A DNA stretch of 56,581 nt from a virus, in IMG/VR virus record IMGVR_UViG_3300031576_000050, positions 1-56,581 of that record. One strand, written 5' to 3'. Positions within the stretch are counted from its first letter, which is position 1, and each line of letters starts with the position of its first letter. The notes beneath the pieces are model-generated. The model made no database searches. It was not told the DNA's origin and worked only from the letters and a program-made list of their open reading frames with translations. Below, in pieces: positions 1-56,581 of the stretch. The position numbers and the translations under genes are program-made.

Positions 1-50
1 GACGTATAGTCTGGGGCCAATGCGCGGTCTACCTACACGTCCTGCTGCCA
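1..50 (-). CDS. Partial copy (5' end) of ribbon-helix-helix protein gene
   Basis: The ATG at 48-50 and the following codons are identical to the start of the gene at 56196-56390 and run off the left edge of the window after about 16 codons. It is the same gene seen through the terminal repeat, not a second paralogue. The leader AGAGAGGCCAGA lies immediately upstream. Confidence 0.85.
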
Positions 51-246
51 TTCTGGCCTCTCTCCATTTCCGGCGTCTGCAATACCTAGAGAGCCGAGCT
101 TACTCCCTTACCCTGCAGCCAGCCAGCCAGTCATGCCCTGACAAGGCAGCCTTTCGACGCCTAGCCCAGGTAAGGGCATGCCTGAGTGCATCACGTGCGT
201 GTGGCTTGCCAACAGTGGGTAAGTACATCCCAATGGCCTTTAGCCT
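1..246. repeat. Direct terminal repeat, left copy
   Basis: Bases 1-246 recur at 56340-56581. The two copies read identically except that this one has three AGCC units near 118-129 and the right copy has two. The repeat contains the 3' end of the RuvC-like gene and the 5' end of the ribbon-helix-helix gene. It is either a true terminal redundancy or the unmerged overlap of a circular assembly. Because of the indel it is not a simple exact k-mer overlap. Confidence 0.95.
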
Positions 247-714
247 GCTATCAGTGACTGTTGTCATGGCTAATGAAGAAAGCTGAAGGGCAATAGAGCG
301 CGGGCCAAGTTCGTCATCACCTAGCAACTTGTACCCGCGCTCTAGCCACCACTTTACTGGCTCTGCCACCCTGACTGGGTCAAGCACTTCTCTGGACATT
401 ACCTGGGTCCGAAGAACGAAGTCCTCAAAGACGTACTCAGCATTGGGCCAGGCATCGCATAGCTCTATGATCCTGTCGACCTGTTCACCTAGCTCACCAA
501 TAAACTCTCCACAACTCCAGATGTTGATATTGTCGAGTATTGCGTACTCAGGGTCATACATCGCTAGCTCGTGCACTGACAAGGCGCACCAGCCGCTTGT
601 GCCGCCAGGGTCAATAGCGACACAGTTCCACATGCCATCTCCATCCTCTGGCCACAAGAACATGCCCGGCTTGACCACCTGGAAATGATTACCGTCCGAC
701 ACGCCTTGAGCCAT
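100..714 (-). CDS. RuvC-like Holliday junction resolvase / RNase H-fold nuclease
   Basis: This 204-residue protein has the RNase H-fold pattern of phage RuvC-like resolvases. A first-strand aspartate sits in AIDPGGTSGW (D35), an acidic residue in VFEDF (E97), and a late HARDALRHA segment supplies the final acidic position near residue 175. It probably resolves recombination or replication junctions before packaging. The start is uncertain: ATG at 714 overlaps the upstream small gene, whereas ATG at 633 has a better GGAG-type ribosome site directly before MWNCVAIDPGG. The last codons lie in the terminal repeat. With the right-hand repeat copy the frame changes and the protein would end HDWLAAG instead of HDWLAGCRVRE. 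Confidence 0.75.
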   Translation of the reverse strand: MAQGVSDGNHFQVVKPGMFLWPEDGDGMWNCVAIDPGGTSGWCALSVHELAMYDPEYAILDNINIWSCGEFIGELGEQVDRIIELCDAWPNAEYVFEDFVLRTQVMSREVLDPVRVAEPVKWWLERGYKLLGDDELGPRSIALQLSSLAMTTVTDSRLKAIGMYLPTVGKPHARDALRHALTWARRRKAALSGHDWLAGCRVRE

Positions 715-817
715 CCCAGACCAGGTATAATGCAAGAACAGACCCGCACGTGAGTATGTAGTACTCCCCAACAGCGAATGGGTTGCCAAGGCTGTACTTT
801 TGGATGACGTAGCCCAA
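689..817 (-). CDS. Candidate small single-span membrane protein
   Basis: From a TTG at 817 this frame encodes 42 residues with one hydrophobic stretch (GEYYILTCGSVLALYLVW) and a basic C-terminus. It fills the gap between the stop of the upstream 84-residue gene (832) and the RuvC-like gene, overlapping the latter by 26 bases. No ATG or GTG and no strong ribosome site exist in this frame, so the start is a guess. The function is not recognised. Confidence 0.35.
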   Translation of the reverse strand: MGYVIQKYSLGNPFAVGEYYILTCGSVLALYLVWDGSRRVGR

Positions 818-831
818 AACAATTGATGCGC

Positions 832-1086
832 CTAGTCTGAGGATGGCTCCAGCCCCATGTCTCCTGTCGTGTCCGATGCAGCCTGGGCAGTGCTTGTGCC
901 TGCCGCGCTCCCTGCGGGCTCCAGCTGAAACGTCTGTGATGACAGGTGGATACCGTGTGACTCCTGCAGCGGCATCAACGCCTTCTCTACTGCCTGTATC
1001 ACTGCGTCCCTCTCTGCCTCCTGATCCGTCCCTGGCATCATCCCCAGGACTAGCAGGGCGAACTCTCGAGCCTGTGACTTCGACAT
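832..1086 (-). CDS. Hypothetical protein, 84 residues
   Basis: The gene has a clear ribosome site (AGGAGAGGGAGCCA) before the ATG at 1086. The N-terminal half is predicted helical and amphipathic (residues 1-45). The C-terminal half is rich in Ala, Ser and Thr and looks disordered. I recognise no family. It follows two small membrane-protein genes and precedes another, so it belongs to a small accessory cluster at the end of the replication operon. Confidence 0.55.
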   Translation of the reverse strand: MSKSQAREFALLVLGMMPGTDQEAERDAVIQAVEKALMPLQESHGIHLSSQTFQLEPAGSAAGTSTAQAASDTTGDMGLEPSSD

Positions 1087-1098
1087 TGGCTCCCTCTC

Positions 1099-1299
1099 CT
1101 ACCTCATCCATCCGAGTACTCCTATCATAATCGAAACAATGCTCATGATGTAGGCCGATAGCACTACCCCAGCCACTGCCCCGACCCAGTAGCGCCATCC
1201 TGAGTCCCACTCACTGTATGACTCTTCTGGGATGGGGACTTTCTCAAAACGAGGCACAGCATGATGCCATGGCCAACAAGCGCGAGGCCAATGAGCCAT
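1099..1299 (-). CDS. Small membrane protein overlapping its upstream neighbour out of frame
   Basis: The ATG at 1299 follows a strong GGAGG ribosome site with a 5-base spacer. The 66-residue product has an N-terminal Trp/His-rich segment, an acidic middle (PIPEESYSEWDSGW) and one C-terminal transmembrane helix (about residues 42-64). The first 136 bases lie inside the 3' part of the 1164-1403 gene in another frame. No lipobox is visible, so it is not an obvious outer spanin. The function is unknown. Confidence 0.5.
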   Translation of the reverse strand: MAHWPRACWPWHHAVPRFEKVPIPEESYSEWDSGWRYWVGAVAGVVLSAYIMSIVSIMIGVLGWMR

Positions 1300-1403
1300 G
1301 CCTGCCTCCAAGCTAGCCAAGTTACCCCAGCTAAGACAGGCAGCGTAGCGAGCGCCCAGTATAGGGCGCCCGTACGCCAGCCTTCATTATGCCCAATGGG
1401 CAC
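1164..1403 (-). CDS. Small membrane protein with two predicted helices
   Basis: This 79-residue protein has hydrophobic segments at about residues 12-30 and 33-52 and a polar tail. It starts with GTG at 1403, sharing one base with the TAG stop of the preceding gene (TAGTG). The C-terminal tail from about residue 54 overlaps the better-supported start of the 1099-1299 gene and has shadow-like composition, so the true product may be shorter or joined to the next frame by a shift. The family is not recognised. Confidence 0.5.
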   Translation of the reverse strand: MPIGHNEGWRTGALYWALATLPVLAGVTWLAWRQAWLIGLALVGHGIMLCLVLRKSPSQKSHTVSGTQDGATGSGQWLG

Positions 1404-1831
1404 TAGTGCTCCAGTGCATGCAGCAGCAACTTGTGGGCCGCCGCTAGCCGAGACAATGCGGCCGAGAGCTGCTCATTCTCGCACTTGAGACGTCCAAACT
1501 CTGCTCTATCAGTGGCACTGAGATTTGCCTCCTGCAGCAAGCGTATCCGCTCGCGGTATGCGAGCAGCTCAGGAGCATCAGAGGTCTCGTCCAGCTCTGA
1601 GTCACTGTCGAGACCAAGGAAAGCACGGACAACACTGGATGTAGTCGTCCAGGCTGAATCCCTTTCGGAACGCAAACGGATAACATCTTGCGCTAACCGG
1701 CGCATTGTTGAGTGATCCATCAGTTGACGGATCTCCTCATCACTCATGGAGTCGTGATCGTAGTGCCATCCACAGTGCACACACTTGCTAGGCCGGTACG
1801 ACTCTTCATCTTGCCAATGAACCTTAGGCAT
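1403..1831 (-). CDS. Coiled-coil protein with N-terminal zinc knuckle
   Basis: The 142-residue protein starts at an ATG overlapping the ThyX stop as TAATG. Residues 17-25 hold CVHCGWHYDH, a compact CxxC plus His pattern likely to bind zinc. The rest is almost entirely charged helix with heptad-like Leu spacing (about residues 48-140), suggesting an oligomer. No enzyme motif is seen. Tight coupling to thyX suggests co-expression but does not establish a shared function. Confidence 0.6.
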   Translation of the reverse strand: MPKVHWQDEESYRPSKCVHCGWHYDHDSMSDEEIRQLMDHSTMRRLAQDVIRLRSERDSAWTTTSSVVRAFLGLDSDSELDETSDAPELLAYRERIRLLQEANLSATDRAEFGRLKCENEQLSAALSRLAAAHKLLLHALEH

Positions 1832-2922
1832 TACGATCCAATCCTGTACTTAGGTTGTGGGAGGAATACCCTATTCTCTTGCTTGGCCCATGAGAAGTCG
1901 CATGCTTCCTCTACATTCTCCCAACCTTGGAATGTGCACTTCTGGCCAACCCTGCCTGTCCCCAGGCATACCTGGCACACGATCAGCACTGTGCCGTCAG
2001 GCGGGTCAGGGTAATGCAGGACCATCTGCTTCATCTCAGTGTCTGCGGCATCGCTCCACTCTATGTATTGTCTGCCATCCCCGCCACACTCTGTGCATTT
2101 CTTGCCTGTCTTTTCACAGGAAATCTTGACATATGGCTCCATCCATGGACTCGCCTGCAGCAATGCTGTACGCATCTTGCGCATACAGTACCACATCTCC
2201 CAAAGGAACATGGAGCAAGCCCGATATGCGTACACATCGAGAAACTCTCGCACTGTATACTCGCACATGATGTAGTTGACAGTGCCCTCTGGCAAGATGT
2301 ATCGAGCATCCTGGTATGGCACCCCGGAATCACAGGCGATCTGGTATGCGTTCCAGGCCCATTCATATGACAGGAGCCATGCGCGCCGCACATCTGAGCT
2401 GGCCCGCCAAACTGTCTCAGGCATTCGGACTTCTGGCCTGAACCCATACCATGTCGCACGTTGCGACTGCTGATGGAACCCAGCGCGGCGTGAACGCACT
2501 AGCTGATGTGTGAGAGCGCGACTAGCGCCCCAGACCTCAAAGACAACAATCTGGGTCTCCAGGGCTGACTGAAGCCCACCACGCATCATCTCTTCCCAGT
2601 CATTGGCGATCTCCTCATCACCATCTGGGGTGGGGACTGGCAGCCCAGTCGTGGCGCGGGTCGCACGAGAAAGCACTTGCTGGAACTTGATCTGGTCGAT
2701 AGCCTGCAGCAGCCGCACCTCCAGCCCATCAGTTCCTATCTGTACCATTCCAGTGTCAAATGGCGAGACATGCGATCCATCATTAAGCTGGTGCGAGTTG
2801 AATGCCTTGCCCTTGCCTGCCTGCCCAGTCGGCTGATCAGATGGGTTCCAAGTTCGAGACATTACGGGCAATGCTGCTTCCATAAACTGTCTAGCTTTGC
2901 GATGCTCAATAAGCCACTGCAT
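1831..2922 (-). CDS. thyX: ThyX-like flavin-dependent thymidylate synthase with C-terminal zinc-type motif
   Basis: ThyX enzymes methylate dUMP to dTMP using FAD and methylene-tetrahydrofolate. The signature RxRx7S is present near residue 144 (RSRRAGFHQQSQR), but the usual central His of RHR is Ser. Downstream PYQDARYILPEG and a helical segment ending YCMRKMR match the conserved second half of ThyX. At 363 residues it is longer than typical ThyX (about 220-260). The extra C-terminus carries two CxxCxGxG units (CTECGGDG near 279 and CQVCLGTG near 319), as in DnaJ-type zinc sites. The start at 2922 has a GAGAGG-type site and overlaps the upstream gene by 17 bases. Substrate specificity is inferred, not shown. 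Confidence 0.8.
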   Translation of the reverse strand: MQWLIEHRKARQFMEAALPVMSRTWNPSDQPTGQAGKGKAFNSHQLNDGSHVSPFDTGMVQIGTDGLEVRLLQAIDQIKFQQVLSRATRATTGLPVPTPDGDEEIANDWEEMMRGGLQSALETQIVVFEVWGASRALTHQLVRSRRAGFHQQSQRATWYGFRPEVRMPETVWRASSDVRRAWLLSYEWAWNAYQIACDSGVPYQDARYILPEGTVNYIMCEYTVREFLDVYAYRACSMFLWEMWYCMRKMRTALLQASPWMEPYVKISCEKTGKKCTECGGDGRQYIEWSDAADTEMKQMVLHYPDPPDGTVLIVCQVCLGTGRVGQKCTFQGWENVEEACDFSWAKQENRVFLPQPKYRIGS

Positions 2923-3232
2923 CAGGGTCGCCTCTCATGTGAGGGCATTGCATACCCTCACCGTTCAGTTGTGGACAGTGCACTTTCAAGTGATCTAGCA
3001 TCATGTCAATGCTAGCTCTTTGGGTCTCGATGCGCCCGTCTATACCTCCTCCAACAAAGTCATATCCAAGTAAGTCACCAGAGACTGCAATGAGGCTGCT
3101 GCCTGGCCTAGGCAGGCCAGCGTTGGAACCGATCCTAATGGCATATGAGGCCATCTTGCTGTCGACCACGCGGCGTAGCTCTACCATCTCGCCAGCAGCG
3201 AAGTACCTGAGAGCAGCAGGGTTACGCTTCAT
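2906..3232 (-). CDS. Hypothetical protein, 108 residues
   Basis: The start overlaps the preceding gene as ATGA. The protein is mixed alpha/beta with two cysteines and histidines near the C-terminus (HCPQLN..GMQCPHMRGD) but no complete zinc motif I can name. It sits between a MazG-like gene and thyX in the nucleotide-metabolism cluster. I do not recognise a family. Confidence 0.6.
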   Translation of the reverse strand: MKRNPAALRYFAAGEMVELRRVVDSKMASYAIRIGSNAGLPRPGSSLIAVSGDLLGYDFVGGGIDGRIETQRASIDMMLDHLKVHCPQLNGEGMQCPHMRGDPDAVAY

Positions 3233-3726
3233 GCCCTCTTCTTACCATGCCTCTCTGGCCTGGTCGCGTTATATGCTATCTTCATGGCCAGCACCTGGTC
3301 CAGGTCAACACTCCAGGCACCACATACGTCAAAGACTCGGATGATGATGTCAGCTAGCTCTGAAGGCACACCATCTGGCTTCACCCGCATGCCAAGTTTA
3401 GCGGCCAAATTTGGAGTCAGATCTAGCCACTCAGTGGCTGAGTCATTCTCGACCCATTCGCGTACCTGCTCCTTGCCGTCATGAATTCTCCTCTCGATAA
3501 CTGGACTCCCCTGCATGTCTGCCCATTCATATGTGAAGATGAGCTGGTTCACCTCATTTCCATGCCTGAAGTGCTCGATTGCTTCAGCACACTCGGTCAT
3601 GACTAGGGCCATTGACTCCAGAAACGTCTGGTTGTGCATCTCGTACGGCGCTCCAGCGCCATAATGGGTCCACCATCTCTTGTTGACTGAGTTCTGGTGT
3701 GCTGCTACTACTAACTCATTCAGCAT
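3229..3726 (-). CDS. MazG-like nucleotide pyrophosphohydrolase
   Basis: The 165-residue protein has the all-alpha NTP pyrophosphatase layout. An early ALVMTECAEAIEH helix and a late SELADIIIRVFDVCG helix supply the ExxE and ExxD metal ligands (about residues 46-50 and 125-129). The C-terminal MKIAYNATRPERHGKK ending is typical of MazG-like proteins. It probably hydrolyses noncanonical or signalling nucleotides. The start has an AAGGAGGCCAGA leader, a variant of the start-associated sequence found before several genes here. A second MazG-like protein lies at 7255-7569. Confidence 0.8.
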   Translation of the reverse strand: MLNELVVAAHQNSVNKRWWTHYGAGAPYEMHNQTFLESMALVMTECAEAIEHFRHGNEVNQLIFTYEWADMQGSPVIERRIHDGKEQVREWVENDSATEWLDLTPNLAAKLGMRVKPDGVPSELADIIIRVFDVCGAWSVDLDQVLAMKIAYNATRPERHGKKRA

Positions 3727-3770
3727 TCTGGCCTCCTTGATCCGATTCTTACTTCTCTGAGGAGTTGCGG

Positions 3771-6700
3771 CTAGTCGTCGGGCGAGATCACGATTAGCGA
3801 CTTCACCTGTATTGAGACTCCAAATGTTGCTGACCTGTCCGATCTCCTTCCAGTAGCAACAACCATGTCTTTCCCCACATCCAAGCTATCAATGGCTGCC
3901 TTCAGCTCAGGGAATGTATACCTGCTGATACGGAGGTACACATCTTCCTCACCATCGTCGACGCATCGAAGCGTCACTGACTTGGCCAGCCCTGGATGGC
4001 GCATGTCGCGTAGTATGTCCTCGACTGCGCGGCCTGAGCGAGCACGCTCATTCTCTATATAATCCTGATAGCTGCGCTCAATGACAAGGCCAAGGAACAC
4101 CACCCTGACTCCAGACAGGTCTAGCAGCGCGTCAGACGATGCGCCGGGCTGCGGTAAGTCGGGATGATCACAGATCCATGCGCGCACCTTTCTGATGTCA
4201 TCAGCAACAGCCTGTATCCCAAATGGGTCAGCATCACCAATTTGGGACCTGCACCCAGCAAAGATCTTTGGCCCAATCCCTGCTACCCTTAGCAGGTCTT
4301 CTGGCCTCTGGAATCCAATTCCACTATCCGCCTTCAGTGCAGCCTCAGTCCTAACGATTGCCCTAGCTTTTGCTGGCCCAATTCCCATTAGCTGCTCATA
4401 CCCTGCGACTATCAGCCCTGGCTCTGGCGCCTCCCATTCCATGCCAGACTTGCCGAGGGTGACACCCCTAACTACCTGCCCGTGTCTCTGCGCATCTCTT
4501 ACTAGCAACGACCAGCCGTCGGGCGGACTCTTGCGAAGCTGTGCCAAGTAGAATGAAGTTGTGTGGTGCACCTTCAGCCACATGCACCAGAATGCCAGCA
4601 TACCATAACTGACGCAATGTGCAATATTGAACGAGTATGTAGCGCTGGTGACTAGCTTAGCCCAGATCTTTCTGGCCAGCACATCACTTATCCCATGCAG
4701 CTTCGCCGCGCCTTCAGCGAAGTCATCAGCACTCTTATTGAACTCAGACTCGCCTAGCTTGAGGCTAATGATTCGGCGTATATGATGCACTCTCTGCACG
4801 GGCAGCCCGCCCATGACTCGGAGGATGCCCAGTACCTGCTCCTGGTAGATGATCTGGCCCTTTGTGGCAGCAGTATAGCTGTCAACTATCGGGTGTAGGC
4901 TGGCTGACTTCTCTCCCCACTTTGCTCGAATGTACTCAGCTGTCGTACCTGAGAAGAGTGGGCCTGGGCGGGACAAGCCATTGGTGTCAACGATCTCCTG
5001 GAAGTTGTCTGGTTTGACCTCACGGCAGACTAGGCGGGTAGCACGCCCCTCAAACTGGAAGATGCCGATAACGTCATGATGCCGGAATGCATCTACTGTT
5101 GCCTCATCTGTCATTGGCACCCGATACAGCTGCTCAAGGGTCAGGCCTGCGTGTTGGAGTGCTATTCTGATCATGCCCATTGTCGACAGGCCAAGGAAGT
5201 CAGCCTTCATGAGACCAAGGTATTCAGCGTCATACTTGTTGACGCTTACAGCAGTTAGCTTCTCACCATGCTTGCCAGCCTCGCCTGGGGCATCGCGCGT
5301 GTAGATGGCACAGTAGTCAGAGATTGGTCCATTGGTCACGACCAGACCGGCTGCATGCGTGCTCATGCCCCGATAGCTGCCCTCTAGGCGGGTAGCCATG
5401 TTGAGCTGTGGGTACTGGGCGAATGCAGCTGCGACCTCAGGGAACATCCCTATCGTGTCGCCAATCGTGGCATCCGCACGGGAGTCACCCCAGGATCGCT
5501 CGATGATCATACCTTTAACCAGCTTGGCTACAGCATGCGGTATCTCATGCACCCGAGCTATATCATCGATTGAGTTACGGCCCTTGAACTTGGTGAAGGT
5601 GCCAATGTTAGCAACCCTGTCCTCGCCATACTTCTCAACCAGGCGCACTCTAGTGTTACCGCGAAGATCGTCATCAAAGTCAAGGTCTATGTCTGGCTCG
5701 TCAAGGCGGTCAGGTGCAATGAACCGGTCGAACCGCATCAGTGGGTACTGGAGTGGGTCAATCTCTGTAATGCGGAGTAGGTAGCAGACTAGGGATGCCG
5801 CAGCGCTACCGCGCGCCGGGCCAACAGGCTCACCAGCATCCTTGGCAGCACGCACGACATCAGAGATCATCAGAAAGTAGTCGACAAAGTTTCGCTCTAC
5901 TATCAGCTGCATCTCTTCATTGAGCCTTACAATGTACTCTGGCTTCAGCTTCTTCATCCGCTTGTTGCCATGCTTAACCCGGTAGCGCCATCCTCGCCGC
6001 AGCCATTGCCACACTAGCTCGACAGAGTCCGCCTTGCCGGGTGGGAGTGGGTACCGTAGCCGTTCTGCCTTTGGCAGCACAACGTTACAGCGGTCAGCAA
6101 TCTCACCAGTCATTGCCAGTGCGAAAGATGCGGCATCTTTGCTGAGTCCACCACGGAGCCGCTTCAGGGCCAGCTTATCAGACAATGGGTGCGTTAGGCG
6201 AACATCATACTCCCAGCCTTCAGCCTGCTGCGCTGCTGTATTCATGCCCCGGCCAGCTGCATGGATGAGCAGCTGAAGATCGTTGTCATCCGGCAGTGGG
6301 TAGTGCACATCGAATGTGCCAACCAATGGGATGCAGGTTAGTCTTGACAGCCGCTCATATGCCTCATTGATATGATTGGATCGGTCTAGCTCTGGGAACG
6401 CCTGGCACTCCAGGTAGTACCTATCACCGAACAACGCCCGGAAGTTGGTGGCTACACGTTGTGCCAGCTTGAAGGAGCTAGCTGCCGGCGTGATGGTCTT
6501 ACCGCCTAGTAGCGAGCACGCAAGCAATGAGTCCGAGCAGCCGGATAAGCAAATGAGTCCTTCGTGATGATCCGCTAGCATCTGCCCGGATACCGTAGGC
6601 CAGCGGTAGAATCCTTCTGCCCAGGAGCGCGTCACGATGCGCATGAGGTTGGCATAGCCGACCTGATTCATTGCCAGCAGGGTGAGGTGGAACTTGCGCG

Positions 6701-6926
6701 GGCTGTTGGGCTCTGGATGTGTGTATGCTTCCAGCCCAAAGATTGGCTTCAGCCCTAGCTTTGTGCAGGCCTTCTCATGACCGACGTGCGAGGACACGTT
6801 ACCATGCTCAGTGACAGCCTGTGCCGTCATCCCTAGCTCAGCAGTCCTGGCAGCATGGTCATATGGCGTCTTGATGCCATCCATGTAGCTGAATGTGGTA
6901 TGATGGTGCAGGCTGACTGTTTTCAT
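3771..6926 (-). CDS. dnaE: DNA polymerase III alpha subunit (DnaE-type), C family
   Basis: The 1051-residue replicative polymerase begins with a PHP domain in which metal-binding residues look intact (HHHTTFS at residues 6-12, TEHGN, GLEAY, DVHYP). The palm follows, with ARGSAAASL near 372 and the catalytic PDIDLDFDDD near 412. A fingers/helix-hairpin-helix region (IGPAKARAIV and VAGIGPKIFAG) and an OB-like C-terminus follow. It is somewhat shorter than bacterial DnaE (about 1160). The intact PHP site suggests possible proofreading. Its ATG overlaps the stop of the DUF4406-like gene (ATGA). With the phage primase-helicase it would make genome replication largely self-supplied. Confidence 0.95.
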   Translation of the reverse strand: MKTVSLHHHTTFSYMDGIKTPYDHAARTAELGMTAQAVTEHGNVSSHVGHEKACTKLGLKPIFGLEAYTHPEPNSPRKFHLTLLAMNQVGYANLMRIVTRSWAEGFYRWPTVSGQMLADHHEGLICLSGCSDSLLACSLLGGKTITPAASSFKLAQRVATNFRALFGDRYYLECQAFPELDRSNHINEAYERLSRLTCIPLVGTFDVHYPLPDDNDLQLLIHAAGRGMNTAAQQAEGWEYDVRLTHPLSDKLALKRLRGGLSKDAASFALAMTGEIADRCNVVLPKAERLRYPLPPGKADSVELVWQWLRRGWRYRVKHGNKRMKKLKPEYIVRLNEEMQLIVERNFVDYFLMISDVVRAAKDAGEPVGPARGSAAASLVCYLLRITEIDPLQYPLMRFDRFIAPDRLDEPDIDLDFDDDLRGNTRVRLVEKYGEDRVANIGTFTKFKGRNSIDDIARVHEIPHAVAKLVKGMIIERSWGDSRADATIGDTIGMFPEVAAAFAQYPQLNMATRLEGSYRGMSTHAAGLVVTNGPISDYCAIYTRDAPGEAGKHGEKLTAVSVNKYDAEYLGLMKADFLGLSTMGMIRIALQHAGLTLEQLYRVPMTDEATVDAFRHHDVIGIFQFEGRATRLVCREVKPDNFQEIVDTNGLSRPGPLFSGTTAEYIRAKWGEKSASLHPIVDSYTAATKGQIIYQEQVLGILRVMGGLPVQRVHHIRRIISLKLGESEFNKSADDFAEGAAKLHGISDVLARKIWAKLVTSATYSFNIAHCVSYGMLAFWCMWLKVHHTTSFYLAQLRKSPPDGWSLLVRDAQRHGQVVRGVTLGKSGMEWEAPEPGLIVAGYEQLMGIGPAKARAIVRTEAALKADSGIGFQRPEDLLRVAGIGPKIFAGCRSQIGDADPFGIQAVADDIRKVRAWICDHPDLPQPGASSDALLDLSGVRVVFLGLVIERSYQDYIENERARSGRAVEDILRDMRHPGLAKSVTLRCVDDGEEDVYLRISRYTFPELKAAIDSLDVGKDMVVATGRRSDRSATFGVSIQVKSLIVISPDD

Positions 6927-7258
6927 GCAAGCTCAATTACCTGAAATCCAATAGTATCAGCTATGGCGCGTTCTAGTGTTGCCCCTTTACTGTCTTCCCA
7001 ACCAGGGAGCATGACAATAGCTTCGCATGTCATGAGCATGAATATAATGTCAGTGCGGTAATAGCACCCATCTAGATGGGGATCTTTCTCGCGTCCAGTA
7101 GCCGTACCAATGCATGCCATGCCATCATGTATCGTTGGGATCAGGTGGGGGTCAACTGGGGTATGCCCTAGCTCCATGAGCCTCTGTGCAGCCTGCTGGA
7201 ATGCAATTTTGTTGCCATCTGGATAGCCAGCTATTGGTCCAGCTATGTAGACTCTCAT
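6923..7258 (-). CDS. DUF4406 / nucleoside deoxyribosyltransferase-like protein
   Basis: The 111-residue Rossmann-like protein begins MRVYIAGPIAGYPD, the signature of the DUF4406 and nucleoside 2-deoxyribosyltransferase superfamily. A late segment CEAIVMLPGWEDSKGATLERAIA matches the family's conserved D/S-GAxxE region. The likely role is in nucleotide salvage or base exchange. It is coupled by ATGA overlaps to the MazG-like gene before it and the polymerase after it. Confidence 0.8.
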   Translation of the reverse strand: MRVYIAGPIAGYPDGNKIAFQQAAQRLMELGHTPVDPHLIPTIHDGMACIGTATGREKDPHLDGCYYRTDIIFMLMTCEAIVMLPGWEDSKGATLERAIADTIGFQVIELA

Positions 7259-7569
7259 ACGTCCCAGACCAATCCATCCTGGAACCCACCACGAGCAACA
7301 TAGCGCGCACGCTTAGCCGCCTGTACTTCTTGATCCCCTATATCATGCCATGTAGCCAACCCTTCCAAGACTTCCATGACGTCAGCGATCTCATTGGTCA
7401 TGTCTTTAGTGGACTCAGCAGCAACTAGCTCGCCAACTTCCTCTAGCAGCTTCTGTATCAGTAGCCGACCATGCTCGTGAGCATTGTTGGGGCGACGCAG
7501 CAGCCCTTTCGCTGCCTCTACTTCCCATGGGATATCTCCCATCCGGTCACGGATTAGCTTCGCGCCCAT
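7255..7569 (-). CDS. MazG-like / PRA-PH-type nucleotide pyrophosphohydrolase
   Basis: The 104-residue helical protein has LLEEVGELVAAE (about residues 41-52) and NEIADVMEVLEGL (about 58-70), together the ExxE and ExxD metal sites of the MazG superfamily. It ends with the GGFQDGLVWD motif common in this branch. The start at 7569 is fixed by a perfect AAGGAGG site. The longer upstream frame is not needed. It likely degrades dNTPs or alarmones and belongs to the nucleotide-pool cluster. Confidence 0.85.
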   Translation of the reverse strand: MGAKLIRDRMGDIPWEVEAAKGLLRRPNNAHEHGRLLIQKLLEEVGELVAAESTKDMTNEIADVMEVLEGLATWHDIGDQEVQAAKRARYVARGGFQDGLVWDV

Positions 7570-7681
7570 GCTTCCTCCTTGATATGCTAGTACACAAGAA
7601 TGGTATCGGGCATATGTAAATGCGGCTAAGGCCAACATACACACCAATCCATATGTCATACCACAATAGCTGGACTCTCAT
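7547..7681 (-). CDS. Candidate 44-residue hydrophobic peptide
   Basis: An ATG at 7681 opens 44 codons rich in Leu, Ile, Trp and Tyr with one membrane-like stretch. It overlaps the MazG-like start by 23 bases. A copy of the GAGAGGCCAGA leader lies upstream but is 8 bases farther away than usual, inside the end of the preceding 47-residue gene. It would otherwise be a 115-base gap. Evidence is thin. Confidence 0.25.
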   Translation of the reverse strand: MRVQLLWYDIWIGVYVGLSRIYICPIPFLCTSISRRKHGREANP

Positions 7682-7684
7682 CTT

Positions 7685-7828
7685 TTAGTCTTCTGGCCTC
7701 TCACGATGATGTCTATGGATGAACTGCTTCCATCCAGTGAGATAGTTCTTGAAATGTATAACTTTTGTGCCTTTCTTCATTAGCATGCCACACTGCTGAC
7801 ATGCTGGCACATTCATTGTGTGGCTCAT
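7685..7828 (-). CDS. 47-residue zinc-ribbon-like protein
   Basis: The ATG at 7826-7828 overlaps the dCMP deaminase stop (ATGA). The product has CQQCG at residues 10-14 and His residues at 25 and 38-41, a plausible CxxC..H..H zinc site, and a basic, aromatic body. It is too short for routine gene callers, but the coupling and the metal-ligand pattern support it. The function is unknown. Confidence 0.55.
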   Translation of the reverse strand: MSHTMNVPACQQCGMLMKKGTKVIHFKNYLTGWKQFIHRHHRERPED

Positions 7829-8253
7829 TGATCACTCCAGACTAGGGTGCAGCCTGCCCAGGCTGCATACTTCTGGCAAGGCTCACAAGGCTCACTGCTG
7901 ATGTATACAGTAGCAGCCTGCGCCCAGCCCTCTTTGTGATGGCGACCAGTCGTGAAGCGCCACCACTCCAACGCATTCAACTCTGCATGCACATAGTGAC
8001 AGCCGGACTCCTCATATAGGGCTCCATGCGGCAGTTGCTCGGCCGTCAGTTGCCCGCGAGGGCATGCACCTTCGAAGCAACTAGGTTGACCACGGTACTC
8101 AGTGCCATTACGCCCCGCAGACACAATCCGGTCATCGACAACAACAACGGCACCTATCCGACGCCGCAGGCAGTCAGCTCTCTCTCCGACTGCGGCGGCA
8201 ATCGCAAGATAGTTCTGTTTAGCTGTTGGCCTTACTGACGGCTCTGTAGCCAT
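7825..8253 (-). CDS. Deoxycytidylate deaminase-like protein
   Basis: The 142-residue zinc deaminase carries HAELNAL near residue 88 (zinc His and catalytic Glu) and EPCEPCQKYAAWAG near 127 (the two zinc cysteines). It would convert dCMP to dUMP, feeding ThyX. ATG at 8253 is preferred. Upstream codons in the frame overlap the uracil-DNA glycosylase gene and have no deaminase homology. It overlaps the glycosylase reading frame by about 22 bases. Confidence 0.85.
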   Translation of the reverse strand: MATEPSVRPTAKQNYLAIAAAVGERADCLRRRIGAVVVVDDRIVSAGRNGTEYRGQPSCFEGACPRGQLTAEQLPHGALYEESGCHYVHAELNALEWWRFTTGRHHKEGWAQAATVYISSEPCEPCQKYAAWAGCTLVWSDQ

Positions 8254-8794
8254 ATCCCCAATGCCTCCCAATGCTGCTCGATTATGTCCTGCATATCCTG
8301 ACGCCGCAGCCCGAATGCCGGGTGGTACATAGGCCACAGCCAGACTTGACCCTGAAGCTGGTATGGGTGCCCATACAATGGCGTTACTGAAACCTGGTTC
8401 AGCGTCGCGCCACAACACCCAGCGTGATGACAAGCCCAGGAGAGCCAATGGCTAAGTACTCCTGCCTGAGGCATCCCGCACCATGGGCTATCTCTTTTGT
8501 GGTTGGCGTCCTGTTGCCTGGTGGGCGGTACTTGACTGTATTAGTGATGAAGACTACACCCCTACTGAGGCCTGCTAGGTGCAGGAACTGAGACAGCATA
8601 CCCCCTGAAGGCCCAGAGAATGGCAGGCCTCTGGTGTTCTCCACTGCCCCTGGAGCCTCGCCAATGATCATTGCCTCAGGATCGGCAGGACCAGTCCCGC
8701 CCACAAGGCGAATGCCTGGCATGCGTAGATGACTCCAGAATGGGTCTGCCCTAACCTGTTCATAGATATCCTCAAGGTCAGGCTTTGGCATCAT
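8232..8794 (-). pseudogene. Uracil-DNA glycosylase (family 4/5-like), interrupted by a frameshift
   Basis: The first frame (8794-8399) has IIGEAPGAVENTRGLPFSGPSG (EAPG active-site motif near residue 45) and ends just after LVITLGVVA at a TGA. The second frame, -1 relative to it, continues with TLNQVS...GHPY and the second catalytic motif MYHPAFGLRR, stopping at 8232. Together they make a normal-length enzyme of about 185 residues. One extra G in the GTGGCGCGACGC stretch (about 8402-8412) would restore the frame as VVAATLNQ. It may be a true inactivating deletion or a sequence error. A programmed shift is less likely, since no slippery heptamer is visible. Confidence 0.75.
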
Positions 8795-9065
8795 TCGCCT
8801 TCTTGTCTAGGTCATGTACTAGCAGTAGTCCATGCGCGACTACCTCAAGAGCGATTGTGCGCAGGTCTTCCCGCCAGCCGCTCGCGTCGACACCATCCCA
8901 AAGTGCAGTCTTGAGCTTCCTGGCCTTCCGGTATAGGCCAACAAACTCACCAAGCGCACCTAGGTCGCGGTCTTGCCGGTACTCAGCGCCCCACCTCTCA
9001 AATCCCTCCAAGATCTCAGGGATGAGAGTGCCTCGGATGTACTCACGTTCCTCTGGCGTTGACAC
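8778..9065 (-). CDS. Hypothetical helical protein, 95 residues
   Basis: The protein is all-alpha and charged, with a central YRKARKLKTALWDG segment and a DLRTIALEVVAHGLLLVHDL helix. This loosely recalls small nucleotide-modification-associated domains (DUF1599-like), but the match is weak and I do not assign it. It overlaps the glycosylase gene by 17 bases and abuts the methyltransferase, so it is part of the nucleotide/DNA-metabolism operon. Confidence 0.55.
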   Translation of the reverse strand: MSTPEEREYIRGTLIPEILEGFERWGAEYRQDRDLGALGEFVGLYRKARKLKTALWDGVDASGWREDLRTIALEVVAHGLLLVHDLDKKANDAKA

Positions 9066-9610
9066 TAGTCCTCCCGGATCAGCTGGGTGATGATGGCCTC
9101 ATTGCCTTCCTTGACTGCATACACCATACTGAATCCGACGCGCATTAGGTAGTCACTGAAGACCTGCCGGCCCTTACTGTAGTACTTATTGTTTAGGATG
9201 TTGTCCCAAGAGTCCAGGACGAATGGTGTCTTGTGGTCGCAATCCTGTAGGTACATCTTGGACCTACCATGCGGCACCACAATGGTGAAGGGGCAACCGA
9301 GCGCGAGTACGCGCGCTGCCTCGCCAATGAGTGGGCGCGGATCGCTAAGGTGCTCCAGGAAGTGCATAGCGAAGATGCCGCCAACTGAACCTTCCTCGTA
9401 AGGGAGCGGCATCGTCTCGGCATCCCAGTCTGGTAGGTCTAGCCGGACTGCACCTCTGATCAGCTTTCGCCCTGGACCCAGGTCTAGGACTGGTAAGATC
9501 CAGTCAGCTTCTTGCCATAGCTCAAACTCGCGGTTGAGGCCAAACTCCATCACTCTTAGTGGGGATATGTCATCCTCTAGAATATCTACCCAGTCAGTCA
9601 CCACTGCCAC
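9065..9610 (-). CDS. Class I SAM-dependent methyltransferase
   Basis: The 181-residue protein has VLDLGPG (motif I, near residue 42), the acidic strand RLDLPDWDAETMPLPY, and MHFLEHLSDPRPLIGEAARVL (motif V/VI), the pattern of Methyltransf_11-type enzymes. The N-terminal domain is shorter than usual. No DNA-methylase DPPY or IRDNA motif is present, so the substrate is probably a small molecule or sugar. It is placed between a HAD nucleotidase and the glycosylase. Confidence 0.75.
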   Translation of the reverse strand: MAVVTDWVDILEDDISPLRVMEFGLNREFELWQEADWILPVLDLGPGRKLIRGAVRLDLPDWDAETMPLPYEEGSVGGIFAMHFLEHLSDPRPLIGEAARVLALGCPFTIVVPHGRSKMYLQDCDHKTPFVLDSWDNILNNKYYSKGRQVFSDYLMRVGFSMVYAVKEGNEAIITQLIRED

Positions 9611-9619
9611 CTTCCGACA

Positions 9620-10276
9620 TCATGATGTTAATACACGATCAGGCCTGCCGCTATACCATCGGGCTATCGCGCTAGCGATCATGACGCCAGCTTGTGGGAT
9701 TGTCCCAGCCCGAAGTACGCCTTCAATGTGCATGTTATATGGCTGTGACCGGAGTATCACATCAGCCTCAGGGAACCTAGCTGTAGCTTGAGCGTGTAGC
9801 TCTTGCAAGTCTTCCAGCACCGCAGCCACTCTTGTGCCCGCCTGTCTCCACAGCTCTGGGTACTTGTTCTCACCAAACAGCACAGCGTCATACTTGATGC
9901 CGTTCCGCCGCAGCCACTCGCGGGTGTCTGGGTCAATGTTGTCGAGTCGCAGGTACGGTCTGGTGGTACAGATCCATACCTCAGCACCCAGCGCATGAAC
10001 GTCTGCAGCTAGCTTCTGGACGCCATAGTATGCAGGCATGAATCGCTTCAGGCCACCTTGGCGATACGCTAGCTTGCACTCTCGATAAAGCGCGAGTTGC
10101 ACGCCCATGAACTTGTGAAGGCGCAGGCCAGTGTTCAAGTCCTGCGCGCTAGGCATTGGCCGGCCCATCCATTGCTCAGCGAACCACAGGAAATGCGCAT
10201 GATAGTCGCCTAGCGTACCGTCAATGTCTATGGCAACTACAGGCTTCCCCTCGCCATTCCCTCTCACCCTAGCCAT
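9620..10276 (-). CDS. HAD-family 5'(3')-deoxyribonucleotidase-like phosphatase
   Basis: The 218-residue HAD protein has motif I DIDGTLGDY near residues 17-25, motif II near VWICTTRP (about 101), and late acidic VLEDLQE for motif IV (about 153). The size and cap layout fit nucleotidases that dephosphorylate dNMPs. It could adjust nucleotide pools or remove a noncanonical nucleotide. It overlaps the FAD-protein gene by 13 bases. Confidence 0.75.
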   Translation of the reverse strand: MARVRGNGEGKPVVAIDIDGTLGDYHAHFLWFAEQWMGRPMPSAQDLNTGLRLHKFMGVQLALYRECKLAYRQGGLKRFMPAYYGVQKLAADVHALGAEVWICTTRPYLRLDNIDPDTREWLRRNGIKYDAVLFGENKYPELWRQAGTRVAAVLEDLQELHAQATARFPEADVILRSQPYNMHIEGVLRAGTIPQAGVMIASAIARWYSGRPDRVLTS

Positions 10277-11052
10277 TGCGCGACTCGCTCATAAGCCTGG
10301 TGCGATAGCTCGCCTTTCTCCCAACGTCCATAACGGCCTACTCGCAGTATGTTCTTGCCAGTCCAGCAGTCACAGTTTGTAGAGATTGGCTTTACCAGTC
10401 GAGCCACGGCGCCCAACGGTGGCTTGGAATGGAACGGCCATTCAGCTGTCCTGTACCCGAACACATTGCTAGCTCGGTACCATCCGGGCGATGGCTCACC
10501 ATTGCACACTACAGTAAATGGGTCAACTGCTATCGGGCAGGACTCGCCGCGCTCTGGAGCATCCCCCTTTGCCCAGACATCAATAGAGCTGAAGTTATGG
10601 CCCGCTGCACAGAGCTTCCTTGTCGGGATGCTCCAGATAACCTTGTCCTTGGCTCCCCATGGTGGGCTAGCTAGCCATTCAGTGGTCACATCAACATCTG
10701 TGATCCGGTCAGCCATCCACTTCCAAGCCATGTCATAAGCAGCCCTGATATCCCAGGCCAGGTGATTCCCTGCTAGGTTAGCTGGCGAGACATCGAGATT
10801 GGCATTGCCATCAGGCCCATACACCTTCCGCCTGTAGTCATCCACTGACCCAACCAGTGAGTATATGACAGCCCTAGGCGGTTCATCAATCAATAGTCCT
10901 GGGATGCTAGCGTGAAGGTACTGTGCCCCGAACATCTCGCTTTTGCGAAGTCGGGAGTAGATGGACACGTTATATCCGGCATCGGCTGCAGCTACAGCAG
11001 CGAACAGGCCAGCCGGCCCACATCCTAGGATCACCGCACGCTTAGCTCTCAT
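10264..11052 (-). CDS. FAD/NAD(P)-binding Rossmann protein
   Basis: The 262-residue protein begins with a strand and VILGCGPAGLFAAVAAADAGYNVSIYS, the dinucleotide-binding GxGxxG with a following acidic/basic strand end (about residues 6-33). The remainder has several Trp and Cys residues and ends SHQAYERVAQWL. It resembles oxidoreductase-like flavoproteins carried by some actinophages. The second half of a typical FAD oxidoreductase is shortened and the substrate is unknown. The start at 11052 is set by a GGGAGG site. Upstream in-frame codons are rejected. Confidence 0.7.
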   Translation of the reverse strand: MRAKRAVILGCGPAGLFAAVAAADAGYNVSIYSRLRKSEMFGAQYLHASIPGLLIDEPPRAVIYSLVGSVDDYRRKVYGPDGNANLDVSPANLAGNHLAWDIRAAYDMAWKWMADRITDVDVTTEWLASPPWGAKDKVIWSIPTRKLCAAGHNFSSIDVWAKGDAPERGESCPIAVDPFTVVCNGEPSPGWYRASNVFGYRTAEWPFHSKPPLGAVARLVKPISTNCDCWTGKNILRVGRYGRWEKGELSHQAYERVAQWLG

Positions 11053-11449
11053 CCTTAACCTCCCATCTGCGCATTGCCTCTGTGCGCACTGCCCCAATGT
11101 CAGGTGCATATGGGTTGATCATGATGGCAAGGCAAGTAGCTATGCCTAATGCTGCGCCCTTGTCCTGATCTTCATACCCTTCACCATCTAGCATGAGACG
11201 TGACACAACTGTATCGAGCTCATCCCACATCATCTCAAATATACTCTTGCCGGCAGGCATGATCTCGCCCTTGTGTAGTATCATATCATGATAGATATCC
11301 CAGATGCGGCGCTCACTGCGGAAGCGAAACACCTGCCTGCCGGGCTCAGGTACAGGCACAAGTTTCATGCCATCTGGATGATGCTGAACCAGGTGTGAGG
11401 CTGCTGCATCATCAACAAGATCAGAGAATGCGATCCCTGGCGCCATCAT
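11042..11449 (-). CDS. Hypothetical protein, 135 residues
   Basis: The acidic helical protein contains RSERRIWDIYHDMI and a long helix GKSIFEMMWDELDTVVSRLML, ending with MRRWEVKDES. I recognise no family. ATG at 11449 (MMAPGIAF) is preferred because the longer frame runs antisense-like through the SSB tail. An AAGGCAAGG purine stretch lies upstream. It is directly downstream of the SSB gene, so a role in replication or recombination is possible but unproven. Confidence 0.6.
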   Translation of the reverse strand: MMAPGIAFSDLVDDAAASHLVQHHPDGMKLVPVPEPGRQVFRFRSERRIWDIYHDMILHKGEIMPAGKSIFEMMWDELDTVVSRLMLDGEGYEDQDKGAALGIATCLAIMINPYAPDIGAVRTEAMRRWEVKDES

Positions 11450-11486
11450 TGCCTTGCCTTGTGATGGCGCCAGTCCAGACCGTTGG

Positions 11487-12110
11487 CTAGAATGGCGGGT
11501 CATCGTCCTGGTCAGCCTTGGGCTTGCCCCTGCCACCACTCCCAGCCTTAGCTTTCCCTGTCTTAGCAGGCTTTGCGGCGGCTGCGGCCTTCTTAGCGCC
11601 CTTAGCTGGTGCTTCCTCAGCAGCATCCTCGTATGGGAAGTAGCCAGATCCAGCTTTCTCCAGGCGAGACTCATCGTTCCACTCACCACGCCTTACATTA
11701 ACGAGCACACGCAGTTTCCCAGGGAATGACACATCCCCAATCTTTGTGATCAGGCCATCTTCATCAACAATTATGCGGCTGATCAAGTCGCTGCTGCTGA
11801 CGCCGATCGCGGTCTTGAATGCTTTCGCGAATCCAGACGCGCTACGAGTCATGACGACCCGATCCCACATCGGACATCCATCATACTCCGCATGCTTGGG
11901 CTTCCAGGAGCCATCTAGCTCCAGCAGCAAGCTAATCCCCTCGTTACCAGTGCCAAATTTCATGTGCTTTCCGCGCTTAATGTAGAAGCAGTACAGTCCA
12001 CCGGACGGGATCCCCCCTGTGTACGGTTGGAACCCATCAGGTGCCGCATCAATATCCGCAGCAGTCAATGCATTCTCTGGGTCTGATGCCTTCCATTTTA
12101 GCTTAGGCAT
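11487..12110 (-). CDS. ssb: Single-stranded DNA-binding protein-like
   Basis: The 207-residue protein has a beta-rich N-terminal two thirds (about residues 25-150) consistent with an OB-type core. A low-complexity Ala/Lys/Gly linker follows (about 160-195). The terminus is acidic, DQDDDPPF, the classic SSB tip that recruits other replication proteins. It sits immediately after a Sak4-like ATPase, a common phage pairing. The fold assignment is inferred, whereas the tail is plain in the sequence. Confidence 0.75.
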   Translation of the reverse strand: MPKLKWKASDPENALTAADIDAAPDGFQPYTGGIPSGGLYCFYIKRGKHMKFGTGNEGISLLLELDGSWKPKHAEYDGCPMWDRVVMTRSASGFAKAFKTAIGVSSSDLISRIIVDEDGLITKIGDVSFPGKLRVLVNVRRGEWNDESRLEKAGSGYFPYEDAAEEAPAKGAKKAAAAAKPAKTGKAKAGSGGRGKPKADQDDDPPF

Positions 12111-12967
12111 TACGCTCTCTTTCCTTTGCTAGGCTTGGCAGCCTTCACTGGCTCATATGATGTGTCACACTTCGCCACCAGGTCTTCCATTGTGGCTCCA
12201 TCTGGCACATCTGGTTCCCTAACAGTCGCCCATCGCCCCAAAGCTGTGTACTGATCCTTGGCAAAGTATCGTGTGCCATTCTCAGGATCAATGTAGCTCT
12301 GGAAGAGCAGGCGCCGCACCTGTCTTGGCTCTGCTCTGCCTTTTACGCCAACCTTGGCAATCGCCATGTAGGCAACAACATGCATCAGGCCACATACGTA
12401 GTTGCTGACCTCATATCCCTTGCCCTGGATAGCTGGGTATACCAGAGTCTCCCCATCCTCACCTTCTGGCCGCATTGCGTGTGCAGTGAATAGGACATTG
12501 CAAGGTAGGTCGATCAGGCGAGCGACCCAACCCTTTGTGAAGTTCTGTGTGTTGTAGTAGTCCGGCTTGTCAGGGAGATTGCGGTGGACACGCTTGGCCG
12601 GGTTAGCATCGAATGCCTCAGCAGCATAGCTGAGCAGGAACTTGACATTCATTGTGCTGAGTCCATCAACTACAAGCCAGTCTATCTTCCTGGCCGCGCC
12701 ATCCTCCAACCAATCTGCAGCAGCATTGGCTGTCGCTGTATCTGGGACCAATCTCCCTCTCCCCTGTGTGCCTAGGCGGGCTGCCGAGATATACCCAGGC
12801 TCGCCTGCCAGAAAGAACAGCCTACCCGGTAGCGTCCCTGCTAGGGCTGTCTTCCCACAGCCGCTGTCGCCATACACCAGCCAGTTCTGGCTCTCCGTAG
12901 CACCATCGAGATCGAAGATAGCTTGTTCAAACTCTGTAATCGACATCCCCTGGCGTTCAGTTGCCAC
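12110..12967 (-). CDS. Sak4-like RecA-fold single-strand annealing ATPase
   Basis: The 285-residue protein has Walker A GDSGCGKT near residue 32, Walker B WLVVDGLS near 95, a central FTAHAMRP segment and a basic tail KAAKPSKGKRA. This is the layout of phage Sak4/RecA-like ATPases, which act with SSB in homologous recombination. A GTG at 12967 overlapping the previous stop (TAGTG) has a good GGAGAGGA site. An internal ATG at 12946 is the alternative start. Confidence 0.8.
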   Translation of the reverse strand: MATERQGMSITEFEQAIFDLDGATESQNWLVYGDSGCGKTALAGTLPGRLFFLAGEPGYISAARLGTQGRGRLVPDTATANAAADWLEDGAARKIDWLVVDGLSTMNVKFLLSYAAEAFDANPAKRVHRNLPDKPDYYNTQNFTKGWVARLIDLPCNVLFTAHAMRPEGEDGETLVYPAIQGKGYEVSNYVCGLMHVVAYMAIAKVGVKGRAEPRQVRRLLFQSYIDPENGTRYFAKDQYTALGRWATVREPDVPDGATMEDLVAKCDTSYEPVKAAKPSKGKRA

Positions 12968-13176
12968 TACATATCCTCTCCACAGTAACGACACCTGTGA
13001 GTCTTGGCAGCAGAAGTCTTACAGTTGCCATCACAGCGATGCTGTCTGTATGAGTCTGCACTCATCGTCGGCTGCTTTGATGGCCAAGTCTTGCTGCATA
13101 GCTTGCCAGCCCAAGGGCTGGCGCAGCAGTGCCCAATGGGCTGGGACTTGGCAGATGGCTTCACGCTAGTGACCAT
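12967..13176 (-). CDS. Small Cys/His-rich protein, probable zinc binder
   Basis: The 69-residue product is basic, with eight cysteines and several histidines, ending RCDGNCKTSAAKTHRCRYCGEDM, where a CxxxC and a CxxC pair could hold zinc. The earlier HCCASPWAGKLC adds further ligands. It starts at ATG 13176 just after the upstream TAG. It could bind nucleic acid or protein. The family is not recognised. Confidence 0.55.
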   Translation of the reverse strand: MVTSVKPSAKSQPIGHCCASPWAGKLCSKTWPSKQPTMSADSYRQHRCDGNCKTSAAKTHRCRYCGEDM

Positions 13177-13178
13177 GG

Positions 13179-13391
13179 CTACACCTGCCACTTGACAATG
13201 ACGTTACGAGAGGCCAAATAGTCTCTGATCTTCCCACGCCTCACTGGGCCCAAGCCCGCTACTGCATGGATGTCACCTGTCTCAGCTTCTCGCAGGAGGT
13301 ATACAGTTGGCCAGATATTGCTCACAAACCGCATCTCTGGGCATTCCTGCATCAGCAACTCAGTCCTGATCCGACGCAAGGCTACATCCAT
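13179..13391 (-). CDS. Small helix-hairpin-helix-like protein
   Basis: The 70-residue protein has a C-terminal AVAGLGPVRRGKIRDYLASRNV that reads like a helix-hairpin-helix DNA-binding element (hhxGhGxxxxxxI). The N-terminus is a short helix and a beta strand. It overlaps the upstream gene by 10 bases. It may be a DNA-binding accessory of the recombination cluster. Confidence 0.55.
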   Translation of the reverse strand: MDVALRRIRTELLMQECPEMRFVSNIWPTVYLLREAETGDIHAVAGLGPVRRGKIRDYLASRNVIVKWQV

Positions 13392-13570
13392 TGCACGCCT
13401 GCACGCGACACCCAGTGACTGGCTGAGCCAGTCTTTCTGGGCGCCCGGCTGAATGGTACCTGCACAGAGTCTCTCCTCAGCCGCTGCCTCTCTAGCTTCT
13501 CCATTCGCCGCAGCATCTTAGCCTTGACCAGGTCAAGTACAGGTGCTATAGCAACATCAGCCTGCTCCAT
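13382..13570 (-). CDS. Small basic protein, 62 residues
   Basis: An N-terminal amphipathic helix leads into a strongly basic helix (KMLRRMEKLERQRLRRD, residues 18-34) and a Ser/Arg-rich tail. A start-associated leader (AGAGAGGCCAGAAAG) stands directly before the ATG and supports translation. The function is unknown. Confidence 0.55.
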   Translation of the reverse strand: MEQADVAIAPVLDLVKAKMLRRMEKLERQRLRRDSVQVPFSRAPRKTGSASHWVSRAGVQWM

Positions 13571-13611
13571 CTTTCTGGCCTCTCTGTATATGAATCATCC
13601 TACTAGCTCGC

Positions 13612-14442
13612 TTAGGCTGCCGCTACTGTCCCAAACAATATCCTCCATTGCCCATCTTCAGGATTGCCTCTCCAGGGTGATGAAGAAAACCCATAATCAA
13701 TGACAGCTGTGGCAACTCCGCACAGCGTTCGCTTCAGCTTGATAGCCTTTTCAAAATGAGAGATGCTAGAGTCTGAAAGAATCTTCATTTCAGCCTCAGT
13801 CCAGGGCTGACCTCGCTTCTCTGCATGCTCTATAGTGACCTGCTGCAGCCTTGCTACTGCAGCCTTTCTTCTCATTCTCCCCCTTTCCCTATATGGTAAA
13901 TTGGCGGCATTCCGGCATCTTGCACACTGAGTCGCCCAGCCTCCTCCATGAGTTTTTGGGCTCTTGAACCATTCCTTCCCTAGCAGCAAACCACAGCCAC
14001 GACAAGTTTGTGCTAGTAGCGTCCTTCGACCCATCATGTTTGGAGATTTGTTAAACAAAGTCCGGTAGCTGATATCGCCACGAGCCTGCATCACAAAGAT
14101 ACGAGACTGGACTGCTTCCTCAGTTCTCCCAAGATGCCTTGCAATCTGCAATGCCGTCAATGACTTGAAGGCCCAGAATATGAAGTCTTCGTCATCCTGA
14201 TTCCAGGCTTTGCTAGCCCCATTCGATCCATACTTCGCAGGATTCCTAACCATCCTCCTGCGTGACTCAACGCTGCTGACCGACCCAAGGCCCATGATGA
14301 GCATTGCTTCTTTTTGTGGTAGATGAATTGTATCCCAAATCAATCCAATGTCTCTATCAGTTAATGGTCTTCGCCCACGATGTGGCTCTGAAGGTCTAGG
14401 GACAGATGAAGCAGCAGCCCTGCGCTTGCTAGGAGCATTCAT
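13612..14442 (-). CDS. DNA-binding protein with two Myb/SANT- or GcrA-like segments and a zinc site
   Basis: The 276-residue protein has three helical DNA-binding-like parts: TDRDIGLIWDTIHL (about 26-60), WNQDDEDFIFWAFKSLTALQIARHLGRTEEAVQSRI (about 82-118) and PWTEAEMKILSD..HFEKAIKLKRT (about 212-250). Between the last two is a zinc pair CRGCGLLLGKEWF...CARCR. The Trp/acidic helix and IARHLGRTEEAV pattern recalls SANT/Myb and GcrA-type helix-turn-helix proteins. It may regulate transcription or bind phage DNA. The start at 14442 follows the nuclease stop by one base, and the long upstream frame is a shadow of that nuclease. Confidence 0.6.
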   Translation of the reverse strand: MNAPSKRRAAASSVPRPSEPHRGRRPLTDRDIGLIWDTIHLPQKEAMLIMGLGSVSSVESRRRMVRNPAKYGSNGASKAWNQDDEDFIFWAFKSLTALQIARHLGRTEEAVQSRIFVMQARGDISYRTLFNKSPNMMGRRTLLAQTCRGCGLLLGKEWFKSPKTHGGGWATQCARCRNAANLPYRERGRMRRKAAVARLQQVTIEHAEKRGQPWTEAEMKILSDSSISHFEKAIKLKRTLCGVATAVIDYGFSSSPWRGNPEDGQWRILFGTVAAA

Positions 14443-14443
14443 C

Positions 14444-15574
14444 TCACTCGTCCGTACTCTTGCGGTGGTCAGCGTATGGGTCTTCAGTCCGGAATGCCAC
14501 ATCTCGGAGCGACTCCCAGTCGCCTCCACGTTCCTGGAGCTCACATATGCTGAAGAACTGGCAGAAGCGATGGCAGTCGTATGTAGGGACTTTTGTGATC
14601 GGCAGCACCCCATCACGGTATAGCTCCATCGCCATGACATCATTCTGTGCACGCAGTAGCTGGGCCCGACGCTCGGGCGAGGTACGGTGCACATGGTGCC
14701 TCACAAAGAGAGGCTGTGGCTGGATCTTGCTGCGCTCACCAAGTACTGTCAACCCAATCTGCTCTGCCACAGAGACCATCTGTGCCAAGGTGGCTTTCGG
14801 GCTGACAACTGAATCGAGACCAGAGTCATCCGCATTCAACGCGGCCAGGTAGTCTGCCTTCAGTGGCTTGTTGCAGTAATATCCGTCACTGTCCTGCGGG
14901 CGGTCATCTGGCAACCCCTTCCGCAAGAAATTGTACAGGATTCCAGCAATGAACTCTTTTGACCCCAGGATGCCCTCGCGCTGGAGAACTGTGTTTGCCA
15001 CAGCCCAGTACTTGCCGGCCTGCTCATCGAGTGGCAGATGGCCAGTCGATACTGCGCGTGCTGTCTTGTGCTCCTTGAGCCAGACCTTGCCAGTCCGCAG
15101 GTCTCGATACACCAGGTCGAATGTGCCCGCGAGTATCGCCATTGGCCCACTCGGCTGCTCCCATATGCCCTGCTTAGGCCAGGGCAGGTCCAGCGTGAAT
15201 GTGCGCTCTGGCTGGATCACGTCAATGTGATCATCCAGCCCATAGAGCGCACGGTAGCCCTCCAGCATTGCTGTACCAAGTGATGCTGCTGTCTCATACT
15301 TAGCAAGTGACTCCTCTGTCAGGTCGGCAGTCTTCATATAGGCCAGCGCTCCAGCACTGAAGTCCGCCCAAGACTCGGCGGGCTCAACCCCACGTTTCAT
15401 GCCAGGTCCACAGTACCACTCCGCTAGCGCAATGTGCACGCCAGTACCGAACCAAAGCGGCCCAAGCTGCTCGCTACGTGGCCGCAACCCCTCGCGCCAA
15501 CCCCACCACCAGCGGGCTGGGCATCTTTTGAACGCAGTGATCTCTGAGCTTCTCACAAATGGTACTTTGCTCAT
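14444..15574 (-). CDS. RecB/Cas4-like PD-(D/E)XK exonuclease
   Basis: The 376-residue protein has the core LAGTFDLVYRD (Asp near 153) and WLKEHKTAR (E-x-K near 170), preceded by WFGTGVHIALAEWY, which holds the conserved upstream His. It ends with a cysteine cluster CHRFCQFFSIC near 338, as in Cas4/AddB-type iron-sulphur nucleases. An N-terminal Cys (FKRCPARWW) could be the fourth ligand. It probably trims DNA ends for recombination with Sak4 and SSB. ATG at 15574 is supported by a start-associated AGAGAGGCCAGAC leader. Confidence 0.85.
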   Translation of the reverse strand: MSKVPFVRSSEITAFKRCPARWWWGWREGLRPRSEQLGPLWFGTGVHIALAEWYCGPGMKRGVEPAESWADFSAGALAYMKTADLTEESLAKYETAASLGTAMLEGYRALYGLDDHIDVIQPERTFTLDLPWPKQGIWEQPSGPMAILAGTFDLVYRDLRTGKVWLKEHKTARAVSTGHLPLDEQAGKYWAVANTVLQREGILGSKEFIAGILYNFLRKGLPDDRPQDSDGYYCNKPLKADYLAALNADDSGLDSVVSPKATLAQMVSVAEQIGLTVLGERSKIQPQPLFVRHHVHRTSPERRAQLLRAQNDVMAMELYRDGVLPITKVPTYDCHRFCQFFSICELQERGGDWESLRDVAFRTEDPYADHRKSTDE

Positions 15575-15599
15575 GTCTGGCCTCTCTATTGTGCTTCGC

Positions 15600-15675
15600 G
15601 TCCCCACCTGGAATCGAACCAGGATACGCTGTCCACATGATGGATTGCTTAGCTCTGCCATTGAGCTATGGGGAA
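15600..15675 (-). tRNA. tRNA-like gene, possible CAT anticodon (Met/Ile2), atypical
   Basis: Read on the minus strand there is an acceptor pairing of six (TCCCCA with TGGGGA, plus a first-pair mismatch), a D stem GCTC/GAGC, and a perfect T arm CCTGG-TTCGATT-CCAGG. The anticodon arm is weak. A loop ATCATGT would present CAT, but only three stem pairs form cleanly next to it and the segment between the D and T arms is about five bases too long. No encoded CCA is present. It is either an unusual or a decaying tRNA, lying just upstream of the nuclease gene's leader. Confidence 0.5.
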
Positions 15676-15746
15676 CCATGCCCAGGAGTCTCTTTCCCGC
15701 AGTCGCTACGCCACTATATGCGCACTGGGCCTAGTAGGGTCGAATG

Positions 15747-18386
15747 TCAGAAGGGCGCCTTGGCGCCGCTACGGGCAGCCTTCTTCACAGCCTTGCCTGG
15801 CTTGGCCTCGACCGGCGGCGCAGCTTCCTCATCGTCGCCGTCATCGTCACCGTCATCATCATCGTCAGGCTCGACTGCCGTTTTGGCTACTGCCTTTTTG
15901 CCCTTGCCCTTCTTGCCCTTGGGTGCAGCCTCAGCCGCAGCTGCCTTCTTGGCAGCCCGCTGCTCAGCCTTCTCAGCCTTGTCGGCCTGGTTCTCAGGCG
16001 ACTGCTGGAACTGGATGCGCAGTGCCGTGCCGAGTCGGATGCCCTCATCGAAAGCAGCCTCTTCTTTCTTGGAGCTGAACTCAAGGCCCAGCTGCTCCTT
16101 GACCCAGACAGCGAAGCGCGCCTGGAGATCAGTGGCCGGCTTGTCCTTGTAGTCGCTGTAGTCAAGCTCCTCGTCAGTCTCCTCAACTTCCTCGACTTCC
16201 TCGACCACAGCTGCCTTCTTAGCCATTGCTTTGCCCTTGCCCTTCTTGTCCCTGGGTAGATTCTCTGATCCTACTAGATCTGTTGTGGTTGCCGCTAGCG
16301 CGTCAGCCGGATTCGCCTGAGCCTTACTCCGTGCGGCCTTTCCTCGGTCACCTGCGCCGTCAGCCTGGCGTGCCTGGCGTGCTGCGCTCGTGTCCTCCGT
16401 ACTCCTAGGTGCCAGCTCATCAGAGCGCAGCATACTAGACTTGTCACCCACAGCAAGACTAGACCCACTACCATCTAGACTCCTTGTCTGCTGCAGTACA
16501 GCGCGAGCGTACTCCACGCCTCTCCTGCCATCTAGCAGCCTGTAGGCGTTATCTGCTAGTTGTGAGTTTGTGATCGCAATCCCCAGCTCTACAGAGTCTA
16601 GAGATCGCAGGTAATAGTACTGTACTGGTCGCGGCTTGCTGACCCTGTGGATACGATCTTCCAACTGCTCCTGGTCAGTAGGCTCCCAGGTCTCATCGAT
16701 AATCACCATCACATCAGCAGTATCAAGTGTGATGGCTACCCCACCAGCCTTTGTGTTCAGGAACAAAATGTGGGCACCACTTCCCAATGGCTCATTCATT
16801 GAGTCAATAACGGCAGCTCGCTTCGTGCCAATAACTTCACCAGTCAGGAATGCTGTGTGAGCATACCCGCCCAACCGTGCCTCTACCTGCTCCTTGAACA
16901 GCGTCAGGATCTCGGTAAACTGGCTGGCAACAACAACCTTTGTTGTCGGGTCATCAGGGTATCCCAGCTGCTCCAGCAGCTGAACTAGATACTCCAGCTT
17001 GTTACTTGGCATTGCCGGCCTGAAATCTTTTCTTACCATCCGACCAGCAGAAGTCGCAAACTGCTTTAGCCGAGTGAGCTCGGCCAGCACGCCAATCGCT
17101 GATAGCTCTCCACCAGCTAGCGTCGCCACTGAGTCATGTAGCATCTCGCGGTACGCGCGAGCCTGTTCAGAGCTCATCTCTAGCCACACGCCTACCTGGC
17201 TGTCCGGGTCGCTAGGGACTGCCGGAGTGCCTACGTAGGTCTTGGGTGGCAGGTCGGGCGCAACTTCCGCCTTAGTCCTCCTGAGTAGGCGGGAGGATAG
17301 GCTGCGCCATAGCTCTGGCTCACGCTCGGGCTTGATCCGCTCAATCGTCCAGCCTGTATATCCACCTAGCTCCCAATGCGCCTTGACCCAGTTCCAGAAT
17401 GATGGATATACCACTGGGTCCAGCCAGTTCAGCAATCCCCAAAGAAGATATGGCTTGCTACGGAATGGAGTGCCGCTCGCAGCTAGCCGGATGCCATCCG
17501 GGCGCGTACGCAGCAGCATCATTCCAGTACGGACTAGTGTGGGGATACCACGGCGAGCAATGAGAGACTTATCACACTCATCAGCAATGATGGCGCCCCA
17601 CTCAATTCCAAACAGCTGTGGGAACTCATGCTCACGCACGATCTTGTACTTCTTGGGATCATGGCCACACGTCAGCTTGACCTTGCCAGCGCGCTGTCGA
17701 GTGCGCACCTTGCACTGGTTACAGGCCCACCATACGCGAGTCTCCATCATCTCGGGATGCATGATAACCCAAGTGTCAGCACCAGCAGCAGCCAACCCAT
17801 TAAGGATGGCATTCCGCTTCTCACGGCCCTCAGGCACTGTGAAGTAGATGGTATCATCGCCAAGCCAGCGCGGTATCTCGCGTGCCCAGACAGACTCCAC
17901 AGCTGTCTTTGGGCAGACGACCAGGTACGGGCCAGAGATGCCAGCCTCGATGATGCCGCCAAGTAATTCCAGGGTCTTGCCCAGGCCAGGCTGGTCCGCT
18001 AGGATGACGTTGCCACCCTGCGCGACGAATCGGGCGCCTACCCTCTGGTACGTACGGTTACTCATGGCAGCGGCCAGCCTAGGCGCCTTGCCGGGGACCT
18101 GTAGCAGTGGCGCGTCCTGCGCGCGGGAGAGCTCAGCTAGCCCTGCCTCGCGTGCCCTCTCAGCGCGGGCCCAGTCGCCTAGCGTCATGCCTACCCTGAG
18201 CTCAGAGCCAAACCGCTCGCGTAGCGCCAGGCACCCGGTCAGCGAGAGTGGCAGGGACCAGTGCGGGTCGCTGTCGTCTGCACCCCGGCTGAAGCGCGCC
18301 CCAGGCACGACCTGTGAGAGGCCAGGGGTTGGCCAAGAGGATCGCAGGAAGATCCTCCCGCCAGCCTTGTCAATGACGATGCTCAT
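15747..18386 (-). CDS. SNF2-family DNA helicase/translocase with long charged C-terminal tail
   Basis: The 879-residue protein has a SNF2 core with ILADQPGLGKTLE (motif I, near 134), IIADECDKS (motif II, near 270), AASGTPFRSKP (motif III), VVVASQFTE and QLEDRIHRVSKPRPVQ (motif VI, near 578). A small cysteine pair region WACNQCKV..LTCGHD is inserted before motif II and may bind zinc. From about residue 640 the tail alternates Lys/Ala and Asp/Glu tracts and contains a compact domain (YSDYKDKP to RIQFQQSP) that may be a fused accessory unit. It probably remodels DNA during replication or recombination. Two bases separate it from the gene upstream. Confidence 0.9.
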   Translation of the reverse strand: MSIVIDKAGGRIFLRSSWPTPGLSQVVPGARFSRGADDSDPHWSLPLSLTGCLALRERFGSELRVGMTLGDWARAERAREAGLAELSRAQDAPLLQVPGKAPRLAAAMSNRTYQRVGARFVAQGGNVILADQPGLGKTLELLGGIIEAGISGPYLVVCPKTAVESVWAREIPRWLGDDTIYFTVPEGREKRNAILNGLAAAGADTWVIMHPEMMETRVWWACNQCKVRTRQRAGKVKLTCGHDPKKYKIVREHEFPQLFGIEWGAIIADECDKSLIARRGIPTLVRTGMMLLRTRPDGIRLAASGTPFRSKPYLLWGLLNWLDPVVYPSFWNWVKAHWELGGYTGWTIERIKPEREPELWRSLSSRLLRRTKAEVAPDLPPKTYVGTPAVPSDPDSQVGVWLEMSSEQARAYREMLHDSVATLAGGELSAIGVLAELTRLKQFATSAGRMVRKDFRPAMPSNKLEYLVQLLEQLGYPDDPTTKVVVASQFTEILTLFKEQVEARLGGYAHTAFLTGEVIGTKRAAVIDSMNEPLGSGAHILFLNTKAGGVAITLDTADVMVIIDETWEPTDQEQLEDRIHRVSKPRPVQYYYLRSLDSVELGIAITNSQLADNAYRLLDGRRGVEYARAVLQQTRSLDGSGSSLAVGDKSSMLRSDELAPRSTEDTSAARQARQADGAGDRGKAARSKAQANPADALAATTTDLVGSENLPRDKKGKGKAMAKKAAVVEEVEEVEETDEELDYSDYKDKPATDLQARFAVWVKEQLGLEFSSKKEEAAFDEGIRLGTALRIQFQQSPENQADKAEKAEQRAAKKAAAAEAAPKGKKGKGKKAVAKTAVEPDDDDDGDDDGDDEEAAPPVEAKPGKAVKKAARSGAKAPF

Positions 18387-18387
18387 C

Positions 18388-19422
18388 TCATGCTGCCTTA
18401 GCTCTAGCGGTCCTGATCCTGGTCTTCCTGGCAGTACTACTCACAGGCACTATTGAGCCAACTGCCCGCAAGTCTGCCAGCCGGAATGCGCGGAACCCAG
18501 TCTCAGGGCAGCAGAACTGGACAATCCGCTCATCAGTCGGACTCATCTTGATCTCGACCTTGCGCGGGTCACTTCCGAATATCGCCACTTCCTCGACCTG
18601 GCGGTATCGGTTGTGCCAGGCTACCTGCCGCCCCAGCAGGGCATGGATGATAGTCGCGTCTGGCGCGTCTAGCTCAAACGGGAGTCCAGCAGCTGGGGCC
18701 AGTGCAACAATAGCTGGCCGAAACATTCTGTTGGTCGCAACCTTACGGAAGCGAGTAGCAGCCTCAGCCTCTGTACGCGCGGCGTACCAGCGCGCCGCTG
18801 CTGCATTGCGTGGCTTCACAGTCTGGTCACCGAGCGAGTATGTTGGCACAGTATCGTCATAGACGTAGTTAAGGCCATCCCAAACCTGATGAATAGTCTC
18901 CTGTCCTCTGGCCGCCGTCATCTCGACACGCTTGCCATTGCCATCAACGGTTACCTCTACAGTCCAGCCATTGGACTCAAAATGAGCCCTGTCCTTCTCA
19001 GCCTTATTGAGCTTTGCTGGCTTGCCCTTGGCAACCTTGATAGGCTTAGCTGCAGCCCGGGCTGGCTCTTCAGGCAAGTCATCCACACAGGGGTAGAACT
19101 CAAGATCCCCTGCGAAGTCACGCCAAGCATCTAGGCTCCAGCCTTCAAAATCGCCAGCCTGTGGCCCGTAGACATCCTCGACTACATCCCGCTGGCAGAT
19201 AGGCGCCAGTTCCCAGCGCGCCTTGCAGGTCTTGATCCGCCCACGCTTCAGGTCAGCACAGCCAGTCCGGTGAACGTGGATCGTACCTCTCTCGTCATTG
19301 ACACAAGTGACTGGGATAGTCACAGCTGGCTTGGGCGGGAACGGAGTCCGCTGCGCAGCCTTAGCGGTACGCTTGGCAGCTGCTGGGCGGCCAGCACCCT
19401 TCCGCACGACTGTAGTGGTCAT
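18388..19422 (-). CDS. Hypothetical protein with basic N-terminus, 344 residues
   Basis: The first 30 residues are Ala/Lys/Arg rich. A Cys/His-containing segment follows (HVHRTGCADLKRGRIKTCKARW, about 48-70; CVDDLPEE), then a Lys/Ala linker and an alpha/beta C-terminal domain. No enzyme motif is recognised. It precedes the SNF2 gene by two bases and shares that protein's Lys/Ala linkers, so it may be its partner. Confidence 0.65.
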   Translation of the reverse strand: MTTTVVRKGAGRPAAAKRTAKAAQRTPFPPKPAVTIPVTCVNDERGTIHVHRTGCADLKRGRIKTCKARWELAPICQRDVVEDVYGPQAGDFEGWSLDAWRDFAGDLEFYPCVDDLPEEPARAAAKPIKVAKGKPAKLNKAEKDRAHFESNGWTVEVTVDGNGKRVEMTAARGQETIHQVWDGLNYVYDDTVPTYSLGDQTVKPRNAAAARWYAARTEAEAATRFRKVATNRMFRPAIVALAPAAGLPFELDAPDATIIHALLGRQVAWHNRYRQVEEVAIFGSDPRKVEIKMSPTDERIVQFCCPETGFRAFRLADLRAVGSIVPVSSTARKTRIRTARAKAA

Positions 19423-19424
19423 GG

Positions 19425-19679
19425 CTACCGCACCCTGGGCACTGAGCTGATCAGGCGGGCGGGAACGTTAGGCAGGCACGCCGCGCAGCTGAAGTAGTCC
19501 ACATCAGCACCAACTGTCCATACATAGACTGGCTTCTCTGGCGTGCCATTCTCGCCACAACGCATGCAGTAGGCGGCATCCTGGCACAGCTCAAGATTCC
19601 CTGTGCAGGTGTGAACGCCTCGAACGACCTGAGACGGCTCGCCATCGTAGTCCAGCATCTGGATTTTCAAGATCTTCAT
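19425..19679 (-). CDS. Small zinc-finger-like protein, 84 residues
   Basis: ATG at 19679 has the AGAGAGGCCAGAGCA leader. The protein has CMRCGENG (about 39-46) and SCAACLP (about 68-74), two CxxC pairs that likely bind one zinc. The product is otherwise beta-rich. The function is not known. It is the second gene of the left-hand operon. Confidence 0.6.
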   Translation of the reverse strand: MKILKIQMLDYDGEPSQVVRGVHTCTGNLELCQDAAYCMRCGENGTPEKPVYVWTVGADVDYFSCAACLPNVPARLISSVPRVR

Positions 19680-19793
19680 TGCTCTGGCCTCTCTCGGGTG
19701 GGGGAGCCTCGCTATCTCCCTCCACAACGTACCCTACCCCAGCTGTAGTCTGGGCGCTACCTCTAGTCGCAACTTTCTTCAAGATTTTTTGCA

Positions 19794-19828
19794 GCTGGCC
19801 CGCCGGAGCTATCTCACGGCGGGCCAGC
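19794..19828 (-). terminator. Strong hairpin after the 62-residue gene
   Basis: GCTGGCCCGCC at 19794-19804 pairs perfectly with GGCGGGCCAGC at 19818-19828 around a 13-base loop. It follows the stop at 19839. On the minus strand it is followed by an A-run, not a U-run, so it may be a pause, an attenuator or an mRNA stabiliser and not a classical intrinsic terminator. Confidence 0.55.
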
Positions 19829-19838
19829 GCGTCTCTGC

Positions 19839-20027
19839 CTAGGCTAGAACTTGGCCACCCAAGGCTACCGGTTGACCTCCTGGAGTCGTCCAAGGCCAGG
19901 CCCACATGCTCGTCTCAGGATCTTTCTGCGGGTGGGCGTGGTCTCCCGTCTCGGGGCACTCCCAGCCCTGATCGCAGACTCCTAGCGGGTTCGGGGTACC
20001 GCCGCTCCAGCCGTCTTCGTTCTCCAT
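19839..20027 (-). CDS. Small protein, 62 residues, first gene of the left operon
   Basis: ATG at 20027 carries the start-associated leader AGAGAGGCCAGCG. The product is rich in Gly, Pro and Trp with two cysteines and a DHAH segment (CDQGWECPETGDHAHP), which could bind metal. No family is recognised. The leader is the main support. The gene is followed by a strong hairpin. Confidence 0.45.
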   Translation of the reverse strand: MENEDGWSGGTPNPLGVCDQGWECPETGDHAHPQKDPETSMWAWPWTTPGGQPVALGGQVLA

Positions 20028-20082
20028 CGCTGGCCTCTCTCTTGAGTTGTGGGGCTAGCTCGCCCCGTTGAGGGGAGCCTAC

Positions 20083-20102
20083 GCCAGCTGGCGACGTACG
20101 TC
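20083..20102. promoter_or_regulatory. Two abutting 10-bp palindromes (operator-like)
   Basis: GCCAGCTGGC (20083-20092) is followed without a gap by GACGTACGTC (20093-20102). Each is a perfect palindrome. They lie 56 bases upstream of the first left-operon gene and are candidate sites for a dimeric regulator such as the phage ribbon-helix-helix protein. Confidence 0.45.
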
Positions 20103-20126
20103 TAGTCAGATTCCAAGATTGTTTAG

Positions 20127-20156
20127 AGCTCCTGGCACGAAGGTAGCCCAGGAGCT
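20127..20156. terminator. Hairpin, 9-bp stem
   Basis: AGCTCCTGG (20127-20135) pairs with CCAGGAGCT (20148-20156) around a 12-base loop. No U-tract follows on either strand. It probably acts together with the larger hairpin at 20278-20325 to separate the two operons. Confidence 0.45.
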
Positions 20157-20277
20157 AGACGAGGATGATCAAGATCGCAGCCCGTTTAGGCAAGCCAGGC
20201 CATCGGACGCTCCTCTCCCTCACGCGCGTAGCGCGTCCTGAGCGTACCGCTGGCCTACCAACTGCGTCTAGGGAGCC

Positions 20278-20325
20278 GGCAGCCCCAGGCTTTACGAGGG
20301 TGCGACTCCCCAGCCTGGGGCTGCC
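20278..20325. terminator. Large hairpin after the holin-like genes, 13-bp stem
   Basis: GGCAGCCCCAGGC (20278-20290) pairs perfectly with GCCTGGGGCTGCC (20313-20325) across a 22-base loop that can itself form GGG-TGCGACT-CCC. It lies about 55 bases past the end of the lysis cassette (stop at 20381) and is the likely end of the late transcript, although no U-run follows. Confidence 0.6.
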
Positions 20326-20380
20326 TCGGGAGGCACGTAGGGAGAGGCCAAGCTACCCACGCATCCAATCACCGATCACC

Positions 20381-20752
20381 CTACGCTGATCCTACCCCTG
20401 TAGCCTGGCTGCCGCTACTAGGCGCCTGCCGCCCCATTGCCAGTGCACGGTCTGCGACTCCCGTGGGCTTCCAGAGGCCAAAATGGATTCCCGCCGCAAA
20501 CACCATATTGACAACAAGGTTCATGATGATTGGAATCGGTAAAAACTCAACCCCTGCAGCTAGCGCCGCAATGAAAGCCTCAATGAAGACTTTCAGCCCC
20601 ATGAACAGAAGCAGGAGCAACGCTTTTGTCTTGGCCGATGTGATGCGAGTCGACACGAGGCCAACCCCAAGGGGTATCGCCATCATTAGGACAAGCGAAA
20701 GCAACCCTGCAAGGTTTGGTGTGAAAGCATATATCACGGGGAGCTCATCCAT
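20381..20752 (-). CDS. Holin-like membrane protein, three predicted helices
   Basis: This 123-residue protein has hydrophobic stretches at about 14-34, 43-67 and 72-93 and a polar Gly/Ser-rich C-terminus. It is the last of three small membrane-protein genes following the endolysin, which is the usual place for holins. It overlaps the upstream membrane gene by 8 bases. Confidence 0.65.
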   Translation of the reverse strand: MDELPVIYAFTPNLAGLLSLVLMMAIPLGVGLVSTRITSAKTKALLLLLFMGLKVFIEAFIAALAAGVEFLPIPIIMNLVVNMVFAAGIHFGLWKPTGVADRALAMGRQAPSSGSQATGVGSA

Positions 20753-21029
20753 CAGTGCTCACTGAACCTCTCTGTGTTCTCAAAAGCAGGATCACCCAAG
20801 CCCAACAATTGATAGCAAGGACACCCCATCCAACTGTCCATACCCAGGCAGGGAAGCCACCTGCCAGCAGATCAGAGGCCCGGAGCATGATGAGTCCGCC
20901 TAGCACTGCTCTATCGATCATGTGGAAGCGACCAACATCATACTCTTTCCACTTTGTCCTTAGCAGTAGTGCAGCAAAGGTCAGGCAACCAAGTGCTGCA
21001 ATAAGTAGCACGACTACACTTGGCGTCAT
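20745..21029 (-). CDS. Small membrane protein, holin-like
   Basis: The 94-residue protein has predicted helices at about 3-23, 41-58 and 62-84 joined by short polar turns (LLRTKWKEYDVGRFH). It is the second membrane protein of the lysis cassette and overlaps its neighbours on both sides by a few bases. It could be a holin or an antiholin. Confidence 0.6.
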   Translation of the reverse strand: MTPSVVVLLIAALGCLTFAALLLRTKWKEYDVGRFHMIDRAVLGGLIMLRASDLLAGGFPAWVWTVGWGVLAINCWAWVILLLRTQRGSVSTDG

Positions 21030-21424
21030 CCCTGCTCCCTTGATCGGAAAGCCTGTGTGACCCTAGCTGCGAATTCCTGGTCTGGCAATCTGTGGACTGT
21101 ACGCGCTGCTCTCCTAATAGCTGGCGTCTCTCGGCGCACCTGGGCTAGCTTAGCAGCAGCCTCAGCCTCTGCGCCATCATTATGAACCGTCCTATGCCAG
21201 ATGGCCTGCAACAAACGCCTCCAGTCAATCATCACAAAGTCCGATCTCATCCAGAAGGTGGCCTGCCATAGCTTGGCAGCCTCTCTATGGTCATCAGCTC
21301 GTCTGCGTTCAGCTGCTACAGCATCAGCATGCAACTTATATCCAGCTCCTGCAATAGTCGTTATGATCCCACCCGCGACTAGGGATTGGACCAGGTCTGG
21401 CCATGTCACCGGTCCAATCCCCAA
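21026..21424 (-). CDS. Membrane-anchored lysis-cassette protein
   Basis: One N-terminal hydrophobic segment (LVQSLVAGGIITTIAGAGY, about 11-29) is followed by a long charged helix rich in Ala, Arg and Glu. The single-anchor, cytoplasmic/periplasmic coiled form resembles phage holin-associated or spanin-like proteins, but no specific family is clear. It sits directly downstream of the endolysin. Confidence 0.6.
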   Translation of the reverse strand: MGIGPVTWPDLVQSLVAGGIITTIAGAGYKLHADAVAAERRRADDHREAAKLWQATFWMRSDFVMIDWRRLLQAIWHRTVHNDGAEAEAAAKLAQVRRETPAIRRAARTVHRLPDQEFAARVTQAFRSREQG

Positions 21425-21430
21425 TCACCA

Positions 21431-22222
21431 TCAGTACTTGACTCGAATGCCCATGTCCCGCCAGTCGGCACGGGCCACTACGCCTGTGCCAGTCCGGCCA
21501 CGCTGGCGCTGCCACCAGGCGACGCGCACTCCCGTTAGCGGACCATACACGCCATCATCCTTGATCCGGTTTAGTGCGCTACCGCGCACCCAGCGCTGGA
21601 CAAATCTCACATCTACACCAGTCATCCTTGGTGTAGCGATCCTGAGGTCACGAGTCCCTGGCGCATGGACAGATGGCAGTGGGGGCTTCACCCCTCTGAC
21701 ACGAGCAATGTACTGTGCCTTGGTCTCGCCTGAGATAGCGGAGTAGACCGCATCATATGCGCTTGAGTCATTCCAGTACCTACGACGGATACTGAGATGG
21801 ACATGTGACTTGTGATCAGGGGAAGCCCAGATGACAGTTCCAGAGACTATGTCATAGCGCTTGGCGTCACCAGACCCCAGCCAGCCATTGAAGGCATTGA
21901 TGTACTGCCGGCGCGGGTCCTCCTTGTCATTGTAGATAGCGATCAGACGAAGCGTACACAATCGCATATCAGCTGGGCTCATAGACTCGTCCAGGGCTGT
22001 GGAGTGCTCTCTGGACCAGTCACCAGGCGGCGCTGCATCATCTAGTCGTACTGCCGAGTAGTTGCGGGGGCCTTTGCCGGGCTGGTCTTCCAGGCTGACG
22101 TGGTACCCGCCCCGACGCATGTGTGCTGCGTCACCAACAATACCAGAGAGCACAGCCGAGCGGTAGACAGCCTCCCACTGGCGGGCCAGCACCTTCATCT
22201 TGTCAGTAGCCAGTGTTGTCAT
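21431..22222 (-). CDS. Endolysin: M15-like peptidase plus peptidoglycan-binding domain
   Basis: The 263-residue protein begins with a catalytic domain containing GDAAHMRRGGYHVS and DHKSHVHLS (near 138), the His/Asp zinc pattern of actinophage M15-type endopeptidases. A C-terminal peptidoglycan-binding domain follows (VDVRFVQRW to VRVAWWQRQRG, about 200-245). It would cut cell-wall peptides at lysis. ATG at 22222 is chosen for its GGAGAGG site. Start codons farther upstream overlap the previous gene. Three membrane-protein genes follow. Confidence 0.8.
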   Translation of the reverse strand: MTTLATDKMKVLARQWEAVYRSAVLSGIVGDAAHMRRGGYHVSLEDQPGKGPRNYSAVRLDDAAPPGDWSREHSTALDESMSPADMRLCTLRLIAIYNDKEDPRRQYINAFNGWLGSGDAKRYDIVSGTVIWASPDHKSHVHLSIRRRYWNDSSAYDAVYSAISGETKAQYIARVRGVKPPLPSVHAPGTRDLRIATPRMTGVDVRFVQRWVRGSALNRIKDDGVYGPLTGVRVAWWQRQRGRTGTGVVARADWRDMGIRVKY

Positions 22223-22541
22223 CGTCCACATCCTCTCCATCAAGCCGCTCCTGGTCGCCGACATCTGACCCGGGCAACCATGGCGCAGCTATGACATCAT
22301 AGTCGCTTTCCCTGGCTGCCCGCTGGCGGGAGTTTACAGTCTCATCACCCTCATCCAGAAGGATCATGCCTGCTGGGTGAGTACAGAGGAATGCTGTGCC
22401 ATCCCAGCCATAAAGCCATGCCCTATCAGCATCACGGTCGCACACAAGAAAACCTTTCGGGAATCTACTGTATGCCTCCATCCCGTTCATTGGGCCGCCT
22501 ATACAAGTGCCAGTGTACAGGTCTGCGCCTTCATAGTCCAT
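22203..22541 (-). CDS. Hypothetical protein, 112 residues
   Basis: The beta-rich N-terminal half contains CIGGPMNG and paired strands (AWLYGWDGTAFLC). The C-terminus is acidic and ends DGEDVDDDNTGY. It lies between a fibre-like gene and the endolysin, overlapping the latter by 20 bases. The family is not recognised. It could be a minor virion or lysis accessory protein. Confidence 0.55.
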   Translation of the reverse strand: MDYEGADLYTGTCIGGPMNGMEAYSRFPKGFLVCDRDADRAWLYGWDGTAFLCTHPAGMILLDEGDETVNSRQRAARESDYDVIAAPWLPGSDVGDQERLDGEDVDDDNTGY

Positions 22542-22559
22542 GTCAACACTCCTTGTATA

Positions 22560-23555
22560 CTACAGGTTAGATCCTGATGAACCTGGGTCTGTCCCCATAT
22601 CCTCAACCCATATCTCAGTCACGAACTGCGAAGCATCAGCAAATGCCGTAATGTTACCTGATCCAGCCTGCCGGCTAATAGCGAGCAGGAGCGAGAGCGT
22701 CTCGTCAGCAGCTGGAGCATAGTACGTTTCGGCGTTGCGCGTCTCACGAGTGCCAGTCGTACGAATGACAGCCTCAGAACCGCTTCCAACAAGGACAGCC
22801 GATGATGTTGTGGGAGTAGCGCCATCTGTCGTGTATCTTAGCTCAGCCCGCCCCTGGTCATCTGCTACTGTCCCATCAAAGTGCAGCTGATATCCAATGC
22901 GGTATAGTCTTCCCCCAACAATGGATAGATCTTCAGTCATCAGCACGCCAACGAGAGTCGCACTACTGGCAGCAGATGAAGCTGTAGTCCGCCGGTAGCG
23001 CCTGACAGTTCCAATTGGGCGGGCGCTGACAGACTTCCCGTTGATTGTCGAGTCACCCGTTACAGTCGCGGTACCAGCCACTATCAAGTTAACACCAACT
23101 GAGAGTGAGTCATCAGTTTTAAGTGTATCCGCAGCACTTCGATACAGGTTTGTATCGCCTGTAGCTGCGCCTGTGCCCCAGAGTACTTTGCCATCAGCCT
23201 GGACTAGGAAACGACTCTGTGTGTCCCCAGTGACATATGCGTGGAAAGCAGTGTCACTGGCAGCCGCTCTGACAATGAGCAGGCTCTCGGGCCAGCTTGC
23301 TTGCCCGACGATGCAGACTTGAGTCCACACTGGGCCAACTGTGTTCGTACAGACGAGCAGCTTCCCAGTGTCAGTCTCCCGAATGAACATGCCATTGAAC
23401 GGAGAGCCTGGCCGGGTACCAGAGGTGCACTCTACCGCCCCTACATCTGCATCCAGCTTATCCCAGTTGTTATTCTGGTCAGTCACGACATTATAGTTCT
23501 CAGAGCCGTCAGTTGCCGGCTTGTAGAGAGCTAGCCTAGCAGTGGTAGTCGACAT
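22560..23555 (-). CDS. Tail fibre / receptor-binding-type protein
   Basis: The 331-residue protein starts with LALYKPATDGSENYNVVTDQN, a common N-terminal anchor of siphophage fibre proteins. A beta-helical middle of repeating short strands follows (TLKTDDSLSVGVNLIVAG..TVTGDSTINGK, about 135-175). The C-terminal domain ends with FVTEIWVEDMG and is similar in style to the WMWIEDIG segment of the preceding tail-tip protein. It probably forms part of the host-contact structure. Confidence 0.75.
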   Translation of the reverse strand: MSTTTARLALYKPATDGSENYNVVTDQNNNWDKLDADVGAVECTSGTRPGSPFNGMFIRETDTGKLLVCTNTVGPVWTQVCIVGQASWPESLLIVRAAASDTAFHAYVTGDTQSRFLVQADGKVLWGTGAATGDTNLYRSAADTLKTDDSLSVGVNLIVAGTATVTGDSTINGKSVSARPIGTVRRYRRTTASSAASSATLVGVLMTEDLSIVGGRLYRIGYQLHFDGTVADDQGRAELRYTTDGATPTTSSAVLVGSGSEAVIRTTGTRETRNAETYYAPAADETLSLLLAISRQAGSGNITAFADASQFVTEIWVEDMGTDPGSSGSNL

Positions 23556-23564
23556 CCTGGCTCC

Positions 23565-26500
23565 TCACTTCTGGTACTTGATCTCAAGGACTGGGGAGTT
23601 TGACCCGCCACCTAGGCCAGTCGCGTATCCATAGTATGTTAACGAATCGTTTGGGCCAGGGCCAAGAGCAATGCCCTTTGATGTACCCGTCTTGAACTCG
23701 CCACCAATGGTAGTCCCAAGGCTGACGGTTCGCTTGCCAGGCTTTGGCCACTCTGAGCTCTGCACTCGATCCTGGTTGACGCTTGCATCTGCCCAAGCGC
23801 TGGGCTCAGAGGTGTAGCTATGTGTCCCTATGATTGCTGTGCCGCCTGCGCTGTAGTACCAATGCTCAAAGTACAGGGTAATCTTGCAGTGGATAATGGT
23901 AGCACCAACAAGGTCAGCCTGAATAGCTGCAGCATTGAACCCTATCAGACTTCGCTGGTTCCCCCAATCGCCATCATACTGCCCCTGATAACACTTGGTA
24001 GTGCTGCGTGCGCGGCCGCCGTAACCGGTATAGCTGCCCGTCCATGTAGCTGCATACTGCTTTGTGTACTGAGTGATCGGAGGGACTCCTGAGCCGCCAC
24101 CAGTATTCTGCACACCAGTGTCTGAGATAGTAGAACCAATGTCCTCAATCCACATCCAGGATGCACCCGCCGCAAACTCGGTGTCTCCAATACTAGCCTT
24201 CAAAGTCCAGATCAGTCTATGCAGTCCTGCAGTCGGTATCCACAAGAATGAGTGATGTGTGTCTAGGTCAGTATTTATCACAGTGTATGCAATATTAGAA
24301 GAGTCCCACAGCAGTGTTGAGCTGATCGTCGGCTCGCTTGATCCGCCATCGCGCACTGCCCAAGTTGAGATGGAGCTGGCCATGCTTTCGTCATGTTCAG
24401 CCTGCAGATGAATCCTATATATCCGGCTGCTCTCTGCATTGACTGAGAGCTCAGCATGCCCGAGTTCAGTTGTGCCAGCAGTCGTGCCCCAGGATGGCTT
24501 CGTCCAGGCCATGATGCCACGTGGCAGGGGGTCAATGATTTCAGTCTGCAGGTCGCGACCGCGCAGGAAGATATCATCAGACACTGATGCATCAACAAAC
24601 GATCCAATTCCCATCTCACTGATGGATGCAAGGATTGTGCCCATGCCATCAGTAAACGCTATGAAGTGGCCTGTGAAGCCTGGATCTGATGACAAGTTTG
24701 TCGTAATGTCACCATCGGCACCAAATGCCTGTAGGCCATATTGGTTCATCTCTACCCGCTGCCCTGCCAGCGCGGTGGCTATTCGGGCACCCAGCACCAT
24801 ATTCGCTGTAAGCTGACCAGCCGTCAGCTTTGAGACGCTCAGGTCAGATATGTGCGCATTGTCTATCAGGGATACAGATGACTGGACTGCTGTCGATGGA
24901 CCTGACTTGTTACCGTACCTGTCTACAGCAATTATCTTGACCCAGATATTGGACGTGTTGTCCACCTGGAAGGTGCCGACAGCAGGGATCTTGCCAGTGA
25001 TCATCCCCTGATTTGCTAGCAGCTTCCCTTTCAATGTAGATGACGAAGGTGCCTCGTACTGCCCGCCGATGTGGATCTCTAGATGATCGAGATCTGATGG
25101 CAGGTTGTATGTCCCGCCTGAAGCCTTCCCAAGTGTATGGAGGACCTGAACACTCAATCGTGAAGTGGCTACAACTGGGGCTGCTGGCGTGTCTGGGCCT
25201 ATTACATCATTCTTGGTAACCAGGCTTGACGTAGCGCTCCATGCCCCAGAATTGGGCGGGGTTGCCGAGTCGACTGCGCGCACTTGGAGATCATAGTTGG
25301 CAGCAACCAGTAGCTCCTGCAGAAGCACTTGCGTCTGATCCCATGGGACAACTGCAACATTCCATTCATTAGATGTAGCTGCAGGATTACTCAAAGGCCG
25401 CGCATGCGTTTGTATCTGATTGTGATGGAAAGACGCCATCTGCGCATGAGTGATCGGGTAGCTATATGCCTGTGTTACGCGGTATCGCACCTCATAGTGA
25501 TGCCCGTCAATGATGATCGAGCCATCTGTGTTCAGTGGCTGTGTCCAGTCGACGAGAACAGACGCTAGCACATCATTCACATTGGCCTGGTACACTGCAG
25601 TCGAGAATGGTGTGACTAGGGTTGGGGCAGCTGGCACGGAAGAATCAACAGAGATACGCGGCCTTGGGTCCTCACTGCTGATCCCAGTTAGACTCCGTGG
25701 CGGGCCGCCAACCCCAACAACAGTGACTCCAGTCTCACCCACATAGTAAGGCGAGAGATCTGTCCAAGACCCATCAGATGACCTAAAGGCCACAGTCCAT
25801 CCAGGCCGCACTGGCCACTGCATCTCACTACAACGTAGCTTGATCGGATGGATTGCCTCGCCTTCCCAGATTACCTCATTGGCATTGTCAACGAAGCCAT
25901 TGTCTGGGTCATACACCCAGATCCAGTCGCCAACGACAAAGTCCCCTTTGACGTCAAACTCTGAAGTCGATAGCTGGACAGCTGCACGGACTGCCTGGAA
26001 CTGAGAGAGAGCTAGCTGCGCTCTCTGGTTGGCATTCCCTGATGACGTGTCGCTCTCTGATACAAGTCTTGTGATCTTAGCATTGTTGCCATGGATGTCC
26101 TTGTATGGTGTAGCTGGACCATTCGCTGACCCAGTAGCAACCGCATCTCCATCCCCAGCAGCAAGCAACACAACTCGTATCGTGTAGTCCTCTACGTCTG
26201 TGTCCAGGATCATCTGGCCCGCCAACGCGGCCAGCTTTAGGTCCCTACCTGGAGACTTTCGATGTAGCATCGCATTAGGCCCAGTATACAACTGTGTTGC
26301 CAGCCCAGCATCTAGCTTGCCATCTCCAGTTACCCGCCACTCGGCACTGAACGCATCAGCAACATAGTCGAGTGCTCTCCTTGGCGTCTGGAACTCGTGC
26401 CTCCCTGTGTACGTTCCAGAGACAGAGTTAATCACTCCAGCAGTCACTGCTCCGCCCGACGGGAGCAGCGCATTGATTGAGGTCGCAAAGCTGGCAGCGA

Positions 26501-26792
26501 TCAGGACGACTGGTGTCTCAAAGACATCACCTTTGTCATCTGAGTCCCCAAGCCAGTATGCCATGCCTTGCCCAGTCAGGAGCAGGTCATCTGATGCAGA
26601 CTTGCCCTTGAACACCCCCACATACCGGGCTGCTAGTAGCAGGCTATCGCCATACTGCGCGACGTCAACCTGGCCAGGTATGATGGCTATGTGACCAAGG
26701 TATCCGATCTTGTTGAGGGCAGATCTTGGTGTCCGTTTCTTCAGCCTTAGCTCCCAGGCGCCCAGAGCCTGCTTGACTTCAGTTACTGTCAC
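23565..26792 (-). CDS. Tail-tip / tail-associated protein with fibronectin-like and carbohydrate-binding-like regions
   Basis: This 1075-residue protein follows the Dit-like gene. Residues 1-340 look like a Tal/hub domain. A proline-rich FN3-like repeat follows (PAAPTLVTPFSTA.. to ..LQVRAVDSATPPNSGAW, about 380-530), then a beta segment with YGNKSGPST. A short coiled linker (SDLSVSKLTAGQLTANMVLG) is of the type that trimerises fibres. The C-terminal region (HSYTSEPSAWADASV, EIKYQK) resembles DNRLRE-type beta domains. It probably contacts the cell surface. Confidence 0.8.
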   Translation of the reverse strand: MTVTEVKQALGAWELRLKKRTPRSALNKIGYLGHIAIIPGQVDVAQYGDSLLLAARYVGVFKGKSASDDLLLTGQGMAYWLGDSDDKGDVFETPVVLIAASFATSINALLPSGGAVTAGVINSVSGTYTGRHEFQTPRRALDYVADAFSAEWRVTGDGKLDAGLATQLYTGPNAMLHRKSPGRDLKLAALAGQMILDTDVEDYTIRVVLLAAGDGDAVATGSANGPATPYKDIHGNNAKITRLVSESDTSSGNANQRAQLALSQFQAVRAAVQLSTSEFDVKGDFVVGDWIWVYDPDNGFVDNANEVIWEGEAIHPIKLRCSEMQWPVRPGWTVAFRSSDGSWTDLSPYYVGETGVTVVGVGGPPRSLTGISSEDPRPRISVDSSVPAAPTLVTPFSTAVYQANVNDVLASVLVDWTQPLNTDGSIIIDGHHYEVRYRVTQAYSYPITHAQMASFHHNQIQTHARPLSNPAATSNEWNVAVVPWDQTQVLLQELLVAANYDLQVRAVDSATPPNSGAWSATSSLVTKNDVIGPDTPAAPVVATSRLSVQVLHTLGKASGGTYNLPSDLDHLEIHIGGQYEAPSSSTLKGKLLANQGMITGKIPAVGTFQVDNTSNIWVKIIAVDRYGNKSGPSTAVQSSVSLIDNAHISDLSVSKLTAGQLTANMVLGARIATALAGQRVEMNQYGLQAFGADGDITTNLSSDPGFTGHFIAFTDGMGTILASISEMGIGSFVDASVSDDIFLRGRDLQTEIIDPLPRGIMAWTKPSWGTTAGTTELGHAELSVNAESSRIYRIHLQAEHDESMASSISTWAVRDGGSSEPTISSTLLWDSSNIAYTVINTDLDTHHSFLWIPTAGLHRLIWTLKASIGDTEFAAGASWMWIEDIGSTISDTGVQNTGGGSGVPPITQYTKQYAATWTGSYTGYGGRARSTTKCYQGQYDGDWGNQRSLIGFNAAAIQADLVGATIIHCKITLYFEHWYYSAGGTAIIGTHSYTSEPSAWADASVNQDRVQSSEWPKPGKRTVSLGTTIGGEFKTGTSKGIALGPGPNDSLTYYGYATGLGGGSNSPVLEIKYQK

Positions 26793-28006
26793 CGCAGCAC
26801 TCCTGTCGTGGACTCAGGTAGAGCGCCAATGTACTGGTCATACAGGACAGCAGCAGCATCCCCAGCCACAGCACCTGTCCCATTCAGGACTACACCTATG
26901 GCGAAGTCAAGAGTAGTGGTAGCTGCCTTCTCTACCCCGCCATTAGTGGCCAGTGTGAATGACTTAGCAGAACAACTCCAGGATTTGTTGCCATCACCAT
27001 CGTTTGCATTAGCGGCCACATAGCCGGATGTCTTGGTTGATGCCTCGAGAGTGTGTAGCTGTGCCTTCAGAGTCGCAGCAGCTGGCACCTGAAGATAGCA
27101 CTCGACGAACCTAGACCCACGCCGTAGCGACAAGTCCAGGTATGTTCTCCCAAACGCAGCATCAACAGAGAACAGCCGAAGCGACACCATCTCATTGTCA
27201 TTCCTGATCACTGTGACACCAAGAATCTCGGCTGGCGTGATCACATCGCCGCTCACAGCGATGTCCCAGGCTTTCACCTGCCAGGAGCCGTCCCAGGCGT
27301 CTACATCAAGGGTTGCGCTGGCAGTTGCCGATAGACGTACGCGGACTAGGCCGTTAATTACCTCCCATCCAGTCGGCAACACGTTCACGCGCACGCCGTA
27401 GCGCTCTATTCCCCCTGCCAGGAAGCGGACACGGCCCGCGAGGTATGCAGCTACGGAGGACACGGACCAACGAGGGTCAATGCCAGACGGAAGCCCACGG
27501 CGTACGCGCAGGACTGACCCATCTTCAGCTATCCTGTCTACAGAGCTAGAGGGATTCGTCGCTCCAGTGAAGTACCCAAGCGCCCCAGCAGCTGGCGCGT
27601 GCCAACGCTCGCCCACCACAGAGAAGTCATTCAGCCTGGCTATTCCAGTCAGCCTGCTCTCAATGTCTACTGCATTGGCTGGGCCAATGAGCGATAGCGT
27701 CGCATTCCAGTCCAGGCCTGCGGCCTCTTCAGTGGCCTTCCAATCGCGGACTATGGCCCCAAGGTCCCTGACCTCATAGAATCCATCAAACGCACTCTTA
27801 GCAGAGAAGCTCACGCCAACTAGCTCGCCCCGGATTCCCATAAGGTCTTCCCTACGGGCATGTAGTTCTGCATAGCTGATCCCTGGATACGTCTCAGTGC
27901 CGCGGATCGTCAGGGTGCGCTCGCCTGATGATGCATTCACCTGGTCAGTTACAGCATAAGTTTCGCGCAGGGCAATCCGCCCAATCTTCAGGTTGCCCCA
28001 GCTCAC
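26789..28006 (-). CDS. Distal tail (Dit)-like minor tail protein
   Basis: The 405-residue protein lies directly after the tape measure gene with an overlap of 4 bases, the usual Dit position. It begins MSWGNLKIG and has a beta-rich N-terminal domain with YPGISYAELHARREDLMGI and a long C-terminal galectin-like region. Identification rests mainly on position and style, since no diagnostic motif is visible. Confidence 0.7.
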   Translation of the reverse strand: MSWGNLKIGRIALRETYAVTDQVNASSGERTLTIRGTETYPGISYAELHARREDLMGIRGELVGVSFSAKSAFDGFYEVRDLGAIVRDWKATEEAAGLDWNATLSLIGPANAVDIESRLTGIARLNDFSVVGERWHAPAAGALGYFTGATNPSSSVDRIAEDGSVLRVRRGLPSGIDPRWSVSSVAAYLAGRVRFLAGGIERYGVRVNVLPTGWEVINGLVRVRLSATASATLDVDAWDGSWQVKAWDIAVSGDVITPAEILGVTVIRNDNEMVSLRLFSVDAAFGRTYLDLSLRRGSRFVECYLQVPAAATLKAQLHTLEASTKTSGYVAANANDGDGNKSWSCSAKSFTLATNGGVEKAATTTLDFAIGVVLNGTGAVAGDAAAVLYDQYIGALPESTTGVLR

Positions 28007-30999
28007 TTGTACTCCCTCTCATAGTCATCCAGAGCACCATGGATGTTAGCGATAATCTTACGAGCAACTGTTGGGTCTGTGAAGTCCCACACCCCATTCA
28101 GGTTAATAGCTGCGACATTCAGCGTACGGCTTGCTTGCTGGTTGGCCTGTGCAGATAGCTTACTAGCCGAGGCAGGCGCGAACGAGCGGACAGCGCCTGA
28201 AACGCTAACGCTATGATCAATCGGCAAGCCAGCTGCTAGCTCAGATACCATTGATGAGAGAGCCTTCTGGGCCTGCCCAGCTGTATTCATGATGCCCTGT
28301 GCCAGGTCCTCACTGATCCGCTCACCGCGCAGCAGCACATATCCCTTACCAGAGAATGGCCCGCGCTTCGCTGGCGAGCCAGGCAGCCAGCCAGCGATCA
28401 TATTGACAAGACCTTCTCCAACATTCCATAGCTTGCCCCACATTGACCAGATACCATCAACAAGACCCTGGACAATAGCTCTGCCTGCATTGTAGAGCAG
28501 ATTGCCTAGACCGCCTAGCGCACTGGCGATCCTTCCAGGGATTCCCTTAACGAGTCCAATGAGTGGTCCGATGCCTGCATCCGCCGCAGCCTTTAACTGG
28601 CTGAAGAAGCCTTTGATCTTGTCAACAACAACCTTGACACCGCCGATGATTGCTACAATCTTGTCGACAGCAGCCTTGACAATTGTCTTGATGGCCTCCC
28701 AGATTGTGGAGATGATTACCCTGACAGCCCCCATGTACTGCGAGATGAAGTTACGAACTGCCTTGAATGCTTTATCGACAATTGGAGCCAGGAAGGTTAC
28801 TGCCGCATTCCACACCTTGACAATCGCATTCCAGATGGCACTGATAATGCTAGAGATGAGGTTCATTGCAGCTTTGACAAAGTCAACGACTGCCTTGAAT
28901 GCCTTCCTCACAGGCTCAGCGAACACAGCCATCGCAGTATCAAAGATCGCCTTCAGGATTGCCCAAGCGACAGCAACAATCGCGCCAATGATCTCAAACG
29001 CGAGTCTGATGATGCTGACTATCAGATCAAAGACTGCCTTGACGGGCTCGCCAATGACGCCCCACACAGCCTTGAAGAATGCTACAAACTTCTTGACGAT
29101 TGCCTGGATCGCCCCGAAGACAAACTGACCAGCCTTCCACAGGGCCCATAGCGGAGCGATCACTGCTATAGCAATGATATTACCGATTGTGAAGAGTACC
29201 TTGCCAATCGCCACAAGATACTTGACAAAGGTCGGAATGTTACTGATGAGCCAGCTCAAGACATTGATTAGTAGGCTGAACATTGGGCCGGCCAGCTTGA
29301 AGATGATCGGTATTAACCAGCCCAGTACCTTACCAACAATCTCCAATGCCTTGAATAGGACCTTGAACAGAATCCGAGAGATGGCGAGAATTGTAGGCAT
29401 AGCTGTCTTGATGGCATCAGTCAGCTGTTTTACGGCTGGCATGACACGCTCTTCAATGAACTTGGCTGCAGACTTGAAGGCAGGCTCAAGACTCTTCTTA
29501 AAGGAGTCTCGCAGCTTTAGGACTCCAGGTATCACATCGCTCTTGATGAAGCCCACAACCATGTGGAAGATCTCAAGCAGGAATGCTCCAAGAGTCTTAG
29601 CAACCTTCACAATAGAAGCTATTAGACTACGGAACCCTTCACTTTCGGCCCAGAGCTTCTTGAAGGCGGCAACAAGCAAGGCGACGGCTGCAATGATACC
29701 TACAATGATGGCAGCAAACTTCAGTACACCAGCAGATGCAACCAGTCCAGCAATGACAGCACCAATGGCTGCTACAGCAGCTACAAGGCCAAGCAGGACA
29801 GCAGCCGCAACAGCAGCGAATGCTATCAGTTTCTGCCAGCGTGGGTCGAGAGCGCTAAATTTGTTGACAAGCTTTGTAATGAACTCTGTCACTGCACGAA
29901 TAGTCGGGAGCAGCGCGGTGCCTAGGGCGATGGCAGCAGTCTCTACTGAGCCCTTCAGTTGCTCTAGCGCGCCCTTGACATTGTCGAGCCGCTTAGCTGC
30001 TACATCCTTTGCAGTGACCTTACCAATGGATGCTGCCATTTCATCAAAGCCAGCAGCACCCGCTTTTGTCAAGATCGCAGCTGCTCGGATGGCATCCGAG
30101 CCAAAGATCATCTCCAGCGTCAGCGCCTTTTGCTGCGCTGTCATCTCTGATGTCACAGAGCTTAGGACGCCAGCTACTTCAGACAGACTGCGCAGGCTGC
30201 CCCGTGCGTCATAGAATCTGTTAGTGCCATCCTTGGTGACAATGCCAAGTGCCTTGAACAGATCTATCTGCCGCTTTGTGACTGGCTGGAGGTTTGACAG
30301 CATTGTCTTAAGTGATGTGCCAGCATCGGAGCCCTTGATGCCTGCGTTACCCATAAGAGCAATAGCCGTTGTCAGATCATCAAACGTAACACCCTGGAGA
30401 GCTGCAACAGCACCAGCTTGCTGTAGTGCAAAACCAAACTCGCTCACGTCAATAGCAGATGAGTTTGCTGCTCCAGCAATCAAGTCAACGACATGCCCCA
30501 TGTCTCTGGCCTTGATCGAGAACACATTCATTGCGTTTGATGCGATAGCTGCTGCCTCAGCCAGATCAACCCCGCCCGCAGCAGCGAGCGCAACGGTTGC
30601 GTCAGCAGCACCATCCAGGACATCAGTCAGCGAGAGGCCAGCCTTAACTAACTCTTCCATCGCTCGCGCTGCATCAGAAGCAGAGAAAACTGTATCAGCG
30701 CCTAACTGAAGTGCCTTCTTGCGCAATGCCTCTAGTTGGGCCTCTGACGCACCTGATACGGCGCCAATGGCGCTAATCTGGTGCTCAAAGTCAATCGCCT
30801 TATTGGCTGCATAGACCAGCCCGGCACCGATGACACCCGCAGCAATACCTGAAGCCTTGGCTAATGACTGGAGATCGTGCTGGGTCTGTTTAGCACTCGC
30901 TCCAATATCATCCAGACCTTTTTTGGCCTTGCGCCCGCCCGACGCATCATAGGTCAGCTCGATCGTGCCCTTGGCTCTCCCAAGGTCATAATCTGACAC
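28003..30999 (-). CDS. Tape measure protein
   Basis: The 998-residue protein has the TP901-type core: coiled helices, AMEELVKAGLS, and GVTFDDLTTAIALMGNAGIKGSDAGTSLK (about 205-235). A hydrophobic segment (about 385-470) and long Ile/Val/Ala helices follow. The end GWLPGSPAKRGPF is shared by many tape measures. At about 1.5 angstrom per residue it implies a tail near 150 nm. It follows the frameshifted chaperone pair by four bases. Confidence 0.95.
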   Translation of the reverse strand: MSDYDLGRAKGTIELTYDASGGRKAKKGLDDIGASAKQTQHDLQSLAKASGIAAGVIGAGLVYAANKAIDFEHQISAIGAVSGASEAQLEALRKKALQLGADTVFSASDAARAMEELVKAGLSLTDVLDGAADATVALAAAGGVDLAEAAAIASNAMNVFSIKARDMGHVVDLIAGAANSSAIDVSEFGFALQQAGAVAALQGVTFDDLTTAIALMGNAGIKGSDAGTSLKTMLSNLQPVTKRQIDLFKALGIVTKDGTNRFYDARGSLRSLSEVAGVLSSVTSEMTAQQKALTLEMIFGSDAIRAAAILTKAGAAGFDEMAASIGKVTAKDVAAKRLDNVKGALEQLKGSVETAAIALGTALLPTIRAVTEFITKLVNKFSALDPRWQKLIAFAAVAAAVLLGLVAAVAAIGAVIAGLVASAGVLKFAAIIVGIIAAVALLVAAFKKLWAESEGFRSLIASIVKVAKTLGAFLLEIFHMVVGFIKSDVIPGVLKLRDSFKKSLEPAFKSAAKFIEERVMPAVKQLTDAIKTAMPTILAISRILFKVLFKALEIVGKVLGWLIPIIFKLAGPMFSLLINVLSWLISNIPTFVKYLVAIGKVLFTIGNIIAIAVIAPLWALWKAGQFVFGAIQAIVKKFVAFFKAVWGVIGEPVKAVFDLIVSIIRLAFEIIGAIVAVAWAILKAIFDTAMAVFAEPVRKAFKAVVDFVKAAMNLISSIISAIWNAIVKVWNAAVTFLAPIVDKAFKAVRNFISQYMGAVRVIISTIWEAIKTIVKAAVDKIVAIIGGVKVVVDKIKGFFSQLKAAADAGIGPLIGLVKGIPGRIASALGGLGNLLYNAGRAIVQGLVDGIWSMWGKLWNVGEGLVNMIAGWLPGSPAKRGPFSGKGYVLLRGERISEDLAQGIMNTAGQAQKALSSMVSELAAGLPIDHSVSVSGAVRSFAPASASKLSAQANQQASRTLNVAAINLNGVWDFTDPTVARKIIANIHGALDDYEREYK

Positions 31000-31002
31000 T
31001 GA

Positions 31003-31240
31003 CTACCTCCCAGGCGGGCTCGCAAAAGTCTGTGTTCCCAACCAGCGATTCAGAACCATCTGCCTCGCCATGCGCTGCTGGGCCTCTGACTTCTTGCCAC
31101 TCGCTGCCTTATCGAGCTCAGACTCAAGCTTCACTCCAAAGGCAAGGATCGCCCGATCCAAGAAGTATGCTGTTGGTTGCTCTGTTATCCCTAGTAGCTC
31201 GCTTGGCCTACAGTGATATGTTTTGCAGGCTTGGAATGTC
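31003..31240 (-). CDS. Frameshift-encoded C-terminal extension of the tail assembly chaperone (T frame)
   Basis: After the G-frame stop at 31208, the +1 (or -2) frame continues as PSELLGITEQPTAYFLDRA and LDKAASGKKSEAQQRMARQ, ending just before the tape measure. This composition (RPSELL start, RxxLxxWLG end) is typical of siphophage T extensions. The frame has no ribosome site of its own. It is open upstream to 31398, so the exact shift site cannot be fixed by eye. Candidates are GGG-TCA at about 31250-31255 and CAA-AAC at about 31217-31222. Confidence 0.7.
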
Positions 31241-31858
31241 GTCCAACACTGACCCGAGCTCCTTACGAAAGGCAGATAGGTCAGTCGTCCCACCAACTGC
31301 CCACTGCAGGATAAACATCCTGTCAATGATGTCTGTATCCAGCACTGAGACAGCACCGGCAGGGATCTCCTCTCCGAAGTGTTTGCCATCCTTCTCATAG
31401 TCTGCTGGCCTATACAGAGCGGGCTGGACCACTACATAGCAGCACAAGACATCAATCAGCTCAATTCCTGCACTAACCTGCGACATGTCACCAGCAAACT
31501 TGCCAACTGCCTTGGCCTCAGCTGCCTTTCTGGCACCAACATTGGCCCTGTCGATGTGCTCAGTTTGAACAAGTGCCGTCAACGAGTCCATCGAGTCCAA
31601 GATGCCCGCCTTGATCAGGCCATGAACTCCTGGTCGGCGCACCTGACAAGTGGCACCAGATGGCACAGTAAGATCGAACAGACTATCAGAGCCACCTTTT
31701 GTCCCAAGGGTGTATCCACCTGCCGCTGGTGGCGGAGGTGGTGCTGGGAAGCGCGGCACAGCTACCTTCCTGATGCGCACAGGAGAGGCTGCTGCCTTAA
31801 AGGCAGCAGCCTCCCTGCCTGTCGCCTTTGCTACTGGTACTGCTTTCTTAGCCGGCAT
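31208..31858 (-). CDS. Tail assembly chaperone (G frame)
   Basis: The 216-residue protein has a Pro/Ala/Lys-rich N-terminus with a run of prolines. The alpha-helical core (VRRPGVHGLIKAGILDS, DIIDRMFILQWAVGG, FRKELGSVLDDIPSLQNISL) is typical of chaperones that load the tape measure. It lies between the tail tube proteins and the tape measure gene, and the adjoining frame carries the expected extension. Confidence 0.8.
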   Translation of the reverse strand: MPAKKAVPVAKATGREAAAFKAAASPVRIRKVAVPRFPAPPPPPAAGGYTLGTKGGSDSLFDLTVPSGATCQVRRPGVHGLIKAGILDSMDSLTALVQTEHIDRANVGARKAAEAKAVGKFAGDMSQVSAGIELIDVLCCYVVVQPALYRPADYEKDGKHFGEEIPAGAVSVLDTDIIDRMFILQWAVGGTTDLSAFRKELGSVLDDIPSLQNISL

Positions 31859-31889
31859 CCTAGTGCTCCCTGGCTTGTATTGTTGAACG

Positions 31890-32270
31890 CTATGCTGGGA
31901 ACGGTCCCAGGATAGCGACGGTCACGGTCGTAAGGGTACCGCCATGAGTCAGGTTAATGCGACCATTCGAATCGCGATGCCTGTCGCTATTTGGTACCTG
32001 TGATACCAGCTCGGTTGTGGCACCCATTCCAGCGCTCTGCACAACTGCGTCTGCAAAGCCAGCTGCCTGGCCAGAAGCAGCAGGTACTGGGGTGTTGGGG
32101 TCGGTCACCTTGAATGAAGCTGCACCAGTTGGTGTAGCGCCATTCTTGTAGTGAAGCACGTAACGTGACCTCGGTGCTGCAACAAAGAAGTCTGCAGCAG
32201 CCACTGCCGAATAGGTTGGGGCAACACCCGCCAGGCCAGGATTCTGAACTGCGGCGGAAAGATCTGCCAT
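31890..32270 (-). CDS. Putative virion/tail protein, 126 residues
   Basis: The beta-rich protein includes RYVLHYKNGATPTG and KVTDPNTPVPAAS, a pattern seen in small structural proteins next to the major tail gene in actinophages. It may decorate the tail tube or act as a minor tail protein. It is not assigned to a named family. Confidence 0.6.
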   Translation of the reverse strand: MADLSAAVQNPGLAGVAPTYSAVAAADFFVAAPRSRYVLHYKNGATPTGAASFKVTDPNTPVPAASGQAAGFADAVVQSAGMGATTELVSQVPNSDRHRDSNGRINLTHGGTLTTVTVAILGPFPA

Positions 32271-32285
32271 TTTGAATCCCCTCCT

Positions 32286-32840
32286 TTAGACGATTGCTGT
32301 TGCGGTCTCATTGTGGACCATTGCCCACACCTTATCGAGATCAGCAGCCACGAGTGAACGCAGGCCAACCCCAGATGCGCCAGTCAGGAAGAATTGCCCA
32401 TCGGCAAACTCCCCATCTAGGTCACCAGTCGCACGGCAGCGGTAGACAACTGCATGCAGATCCCCGCCAGAGTCCGAGATCATCTGGCCCTCCACCTTGA
32501 AGTACGGACGAACATCCGTCACCTTCTTAGTGAGTGTCTTGACCTGGTTTGGCGTTGGCCCAGTCTCCACAATCGTGCCACCATACATAGATCGGACTGC
32601 TTCCAGTGACACACCGCCACCTTCTAGCTCCCAAGCTACTTGTGGCCCTGAACCATGTGTAGCCACAAGACTGTCATCGCCACGCAGATCCTCAAATGCT
32701 TCAGTTTCGGCAAATGAGAACGTGCGGCCATTGGGAAGGTCAACTGGCGGGCTGCCCAATACTGTTGCACTAGCGTCCGTGTATGGCGTGATCTTAACAT
32801 CACGTAGACCGAACGGCAATGGGGTGTTCGTTAGAGCCAT
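32286..32840 (-). CDS. Major tail protein
   Basis: The 184-residue protein has the tail-tube style MALTNTPLPFGLRDVKITPY, with beta strands throughout, YFKVEGQMISDSGG and YRCRATGDLDGEFADG. It lies between the connector/terminator genes and the chaperones, the conserved position for the tube subunit. It ends with a helical tail. Confidence 0.8.
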   Translation of the reverse strand: MALTNTPLPFGLRDVKITPYTDASATVLGSPPVDLPNGRTFSFAETEAFEDLRGDDSLVATHGSGPQVAWELEGGGVSLEAVRSMYGGTIVETGPTPNQVKTLTKKVTDVRPYFKVEGQMISDSGGDLHAVVYRCRATGDLDGEFADGQFFLTGASGVGLRSLVAADLDKVWAMVHNETATAIV

Positions 32841-33027
32841 GAATCCTATCCTCCTTGCTGGGGTCGCGGAACTTCCTTGTTTTGACCGGCTCTCCTGTCA
32901 GGGAGTCAAACCAGTGCATGACAACAACTCCAGGTGCCGACCCACAAAGCCTAGATGAGCATTTGAAAGAGAGCAGGCCATCATCCAGCTCCCCATGCTT
33001 CTTGTGAGGGCACCTGAGATCCATCAT
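32800..33027 (-). CDS. Small zinc-finger-like protein (75 residues) before the tail tube gene
   Basis: It contains CPHKKHGEL, FKCSSRLCG and VVVMHWFDSLTGEPVKTRKFRDP. The Cys/His set suggests a zinc fold, as in small phage proteins found near connector genes. It overlaps the tail protein by 41 bases and the gene upstream by 4, so translation is probably coupled. The role is unknown. Confidence 0.6.
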   Translation of the reverse strand: MMDLRCPHKKHGELDDGLLSFKCSSRLCGSAPGVVVMHWFDSLTGEPVKTRKFRDPSKEDRIHGSNEHPIAVRST

Positions 33028-33311
33028 CCACCAATCTGAAACTCTACTGATGCGCTTCCCACCAGGTCAGCAATCTCTGGGTCTGGAACGAACTCAGTCG
33101 AGCTATCAGCGAGCACTTGACGCCAGGTATCGCCAAACGCAGCCTTGAACTCTGCGAGCGTAACTGCCATCCCATTGGACTGACTCCATGCCAATGGCCA
33201 GCCTCCTGGACCAGTCAGCTCTCTTACGTCCGCAGTGCCAATATACCTGACGACAGGCGGCTGCTCAAGCTCAGCATCATCAGGCATTGGGTCATGCACA
33301 GCTGGCTCCAT
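33024..33311 (-). CDS. Hypothetical acidic protein, 95 residues
   Basis: The acidic N-terminus (MPDDAELEQPP) leads to an alpha/beta body with VTLAEFKAAFGDTWRQVL. No family is recognised. It sits within the head-tail joining block and may be a minor virion or assembly protein. Confidence 0.55.
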   Translation of the reverse strand: MEPAVHDPMPDDAELEQPPVVRYIGTADVRELTGPGGWPLAWSQSNGMAVTLAEFKAAFGDTWRQVLADSSTEFVPDPEIADLVGSASVEFQIGG

Positions 33312-33320
33312 ATCCTCTCC

Positions 33321-33728
33321 TTAACTCCCACTAGCAGTAATAGTGTGTGAGCTATTCCGCATGTACGCCCTATATGCGGGATCATACAGGTCTCCAGACT
33401 CACCCTCCCAGAATACCCCAAGCACTGCATTGCCTGAGCCATCCTGGAGCCTTACTGCTGGCAGGCTCTCGACAAGAGCACGGATCTCTGCCAGCGCATC
33501 GCCTATCGGGCCATAGTCAGGCTCCCTATTGTATACCCAACTATTGAGGATAACAGGATTGGCAGCACCAATACCCCTACTTGTCCCACCCCAGCGCAAC
33601 ACCAGGAAGCGATCCTCGACTGGGCTATCAGGAGAGTATGCAGGGTACACGTGCGCAGCGTACCCAAGGCCACTAAGCACAAACGAGTTCGTCATCATTG
33701 CATAGACCATCTGTCGCAGCGCACTCAT
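33321..33728 (-). CDS. Tail completion / tail terminator-like protein
   Basis: The 135-residue protein has MTNSFVLSGLGYAAHVYPAY and RFLVLRWGGTS followed by an IGDALAEIRALVESL helix. This is the alpha/beta style of siphophage tail terminators. It overlaps the gp10-like gene by 4 bases and precedes the tail tube genes, which supports the call. Confidence 0.65.
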   Translation of the reverse strand: MSALRQMVYAMMTNSFVLSGLGYAAHVYPAYSPDSPVEDRFLVLRWGGTSRGIGAANPVILNSWVYNREPDYGPIGDALAEIRALVESLPAVRLQDGSGNAVLGVFWEGESGDLYDPAYRAYMRNSSHTITASGS

Positions 33729-34111
33729 GAGGGAATCACCCCCTGTGTATTCAGTCGTCGAAACAGCTTCTGCAGCATCCGCATTGTGTCAGGACCATAC
33801 AGCCTAATCGTCGGCTCTATGATTGCATACCTACCAGCCCAGCGGATTTCCAGCCAGATCCCATATGTGACAAGATGAAACACCGTGATGACGTGGCGGA
33901 CCATCGGCACCCATACAACATCAACGCTCAGCCCATTCCGGGCGTTCCCAGTGCGGTCAGTCCAGGGAGCATTCTTCCGAGCATAGCTAATAGCTCTATT
34001 GCCCTGGTAGTCGCACACAGCATGGATGTACCCATCAACCTTAGCTGGGAGCTGTGATATGTTGCGGCGCAGCGTCTTGTCATCAAATGTGAACGTGGCC
34101 TTATTCGCCAT
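33725..34111 (-). CDS. HK97 gp10-like neck/tail-joining protein
   Basis: The 128-residue protein contains ISYARKNAPWTDRTGNARNGLSV, the conserved ArxxaPvdTGxlRxs region of the HK97 gp10 family (about residues 41-63), then beta strands and a C-terminal helix. It helps attach the tail. The start overlaps the previous gene by 11 bases. Confidence 0.8.
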   Translation of the reverse strand: MANKATFTFDDKTLRRNISQLPAKVDGYIHAVCDYQGNRAISYARKNAPWTDRTGNARNGLSVDVVWVPMVRHVITVFHLVTYGIWLEIRWAGRYAIIEPTIRLYGPDTMRMLQKLFRRLNTQGVIPS

Positions 34112-34481
34112 AACGAATCACCAGGCCACGCTTCTCATAGCCATTATCTGGTAGCAGCTCCGCGACTTCTAGCCTCACGCCTGCAACATCAGCCCAATAG
34201 TCCCACAATGCCATGACAGCATCGTGCTCGCCCACCAGTTGGTATACCACAATCCTCTGCACACCATCTGATGCGGCAACAACACCAGGCACCGGCCCCA
34301 CATTACTACTCTGGTCAATCAGGCGCATTGCCTGCGGCTCGCGCGGCTCACCACTGACCCATCTAGTTCCTGATCCGTCCCTGTGCCTTGTGCGCGGGGT
34401 CAGCGTCAGGGCCGACTTGTTTGCGTTGATGAATGCAAGCGTCTGTGCTCGCTGAAACCGCAGCTCCTGGTCAGATGCCAT
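34101..34481 (-). CDS. Head-tail stopper-like protein
   Basis: The 126-residue beta-rich protein has ALTLTPRTRHRDGSGTRWVSG and LVGEHDAVMALWDYWADVAGVRLEVAELLPDNGYEKRG. The same architecture occurs in actinophage stopper genes between the connector and the gp10-like gene. The first base is shared with the upstream gene's stop. Confidence 0.6.
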   Translation of the reverse strand: MASDQELRFQRAQTLAFINANKSALTLTPRTRHRDGSGTRWVSGEPREPQAMRLIDQSSNVGPVPGVVAASDGVQRIVVYQLVGEHDAVMALWDYWADVAGVRLEVAELLPDNGYEKRGLVIRYGE

Positions 34482-34810
34482 TATGGCCTCGCTAGCTGCC
34501 TCACACGGACAGTGCGCCCGCTACCAGCTAACGGCGGCAGACTCTCGGCGGCAGCGCGCTCAGCAAACACCTTAGCCATGGCAATAGCCTGCTCGTACAA
34601 GTCCCCCATCTTCCTGGATGACCCACCCTCAGATACATCTACAAGTCCTGCAGTAGCCGCAGCCTTCTCTGTCCAAACCTGATAAGCTACAGAGTCTGCA
34701 GATCCAGAGGCTGCGTCTAGGCGAGCTGCGAGATCAAAGTCTGAGTATGTGGTCTCATTATCCTCAGCAATGAGCAATCGCAGCGCCTGTACTTCTGCTG
34801 CTGTTGCCAC
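34481..34810 (-). CDS. Head-tail connector (gp6-like)
   Basis: The 109-residue helical protein starts MATAAEVQALRLLIAEDN and continues YSDFDLAARLD..VAYQVWTEKAAA, a pattern typical of short connector/adaptor proteins that bind the portal. It precedes the stopper-like gene. Confidence 0.65.
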   Translation of the reverse strand: MATAAEVQALRLLIAEDNETTYSDFDLAARLDAASGSADSVAYQVWTEKAAATAGLVDVSEGGSSRKMGDLYEQAIAMAKVFAERAAAESLPPLAGSGRTVRVRQLARP

Positions 34811-34833
34811 AACTCACCTCCTGCTAGTGAGTA

Positions 34834-34872
34834 GGGAGGCTGGCCAAGGTCGGGCGGCCCAGCCAGCCTCCC
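34834..34872 (-). terminator. Hairpin after the capsid block, 11-bp stem
   Basis: GGGAGGCTGGC (34834-34844) pairs perfectly with GCCAGCCTCCC (34862-34872) around 17 bases, 10 bases past the stop at 34882. No U-tract is present. It may attenuate transcription or protect the upstream capsid mRNA, giving high capsid-to-connector ratios. Confidence 0.55.
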
Positions 34873-34881
34873 CAGCCTGCA

Positions 34882-35319
34882 TCACCCAGCTGCGTCGTCA
34901 GCTTCCAGACGTGCGATCAGTTCGACCTTGGTGCCTGACTTGGACAGCGTTGCTCCTGCCGTGTTACGCCGGTCGACTTCTGCCTTCAGCTCGTCCATTG
35001 ACATCTCAGAGTAATCGAGGTCATCCTCATCCTCGTCATCCTCGTCATCCTCGTCATCGTCACTTTCAGTAGCTGCAGCAGCCTGTAGCTGAGCAATCTG
35101 CTCCAGCAGCCTGGCATTCTCCTCCCGCAGCTGAATGTCACCTGGGGCAGTGACAGAGTCAGCCTTCTCACGGGCATTGAACGCTGCCAATGCGGCAGGA
35201 TCGGGCAAGTAGTTGGCATCCAGGCGCTTCTCCAGAGCAGCACCCCAGGCACCCCGATCTCGCAAGTACCTTCGACTCTCATCAGTGAGAGCCTCATCCA
35301 TTGGGATGTTCTTAGCCAT
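34882..35319 (-). CDS. Coiled-coil, acidic protein with C-terminal SAP/HeH-like fold
   Basis: Residues 60-90 form a coiled coil (REENARLLEQIAQLQAAAA). An Asp/Glu run follows (about 87-102), and a C-terminal SMDELKAEVDRRNTAG..SKSGTKVELIARLE looks like the SAP/HeH/Rho-N helix-extended-helix module. Similar small proteins stand after the major capsid gene in many siphophages. It could act in capsid assembly or bind nucleic acid. The role is unproven. Confidence 0.65.
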   Translation of the reverse strand: MAKNIPMDEALTDESRRYLRDRGAWGAALEKRLDANYLPDPAALAAFNAREKADSVTAPGDIQLREENARLLEQIAQLQAAAATESDDDEDDEDDEDEDDLDYSEMSMDELKAEVDRRNTAGATLSKSGTKVELIARLEADDAAG

Positions 35320-35333
35320 TCAGTACACCTCCC

Positions 35334-36464
35334 TTACCAGACCAGTGATGCCGGAACAGCGTAGGCGCCAGCTGTGACCTGCATGATCGCTGCCCCACCA
35401 CGCCGTGCCACGCCACTGCCGGCGCCACGAATGAAGAAGCTGTCAATCAGCGGGTACGCCTGGTTGTTCCCAGGTCGCAGGACAACGCCACGCAGGGACT
35501 GCTCGACCATCTCACGGATGCCGATCACATTCAGGTTCGTAGTCCGCCCGGCAGAAGCAGCAGCGACCATGTACCCAGACGGGATCATATTGTTCTCCAC
35601 AATGAGGTATGGGCCATACGACCCAATCACATTCATAGCGGCGAACGTGTTGCCAGGCTGGCTGCCGCTGGCGATTTCCCAGCCAACAGGCAGCAGGAAA
35701 CCAGTGCCCTGAGCCGGGATGAAGTCATAGACAGCCGTCTGCGCGTTGTTGTTCACAACGCCACGACGGAACGTCTTGATGACGTCAGCCTCAGTCTTGT
35801 TGACGAGAAGAATGGATGTGTACCCATTCTGCCTGTCGTAACCGTGCTCAGTGATCAAAGCGACCAGCTGATCTAGGTCAGTCGAGTCCAGCGTGGCTGC
35901 ACCCGATGAGATGTAGTGCTGGTGCGAACCAGAGAAAGTCATCCCGTTGTAGGGCGAGATGTAGGCGCCATCCGCATTGTAGAGTGCCGTCACAGTGTAG
36001 GCCGTATTGAGGACGCTCGTTGTGCGGTTGACATTGTTGAAGAGTGCCTTCATGACCAGCTCATACATCAGCTGGTTGTCAGCCTCCATGACCTGGTTCA
36101 TCACAGCGTCAAGCTGTGCCTGCGAAGCGCCTTCAGTGTTCCCGTTCCCCACGAGGAACTGGAACGTGAAGCCATTCCGCATGTCGTACCAGTCGAACGG
36201 GAATGCCCGCTGGGTGACGATCGGCACTGGCCGGATGGACTTCGGGATGCCAAACTCAGAAGCCTTCTCGAAAGTCACTTGTCCTGGCTGAACGATATCC
36301 TCGATCACCTGATTCACGGTAAACGAGAGCAGCTCGATCAGTGGGGTCCGCTGTGCATTGAATGCAGCAAGACCTTCATTGTACTGCGTCCAGATGGCAT
36401 TGAGATCCTGCCCGTCCCGGGTACGGGTCAGGACATCACCACTGGCACTGTAACCCTTAGCCAT
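35334..36464 (-). CDS. Major capsid protein (HK97 fold)
   Basis: The 376-residue protein sits after the decoration gene and has the HK97-type pattern: an N-terminal arm, PLIELLSFTVNQVIEDIVQPG, a spine helix (AQLDAVMNQVMEADNQLMYELV, about 118-140) and a P-domain with TLDSTDLDQLVALITEH. The C-terminal A-domain strands include VVLRPGNNQAYPLIDSFFIRG. No separate maturation protease is recognisable nearby. Confidence 0.9.
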   Translation of the reverse strand: MAKGYSASGDVLTRTRDGQDLNAIWTQYNEGLAAFNAQRTPLIELLSFTVNQVIEDIVQPGQVTFEKASEFGIPKSIRPVPIVTQRAFPFDWYDMRNGFTFQFLVGNGNTEGASQAQLDAVMNQVMEADNQLMYELVMKALFNNVNRTTSVLNTAYTVTALYNADGAYISPYNGMTFSGSHQHYISSGAATLDSTDLDQLVALITEHGYDRQNGYTSILLVNKTEADVIKTFRRGVVNNNAQTAVYDFIPAQGTGFLLPVGWEIASGSQPGNTFAAMNVIGSYGPYLIVENNMIPSGYMVAAASAGRTTNLNVIGIREMVEQSLRGVVLRPGNNQAYPLIDSFFIRGAGSGVARRGGAAIMQVTAGAYAVPASLVW

Positions 36465-36478
36465 ATCTCAACCCTCCA

Positions 36479-36874
36479 TTACAGAATCGTCGCTGCGGGG
36501 ACACGGACAACCATTCGGTCCAGCTCAACGAGCCGACCGATCTTCTTGGTGCCTGCACCAGATGTGATGTTTACGACACCAGTCGTGCCAGTGACGAACG
36601 CTGCGGCGCCAGCTGTGAATGCGGTGCCAACAGTGTACGTCGCCTCAACGATCTCGCCTGATGTCATCACATCGATGATCTCGCCTGCTGCCATTGCACG
36701 AATGGGGCAGATGACCCCCTCGATAGCAGTCTCAGCCGAGCCACCAATCACCACCTTGCCGGAGGTGTTAACAGACACACCCTGGATCTTGCCGACATCA
36801 GCCGAAGCAATGGCAGCATTCAGTGGGGCACGGAACCCACCCGATACAGGATCATACTTATCAAACCTGGACAA
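36479..36874 (-). CDS. Capsid decoration protein-like (DUF2190 style)
   Basis: The 131-residue beta-rich protein contains GVSVNTSGKVVIGGS, ICPIRAMAAGEIIDVMTSGEIVEA and TFTAGAAAF-type small-residue strands. This fits the beta-tulip decoration or head-fibre-like proteins encoded just before the capsid gene. It probably stabilises the expanded capsid. Confidence 0.65.
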   Translation of the reverse strand: MSRFDKYDPVSGGFRAPLNAAIASADVGKIQGVSVNTSGKVVIGGSAETAIEGVICPIRAMAAGEIIDVMTSGEIVEATYTVGTAFTAGAAAFVTGTTGVVNITSGAGTKKIGRLVELDRMVVRVPAATIL

Positions 36875-36895
36875 CTAACACCTCCTCAGGTGTCA

Positions 36896-37558
36896 TCAGG
36901 CCCCCAAGCGAGTCCTCATTGCCGGGAGGCGAGCGGCTAGAGCTCCAACGGGAGCTTTCCCTGGAGCATTCAGGCCGCTGTTTGCTGGCGGAGTCCCAAG
37001 CGGTGCGGCAGTCTTACCCGCATCGCCTTCTGCTGCCTCAGCTGGCTCCAACAGGTATGCGTCAGACTTGGCGAGAGCCTCAAGCGCTGCCTTCATGCCT
37101 GCCACGTTCCCATCGGAGTCAACTGTGATCTTTGACCGATCGAGCAGCCGCAGCGCAGACGCAGGATTCCGCCACTTCAGCGTGTTGTCTGTCAAGAAGG
37201 CATTCTCGATTCTCATGGCATCGAGTTGTGCCTTCGCAGCAGCCAACGCCTTGTCTGTGTCATCCTTATCGCGCCTTAGCTTGTCGATTTCCGGAAGATC
37301 CTTATCAACTAACTGCCGGAGCTTTGCCTCATTCTCCGTAGCCCGCCGATCGGACTGCGCCAGCATCGCCTTCAGCCTGTCATACTCGGCAAGGGCAACA
37401 GTAGCACTCTGTCCGCTGTTAGCCGTACCGTCGCCTGAACTTGTTACGGCGCCACTCTGTGCGCCGGCTGGTGCACCGGTTCCTGCCCCGCCTTCTCCAA
37501 GGCTGCCACTCTGTGCAGCTGGGTCGACGCCACTCTGTGCGCCAAGCGGTGTAGTCAT
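36896..37558 (-). CDS. Scaffolding protein
   Basis: ATG at 37558 has a GGAGG site. Nineteen extra upstream codons are rejected. The 220-residue product has a Gly/Ala/Ser-rich N-terminus with repeated GAQSG-like units and a charged coiled coil (YDRLKAMLAQSDRRATENEAKLRQLVDKD, about 58-110). The Lys/Arg-containing C-terminus ends LPAMRTRLGA. It would guide capsid assembly and precedes the decoration and capsid genes. Confidence 0.8.
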   Translation of the reverse strand: MTTPLGAQSGVDPAAQSGSLGEGGAGTGAPAGAQSGAVTSSGDGTANSGQSATVALAEYDRLKAMLAQSDRRATENEAKLRQLVDKDLPEIDKLRRDKDDTDKALAAAKAQLDAMRIENAFLTDNTLKWRNPASALRLLDRSKITVDSDGNVAGMKAALEALAKSDAYLLEPAEAAEGDAGKTAAPLGTPPANSGLNAPGKAPVGALAARLPAMRTRLGA

Positions 37559-37615
37559 ATCGATCCTCCAAGAGTATACCCGACGTTGCCGGCAATAGTA
37601 CCCTGCTGCCGACAA

Positions 37616-38581
37616 TTACCTTGATGGCCTGTCCCCAGACCCTGATATTGCTTGCCTTGACTCTTCAGTTGCCCTAGAGCCTGGCCTCGCATGGTCTATA
37701 TACCTATCATAGCTTCCGCCCGTTAGAGCATCCAGGAACTCATCCTCACCCACCAGAGCAGGCGTCACAAAACAGAAACAATGTGGATGTGGCTTGCGAG
37801 GTACATCTGCCTTTGGGAAGACCCCAGCGCCCCGGCCAAACTTGTCTTCATTGGCGTACTCATCGCATTGGTCAGCCTTAGGATGTGACCTAGACAGATG
37901 CCACTTCATTGCCTCAACCCAAGGCTTCTCCTGTGCCTGATGCATCGACATCGCATGAAACGCATTGTTTATCTCACTACGGGCAAGTCGCATCGCAGCG
38001 TAACGTACACCACCTGGGGTGTTGGGATTAATCCAGTCGCGTGCCTCCGCAGCAAACTCAGCAGCCGTCAGGCCACGAGCTAAGGCCGAGTTGATGCCGG
38101 CCTGTAGCCTTCCATCCATCCACACCCTGGCTCGGTACACATGCTCAGCTAACGGGATACGGCTTAGCTCCATCCTGGACAGTGCCACCTGAAGTGTCCG
38201 CTCTAAGCCCATGGTCAGGCCTCTTGCCAAGTCCCTAGCTAGGTCGAGGCGACCCGCGCGCTCAAAGGCGAGCGCATCTATCGTATTGCCCAGGCTCAAG
38301 GCTCTAGCAGCTGCCTCAAGGCGGGCAGCCCGGATGACATTCCCCAGGCGCCTGAAGACCAGAGCCTGCTCGCGCATCAACGCGGCTTGAATACGTCGCA
38401 TCTGCTCGATTCTGATGCGATCTGATATAGTGCCGCGAGCGGCAGTCTCTATGATGGCTATCTGACGCCTGACTTCATTATATGAGTCCTGAATGATCCG
38501 TAGCACCTCAGCGTCAGAGATCGTCTGGACTCCGGCATATGCACGGAGCCACTCCCTGTCATCACGCAGTGGAGAAGTCAC
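37616..38581 (-). CDS. MuF-like minor head protein
   Basis: The 321-residue helical protein has a conserved C-terminal Phage_Mu_F region: LARSEINNAFHAM (about 200-212), WHLSRSHPKADQCDEYA, and GVFPKADVPRKPHPHCFCFV with Cys/His residues (about 255-275). It is injected or lines the portal vertex in related phages. It usually follows the portal directly. Here nine genes intervene. Confidence 0.85.
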   Translation of the reverse strand: MTSPLRDDREWLRAYAGVQTISDAEVLRIIQDSYNEVRRQIAIIETAARGTISDRIRIEQMRRIQAALMREQALVFRRLGNVIRAARLEAAARALSLGNTIDALAFERAGRLDLARDLARGLTMGLERTLQVALSRMELSRIPLAEHVYRARVWMDGRLQAGINSALARGLTAAEFAAEARDWINPNTPGGVRYAAMRLARSEINNAFHAMSMHQAQEKPWVEAMKWHLSRSHPKADQCDEYANEDKFGRGAGVFPKADVPRKPHPHCFCFVTPALVGEDEFLDALTGGSYDRYIDHARPGSRATEESRQAISGSGDRPSR

Positions 38582-39537
38582 GCCTGACCTCTCCTGACAT
38601 CAACTAGGACTCTCGCCCGCCGTACATCGCTCGATGCCATTGAATCGACAACATTCACGATGATGTTTGGAGGCCTGGGCTTGACCAGGTTGAGTGCCGG
38701 CAGATAGATGAATGTGGCACCATGGACTGTCACGGGGAAGACTGTGGAGCCAACATTCACCACAGGTGCTGGGATTGATGCCAATGCTGACAGGGTAGCA
38801 GCTGAAACAATTGATCCAGTGTTGATGCTAGTTGCTGGGATTGATGTAGCCAAAGAGACAGTAGCTGCAGGGATGTTGACATCGCCACCACCACCGCCAG
38901 TTGTGATCGTTGGCAATGGGATCGTAGCGACCCCATTGACTGTTATGCTAGAGATTGTGGACCCAGTGCTGGCGCTAGGTGCTGGTATGCTAGCTGATGC
39001 AGCAACTGTAGCGGCACTTATTGTAGACCCAGTGCTGATAGCTGGCGCTGGGATGCTAGCCACTGTACTGATGGTTACAGCACTAATCGTCGAACCAGTA
39101 TTGATGAATGGTGTTGCGAGTGTGCCAACACCATTCACAGTTGGTGGTGATGCCTCCGCACCACCTTGAGCCTGTGGCGTTGGTATCGAAGCCAGGCAAG
39201 CTACACCAGTAGCACTTATTGTAGATCCAGTGTTCACCGCCGGCGCAGGGATGGAGGTGACAGCCGATACAGCAGTTGCACTTACCGTTGATCCGGTATT
39301 GACAGAAGGTACTGGTATGGTTGCAACAGCATCTACAGTTGCAGGCGAGATCCCTACGCCAGCTTGTGCTTGGGGGGCTGGGATTGAAGTCGTGCAGGCA
39401 ATATTTGTCGCAGATATGGTCGAGCCAACGTTTACTACAGGCGCTGGTATTGATGCGGTAGCAGCAACTGTGGGTGGGGTAGCTGTAGCATTCCCACCCT
39501 TTAAGTATTCGGCAAGGTAGCGTGTGTTAGTTGACAT
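38578..39537 (-). CDS. Repetitive Ser/Thr/Ala/Pro-rich virion protein, probable fibre
   Basis: The 319-residue protein is built of about thirteen tandem units of 20-22 residues with the pattern SIPAPxVNTGSTISAxTVxA (about residues 20-275). A Gly-rich break (TTGGGGGDVNIPA) occurs near 205, and a basic tail DVRRARVLVDVRRGQA follows. The regular turn-and-strand spacing suggests a beta-solenoid or a fibrous appendage. It overlaps the MuF-like gene by 4 bases. I do not know a named family. Confidence 0.65.
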   Translation of the reverse strand: MSTNTRYLAEYLKGGNATATPPTVAATASIPAPVVNVGSTISATNIACTTSIPAPQAQAGVGISPATVDAVATIPVPSVNTGSTVSATAVSAVTSIPAPAVNTGSTISATGVACLASIPTPQAQGGAEASPPTVNGVGTLATPFINTGSTISAVTISTVASIPAPAISTGSTISAATVAASASIPAPSASTGSTISSITVNGVATIPLPTITTGGGGGDVNIPAATVSLATSIPATSINTGSIVSAATLSALASIPAPVVNVGSTVFPVTVHGATFIYLPALNLVKPRPPNIIVNVVDSMASSDVRRARVLVDVRRGQA

Positions 39538-39561
39538 ACGCTACCTCACCTCTTCTGTCAG

Positions 39562-39894
39562 CTAGATGGCCAGCAGGGACCAGGGGAATGACCTACCTGT
39601 GCCTTGTGTCTGTAGTAGGGTCGCCTTGCATGATATGTCCTCAGGAAGCGGTGGCGAGTACACATTGTCTGCAGTCTGTGCACCAATGTATACAGCCTCA
39701 TAGACTAACCGCTCCGTGCCCCCTGAGAGGATCTTTGAGTACAGCCGCAGGATGACTATGTCAGGCGTGGTCCCATCAGCCAAGTTGGACAAGTCAGCCT
39801 TAAGAACATACACCTTGTTTGTGGTATCAGTCGCCAGGGTATGCTCAGTTGCAACTGTCGCTGCCTGAGTCCCTGACGCGATCACAGTAGGCAC
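39562..39894 (-). CDS. Small beta-rich putative virion protein, 110 residues
   Basis: The sequence alternates strands (NKVYVLKADLSNLADGTTPDIVILRLYSKIL..) and ends SFPWSLLAI. It sits in the block between portal and MuF. The alternating polar/hydrophobic pattern suggests a beta-sandwich. It could be a capsid or appendage subunit. The family is not recognised. Confidence 0.55.
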   Translation of the reverse strand: MPTVIASGTQAATVATEHTLATDTTNKVYVLKADLSNLADGTTPDIVILRLYSKILSGGTERLVYEAVYIGAQTADNVYSPPLPEDISCKATLLQTQGTGRSFPWSLLAI

Positions 39895-39897
39895 TAG

Positions 39898-40185
39898 CTA
39901 CCCCACAGTCGAGAAGATCCTGCAGTTTGACGTCCCATTCTCTGCAATCGCATAAAGGTGCTCAGCATTCATCACGAATATCATTGTGTCACCAGAGGCT
40001 ACCTGAAAGCCTTCATTGACATTCGCTTGAACAGAGGATTGGCCAACCCAGACGCTGGGCTCATTCCCAGGAACTTGAATCATGATCGAGTGTCGGGGGG
40101 TGAGGGCAGCAATGGGCATCCCAGTAAGGCTGGACAAGTCCGTTGCAGTCTGGTGTGACAATGCTGCATCAGAGTTAAAGTACAT
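39898..40185 (-). CDS. Small putative virion protein, 95 residues
   Basis: It starts MYFNSDAALSHQTATDLSSL and has a central IMIQVPGNEPSVWVGQSSVQ followed by VASGDTMIFVMNAEHLYAIAENG, a pattern of small beta-barrel proteins. Three bases separate its stop from the next gene's start. It probably belongs to the same surface-appendage set. Confidence 0.55.
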   Translation of the reverse strand: MYFNSDAALSHQTATDLSSLTGMPIAALTPRHSIMIQVPGNEPSVWVGQSSVQANVNEGFQVASGDTMIFVMNAEHLYAIAENGTSNCRIFSTVG

Positions 40186-40205
40186 AGTACTACCCTTCTG
40201 TTACG

Positions 40206-41036
40206 TTATCCGATTCCATAAACCATTGCACCAAACAGCCTGTCAGTTACGTCAGCCCCACTAGATTGGGCACGCACAGCTAGCCTGACGCCAGCAGCAA
40301 TCTCTGCAAAGAACGGGCCCATCAGCGAGGGGGTAACAGTGTCATCAGTAGATGACACCTCAAAGTGCAGGTTTGACAGTACAGTGCGCTCACTCGCAGC
40401 AGCACCAACACCAACATCAAGTAAGAAGTTGGCTGACGTACTTGCCCCATTCTTGAGGGAAGAGAACCCAAGAAAAAATGCCCTCATTGGGTTAGTTATC
40501 GATGCAGACAGCTGGACCCAAGAGCCCTTTGTGTTGATAGTTGCTCCAGGGTCAACGGTTGTGCCCTCTGATGTGGATAGCACTGTACCATAATCTATCA
40601 CCCTAGACAGGCCGACACCATTAATGAAACCAGCTGCCATAGTGTGAACCATGACCCTAACAATACCAGATGCAACTGAAGACTGGCATCTTGCTGATAT
40701 GCGCGTACCTCTAGGAACATGTATCGGTAGCCATATACCTCCATGTTTGGCGACTGTCCCTGTCATTGACCCGATCACCAGATTTGGGATAACTACAAAC
40801 TCTGACCCTGCCCCTCCAAACCCGATATCAACCAGGTAACTTTGTGTCGCAGCACTGGGCGCTCGTACATTGACAAAAACACAGTTTGACTCATATGCAG
40901 TCGCTGCAATGATCTGAGTCCAGCTGCCCTTGGTGTTTACTGACGCGGATGCAGTCACGCCAGTCCCTCTAGAGTTCGCTGTGTCTACGCCAGCTGACTC
41001 TATAACCTGCCCAGCGGGGAACGGCCAGTCTGGCAT
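40206..41036 (-). CDS. Beta-rich virion protein with an internal duplication
   Basis: The 276-residue protein consists of two similar halves (about 15-140 and 150-276). Each has NTKGSW(T/V)Q(I/L), a central YLVDIGFGGAGSE / FLLDVGVGAAASE strand, and a late RISARCQSS / RLAVRAQSS element. The duplication makes a two-domain beta protein, possibly a head fibre or surface adhesin. The family is not named. Confidence 0.6.
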   Translation of the reverse strand: MPDWPFPAGQVIESAGVDTANSRGTGVTASASVNTKGSWTQIIAATAYESNCVFVNVRAPSAATQSYLVDIGFGGAGSEFVVIPNLVIGSMTGTVAKHGGIWLPIHVPRGTRISARCQSSVASGIVRVMVHTMAAGFINGVGLSRVIDYGTVLSTSEGTTVDPGATINTKGSWVQLSASITNPMRAFFLGFSSLKNGASTSANFLLDVGVGAAASERTVLSNLHFEVSSTDDTVTPSLMGPFFAEIAAGVRLAVRAQSSGADVTDRLFGAMVYGIG

Positions 41037-41057
41037 AGCATCCTCCCTCCTATAGGG

Positions 41058-41525
41058 CTACGGTGTAATGTCGACTGCAAAGACGCCAGTGGCAGCCCAA
41101 GCAATACCAAATATGCCAGCGACAGTTGAATAATCAGCATCAAAGTCAATACCAATTATCAGGTTGTTCCCAGCGAGGGCATCAGCATAGAGCTTCATGC
41201 CCCTGACCAATGTCAGGGTCGTGCCTGACACAGCAACATCAGCCATGTCGTACATGAGAGAGCCAGTTGGCGATTCAGTGAATGTTGGCGCAGTCGATCC
41301 GCCACCAGAGGCAGCAGCCGAAAGCGCAACCCCGCCAGCCGCCCAGCCAGTGCCGGAAACCTCGTTGGTGGTGGCATAGGCAGACTCAGTGCTGTAGTTG
41401 GGGGTCTCAGTATTATTGTACAGAGCTATCTTGTGTGAAGTCAGAGACAGGTCGATTGCAAGCTGGGTCGCGTCAAAGATATCGAGGAAGCTCACAACGT
41501 AGAGACCAGATACAGTCCAGGCCAT
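41058..41525 (-). CDS. Putative minor structural protein, 155 residues
   Basis: The protein starts MAWTVSGLYVVSFLDIFD, then HKIALYNNTETPNYSTESAYATTNEVSGTGW and a beta-rich end. Proteins of this style are common beside head genes in actinophage-like genomes. It probably forms a beta-sandwich on the virion. The assignment is by pattern only. Confidence 0.6.
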   Translation of the reverse strand: MAWTVSGLYVVSFLDIFDATQLAIDLSLTSHKIALYNNTETPNYSTESAYATTNEVSGTGWAAGGVALSAAASGGGSTAPTFTESPTGSLMYDMADVAVSGTTLTLVRGMKLYADALAGNNLIIGIDFDADYSTVAGIFGIAWAATGVFAVDITP

Positions 41526-41527
41526 GA

Positions 41528-41752
41528 CTACACCTCATTCTTCTCGGCAGTGACGACAAGGGCAACCCTACCGGCGCGAGCTGTTGCCCTAGACGCTGCT
41601 AGAGCCTCGACAGCCTCGCGGTAGGCCAGCCTATTAGCCTCACTCATATCCGCGCGATAGGATACCAGCGCCGCATCCATCCGGTCGGCTAGCTCGCCTT
41701 CCGCATCAGCAGCCTCGGCCTGCCTTCTGAGCTGATCGCCCAGTTCACTCAT
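41528..41752 (-). CDS. Small helical protein, 74 residues
   Basis: It is almost entirely helical and Ala-rich (LRRQAEAADAEGELADRMDAAL..), with a short strand VALVVTAEKNEV at the end. Two bases separate it from the following gene. No family is recognised. It may be an assembly factor for the neighbouring beta proteins. Confidence 0.5.
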   Translation of the reverse strand: MSELGDQLRRQAEAADAEGELADRMDAALVSYRADMSEANRLAYREAVEALAASRATARAGRVALVVTAEKNEV

Positions 41753-41764
41753 CCCATATCTCCT

Positions 41765-42010
41765 TTACCGGACAGGCCCGACTTTGTACTTGACTGGCTT
41801 TGGCCTTAGAAGAACATCCTGGCGATGTGACACGCCCGGTGCCCCAGGTGCTGAATGCTCAGTGACAGTGTTGCCTAGCTCATCGGTAGTCGCCTTAGTC
41901 CACCCACCAGCCGGCAGGCGTGCCTCAACAACGTTATCTCTAGTACGTCGGCTAATCACCCCAATCGAGAGCATACGCGCCCTGAACTCCTCAGGTGTCT
42001 CCCCATCCAT
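41765..42010 (-). CDS. Hypothetical protein, 81 residues
   Basis: A short helix (EEFRARMLSIGV) is followed by strands and a basic C-terminus. A strong GGGGGAGGGG ribosome site precedes the ATG. It lies in the portal-to-MuF insertion block. The function is unknown. Confidence 0.5.
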   Translation of the reverse strand: MDGETPEEFRARMLSIGVISRRTRDNVVEARLPAGGWTKATTDELGNTVTEHSAPGAPGVSHRQDVLLRPKPVKYKVGPVR

Positions 42011-42021
42011 GACCCCTCCCC

Positions 42022-42381
42022 CTATGCCGACGCTGTAACTATATGACTCACATGAATCTCCCCCTGAAGGATACGATGTGGCTCGCCGCTGGGCTCATAT
42101 ATAGTCAGGTCATACTGCCCCTGATCCCAACCCCATCCCAATGTATCAGCCCCAAGGATGTCAATCAGGACTAGAGCCTCTGGGCCAAGCACTACCAGCC
42201 TTGGGCTGCCTCCAGAGGATGAAAAGGTTGCCAAGACTGGGGATGTCAGTCGCCGGTCGCCACGCACCTGCATTCTAGCGGTCCAGTTAGTGATGTTGAC
42301 TACAGCGCCATCAAACAGCACCTTCACTGTGTAGGTGAACTTGCTGCCCTGATCGAATCTGAGCAGTCTTTCATCCGCCAT
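42022..42381 (-). CDS. Beta-sandwich virion protein (BppU-like style)
   Basis: The 119-residue protein reads as RLLRFDQGSKFTYTVKV, NWTARMQVRGD, WDQGQYDLTIYEPSG and HRILQGEIHVSH. This ordered-strand pattern recurs in phage baseplate or fibre adaptor modules (DUF2479/BppU-like N-terminal domains). It overlaps the portal gene's end by 11 bases. An adaptor for a head-attached appendage is an inference. Confidence 0.6.
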   Translation of the reverse strand: MADERLLRFDQGSKFTYTVKVLFDGAVVNITNWTARMQVRGDRRLTSPVLATFSSSGGSPRLVVLGPEALVLIDILGADTLGWGWDQGQYDLTIYEPSGEPHRILQGEIHVSHIVTASA

Positions 42382-43954
42382 CGGTGGGCGCTCCTGTCCC
42401 TGTAGCTGCTACCTCAGCATCCATCCTGGCCCCAACAGCATCCAACTCTACCTGTGCTGCGGCTGCCATCCTCTTTGCCATGTCAACTGGGAACTGAATA
42501 CCCAAACGGTCTTGCAGGTACTGCCTAGCGAACTCAGCGTCAATAATCTTGGCAGTGACCATCTCAGTGGCCTCTTTGATCACTGCCTCACGGTCAACAG
42601 GCAGTGCGTCGCCAAAAGATGATGTCACTACAAGGCCAACAGGCTGCCGCTGTTCATAGGCAGGTGTCCAGCCATTAAGCAGATCGAACATAAACTGATC
42701 TAGCTTTGGCTTAAGCTGGCTGTCCTCGCGCTCCCGATTCTTAGCAAGTACTGGGGCCATCTCAATCATGAGTGCTATCCCAGACTTGGCGGTGACCACA
42801 TCAACCCTGCCCATTGCTGCCTCTGGGGTCGCCGTAGACTCCTGGGCCTGCCCACGTAGATAACCAAGGTGGTCCTGCATCGGGGAGACTGATGTGACGC
42901 CATCGACGCGCCAGAACTTCTTGTCAGGGTCCAGCTCCATGACTGCAGCCGGGCCAATTACCCAATCATCATCAGAGCCATCATCCTTCTTTGGCCCGCC
43001 CGAGTCTGTGGCGTATACACCCAGTCCAGCCAAGGCAACAGCCATGTCCTCATCTGTCGCTCCCTGTATCACACCAGCCAGCAGCGTCTCAATCCCCTGT
43101 AGCTCAGAGAGTCCAAATGGCCCCATCCTCGTGTTCCGGAAGTGGTAAAGCGGGATGGCCGTTATCTGTGCAGGCAGCGCATATCCTTGTAGCTGCAGCA
43201 CCAATGCATCAGTCTGTGTGTACCATGGGGGCACTGGAACTGGAGAAAGATCTGCTTCCGACAGTGGGAACCTGTCATCCCACTTGTCCTGCTCAAAGAA
43301 GCCAAGCTTGTAGTAGATCCCACCCATGGGCGTGCTGTACTGCGTCGCCATGCCCTGTGTCAGGATGCGGCGGTACTCCTCACGCTGTGCAACCGTAGTC
43401 TGTCCATCTGCTGAGGTAGTCAGGGTGACGATATAGACGGCAATCACACGCTCAGCATCAACAGCATCCTCTATCGTGAAGTACTGCTCAGGCTCTAGCT
43501 CGGTGATACGTAGGCGAGTACCGGGCGCCTTGTTAGGGTCAGCTGATACCTGCAGTATTGCATCACCACTAATGAGCATAGTTCGCTTTGCAGACCCAAA
43601 CTTGGCATTGAACTCCTCACGCTTGAATAGCGCGGCCAGCCAGGCCTCAATCTCCGCAATGACCTCATCAGATGCTGTTGGCTGCCCAGCCGGCATCTCC
43701 ATAGTCCAGGTAAGATCCTGCCCGAGGTAGCGATTTGTCGCCTCGATGAGTGCGCGCCCAAGAGGGATATACCGAATGCTCTTGAGATCATTGCCCGCCC
43801 GCAGGAGTGCAGCGAATGCCTCAGCCACATTGTTATATATGTCACGATAGGTCCAGTACGCCTGCACCCTATCCTTGTCAGCAACATTAGTCACATATGT
43901 GGGGGCTGGACGGCCGAGTGCCAGCGCTGTTGAGTATGGGTTAAGTGCTACCAC
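42371..43954 (-). CDS. Portal protein
   Basis: The 527-residue protein follows the large terminase by 12 bases. It has the siphophage portal layout: an N-terminal wing (TYRDIYNNVAEAFAALLRAG), a stem with RNTRMGPFGLSELQGIETLLAGVIQGATDEDMAVALAGLGVYATDSG, and a C-terminal crown helix (ATEMVTAKIIDAEFARQYLQDRLG) with an Ala-rich tail. It forms the dodecameric DNA channel. Confidence 0.9.
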   Translation of the reverse strand: MVALNPYSTALALGRPAPTYVTNVADKDRVQAYWTYRDIYNNVAEAFAALLRAGNDLKSIRYIPLGRALIEATNRYLGQDLTWTMEMPAGQPTASDEVIAEIEAWLAALFKREEFNAKFGSAKRTMLISGDAILQVSADPNKAPGTRLRITELEPEQYFTIEDAVDAERVIAVYIVTLTTSADGQTTVAQREEYRRILTQGMATQYSTPMGGIYYKLGFFEQDKWDDRFPLSEADLSPVPVPPWYTQTDALVLQLQGYALPAQITAIPLYHFRNTRMGPFGLSELQGIETLLAGVIQGATDEDMAVALAGLGVYATDSGGPKKDDGSDDDWVIGPAAVMELDPDKKFWRVDGVTSVSPMQDHLGYLRGQAQESTATPEAAMGRVDVVTAKSGIALMIEMAPVLAKNREREDSQLKPKLDQFMFDLLNGWTPAYEQRQPVGLVVTSSFGDALPVDREAVIKEATEMVTAKIIDAEFARQYLQDRLGIQFPVDMAKRMAAAAQVELDAVGARMDAEVAATGTGAPTDGG

Positions 43955-43966
43955 TCTATACCTTCC

Positions 43967-45487
43967 TCATCTCGACCTAACAGCTGTTCGCTGCCTAGTT
44001 TGCTTGTATGGGTTCCCGAGCATCCCAGAGAACAACCGTCCCAGTGCCTCTGCTGTGTGGTCATCCTTCTTCTGTGGGTTCTCAGGTGCGTTGCGGCCTT
44101 TCTCGCTGGCCTTTTCGGCAGTCTCCGGGTAACGATAGTCGTTCCATTCACGAATTGTCTGCACGCACTTCCTGTTTACAGTCAAAGCTGGCCCATGTGG
44201 TGTAGCTGCAACCTTCATCTTCCTGCGGAACCACTCAAGCCTCTGCTGTATCATTAGACTACCAGGGCTATGTGACGGCACCTTGAGCAGCTGTTCTAAC
44301 CTACGAGTCCTATCCGGCTCAGAGGGGTCAGGGAAGAATCCCCTAATGGTAACAGGCACAAGTTGCCTTGACATGATCTCAACAGCAGCTTCCTCAGTTG
44401 TCTTTCCGGTCTCAAAGTACTCATCTAGTACATGGAACCTGGTGTGAGTCGGGTCAACCTGGACCAGTAGCCACACAAACGGGTTGGTGAAACCATAGTC
44501 AGCGCAGGCCCAAGTCTCCCAACCCATTCTGAAGCCAGCATCATTGACATGTATCTCGTCATCAAAGTCCTTGAACACGCGCCCGACAAACTCAGTGAAC
44601 ATGGCCGCAATCTCCTGGTTAAAGAGCTCAGCGGACATGTCGAGCCACATTGACCAGATCTCTTTATTGATGCCTTCTGGGTACATCACCCCATCAGTTG
44701 CATCACGCATCCATCGCAGAACTTTCTTTGCCTCATCCAGCCGGCCATGCCGCTGGGCCTCTGCAAGTCCTTTGAGCAGCTCCAGGTTCGCGCCACCAGG
44801 ATACACATATGGGTTAGCCCAGGCGGGAGAGCGCCAGGACTTCCAGTCTATACGCTCTGGGTCCTGACCTATCATGTACAAGTCATAGTACCAGTTCTTG
44901 CCCTCTGGTGTGCTGCCAAAGTGAGCCCAACCGCCAAAGTCCGCCAGTGTTGGGCGGATGAACTTCTCCCACACACTGGGCTTTAGCTTAGCAGCCTCTG
45001 AGAACACAACACCAGACAATCCCTCGCCAACGAGGGTGCCTGGGTACTTAGCCGACATCGCATGCACAACGAACAACCGGTCAAACAATGATATGTGCAT
45101 ATCACCAGACTCAGGGTTGTTGTATGAACCAGGGTGGTCAAATGTAAAACCAAGACGCTTAAGAGAGCTCCAGAGTATCCTGAACTCCTTCTCAGAGTCG
45201 CTGTACTCAGGGCCAACGATCCAGTACTCCCGCCGCAGGCCACGTACCTTGAGCATGTCCATCTCATACCAGGTTCGGAAAGCCTCAGGGATTAACCTCT
45301 GTGCGCCTGTCTGGCTCTTGCCCGCCCGGCGGCCGGCAGCGAGCACCTTGTTCCTGGTGCGGTCTAGCAGAATCTCTCTCTGGAGATTGTATGGGCGCCA
45401 TTGCAGCTGCTCCCATATCCGCCTGACTAGCCGCTCAGGCGGGACAGGAGTCGCCAGAAGCTGCTCAGCTATGGCGCTCGTGCTCAC
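43967..45487 (-). CDS. terL: Terminase large subunit
   Basis: The 506-residue packaging motor has Walker A VLAAGRRAGKSQTG near residue 57 and Walker B GVVFSEAA near 158. Its C-terminal RNase H-like nuclease has ACADYGFTNPFVW (about 327) and later acidic residues. A GTG start at 45487 shares one base with the small-terminase TAG (TAGTG). It cuts and translocates phage DNA. Whether it makes cohesive, headful or terminal-repeat ends cannot be read directly. Confidence 0.95.
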   Translation of the reverse strand: MSTSAIAEQLLATPVPPERLVRRIWEQLQWRPYNLQREILLDRTRNKVLAAGRRAGKSQTGAQRLIPEAFRTWYEMDMLKVRGLRREYWIVGPEYSDSEKEFRILWSSLKRLGFTFDHPGSYNNPESGDMHISLFDRLFVVHAMSAKYPGTLVGEGLSGVVFSEAAKLKPSVWEKFIRPTLADFGGWAHFGSTPEGKNWYYDLYMIGQDPERIDWKSWRSPAWANPYVYPGGANLELLKGLAEAQRHGRLDEAKKVLRWMRDATDGVMYPEGINKEIWSMWLDMSAELFNQEIAAMFTEFVGRVFKDFDDEIHVNDAGFRMGWETWACADYGFTNPFVWLLVQVDPTHTRFHVLDEYFETGKTTEEAAVEIMSRQLVPVTIRGFFPDPSEPDRTRRLEQLLKVPSHSPGSLMIQQRLEWFRRKMKVAATPHGPALTVNRKCVQTIREWNDYRYPETAEKASEKGRNAPENPQKKDDHTAEALGRLFSGMLGNPYKQTRQRTAVRSR

Positions 45488-46140
45488 TATTGGCCCCTTC
45501 CTGTGACTCCACTTCCACTTCGTGGTGGCCGCCTAGGGCGAGGCGCAGGCGCAGTTTCGGCAGCCTGTTCTGGCTCTGGGAAGTCTGTGTCTCCTGACTC
45601 GAACATCTCCCGCAGCATCTCTTGCCAGTGCGGAGTAGAGACCACAACCTCAGTGCCACCACGTACCCCTACCCGATCCAGAATGGAATTGAGAGCCCTG
45701 ATCCTGTCTCCATCTGCCATCTTCTTCTTGAAGGCCATGTTGTGAAGATACAAGGCGGCCATATGTGCCATCTCATCCAGGATGCGCTGGGCAGCAATCT
45801 TCCCGCTACCAACCCCTGGGCCATGAGTTGCACATACTGTCAGCCCCTCGGTGCGCCAACGGAGACACTGCCTAGTCAGGAAGCGACCCTTGGCATCAAT
45901 GATCTTGCACCCCTGGTCATCCCGCACAAAGGCCCTGCCACTACATCGGTTAGCTGCATCAGGGATCAGGTAAGGAGATCCCTTGTCGCGAGTCTTCCCT
46001 GTCCACTGAAGTCTAACACCAATAGGGACATCAAGGTCATCCTCAATAACCTTGATCCGCCCGGCAGCATGCTCAGCGTCGAGCCACTCCTGGTCACTGT
46101 CTATGTTCCTGCCAGGCTCCTGTGGTGAACGAGCTGCCAT
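45487..46140 (-). CDS. Terminase small subunit-like protein
   Basis: The 217-residue protein has RCSGRAFVRDD and CLRWRTEGLTVCATHGPG, a Cys/His pattern found in actinophage small terminases. A helical oligomerisation part (AAQRILDEMAHMAALYLHNMAFKKK, about 125-150) and a Pro/Arg-rich tail follow. ATG at 46140 has a perfect GGGAGGTG site. It likely recognises the packaging site and is directly coupled to the large subunit. Confidence 0.75.
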   Translation of the reverse strand: MAARSPQEPGRNIDSDQEWLDAEHAAGRIKVIEDDLDVPIGVRLQWTGKTRDKGSPYLIPDAANRCSGRAFVRDDQGCKIIDAKGRFLTRQCLRWRTEGLTVCATHGPGVGSGKIAAQRILDEMAHMAALYLHNMAFKKKMADGDRIRALNSILDRVGVRGGTEVVVSTPHWQEMLREMFESGDTDFPEPEQAAETAPAPRPRRPPRSGSGVTGRGQ

Positions 46141-46177
46141 GACACCTCCCTGTGGCATATGTTACCCTATACAAGCA

Positions 46178-46211
46178 ACACCCCCTGAGCACTCGCTTTC
46201 TCAGGGGGTGT
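46178..46211 (-). terminator. Intrinsic-type terminator, 12-bp stem
   Basis: ACACCCCCTGAG (46178-46189) pairs perfectly with CTCAGGGGGTGT (46200-46211) around a 10-base loop, followed on the minus strand by TTGCTTGT, a weak U-tract. It separates the small gene ending at 46230 from the packaging operon. Confidence 0.7.
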
Positions 46212-46229
46212 GCCGCTCGGGCAGGCCAA

Positions 46230-46505
46230 TCAGCGCTCAGAAGCGTACGCCTGCACAGACCCCGTCTCAGGCAGGCGCCACGCGGCGCGCGAAGGTGCGC
46301 CTGGGTCACGAGCTTCATCCTCAGTGTTGTAGAGATACACAGAGGTTTCAGCCGCTGGGCTACTGGCGTCGTGCAACACCATCAGGTTCACGACGGCAGG
46401 CGATCCATCCTGCCACACCCGCGTAACGACTGCCGGCGCACAGGTTGAGTGCCCATTGGCGATGCTCTTGGCCAGGACCATCATCCCGACATAAGGCTTG
46501 TTCAT
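46230..46505 (-). CDS. Hypothetical protein, 91 residues
   Basis: ATG at 46505 follows GAGAGAGGGAAC. The product is beta-rich (YVGMMVLAKSIANGHSTCAPAVVTRVWQDG..AVNLMVLHD..TSVYLYNTE), suggesting a small barrel. It ends just before the terminator at 46178-46211. The function is unknown. Confidence 0.55.
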   Translation of the reverse strand: MNKPYVGMMVLAKSIANGHSTCAPAVVTRVWQDGSPAVVNLMVLHDASSPAAETSVYLYNTEDEARDPGAPSRAAWRLPETGSVQAYASER

Positions 46506-46533
46506 GTTCCCTCTCTCGATTGCTAGTCGCAGC

Positions 46534-46911
46534 TCATAGGATAGCGGCCCATAGACAGTCTTGCCAGTCTTGGTATCCCACCATCCTTTCAGGCCGCATA
46601 TCCACCTCATGACCTATCGGAGGATACCCTGGCCTGCCCTGCTGCAGGTGACTCCAGCGATGCCCTCCAATGACAGGGCTAATCGTGATCAACTCAAGGC
46701 ACTCTTCACAACGCGTAGGTGGACTGTAGTCATCAGGCGGAATGTGATAGGCCATCTGAAGTCCCTTAGTAATCAAGCGTAGGCAGTTGCCACATGTCAC
46801 TCCAGCCTCGCTTCGCACTGAGCCAAGCTGCTGACTGGACCATCGCTTGCCCACGCCACACATGTATGCTCCGCTTTCAAGGCGCATGTGCACCTTTGTT
46901 GGCGTAGGCAT
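46534..46911 (-). CDS. Zinc-binding-type protein, 125 residues
   Basis: Two CxxC pairs (TCGNCLRLI near 40 and RCEECLELI near 67) and several histidines suggest a zinc fold. The C-terminal part is Pro- and aromatic-rich. ATG at 46911 has an AGAAGGGAAG site. It is the first gene after the structured gap at 46929-47071. No family is assigned. Confidence 0.55.
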   Translation of the reverse strand: MPTPTKVHMRLESGAYMCGVGKRWSSQQLGSVRSEAGVTCGNCLRLITKGLQMAYHIPPDDYSPPTRCEECLELITISPVIGGHRWSHLQQGRPGYPPIGHEVDMRPERMVGYQDWQDCLWAAIL

Positions 46912-46933
46912 ATAGCTTCCCTTCTGCATCCAG

Positions 46934-47057
46934 GCAGGTCCAGAGGATGGTCATGGCATAGCATCAACTATTTTGTCTCTTACATAGGGACACTATCTGC
47001 CTCGCCTTGTAAGCCAACGACAGCCGTATGTAGCTCGCTCGCATCCTCTGGACCTGC
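46934..47057. promoter_or_regulatory. Long inverted repeat bracketing a 92-base intergenic segment
   Basis: GCAGGTCCAGAGGATG (46934-46949) is the perfect reverse complement of CATCCTCTGGACCTGC (47042-47057). The enclosed 92 bases carry no gene. The element lies between the envelope-module genes and the packaging genes, so it may control or insulate late transcription, or mark a cassette boundary. Confidence 0.5.
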
Positions 47058-47060
47058 TAG

Positions 47061-47091
47061 GCTCTACCCTACTACAAGCGCAGGGTAGAGC
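47061..47091 (-). terminator. Hairpin spanning the stop of the phosphoesterase gene
   Basis: GCTCTACCCT (47061-47070) pairs perfectly with AGGGTAGAGC (47082-47091) around 11 bases that include the TAG stop at 47072-47074. It lacks a U-run but would end or attenuate the upstream transcript. Confidence 0.55.
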
Positions 47092-49333
47092 TGCCACTGT
47101 CGGAGAATGCCGGGCCTGGCCCGCCCACCTCGCTCACTGGCTTGAATGACCAGCTATAGCCATCCGGCCTGAGCTCAAGCCACAGCACGCCCATAGAGGT
47201 GCACTGTTGCGCGGCTGAACCAGGCAGGAACGGTGCTGAGCCACAGGTAAATCCCTTGCCGCCTGTACCCACGACGAACTCGCGGACACCATTAGCAACT
47301 GGCAGGCCATTGGCGCCAAGAGGGTCAAACCTCTCGTACCAGTGGTCATGGCCATTCAGCACCAGCTGGACATCTGGGTCCGCGACAGCTGCGAGCCAGA
47401 GTGCGTTGGATCCAGTGATGTTGCCATGGCTGCCGCTGGACCAGCGCGGGTGATGGAAGTACATGATCGTTGGCCGGCCATTATTGGCTGCTAGGTCAGA
47501 AGCCAACCAGGCCATCATTGGGTTACTAGCGCCACATCCGCCTACCTGCGAGCAGTCGCTGTCCAGGCTGATGAAGTGCCAGGCTCCCATATCCCATGAG
47601 TAGTACATCTGGTTGGGGCTAGGTGTGTCGCTCCCAATCTGGGCCAGGCGCGGCCCAAAGTAGTCGCGGTAGCCCTGTGCGTTCGCAGTCAACCATTCGT
47701 GGTTCCCTGGGGCTGGGTATATATTGGCCATATGCTTGCCCCAGGCATCACAGTCGGTTGGAGCTGCACACGTCTGCCGGCCCCAGCCAGCATTGTACTC
47801 AGCGAGCGTGTTGCTCTCGTACTGGTTGTCGCCCGTAGTCAGCACCGCATTCGGGCCATACTGGAACAACAGTTCAGCCGTCCAGCCATCCTGACATCCG
47901 GATGTGTATCCATTACACGTTGGTGTCTCGACAATATCACCAGCAACCATCACTGTAACAGCCCCTGCCGGCGTTGTGGGCGTCGGAGTGGGACTGGAGC
48001 AGGCTGCAGCAGCCTGCGCTTGCACATAGGCTGCCAGTGCGATCTCGTCAGCCTCATCAAATGTCACACCCAGCGGCGCTGGGCATGTCTCGGATGGTGT
48101 AGGGCTTGGCGTCGCAGTAGCAGTCGGTTGTGGGGTTGAATTCCCATATGCATCATGCAGCGCGTCCTGATAGGTACCATACCCACTAGCGCTTCCCCAG
48201 CTTGGACTGCTCTCGATAGCAGAACCCTCGCCCCATTCATTGAAGTAGGTCAGCTTCCATTGTGCAGCTGCAGCCTTCTGGCTGGCGACGTTAGCGACCC
48301 ACTGAACCGGGTCACGCGTCAGCCTTGGGGCAGCCTCGTTGTGGTGCCAGAACCCAGCTGAGATGCCATATGAGTATGGCAGGTGAGAGCTAGTTCGTAC
48401 AGCCGGCCCATACTGGTGCCAACTTGAAGGCTGGTCAGCGCAACTCTTGTAGTTACTGAACACCTTCATGTTGACATACCAGTCAGTAAATCCATTCGTG
48501 GCAGTCTTCCACTTCGTCACCTCTGCACAGCTACTACTGCCTGCATTGTAGACAAAGATGACTGGCTTCCCGCCGAGCAAGACAGCAGAGTTAGGATATG
48601 CATTCACATATCCATTCAGATAGGCCAGATCAGACTGGATCTTAGCCACCGTCGGGTCTGGGCTCTGTGCCTCTGGCTCATAGTACGGCATAACGCCAAA
48701 GCCCGCCACGGCGGCGCGCTGGTAGAGGAGTGGGAAGCGCGTCTGCTCGCTCTGTGCACCCTGCCCCCACCAGCTAGCGATCATCGCCTCAGTGCCAGAG
48801 TGCTGCATGGCGTCAATGTGCTTGTCGATAACAGCAGAGTTGTCACTGGAGTACTGCCCGAGCGACGGCAGGTAGTGGTCATTCGCGTGCCACGTCTGCG
48901 GAAACCATGGGTAGTAGAACGCAGCGCGCATTGGCGTTGTGAATGATGCCACGGCATGCACAGGCGTACTGGACACGGCACCTAACAGCAGGGCTATAGC
49001 CAGCACAGTAGCAGCAGCCACTGCCCCCTTGACAACGCGGCTGGCGTTCACTGCTCTCAGCCAAAGTCGCCTCTTGCTATGCCTCGAATGACAGATCATG
49101 TTCCGCCATCCTTTCAGGATCTGGTGCGCTAAAACCCGGCCATCCAGCCCGACAATCCTTAGTGGTTGGGTAGGCTCACGCAGGATGCGTGCCCATTGTG
49201 CCTGTGCTCTTATGAACGGCTCAGCTTCCTCCCAGGCCAGATCAGTTGCACGGCCCCAACCAACCCTATAGCTGATACGGATACCAACAAGGCTGGCCAG
49301 AAGGAACAATGCACCCACTATCGCAGTTGCCAT
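47072..49333 (-). CDS. Exported GH99-like glycoside hydrolase fused to calcineurin-like phosphoesterase
   Basis: The 753-residue protein has a hydrophobic N-terminus (about 1-20) and a second signal-like segment after basic residues (KGAVAAATVLAIALLLGAVS, about 103-122). A GH99/GH71-like domain follows (about 133-388), with AAFYYPWFPQTW, IASWWGQG, GVMPYYEPEAQ and YFNEWGEGSAIE. A Pro/Thr linker (about 390-455) leads to a metallophosphatase with MVAGDI, GDNQY (503), GNHEW (543), FHHPRW (628) and NGHDHWYERF (663), so all the usual metal ligands appear present. ATG at 49333 has GGGGTG upstream. An internal ATG at 49099 is an alternative start giving a classic signal peptide. It follows a secreted peptidase gene. 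Cell-envelope remodelling is an inference. Confidence 0.8.
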   Translation of the reverse strand: MATAIVGALFLLASLVGIRISYRVGWGRATDLAWEEAEPFIRAQAQWARILREPTQPLRIVGLDGRVLAHQILKGWRNMICHSRHSKRRLWLRAVNASRVVKGAVAAATVLAIALLLGAVSSTPVHAVASFTTPMRAAFYYPWFPQTWHANDHYLPSLGQYSSDNSAVIDKHIDAMQHSGTEAMIASWWGQGAQSEQTRFPLLYQRAAVAGFGVMPYYEPEAQSPDPTVAKIQSDLAYLNGYVNAYPNSAVLLGGKPVIFVYNAGSSSCAEVTKWKTATNGFTDWYVNMKVFSNYKSCADQPSSWHQYGPAVRTSSHLPYSYGISAGFWHHNEAAPRLTRDPVQWVANVASQKAAAAQWKLTYFNEWGEGSAIESSPSWGSASGYGTYQDALHDAYGNSTPQPTATATPSPTPSETCPAPLGVTFDEADEIALAAYVQAQAAAACSSPTPTPTTPAGAVTVMVAGDIVETPTCNGYTSGCQDGWTAELLFQYGPNAVLTTGDNQYESNTLAEYNAGWGRQTCAAPTDCDAWGKHMANIYPAPGNHEWLTANAQGYRDYFGPRLAQIGSDTPSPNQMYYSWDMGAWHFISLDSDCSQVGGCGASNPMMAWLASDLAANNGRPTIMYFHHPRWSSGSHGNITGSNALWLAAVADPDVQLVLNGHDHWYERFDPLGANGLPVANGVREFVVGTGGKGFTCGSAPFLPGSAAQQCTSMGVLWLELRPDGYSWSFKPVSEVGGPGPAFSDSGSSTLRL

Positions 49334-49335
49334 TG

Positions 49336-50070
49336 CTAGCACCCCAATCGAGCGCTGTGTGCCAACATCCATGCACCAGGATTGATGGAGGCAGGCCATA
49401 TGCCGCTCCCCCTGCGCACCTCAAAGTGCAGATGTGATCCTGGATGTGGCTGGCTGTAGTTGCTGCTCACTATGTGTCCAGTGTTCCCGACACGCCCGAT
49501 AATCTCGCCAGCTGTTATGTGCTGGCCTGGGCGGACATACTCCACTGACATGTGCCCGTAGTGAGTCTTGATGCCCCCAGAGTGTGCAATCATCACTGAG
49601 ATGCCATACCCTCTGTGGATCCATCCGGCGCCGATCACTGTGCCACTAGCAGCAGCCCGGATAGGCATGCCCCATGGGCGTAGCAGGTCATACCCAGCGT
49701 GGAAACTTCCCCATCTCGGTCCATAGCCAGAGGTGACACAGGCATTCCCAATCGGGCGTACCCATCCAATGGCTGAAGGCGATGCTGGCGCTGGGGTCCG
49801 GCTGGCACCTAGAGGCACCCAATAGCTCCGCCCAGCATGGATGAGGCTTTGTGAGTTGATGGAGGGGTTGGCCGCCCGAATCCTTGCGACATCACAGCGG
49901 CCATAATAGTGTGCTGAGATACCACACACCGTATGTGACCATCCTGACGTTGTCGCGGTAACCCAGGTGCCGTTACCACTCTCTGTACTTGCATGCGCAG
50001 GCGTTCCCATTACGCCTAGCGCCAGTAGGGCAGCAGCAACTACTGCTACACGCCCCAATCCTCGTAACAT
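49336..50070 (-). CDS. Secreted LysM-M23 metallopeptidase
   Basis: The 244-residue protein has a signal peptide (basic MLRGLGR, hydrophobic core, AHA cleavage near 26). A LysM-like segment follows (TVCGISAHYYGRCDVARIRAANPSINSQSLIHAGRSYWVP, about 48-90). An M23 domain has HAGYDLLRPWG (about 123) and HLHFEV (about 208), supplying zinc ligands with GHMS between. It would cut peptide cross-links from outside the membrane. Having a signal peptide, it does not need a holin, unlike the endolysin at 21431. It is adjacent to the GH99-like/phosphoesterase gene. Confidence 0.85.
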   Translation of the reverse strand: MLRGLGRVAVVAAALLALGVMGTPAHASTESGNGTWVTATTSGWSHTVCGISAHYYGRCDVARIRAANPSINSQSLIHAGRSYWVPLGASRTPAPASPSAIGWVRPIGNACVTSGYGPRWGSFHAGYDLLRPWGMPIRAAASGTVIGAGWIHRGYGISVMIAHSGGIKTHYGHMSVEYVRPGQHITAGEIIGRVGNTGHIVSSNYSQPHPGSHLHFEVRRGSGIWPASINPGAWMLAHSARLGC

Positions 50071-50291
50071 GGGACTCCAGTTGTCCGGCCCGGGGCACTC
50101 AGCCTAGCGAGACACAGCTGCCTTAACAGCTTCGCTACTTTCCAGGCACCTTCACTGACACATCGACCCTACTACGCGCCTAACCTTGCGTCTACTGGCC
50201 TAGAGAGGCGCAGGAACGGCCGGTCAGCGCCCAGCTAAGGCGCTGCCGACCTATGCCTGGTAATCGAGGGTGCCTGATCCGGTCGGCAATC
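50071..50291 (-). promoter_or_regulatory. Intergenic region before the envelope-module genes
   Basis: This 221-base gap contains no credible gene. Besides the hairpin at 50221-50248 it holds mixed GC-rich sequence upstream of the M23 peptidase gene, where a promoter is expected. I could not identify a convincing -35/-10 pair. Confidence 0.4.
50221..50248 (-). terminator. Hairpin after the small-gene chain, 10 bp with one bulge
   Basis: CGG-T-CAGCGCC (50221-50231) pairs with GGCGCTG-CCG (50239-50248) around CAGCTAA, with a single bulged T. It lies 43 bases past the stop at 50292 and probably ends that small-gene operon, though no U-run follows. Confidence 0.5.
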
Positions 50292-50525
50292 CTAGTCAGG
50301 GAACCCAATCTGATTTTCATGCGCCGCGCGCCAGTCCTCGAAGTCAGTCAGGAGCTGCTGGATCGCATCTGTGTGCGCGACAGTGCAGCCAATCAGCATG
50401 CACATCTCTCGGTACATAGTGACTGCTGCGAGCGCCACGGAGTCCTTGGCCCTAAGTACGAACACAGGTTCATCATCAGGAATGCCAGCGATGCCTAGCC
50501 GGCCATACTTCACACTCTTTGCCAT
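50292..50525 (-). CDS. Hypothetical protein, 77 residues
   Basis: ATG at 50525 lies a few bases after AAAGGGG. The protein is alpha/beta (MAKSVKYGRLGIAGIPDDEPVFVLRAKD..) with an Ala/Met/Cys helix and an acidic end. It is the last gene of the small-protein chain. The family is not recognised. Confidence 0.5.
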   Translation of the reverse strand: MAKSVKYGRLGIAGIPDDEPVFVLRAKDSVALAAVTMYREMCMLIGCTVAHTDAIQQLLTDFEDWRAAHENQIGFPD

Positions 50526-50535
50526 CATGCCCCTT

Positions 50536-50634
50536 TCATGGGCCAACACTGCCAGCGGACATCCCGCCAATAATCGCTACTGCCAATACAGAGACCAGCA
50601 AGATGAGCAGAAGCAGCAGGCGTGCATCTCTCAT
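50536..50634 (-). CDS. 32-residue single-span membrane peptide
   Basis: The ATG at 50632-50634 overlaps the upstream stop (ATGA). A basic start (MRDAR) leads into one helix of Leu/Ile/Val (LLLLLILLVSVLAVAII), then a short Gly/Ser tail. It is too short for standard calling, but the coupling and the helix are clear. It may be a small membrane effector. The function is unknown. Confidence 0.5.
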   Translation of the reverse strand: MRDARLLLLLILLVSVLAVAIIGGMSAGSVGP

Positions 50635-50828
50635 GACTCGGCAAGCATCCTGTCCTGTACTAGCTTAAGCACAACCTGGATCGACCTGGTATCATCGTAC
50701 TGCCCGGCAGCAGTAATGTGCTCCTCAAGCAGCTCCTGCAACCACAGGAGCGTCTCTAGCTTCGCAGCCCGGTAACCCTGCTGCCAAGAAGCATCGTGTG
50801 CGGAGCCATTCGGGTCATTGCCGCTCAT
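50631..50828 (-). CDS. Helical hypothetical protein, 65 residues
   Basis: MSGNDPNGSAHD leads into a long helix (YRAAKLETLLWLQELLEEHI) and another (VVLKLVQDRML). The start at 50828 overlaps the upstream gene by 14 bases. Longer in-frame codons upstream are a shadow of the preceding gene. No family is recognised. Confidence 0.5.
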   Translation of the reverse strand: MSGNDPNGSAHDASWQQGYRAAKLETLLWLQELLEEHITAAGQYDDTRSIQVVLKLVQDRMLAES

Positions 50829-51021
50829 TGTTCTCACTGCGCCGTGTATGAGAGTCGCCACTCTGCTGGGCGATCCTTGCTGATAAGTGCCAGCGCGACT
50901 GGTACCGGCCACAAGAGCACTTGGCCATATGGTATGAGCCAGAGCCATCAGGAACGACCGTAATGCTGTTGCTAGAGTGGCCTCTCTTACCGCGAATGAT
51001 TGTGATCACATGCTCCGCCAT
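50815..51021 (-). CDS. Small Cys/His-containing protein, 68 residues
   Basis: It begins MAEHVITIIRGKRGHSSNSITVV and has HMAKCSCGRYQSRWHLSARI, where CxC and His residues could bind zinc, followed by a polar tail. It overlaps both neighbours. The function is unknown. Confidence 0.5.
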   Translation of the reverse strand: MAEHVITIIRGKRGHSSNSITVVPDGSGSYHMAKCSCGRYQSRWHLSARIAQQSGDSHTRRSENNERQ

Positions 51022-51470
51022 GAGCCATCCATCCTCTCCCAAGATGCCTGTACGCCCAGCACCCGATATACAGCTTCCCAATGCTCGACACAGGCCTTAA
51101 GCATCAGCACATGGTCACCATTGCGCACCCAGACTGGGCCACGCTGGTCAATCTCGCTGCCATCACATCCTTCAATCAGGCATATGTCAGGGAGAGAGTT
51201 CCAATGCTGCAGCTTCCAGCTGTCAGGCTTGCCATCGCGCACATGCCTAGCGACGCGGTCAGCAGTGTAGGCTTCAAGTTCTATGTCATGGCTGTGCGGT
51301 CTCCTCCCTAGAATGGTCTCCCGAATGGTCTCCCAAGCTAAACGCTTACGAGCAGTATGTGGAGTCCTCAAGAGACGCTTTGGTTCATTGAGCGAAGTGC
51401 AGGCCTGATACTTGCCAGCATTACAGATCGGACATGAATATGCTCTCCACACAGCAACGCGCGCTGTCAT
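51006..51470 (-). CDS. Zinc-knuckle protein, 154 residues
   Basis: An N-terminal YSCPICNAGKYQACTSL (about 11-27), with nearby HTARK, matches the CPxCxAxxxxxC..H knuckle of small actinophage proteins. A helical middle and a second Cys pair (CLIEGCDG) follow. It may bind DNA or RNA. One base is shared with the upstream stop. Confidence 0.6.
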   Translation of the reverse strand: MTARVAVWRAYSCPICNAGKYQACTSLNEPKRLLRTPHTARKRLAWETIRETILGRRPHSHDIELEAYTADRVARHVRDGKPDSWKLQHWNSLPDICLIEGCDGSEIDQRGPVWVRNGDHVLMLKACVEHWEAVYRVLGVQASWERMDGSWRSM

Positions 51471-51748
51471 TAGCGCCCCACCTCCAATGCCACCATCAGC
51501 GCGTTGTGAAGTGCCTTAGCTCGCCTAGACGCAGCTTCTGGCCCATCGACCCCCACTGTCTCAGACTCACCATTGATCACATAGGCATAGCTTAGCGCAT
51601 CTAGCGACCAGCCGCCTGTGCCCATGCGCCAGATGACAAGGCTCATGCGAGGCCAAAGAGGGTGTGGGTCTACCCGCCCAACGTAGCACGCCTTGCTGGT
51701 GCCTATCGTCACCACATCCCCTGGGGCGAGATCTATCAATCGTATCAT
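51470..51748 (-). CDS. Small beta-barrel-like protein, 92 residues
   Basis: Strands IDLAPGDVVTIGTSKACYVGRVDPHP and MSLVIWRMGTGGWSLDALSYAYVING suggest an SH3-like or KOW-like barrel, with a C-terminal helix (SRRAKALHNALMVAL). ATGA overlap with the upstream membrane gene. No family is named. Confidence 0.55.
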   Translation of the reverse strand: MIRLIDLAPGDVVTIGTSKACYVGRVDPHPLWPRMSLVIWRMGTGGWSLDALSYAYVINGESETVGVDGPEAASRRAKALHNALMVALEVGR

Positions 51749-51927
51749 GGATGTGTCCCATCATACTCAGCAGGACGTGTTAACTCTGTAACTGGCTTCT
51801 CATGCGGCCCAACAAGGGTAGACGCAAGAGCTAGCCCCAGAACCACCACGACCCACACCATGATCCGCCTCACAGCAGCCACCTTTATCCCAAGAGTCTG
51901 GCCTGGGCCGCGTTGCTTCGGTACCAT
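51745..51927 (-). CDS. Small single-span membrane protein, 60 residues
   Basis: The basic N-terminus (MVPKQRGPGQTLGIKVAAVRR) is followed by VWVVVVLGLALASTLVG and a polar tail. ATG at 51927 comes three bases after the previous stop. An internal ATG before VWVVV with GAGGCGG is an alternative. It is probably anchored with the tail outside. The function is unknown. Confidence 0.5.
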   Translation of the reverse strand: MVPKQRGPGQTLGIKVAAVRRIMVWVVVVLGLALASTLVGPHEKPVTELTRPAEYDGTHP

Positions 51928-51930
51928 TGG

Positions 51931-52083
51931 TCACCCGTCATTCTCAGTCTGGTGACTGAACCATGGTTCTGGGCTAGGGCTGTCGGCAGGGATTGGGTCA
52001 GGCGCCCAAACCCCAGTCACAAAGGCTATGGCTGCTGCAGCTATGCTCACGAACAGCAGGGCCAGGCTAACGGCGCGCCTCAT
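51931..52083 (-). CDS. Small secreted or membrane-anchored protein, 50 residues
   Basis: MRRAVSLALLFVSIAAAAIAF is a signal-anchor-like N-terminus. A Pro/Asp/Ser/Glu-rich tail follows (WAPDPIPADSPSPEPWFS). It starts one base after the upstream stop and is directly followed by another membrane gene. It is too short for routine calling. No lipobox is seen. Confidence 0.5.
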   Translation of the reverse strand: MRRAVSLALLFVSIAAAAIAFVTGVWAPDPIPADSPSPEPWFSHQTENDG

Positions 52084-52084
52084 G

Positions 52085-52267
52085 TCAGAACTCAATCGTC
52101 AGAGCAATGACTGGCGGTGGCGGGTCAGGCAGAGCGGCCTTGAGGAAGTAGCCAGACCGCATAAACTGCGGCATGGCCGTCTCATCCTCGGGCACATAGA
52201 CATGTGTACCCTTGGTACTCTTCTGGTGCAGCATGCGCTGCACCAACTTACTGGGCCTTGCTACCAT
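52085..52267 (-). CDS. Hypothetical protein, 60 residues
   Basis: ATG at 52267 has a perfect AAGGAGGAGAT site. The protein has a basic helical N-terminus (MVARPSKLVQRMLHQKSTKG), then HVYVPEDETAMPQFMRSGYF and a Pro/Ala-rich end. The function is unknown. Confidence 0.55.
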   Translation of the reverse strand: MVARPSKLVQRMLHQKSTKGTHVYVPEDETAMPQFMRSGYFLKAALPDPPPPVIALTIEF

Positions 52268-52671
52268 ATCTCCTCCTTGTAGTGTCCCTCCCAAGAGTGT
52301 CGCTTACCTGCAAGGTTGCCGCTAGCAGCCCAAGCGAGATCGCTTTGCAGGGATATCGGGAACAACATCCTGTACACAGCTGACGGGGTGCCTGGATCTC
52401 CAGGGTGGAATGCAGTGGCAGCTTCGGTAGTAAGCTGTACAGTAAGTATCTCTGTATAGTCAGCCCCAATCCATGCAACCATTGGGTCCTCAGGCTGATC
52501 AATCCTTTCTCCCCGCAGTTCCTTCACTGCCTCCAGAAAGATGCGCCCATCCCTTGCCTTGATGCCAATAATCGGGACATCAACGATGTCCAAGTGCACT
52601 GTTGCCTCTTTGCCAAGATAGCATGTGTAGTCAGCCTGTAGGCGTAGCCAGCCTAGCGTAGGTGAGTTCAT
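52261..52671 (-). CDS. Hypothetical beta-rich protein, 136 residues
   Basis: The sequence contains RLQADYTCYLGKEATVHLDIVDV and VAWIGADYTEILTVQLTTEAATAFHPGDPG, with alternating strands. No motif is recognised. It overlaps the upstream gene by 4 bases and the downstream gene by 7. Confidence 0.55.
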   Translation of the reverse strand: MNSPTLGWLRLQADYTCYLGKEATVHLDIVDVPIIGIKARDGRIFLEAVKELRGERIDQPEDPMVAWIGADYTEILTVQLTTEAATAFHPGDPGTPSAVYRMLFPISLQSDLAWAASGNLAGKRHSWEGHYKEEIW

Positions 52672-52877
52672 GGGCGCTCAAGCTGCACAGTGGCCAGGTC
52701 CTGGCCAGACTTTGCGGGGTCAAGGGCGTAGATCTCCCTCAGCTCCTGTCCTATCTCAGTCAGCACTGCAGTGCCGCTCGCGTTACCAACTAACCGACCT
52801 ACCCGCATCTGTGGGTCGATCAGCCCTGCCCCACCACTGAACTCGCCATGGCCCGTGGTGTCTCTCTCTGTAGCCAT
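52668..52877 (-). CDS. Hypothetical protein, 69 residues
   Basis: It begins MATERDTTGHGEFSGGAG and has a helix TEIGQELREIYALDP, ending LATVQLERP. A GGAAGGGGAATAAG stretch stands before the ATG. The function is unknown. Confidence 0.5.
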   Translation of the reverse strand: MATERDTTGHGEFSGGAGLIDPQMRVGRLVGNASGTAVLTEIGQELREIYALDPAKSGQDLATVQLERP

Positions 52878-52878
52878 C

Positions 52879-53004
52879 TTATTCCCCTTCCTGTGATGAT
52901 GCGTCTATCTTATTCCCGTGGCCACAGTCACACCATGTCCCGCCACGGCAACGGTCATGCTGCCCCGTCTTACAATCTTCACAAATGAATCGCAGACAAT
53001 CCAT
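52879..53004 (-). CDS. 41-residue Cys/His-rich zinc-finger protein
   Basis: From ATG at 53004 (GGGAGAGAG upstream) the product has CEDCKTGQHDRCRGGTWCDCGHGNK. This dense Cys/His pattern (CxxC..H..C..CxC.H) is typical of actinophage micro-zinc-fingers that bind two zincs. It is the first gene after the structured region, so it is expressed early if that region is a promoter. It may regulate host or phage genes. Confidence 0.65.
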   Translation of the reverse strand: MDCLRFICEDCKTGQHDRCRGGTWCDCGHGNKIDASSQEGE

Positions 53005-53286
53005 CTCTCTCCCAACTGATCGTCACCTGGAAATAATTATTGTCGCTATGGAAGCTGCTCATAGCTGCACAGTGCAGATTCTAGTATGCATCGTGCTTGC
53101 CTCCCCGCGACTGCACAGTCATGCCTCTCGCTAGTCTCCTCACAAGCCTCATCTTGACACAAGTATCGCCCATGGCACCCGATGCCGCTGGCAGCAGGTA
53201 GCCTATGTGTAGTATGGTCCATGTTCAGTGCCTCTCATGATATCGACCAATAGCGGTAGAATAAAGGATCTTCTTCATCGAGCGGC

Positions 53287-53427
53287 CCCAGTAGCCCCAG
53301 TTGCAGCCGACCTAACGGCTGCATGCGCGCGATCCCGCGCGCGAGAAACTGTAGGGGACTCTGTAGATCGACTTGTGCACAATACGTACCTATACCCTCT
53401 CTCCTCTCTATAACTGGGGCTACTGGG
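53287..53427. repeat. 16-bp inverted repeat with 109-base spacer
   Basis: CCCAGTAGCCCCAGTT (53287-53302) is the exact reverse complement of the sequence at 53412-53427. Each arm contains the GCCCCAGTTG-type motif that recurs elsewhere in this region, which makes it iteron-like. Confidence 0.6.
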
Positions 53428-53461
53428 TACCGGAAAGATCCTTGCCTTGTCTCCCAACAGA

Positions 53462-53490
53462 TTGACATGGCCCCAGTTGCCCCTTAAACT
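53462..53490 (+). promoter_or_regulatory. Sigma70-like promoter on the plus strand
   Basis: A perfect TTGACA (53462-53467), 17 bases, then TAAACT (53485-53490) give a good -35/-10 pair pointing opposite to all genes. The spacer contains a copy of GCCCCAGTTGC. A 9-bp inverted repeat begins at the last -10 base, so the start site may lie within an operator. Transcription would run antisense into the primase gene. Confidence 0.45.
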
Positions 53491-53519
53491 AGGCCCCAAC
53501 TGCGTCCGACTGGGGCCTA
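53490..53519. promoter_or_regulatory. 9-bp inverted repeat at the plus-strand promoter (operator-like)
   Basis: TAGGCCCCA (53490-53498) and TGGGGCCTA (53511-53519) are perfect reverse complements around 12 bases, covering the expected transcription start. It could bind a dimeric regulator or fold as a hairpin. Confidence 0.45.
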
Positions 53520-53690
53520 AGAAGCACCTAAATCGGACTCTCTCCATCATTGTGGTCGCTAAAACCCTGTGTCTCGTTGCATCGATATATCGCCCCATCC
53601 CTTTAATAAGGGACTCTCCCGAGATAGGGCACATACCAACCGATAAGTCCCGACTCCCCGGACCCAGTTAGTCGATCTTCCGGCCCTAGC

Positions 53691-53748
53691 TGCACTATCG
53701 GCAACTATTGCAGGACGGCCCACGCCTAAGCCGGTTGCCGATAGTGCA
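53691..53748. repeat. 15-bp perfect inverted repeat after the primase-helicase gene
   Basis: TGCACTATCGGCAAC (53691-53705) and GTTGCCGATAGTGCA (53734-53748) are exact reverse complements with a 28-base spacer, 7 bases past the primase-helicase stop. The arm is long for a terminator and no U-run follows. It could be an initiator site, a recombinase-type site or a termination hairpin. Confidence 0.6.
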
Positions 53749-53754
53749 CGCGCC

Positions 53755-56199
53755 CTACCCGACACGCGCCCACTCCTCTCTTAGCTCCAGCCCGCGACGG
53801 TACCAGAACCGACCATCCTCATCCCGAGCGCGGAACTTCTCAAAGCCTTTCGCACTCATATGCTTGCCCCATTGTGTGATGCTAAGTATGTTGCGCTCAT
53901 CACCGTTCTGCTCTATCCAGATACGGTATGCGCGGTACAAGGACATGGCAGGTGCCTCTAGGTCGCCACCTGTCACGCACGTAGCAGCTAGGGCAGCATC
54001 CAGGTCACTCATCTCATCACGAGCCTCCAGAAGGATCGCTAGCGATGCGGGCGAGGGTGCCCCAAGCCCGTTAGCCGCGTAGAGCTGCCAGCCCGCGAGC
54101 AGCCACGCTAGCACCGCCGCGCGCCCCTCCCCCGTAGCTAGCCGTCCACGCAGGCCCTTATCGAGCTCAGAGTCTGGCATCTCAACACGAAACGGCGCTG
54201 ACTTCAGGCGCCGCCACAGCGCCTTATCTGCGTCTGGAATCTGTGGGTAGCTGTTAGTTGCCAGCCACGGTGTGAAGGCAGGCTGGCGCTGCACAAAGAC
54301 ATTGCTGTTCAAACGCCTAGCCTTGATGCGGTCCCCACCTGTGAAACGCTTTACTGCATCTGCATGCAGGAACCACCTTGCCGACGCTTCTGAGGCCACA
54401 ATGAGGCGATGAGACAATGAGTCCACAATGTCAGTGCGCGGGCTTTCATCCTGCTTCTCACGGAAGATGGAAAGGTTGAAGGCTGAGGCATACCGGCCAA
54501 GGCAGTCCATCATGGCCTCAACAAATGTTGTCTTGCCTGAACTGGTCTGCCCTTTCGCTATCACGAGGATGCGCTCTGGGTTGGCGCCTAGCAATGAGTA
54601 TCCAGCGAGCGTCTGCACCCATTCACAGTCTTCCTTATCTGGCAACACGCGCTCTATGAACTTGTCCCAGTCCCCAAGCTTGGCCTCTGGGTCAAACTTA
54701 GTGTCAGTACTGTAGGTAGCATAGTCCTCATGCCTTGTGCCGCGGAACTCATATCCGCCCGGTAGCAGCTCTACTGCACCATTTGAGCACACCAGGATCT
54801 CTGGGTCAGCATTGAATGCCTCAGCAGGCAGCACAACACCTTTCATCCCCCGCGCTAGGTCTACTGCTGCCCTTATTCTGGCAATATTCCCCGAAGCCCT
54901 AACATGTGCCAGGAACGTAGCAGCTGCCTTGGGGTCCTCAATGAACGCAGCCTCTGTAGCCATGGCACGGACAACAGCCATCATCTCGCGCCGAATGGGG
55001 CCATCCTCAGGGTCATTCACCCACAACGAAGTCTCAGGGTCATAGGTAGCCCAGCCCTGCCAGCCCGGCACATAGCGCGCGTCGCTACCTACGCGCTGTA
55101 GCAGCCTTTGTGCATTCCCTATGTCGTCACGCTCATAGTCGAATGCGCTGCTGCTAGCCCCAGCCTTTGCTTTCCCTGGCTTGGCCTTAGTAGCAGCTTC
55201 AACCACCTTGCGCTCGCTGCTACCCTGTAATAGGTCACATACATCATCTGTCTCTGGTGGGCCTTCAGCGCTGACCTTCTGCACACCCCTGATTACGATA
55301 CGTGTCCACTCCCCAGACGCACTGCCTTTCTCGCGCCGGGCACCTACGCCAATGACAAATACCTTGCGCATCTTGGCGAGTGCATTCAGTACGCCACCAT
55401 GGCCCGCCGCAGAGTCCCCGATTAGAGCCCAGGCGCCACGCAGGGCACAGTCGTGTGCACCGCCTTCATCACCAGCCATGCGTAGCTCGCGCATGTAGCG
55501 AGTAAGAGTTAGGGACATTCCCTCGCACATGCCAGCCTTACGCGCTTCTAGCCAGGCTGTGGCATCCTTTTTTGACATCTCGTCATCTGCAGGATGCGGC
55601 ACCCAGGCTTTCCCGCCCGTCAGGCCTTTAACCCAGCCAGGCGGTAGGTCTGGGATATCAGCAACAGATGGGATCTCATCATCAACAATCACCCCATCTG
55701 GCCGTATCCACATATACATCCGCTTCTCAGGATGCATTGACGGGAATACTACAGCATAACGATGATCCCAGCGGAGTAGCTCCACCCCTGGGCCTACCTG
55801 CCCCGGCCATGCCAGCCCCTCTGGCACCGTGAATAGGTAGATGCCGGAGCCATCCTGGCGCGAGGTACTAGCCCAGGTATCCGGCAGCCTGTCCCAATCC
55901 TTGGTGGCTTTGTTGATGGTCTTGGAGCCAGCCTTTGAGCCATACCTGTCGATGTCAATCCCAATGATGGTCTTTGGGAGGCGCAATGCTATGTTGCCTG
56001 GCGGGAATGATAGGTTGCCAGCCTGTGCATACTTGGGACGACTACCCCTGGTCCAGTCTGAAACCATCTTCCCGTCAACATACCTGCCGCCAGCTCCTGT
56101 ACAGCCATCCGGGGGCGGGAACTTCCCCCGATATGGTAATGGTATAGGTGACCATCCTGCATCCAGGTAGTCTCTGCCTGCGGCGGAGTATGGTGTCAT
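53755..56199 (-). CDS. Primase-polymerase / D5-type replicative helicase
   Basis: The 814-residue protein begins with a prim-pol (archaeo-eukaryotic primase) domain: AGWSPIPLPYRGK, IIGIDIDRYG (the metal-binding D-x-D near 80) and the WASTSRQDGSGIYLF strand. A D5/P4-type SF3 helicase follows, with Walker A VIAKGQTSSGKTTF near 550, Walker B/sensor around HRLIVASEASARWF, and a C-terminal winged-helix-like end (ITQWGKHMSAKGFEKFRARDEDG). It should prime and unwind at the origin. Its ATG overlaps the ribbon-helix-helix stop (ATGA). Confidence 0.9.
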   Translation of the reverse strand: MTPYSAAGRDYLDAGWSPIPLPYRGKFPPPDGCTGAGGRYVDGKMVSDWTRGSRPKYAQAGNLSFPPGNIALRLPKTIIGIDIDRYGSKAGSKTINKATKDWDRLPDTWASTSRQDGSGIYLFTVPEGLAWPGQVGPGVELLRWDHRYAVVFPSMHPEKRMYMWIRPDGVIVDDEIPSVADIPDLPPGWVKGLTGGKAWVPHPADDEMSKKDATAWLEARKAGMCEGMSLTLTRYMRELRMAGDEGGAHDCALRGAWALIGDSAAGHGGVLNALAKMRKVFVIGVGARREKGSASGEWTRIVIRGVQKVSAEGPPETDDVCDLLQGSSERKVVEAATKAKPGKAKAGASSSAFDYERDDIGNAQRLLQRVGSDARYVPGWQGWATYDPETSLWVNDPEDGPIRREMMAVVRAMATEAAFIEDPKAAATFLAHVRASGNIARIRAAVDLARGMKGVVLPAEAFNADPEILVCSNGAVELLPGGYEFRGTRHEDYATYSTDTKFDPEAKLGDWDKFIERVLPDKEDCEWVQTLAGYSLLGANPERILVIAKGQTSSGKTTFVEAMMDCLGRYASAFNLSIFREKQDESPRTDIVDSLSHRLIVASEASARWFLHADAVKRFTGGDRIKARRLNSNVFVQRQPAFTPWLATNSYPQIPDADKALWRRLKSAPFRVEMPDSELDKGLRGRLATGEGRAAVLAWLLAGWQLYAANGLGAPSPASLAILLEARDEMSDLDAALAATCVTGGDLEAPAMSLYRAYRIWIEQNGDERNILSITQWGKHMSAKGFEKFRARDEDGRFWYRRGLELREEWARVG

Positions 56200-56390
56200 G
56201 TGGAGCTAACCTCTAGCTCAGCTTCAGCCATTAGCTCCCTGATCCTGTCAGAGACAGCATTCCGAACAATGACGCTTTTATGCACATTCATTGCTGCAGA
56301 AAGCTGGGATAACTGGATATAGTCTAGGTCAGGCAGCCTGACGTATAGTCTGGGGCCAATGCGCGGTCTACCTACACGTCCTGCTGCCAT
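56196..56390 (-). CDS. Ribbon-helix-helix DNA-binding protein, 64 residues
   Basis: The basic strand RPRIGPRLYVRLPD is followed by two helices (YIQLSQLSAAMNVHKSVIVRNAVSDRIREL). This is the Arc/CopG-like pattern of a small dimeric repressor. It starts in the terminal repeat with a start-associated AGAGAGGCCAGA leader and is coupled to the primase-helicase gene, so it may autoregulate replication. Its binding site is unknown. Palindromes at 20083-20102 and 53490-53519 are candidates. Confidence 0.75.
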   Translation of the reverse strand: MAAGRVGRPRIGPRLYVRLPDLDYIQLSQLSAAMNVHKSVIVRNAVSDRIRELMAEAELEVSST

Positions 56391-56581
56391 TCTGGCCTCT
56401 CTCCATTTCCGGCGTCTGCAATACCTAGAGAGCCGAGCTTACTCCCTTACCCTGCAGCCAGCCAGTCATGCCCTGACAAGGCAGCCTTTCGACGCCTAGC
56501 CCAGGTAAGGGCATGCCTGAGTGCATCACGTGCGTGTGGCTTGCCAACAGTGGGTAAGTACATCCCAATGGCCTTTAGCCT
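56340..56581. repeat. Direct terminal repeat, right copy
   Basis: This 242-base segment matches 1-246 with one AGCC unit missing. It carries the start of the ribbon-helix-helix gene and, beyond it, the tail end of the RuvC-like gene. The missing four bases shift that gene's last codons. Confidence 0.95.

Follow-up and report, generated by a model that had tools for sequence, protein, structure and literature searches.

A single gene in the genome of a soil-type bacteriophage encodes one protein composed of a GH99-family glycoside hydrolase domain, a Pro/Thr-rich linker, and a purple-acid-phosphatase-like metallophosphoesterase (MPE), and other phages, as well as bacterial genomes, also join GH99 with a phosphatase. 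We propose, with a confidence that stops a little short of even, that this would be an exported two-enzyme protein stripping a phosphate-bearing, alpha-mannose-type glycan from the host envelope late in infection, thereby aiding wall breach and release. The gene lies in a record of 56,581 bp, called here the window, that is, the whole stretch of DNA that was analysed (Table 1).

The fusion gene and its two domains

The open reading frame of the fusion, taken from stop to ATG, reaches 49399 and has its stop at 47072. The upstream start codon, ATG 49333, lies two bases after the stop codon of the preceding M23 peptidase gene, and its use would add a 78-aa leader for which the closest homologue, carried by phage contig L085, shows no counterpart. 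The signal-peptide-like stretch starts at Met79, that is, at ATG 49099, with a basic n-region, a hydrophobic core, and VHA, and this second ATG is preceded by AAGGA, better than what stands upstream of ATG 49333. Judged from these features of the sequence, the fusion is apparently exported, and the classical look of this N terminus lends support to the export signals noted in the preliminary description.

Table 1. Features of the window and of the fusion gene (strand in the third column)
Feature	Position	Strand	Details
GH99-linker-MPE gene	47072..49333	-	753 aa from ATG 49333; alternative ATG 49099 = 675 aa
Possible N-terminal leader (hydrophobic segment + about 55 aa)	49100..49333	-	depends on the use of ATG 49333
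Signal-peptide-like N terminus, MICHSRHSKRRLW...LLLGAVSSTPVHA	48953..49099	-	by eye and hydropathy scan
GH99 domain	48128..48946	-	Pfam PF16317, PDB sequence matches 4ad1/4acy, Foldseek 4ad0 target TM 0.60-0.62
FNEWGEGSAIE motif in GH99 domain	48212..48244	-	alignment to BxGH99
Pro/Thr-rich linker	47960..48142	-	sequence; low model confidence
Purple-acid-phosphatase-like MPE domain (GDI, GDNQY, GNHE, HHPR, GHDH)	47075..47959	-	Pfam, motifs, Foldseek
M23 peptidase, predicted-secreted	49336..50070	-	Pfam PF01551 E 1e-24; with intact HxGxD and HxH metal motifs
Terminase large subunit, downstream late genes	43967..45487	-	phrog_2 E 3e-36
Separate lysis cassette	20381..22264	-	holin 20381-20752, holin-like 20745-21029, endolysin 21431-22264
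Direct terminal repeat	1..246, copy 56336-56581	.	about 246 bp; 4-nt offset between halves

Both domains score above their Pfam cut-offs, which confirms the earlier description of one phage gene joining a glycosidase-like domain, a Pro/Thr linker, and a metallophosphatase: PF16317 (Glyco_hydro_99) matches with E 3e-11 and 43.5 bits (gathering score 33), the N-terminal half of the profile being covered, and PF00149 (Metallophos) with E 2e-8 and 35.2 bits (gathering score 21.5). A sequence search of the PDB returned GH99 enzymes from Bacteroides and weaker matches to phosphohydrolases and purple acid phosphatases. Glu366 and Glu369 of the fusion align with the catalytic Glu pair of BxGH99, Glu333/Glu336, and NEWGE is invariant across 11 homologues and aligned with 4ad1. 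On the phosphatase side, the GDN, GNHE, HHPR, and GHDH motifs, described before as intact, were all located in the sequence (residues 501, 543, 627, and 661, respectively), and the metal-ligand set of GDI, GDNQY, GNHE, HH, and GHDH is complete and conserved with the homologues, the first motif being GDIV and not DxG. The GH99 and phosphatase active sites are both apparently intact.

An AlphaFold model of the fusion, built on a 29-row alignment of the window and locus sequences, has a mean pLDDT of 81 with an unstructured linker. By Foldseek, the GH99 part of the model matched GH99 structures at target TM-scores of about 0.55-0.62 (for 4ad0/4ad5, about 0.60 with E about 1e-10 to 1e-9) and the MPE part matched the purple acid phosphatases 2bq8 and 7ov8 (E about 1e-13, target TM 0.66-0.69); as modelled, the first half adopts the GH99 (beta/alpha)8 fold and the second the purple acid phosphatase fold. 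The profile searches and structure prediction that had been suggested for the two domains have, in this way, given Pfam and fold matches for each, including the glycoside hydrolase fold on which the first reading of the gene had been made to depend.

The bacterial GH99 endo-alpha-1,2-mannosidases/mannanases (BtGH99/BxGH99, PF16317) share with the fusion the fold, the NEWxEG catalytic motif, and the Pfam family, but the fusion is only 17-20% identical to them, joined to a phosphatase, and encoded by a phage, and its mannosidase activity is predicted. Similarly, the purple acid phosphatases and calcineurin-like phosphoesterases (PF00149) have the same fold and the GDxxY, GNHE, HH, and GHxH motifs, whereas the MPE of the fusion, with a predicted phosphatase activity, is joined to a glycosidase. 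A PHROG profile search gave no family matching the fusion, and a defence system was rejected as a candidate, given that the PADLOC defence-system search gave no match.

The phage genome around the gene

The window includes genes for terminase, portal, major head protein, primase, and DNA polymerase, the first three on the same strand as the fusion, and its GC content stays between 0.53 and 0.59 throughout. The direct terminal repeat suggests that the record is a complete phage genome, and together with the uniform GC and the phage genes on both sides of the fusion, it led us to reject a misassembly with a host contig; such a joining, which the preliminary description had named as the way in which its reading could fail, is unlikely. 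By terminase, the nearest cultured relatives are Gordonia phages (47%). A scan for sigma-70 types found no promoter-like or terminator-like sites around the genes.

Directly upstream of the fusion lies the M23 peptidase gene, whose signal-peptide-like sequence agrees with the secreted peptidase previously placed there; the description of a secreted endolysin, a muralytic domain with a signal peptide, may suit this neighbour, as judged from its sequence, and does not suit the fusion. The fusion gene itself is upstream of the terminase and away from the tail genes. We rejected the fusion and the M23 gene as a canonical lysis cassette since the holins and endolysin sit at 20.4-22.3 kb, and because the phage possesses this holin-endolysin cassette of its own about 25 kb away, basic lysis does not require the fusion and its M23 neighbour.

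GH99 and phosphatases in other phages and in cells

GH99/phosphatase pairs were recovered by alignment-based scans, single-protein scans of the viral and genome collections having found nothing, and the larger contigs were checked to be phage by their terminase, portal, capsid, or tape-measure matches. A match in a Betaguttavirus was set aside because its translation was in the wrong frame. GH99-MPE fusions of phages are found in the window and in L085, L082, L083, and L081; that of L085, with its GH99 half below Pfam reporting, is 56% identical to the window in GH99 and 67% in the MPE. In L077, GH99 is fused instead to PF04185, a phosphoesterase of another superfamily that is non-homologous to the MPE, and the same gene is present in L078 and L079 (three contigs), while L150 has the reversed order, PF04185 and then GH99, and L080/L103 have both as overlapping genes. 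In L146, a second domain stands behind GH99 that shares 40% identity with the C terminus of a Saccharibacteria-binned protein (L062), and this second domain looks phosphoesterase-like, with no Pfam confirmation. In L077-L079, L083, L082, and L081, the surroundings of the gene include terminase, portal, or capsid genes. Near a phage GH99-MPE fusion, beyond the capsid gene, a GDP-mannose 4,6-dehydratase gene was seen (L099:2512-3534, genome G026), and in the archaeal Aeropyrum pernix ovoid virus 1 (L060, HE580237.1 5870-6310), a GH99-like stretch with 28.5% identity and E 1e-8 overlaps an annotated hypothetical gene.

In a loose search, no GH99 match was present in 22 phage records with related terminases, and the idea of a gene typical of the window's phage group was rejected on this count (0/22). 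An exported two-domain enzyme beside a secreted peptidase had been called unusual; the fusion is not unique to the window, since the suggested search in related phages and host genomes found it in other phages and in Thermomicrobium-like bacteria.

GH99 and MPE in one frame were found in five Chloroflexota genomes (L108-L111, L113) among 400, in a scan that scored no more than two candidates in each genome. These Thermomicrobium-like proteins have the same domain order and a Pro/Thr linker, and they differ from the phage proteins in an extra N-terminal CBM96, placed in L108 in front of GH99-MPE, in being cellular, and in an MPE that is not the closest kin of the phage MPEs; CBM96 or discoidin domains are present in the cellular homologues. 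Their neighbourhood matches a Thermomicrobium roseum plasmid, on which an annotated metallophosphoesterase (L058, NC_011961.1, 229978-231054) opens with the last residues of GH99 and the TP-linker, and because the related genomes keep the whole fusion, this T. roseum copy has lost its GH99 domain. Other cells carry GH99-PF04185 (L107) or PF04185-GH99 (L114), or else GH99 and a phosphatase as neighbouring genes (L067, L072, L140, L129), with GH99 beside separate secreted MPE genes in L067 and L072. A divergent open frame in an Actinomycetota-drawn genome (L134:1040-3334, G525) appears to align over both the GH99 and MPE parts, with 33% identity over residues 45-596. In the Streptomyces relatives, GH99 is preceded by a sigma-70 domain; in L056:2798-4810 and L117 (Streptacidiphilus), a sigma-70 family domain is linked through what seems to be a membrane segment to GH99 at the C terminus, and this type of protein looks like a surface-glycan signalling protein.

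Predicted-secreted hydrolases of three peptidoglycan-hydrolase families are encoded immediately upstream in four phage contigs, namely M23 in the window, NlpC/P60 in L085, LysM-NlpC/P60 in L086, and the transglycosylase phrog_12661 in L081, and no peptidoglycan hydrolase was noticed adjoining the gene in L082, L083, L077, and L150. Five hydrolase neighbours in about eleven loci have a chance of the order of 1e-4, a rough, post hoc estimate with an assumed base rate of perhaps 3% of phage genes. In L086 (9132-10477), the secreted LysM-NlpC/P60 gene is followed by a truncated MPE without the first metal motifs or GH99, apparently a decayed cassette. L143:9005-11519 holds an exported DUF1996-linker-MPE gene with an Amidase_2 endolysin gene directly downstream.

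The AU test rejects a single clade for the MPE domains of the fusions (p-AU 0.0097 for all fusions and p 0.026 for the phage fusions alone); a single ancestral fusion common to all is rejected for the MPE half, and the GH99-phosphatase pairing therefore arose more than once. A tree of the GH99 halves places the window, L085, L081, L082, and L077 together at a support of 88/90, which is no more than suggestive. The MPEs of the window, L085, and L086 have about 59-68% identity and neither L085 nor L086 yielded a window-like terminase, from which the fusion-hydrolase cassette appears to be mobile between phages. The phosphatase slot is filled by non-homologous families, in both domain orders, or by a neighbouring gene, and this repeated assembly points to a shared substrate, given that the repeated pairing of two activities usually means that both act on one substrate.

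A candidate role at the host envelope

We infer that the fusion, made together with the predicted-secreted M23 peptidase, would be exported by the host secretion system and would act on the outer face of the host envelope, late in infection. There, its GH99-type endo-alpha-mannosidase/mannanase domain would cut the alpha-mannose-type glycan, and the purple-acid-phosphatase-type domain would remove from the same polymer the phosphate groups, which through their charge or cross-links would keep the glycosidase from acting, so that wall and capsule would be breached or cleared and the progeny could escape. In yeast-mannan breakdown, GH99 opens the polymer and works with other enzymes, and phosphatases take off the phosphate (PMC10154615). 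The stripping of phosphorylated wall polymers or exopolysaccharide, one of the roles first suggested for this gene, is the best supported because GH99 is repeatedly paired with phosphatases and with peptidoglycan hydrolases; the analysis shows the domains, motifs, folds, gene neighbourhood, and recurrence, and export, substrate, timing, and role are inferred from them. Against it stand the separate holin-endolysin cassette of the phage and the four contigs in which no hydrolase was noticed beside the gene, and the Thermomicrobium-like bacteria carry the fusion without evident phage context, which fits nutrient use too.

Such nutrient use would make the fusion an auxiliary metabolic enzyme, secreted by the infected cell and harvesting phosphate and sugar from environmental phosphomannans (e.g., fungal walls) for phage replication. 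The purple-acid-phosphatase and PF04185 folds are typical of secreted phosphatases, and this, the CBM96 or discoidin domains of the cellular homologues, and the part played by GH99 and phosphatases in yeast mannan use (PMC10154615) all speak for it; we nevertheless consider it unlikely, since the neighbourhood of the fusion showed no gene for the uptake of sugar or phosphate, the genes associated with it are peptidoglycan hydrolases and late structural genes, and a lytic cycle gives an extracellular enzyme little time to pay off. Little probability is also given to a remodelling of the surface, in which a glycan receptor would be removed from the infected cell, its neighbours, or debris, blocking superinfection or re-adsorption with or without lysogeny: it fits all the genomic evidence, including the export signals and glycan specificity, but no receptor is known, no integrase or repressor was noticed among the annotated window genes (part of the ORFs scanned), and the peptidoglycan hydrolase partner is left unexplained. 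A virion-associated entry enzyme, that is, a tail- or head-borne depolymerase, is quite improbable, for although several phages place the gene among head and packaging genes and the GH99 of L080 and L084 is without a signal peptide at the annotated start, the N terminus is signal-peptide-like in the window and in most homologues, Pfam scans show no tail or fibre domain, and the fusion lies outside the window's tail gene block, not with tail fibre or spike genes as in virion tail depolymerases.

The stripping of an envelope glycan by an exported fusion is not an entirely new system. Mycobacteriophages use LysB, a mycolylarabinogalactan esterase, for a second envelope layer (PMC5707550, PMC8309991), and the likeness is in the idea that the endolysin is joined by another enzyme against the envelope; LysB differs in that its fold and chemistry are unrelated, its gene is part of the lysis cassette, and it is not a glycosidase, and the fusion is without a LysB-type alpha/beta-hydrolase esterase domain, its Pfam content being GH99 and Metallophos. 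The Tgl of kayviruses, a secreted phage transglycosylase with a signal peptide, is a lytic enzyme beyond the main endolysin (PMC7150955) and in this resembles the secreted M23 neighbour, but acts on peptidoglycan only and is without GH99 or phosphatase. The GH32 levan enzymes of Bacillus phages likewise hydrolyse exopolysaccharide and have a predicted secretion (PMC4595243), and differ from the fusion in belonging to another family, with no classical signal peptide and no phosphatase. An open-access literature search found no paper containing both "GH99" and "metallophosphoesterase".

In a wider sense, an exported depolymerase with a phosphatase could be a general phage tool for breaching a phosphorylated secondary wall glycan, a LysB-like part for certain soil bacteria that would have been put together repeatedly with non-homologous phosphatases and combined with interchangeable secreted peptidoglycan hydrolases, although we regard this claim, taken as a whole, as doubtful. 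The recurrent joining of GH99 with phosphatases predicts a shared phosphate-bearing glycan, whose discovery would put a name to a surface polymer of soil bacteria and would tell whether a second, exported envelope enzyme serves release in some phages.

Follow-up and report, generated by a model that had tools for sequence, protein, structure and literature searches.

A probable iteron-type replication origin directly behind the primase-helicase gene of a phage of about 56.3 kb

Sequence seldom reveals where a phage starts replication, and the repeat-rich stretch that lies next to the primase-helicase gene of this phage raises the question of whether replication starts there. The window, meaning the whole stretch of DNA analyzed here, is the entire viral record of 56,581 bases. 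Its ends overlap by 246 bases (1–246 versus 56340–56581) apart from a single 4-base slip in a CAGC repeat, and the genome is therefore closed at about 56.3 kb. Exact end-repeat tests can miss closed genomes whose ends carry an indel, as these do. The genome encodes a DnaE-like polymerase, thymidylate synthase, and tail, portal, capsid and terminase proteins, with nearly all genes on the minus strand. Along that strand a ribbon-helix-helix (RHH) gene (56196–56390) is followed by the PrimPol-D5 gene (56199–53755), the repeat stretch, and small genes from 53222 downwards. The stretch begins right behind the primase-helicase stop codon (53755), as expected from a preliminary description of the sequence, which had proposed a candidate origin adjoining the replication initiator gene. 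With nearly every gene on the same strand, GC skew, suggested there as a check, falls monotonically and is uninformative either way. The features of the region are as follows.

56196–56390, minus strand: RHH gene, immediately ahead of the primase gene and overlapping it
53755–56199, minus strand: primase-polymerase with D5/SF3-type helicase (814 aa), presumably the initiator that binds the origin
53691–53705 and 53734–53748, no strand: arms of a 15-bp perfect inverted repeat (hairpin) just behind the primase stop codon
53661–53669, minus strand: single iteron-like unit AACTGGGTC, 1 mismatch
53490–53519, no strand: hairpin TAGGCCCCA...TGGGGCCTA, equal to two inverted degenerate units (53493–53501, 53508–53516)
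53470–53478, minus strand: single exact iteron AACTGGGGC
53412–53428, plus strand: core, gene-strand 5' arm, a tandem doublet reading AACTGGGGC/TACTGGGT on the plus strand
53395–53411, minus strand: purine tract ATAGAGAGGAGAGAGGG adjoining the 5' arm
53303–53411, no strand: spacer of 109 nt separating the two arms, where melting and priming presumably occur
53325–53342, no strand: GCGCGCG hairpin within the spacer; GC/alternating stretches look alike in relatives by eye
53303–53322, no strand: GCAGCCG/CGGCTGC hairpin abutting the 3' arm
53286–53302, minus strand: core, gene-strand 3' arm, a tandem doublet AACTGGGGC/TACTGGGG
53287–53302 and 53412–53427: 16-nt perfect inverted repeat of the core arms
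53046–53222, minus strand: small Cys/His-rich ORF, 58 aa; probably a gene and not part of the origin
52879–53004, minus strand: Cys/His-rich ORF, 41 aa, ending just outside the 53005–53754 stretch originally proposed

The extent of the stretch needs correction. All 750 nt had been taken as free of genes, yet the 58-aa ORF occupies the low end, which reduces the gene-free part to about 53223–53754. Both small ORFs have plausible ribosome sites by eye and no database match, Pfam included; they are probably small zinc-binding proteins that the first reading missed. Whether the remainder is the largest gene-free stretch of the genome, as claimed, is a matter of judgement, since unmatched ORFs of 61–119 aa cross it (GC3 0.49–0.54, compared with 0.60 for the primase) and a gap in mechanical ORF coverage at 20028–20380 is similar in size. 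That second stretch, of 353 nt, is without minus-strand ORFs of at least 40 aa. The promoter-like site proposed at 53462–53490 (plus strand) carries no weight, with one such site found and 0.7 expected by chance. The crossing ORFs, together with hairpins behind the operon that could terminate transcription, might be explained by an ordinary intergenic spacer with terminators or by an undetected coding sequence. We consider this scarcely credible: no terminator-like site was found, PHROG gave no match for the 119-aa ORF, whose GC3 of 0.54 is below that of the primase, and the iteron architecture would be left unexplained.

The repeats are real and non-random. Within 500 nt behind the PrimPol-D5 gene the 8-mer ACTGGGGC occurs five times, on both strands, while no 8-mer reaches five copies in any other tile of the genome (0/221) and the maximum in 60 shuffles is three. 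Repeats of the GCCCCAGTTG type had been reported in both orientations, and two of the three copies in the genome do lie here, with 0.24 expected for the whole 56,581-base record. Allowing at most one mismatch, AACTGGGGC is found six times in 760 nt versus 14 times in the remaining genome (0.19 per 760 nt), a density about thirty times higher. The inverted repeats described earlier are present as well, with the 16-nt and 15-nt arms listed above. The core (53286–53428) consists of two tandem doublets with a period of 9, inverted relative to each other and 109 nt apart, and this arrangement recurs in 0/221 other tiles and 0/500 dinucleotide shuffles. What matters is the 9-bp tandem unit AACTGGGGC/TACTGGGG arranged as an inverted doublet, and not the 10-mer by itself.

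Such inverted repeats also give the stretch a very stable predicted fold, with z-scores of -8.0 on the minus strand and -7.5 on the plus strand. The first of these values would suit a structured non-coding RNA made from the gene strand. We regard an RNA as very improbable because folding of the antisense strand is just as strong or stronger; in relatives that strand usually gives the stronger fold of the two, as expected of DNA inverted repeats and not of G-U-paired RNA. The fold is weak in the closest relatives (z -2.2 in L163 and -2.0 in L080), and pairing does not require tandem copies. Rfam covariance models gave no gathering match to the stretch, the best permissive hit being mir-10 at E 4.3.

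If the stretch is an origin, its position and design might be expected to recur. No DNA-level relatives were found in phage records, so relatives were gathered through their proteins; the primase alone as a query retrieved none from IMG/VR, and the set was built via the DnaE polymerase and then primase alignments. It comprises 72 non-redundant loci, 30 with a full PrimPol-D5 match and 42 matching only the D5 half; since members of one clade share ancestry, the counts below are not entirely independent of one another. In these relatives, too, a non-coding, repeat-rich stretch of a few hundred bases follows the primase gene directly, and the repeat unit changes from phage to phage (CCCAGTTA, CCCAGATA, CCCAGCTA, CCCAGAGA, GTCGTCTT and others). 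An 8-mer with at least four copies is found at 0 to +400 after the stop codon in 73% of the 30 PrimPol-D5 loci, versus 0% in all intervals from -4000 to 0 and 0–4% past +400; the figure for the 42 D5-only loci is 31%. The inverted tandem-doublet core was counted in 27/72 loci versus 3/1377 control tiles (14/30 and 13/42 loci in the two groups versus 1/678 and 2/699 tiles). Taking all loci tested together, roughly half lack the strict core. Among relatives gathered after the rule was set, the 8-mer test was positive in 7/11 versus 2/265 tiles, and 3/11 had the core. Beyond the 72 loci, the core was present in 6/18 phages and plasmids versus 0/218 tiles. The layout also occurs in cultured phages that have laboratory hosts, namely Mycobacterium phages Beezoo and LastHope (host M. 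smegmatis mc2 155) and Gordonia phage Sienna. Cores are present in a Pediococcus plasmid and Streptococcus phage Javan465 and were not found in Enterococcus phage IME_EF3.

Conservation of the repeats in relatives had been named in the preliminary description as a further check, and the outcome is mixed. There is no outright loss of repeats in close relatives, and the candidate origin regions of L081–L099, L170 and L193 have the inverted tandem-doublet core as in this phage. The closest relatives, L163 (60%) and L080 (about 54–56%), instead carry repeats that differ, are more degenerate and lack the strict inverted core. Synteny extends beyond the stretch, judged by eye, in that the gene behind it in L080 and others resembles the gene at 52668–52877 here. 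The primase match in L080 (835–3293) spans a frame change, which suggests a broken gene or an indel in the contig. The core is absent where another gene follows the primase at once, as in Zierdtviridae, phiBT1, Skylord, Kaylissa and others, so the repeat-stretch rule is common and not universal. TAGAGAG tracts resembling ATAGAGAGGAGAGAGGG occur in several relatives and in the origin of Streptococcus thermophilus phage Sfi21; the GAGAG tract is enriched (7/30 loci versus 22/869 tiles) but not general.

Another motif stays constant while the iteron arrays near it differ. With the consensus (TGTTTTC)CCTGGTMRA, it lies within 400 nt behind PrimPol-D5 genes (for example near 7539 in L082, 4059 in L084 and 7618 in L099). 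CCTGGTMRA was found in 21/43 PrimPol-D5 loci, 1/32 D5-only loci and 21/1244 control tiles (1.7%), and is possibly a PrimPol start site in these relatives. It is absent from the candidate origin region of the present phage, where the best 13-mer has 4 mismatches.

Two origins mapped or delimited by others share the layout, which on sequence comparison appears common to many unrelated phages. In Sfi21 (NC_000872, 34487–34784) a 302-bp non-coding region annotated as 'origin of replication' lies directly behind a D5-type primase gene, as the stretch here lies directly behind a D5-type primase/helicase gene. Both have inverted tandem doublets, those of Sfi21 being built on the unit AGTTAC with a period of 8 and a 71-nt spacer, and the Sfi21 spacer contains ATATATAGAGAGAGA, with a TAGAGAGAGA tract resembling the one here. 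Sfi21 differs from this phage in its unit sequence, AT-rich spacer, shorter initiator and separate PrimPol gene. The locus here shows several traits expected of iteron origins of the SaPI, Cch2 and Sfi21 kind: an initiator of the D5_N/SF3 class, a non-coding region directly behind its gene, and multiple short repeats of one sequence that are absent elsewhere.

The second origin is that of the Sulfolobus plasmid pRN1, where the experimentally minimal origin (PMC4234260) is a stem-loop of 100 bp that follows orf904, the PrimPol/helicase gene. This phage resembles pRN1 in its gene order of RHH repressor, PrimPol/helicase and origin, and in having inverted arms with tandem 9-bp units behind the initiator gene. 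The RHH-type gene upstream of the initiator occupies the place of pRN1 ORF56, named a copy control protein. The pRN1 arms read TGTCCATAG/TGTCCAACT, inverted, with a period of 9 and a spacer of 58. Long perfect arms of the pRN1 type are matched here by 16 perfect base pairs, but the spacer is 109 nt versus a loop of about 60 nt in pRN1. Other differences from this phage are that pRN1 is an archaeal plasmid, with TGTCCA as its unit and no extra single copies. In the pRN1 locus (L229, 5030–5350 and on) the stem-loop arms hold two tandem TGTCCA units with a 9-bp period. The published account describes a stem-loop without iteron structure (PMC4234260); our comparison of a few plasmids suggests, contrary to it, that the arms do contain such structure. 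The tandem character of the arms is clear in pRN1 and pHEN7, moderate in pRN2, and weak in pSSVx and pDL10.

The pRN1 work raises a further explanation, that the region is an origin read by shape, as a cruciform in which arm pairing matters and the tandem units are incidental. The perfect 16-nt complementarity of the arms here would fit, as would the weakly tandem arms of pSSVx and pDL10. In the pRN1 study, neither gel shift, which used linear DNA, nor footprinting revealed specific origin binding by ORF904, and restoring stem symmetry rescued one stem mutant (PMC4234260), a rescue that favours pairing over a sequence reading. Against this, tandem units in the arms are far commoner than chance, a random 21-mer having a tandem run of at least 6 at period 6–11 in about 1% of cases, and the unit also turns up outside the arms as additional single copies in direct and inverted orientation. 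The D5_N-type helicase Cch2 of SCCmec binds direct repeats behind its own gene via its C-terminal domain, SaPI Rep does likewise, and deletion of the inverted repeats of the Cch2 origin did not matter (PMC7581432). We consider recognition by shape unlikely, and a shape-only cruciform would still be an origin.

The same helicases bear on which protein would read the iterons. As in SaPI and SCCmec, the iterons of this phage immediately follow a gene for a self-loading helicase, although the Cch2 origin has three 5-nt iterons and the primases of those elements are separate or unusual. Other primase-helicases recognise DNA in comparable ways. The alpha protein of satellite phage P4 binds origin repeats through a winged helix (as described in PMC4234260), although its primase is TOPRIM, unlike the PrimPol of this phage. 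Phage NrS-1, which like this phage combines PrimPol and AAA+ helicase in one protein, has a primase-polymerase that recognises an 8-nt start sequence (PMC8775771). A stem-loop origin has been proposed for Bordetella phage BIP-1 (PMC4234260).

The primase-helicase of the present phage matches PHROG 1156 (DNA primase) over its full length. Its Pfam domains are Prim-Pol (10–177) and D5_N (363–519) above cut-off, DUF5906 below cut-off and a weak Pox_D5 (742–795). A phmmer search of this protein (P0001) against solved structures, NrS-1 included, gave no match, and its AlphaFold model is poor (mean pLDDT 52), with only the C-terminal domain usable. There, residues 741–806 are modelled as strand-helix-helix-strand-strand, a winged-helix-like order, at a pLDDT of about 70–89. 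Segment 741–805 is also the most divergent between the near relatives L081 and L082, whose iterons differ (54% versus 83–92% in other segments). From this divergence, the modelled fold, and the binding by Cch2 and SaPI Rep, we infer that the C-terminal domain is the likely iteron reader. Across nine initiators, residue co-variation with iteron type peaked at column 790, which falls in this domain; with a permutation p of 0.44 this is non-significant, and co-variation at the residue level is not claimed.

A competing reader is the adjacent RHH protein, for which the repeats could be an operator or a partition site, serving transcription control or segregation of a plasmid-like prophage. Known RHH proteins such as MetJ and omega bind short tandem repeats, and tandem and inverted repeats of 8–9 bp are typical of their targets. 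The gene, supported by RHH_3 at E 0.0045 (below the curated cut-off) and by an HMM from the equivalent gene of close relatives at E 1.9e-6, lies directly upstream of the primase both here and in those relatives, and is likely an operon regulator. The repeats, however, lie behind the operon and not before it. The RHH protein is further disfavoured as the reader because its presumed recognition strand (IGPKxQxxIP) is nearly constant while the iterons differ, and because cores occur without a detected relative of it at L166, L113, L153, L152, L110, L105 and Sfi21, where other RHH families could be missed. The pRN1 and Sfi21 regions, moreover, are replication origins. An RHH site is thus, in our estimation, quite unlikely.

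The repeat-rich stretch at the same place in many relatives, together with the Sfi21 and pRN1 layout, greatly strengthens the case for an origin, and a candidate origin beside the initiator gene, as first proposed, is the best reading of this locus. Judging from these comparisons, positions 53223–53754, with the core at 53286–53428, are very probably the replication origin of the phage, of the iteron kind. We hypothesize that the PrimPol-D5 initiator encoded beside the iterons binds them, most likely via its C-terminal winged helix. An arrangement of two opposed doublets flanking a spacer would suit two opposed hexamers, so that two SF3 hexamers may assemble in opposite orientation on the doublets and melt the 109-nt spacer. 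The PrimPol domain could then prime both forks for bidirectional synthesis, and the phage DnaE polymerase would extend them. The extra single iterons lie on the primase side of the core.

More tentatively, and with a little less than even confidence, we suggest that inverted tandem doublets of 7–10 bp around a spacer of 40–130 nt may be a general origin code for D5/SF3 initiators in phages, bacterial plasmids and pRN plasmids. The pRN1 stem-loop would then be made up of inverted tandem iterons that serve two opposed hexamers, lineages would rewrite the unit together with the C-terminal winged helix, and CCTGGTMRA would go with fused PrimPol and might be a start site. The added interest of the origin lies in this shared layout, which links phage, plasmid and archaeal origins and offers a new, testable reading of the pRN1 stem-loop. 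The target of the pRN1 replication protein was left as 'not yet identified sequence motifs' by its discoverers (PMC4234260), and the layout gives a testable answer to what that protein recognises. If the code holds, the origins of many primase-helicase phages should often be findable directly behind one gene; 975 phage records match the primase-helicase protein.

The specificity of initiators for DNA could likewise be studied as a natural series, in which initiators that are 80–90% identical would face different 8-bp units. In L081, L082, L083, L084, L090, L099, L170, L173 and L193, whose initiators are 47–88% identical, the iteron units differ at two positions only (GTNNCTGG: TC in CT, AA, AG and AT types), a natural series for a specificity code. 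An identical unit recurs in different subclades within the L081–L193 series.
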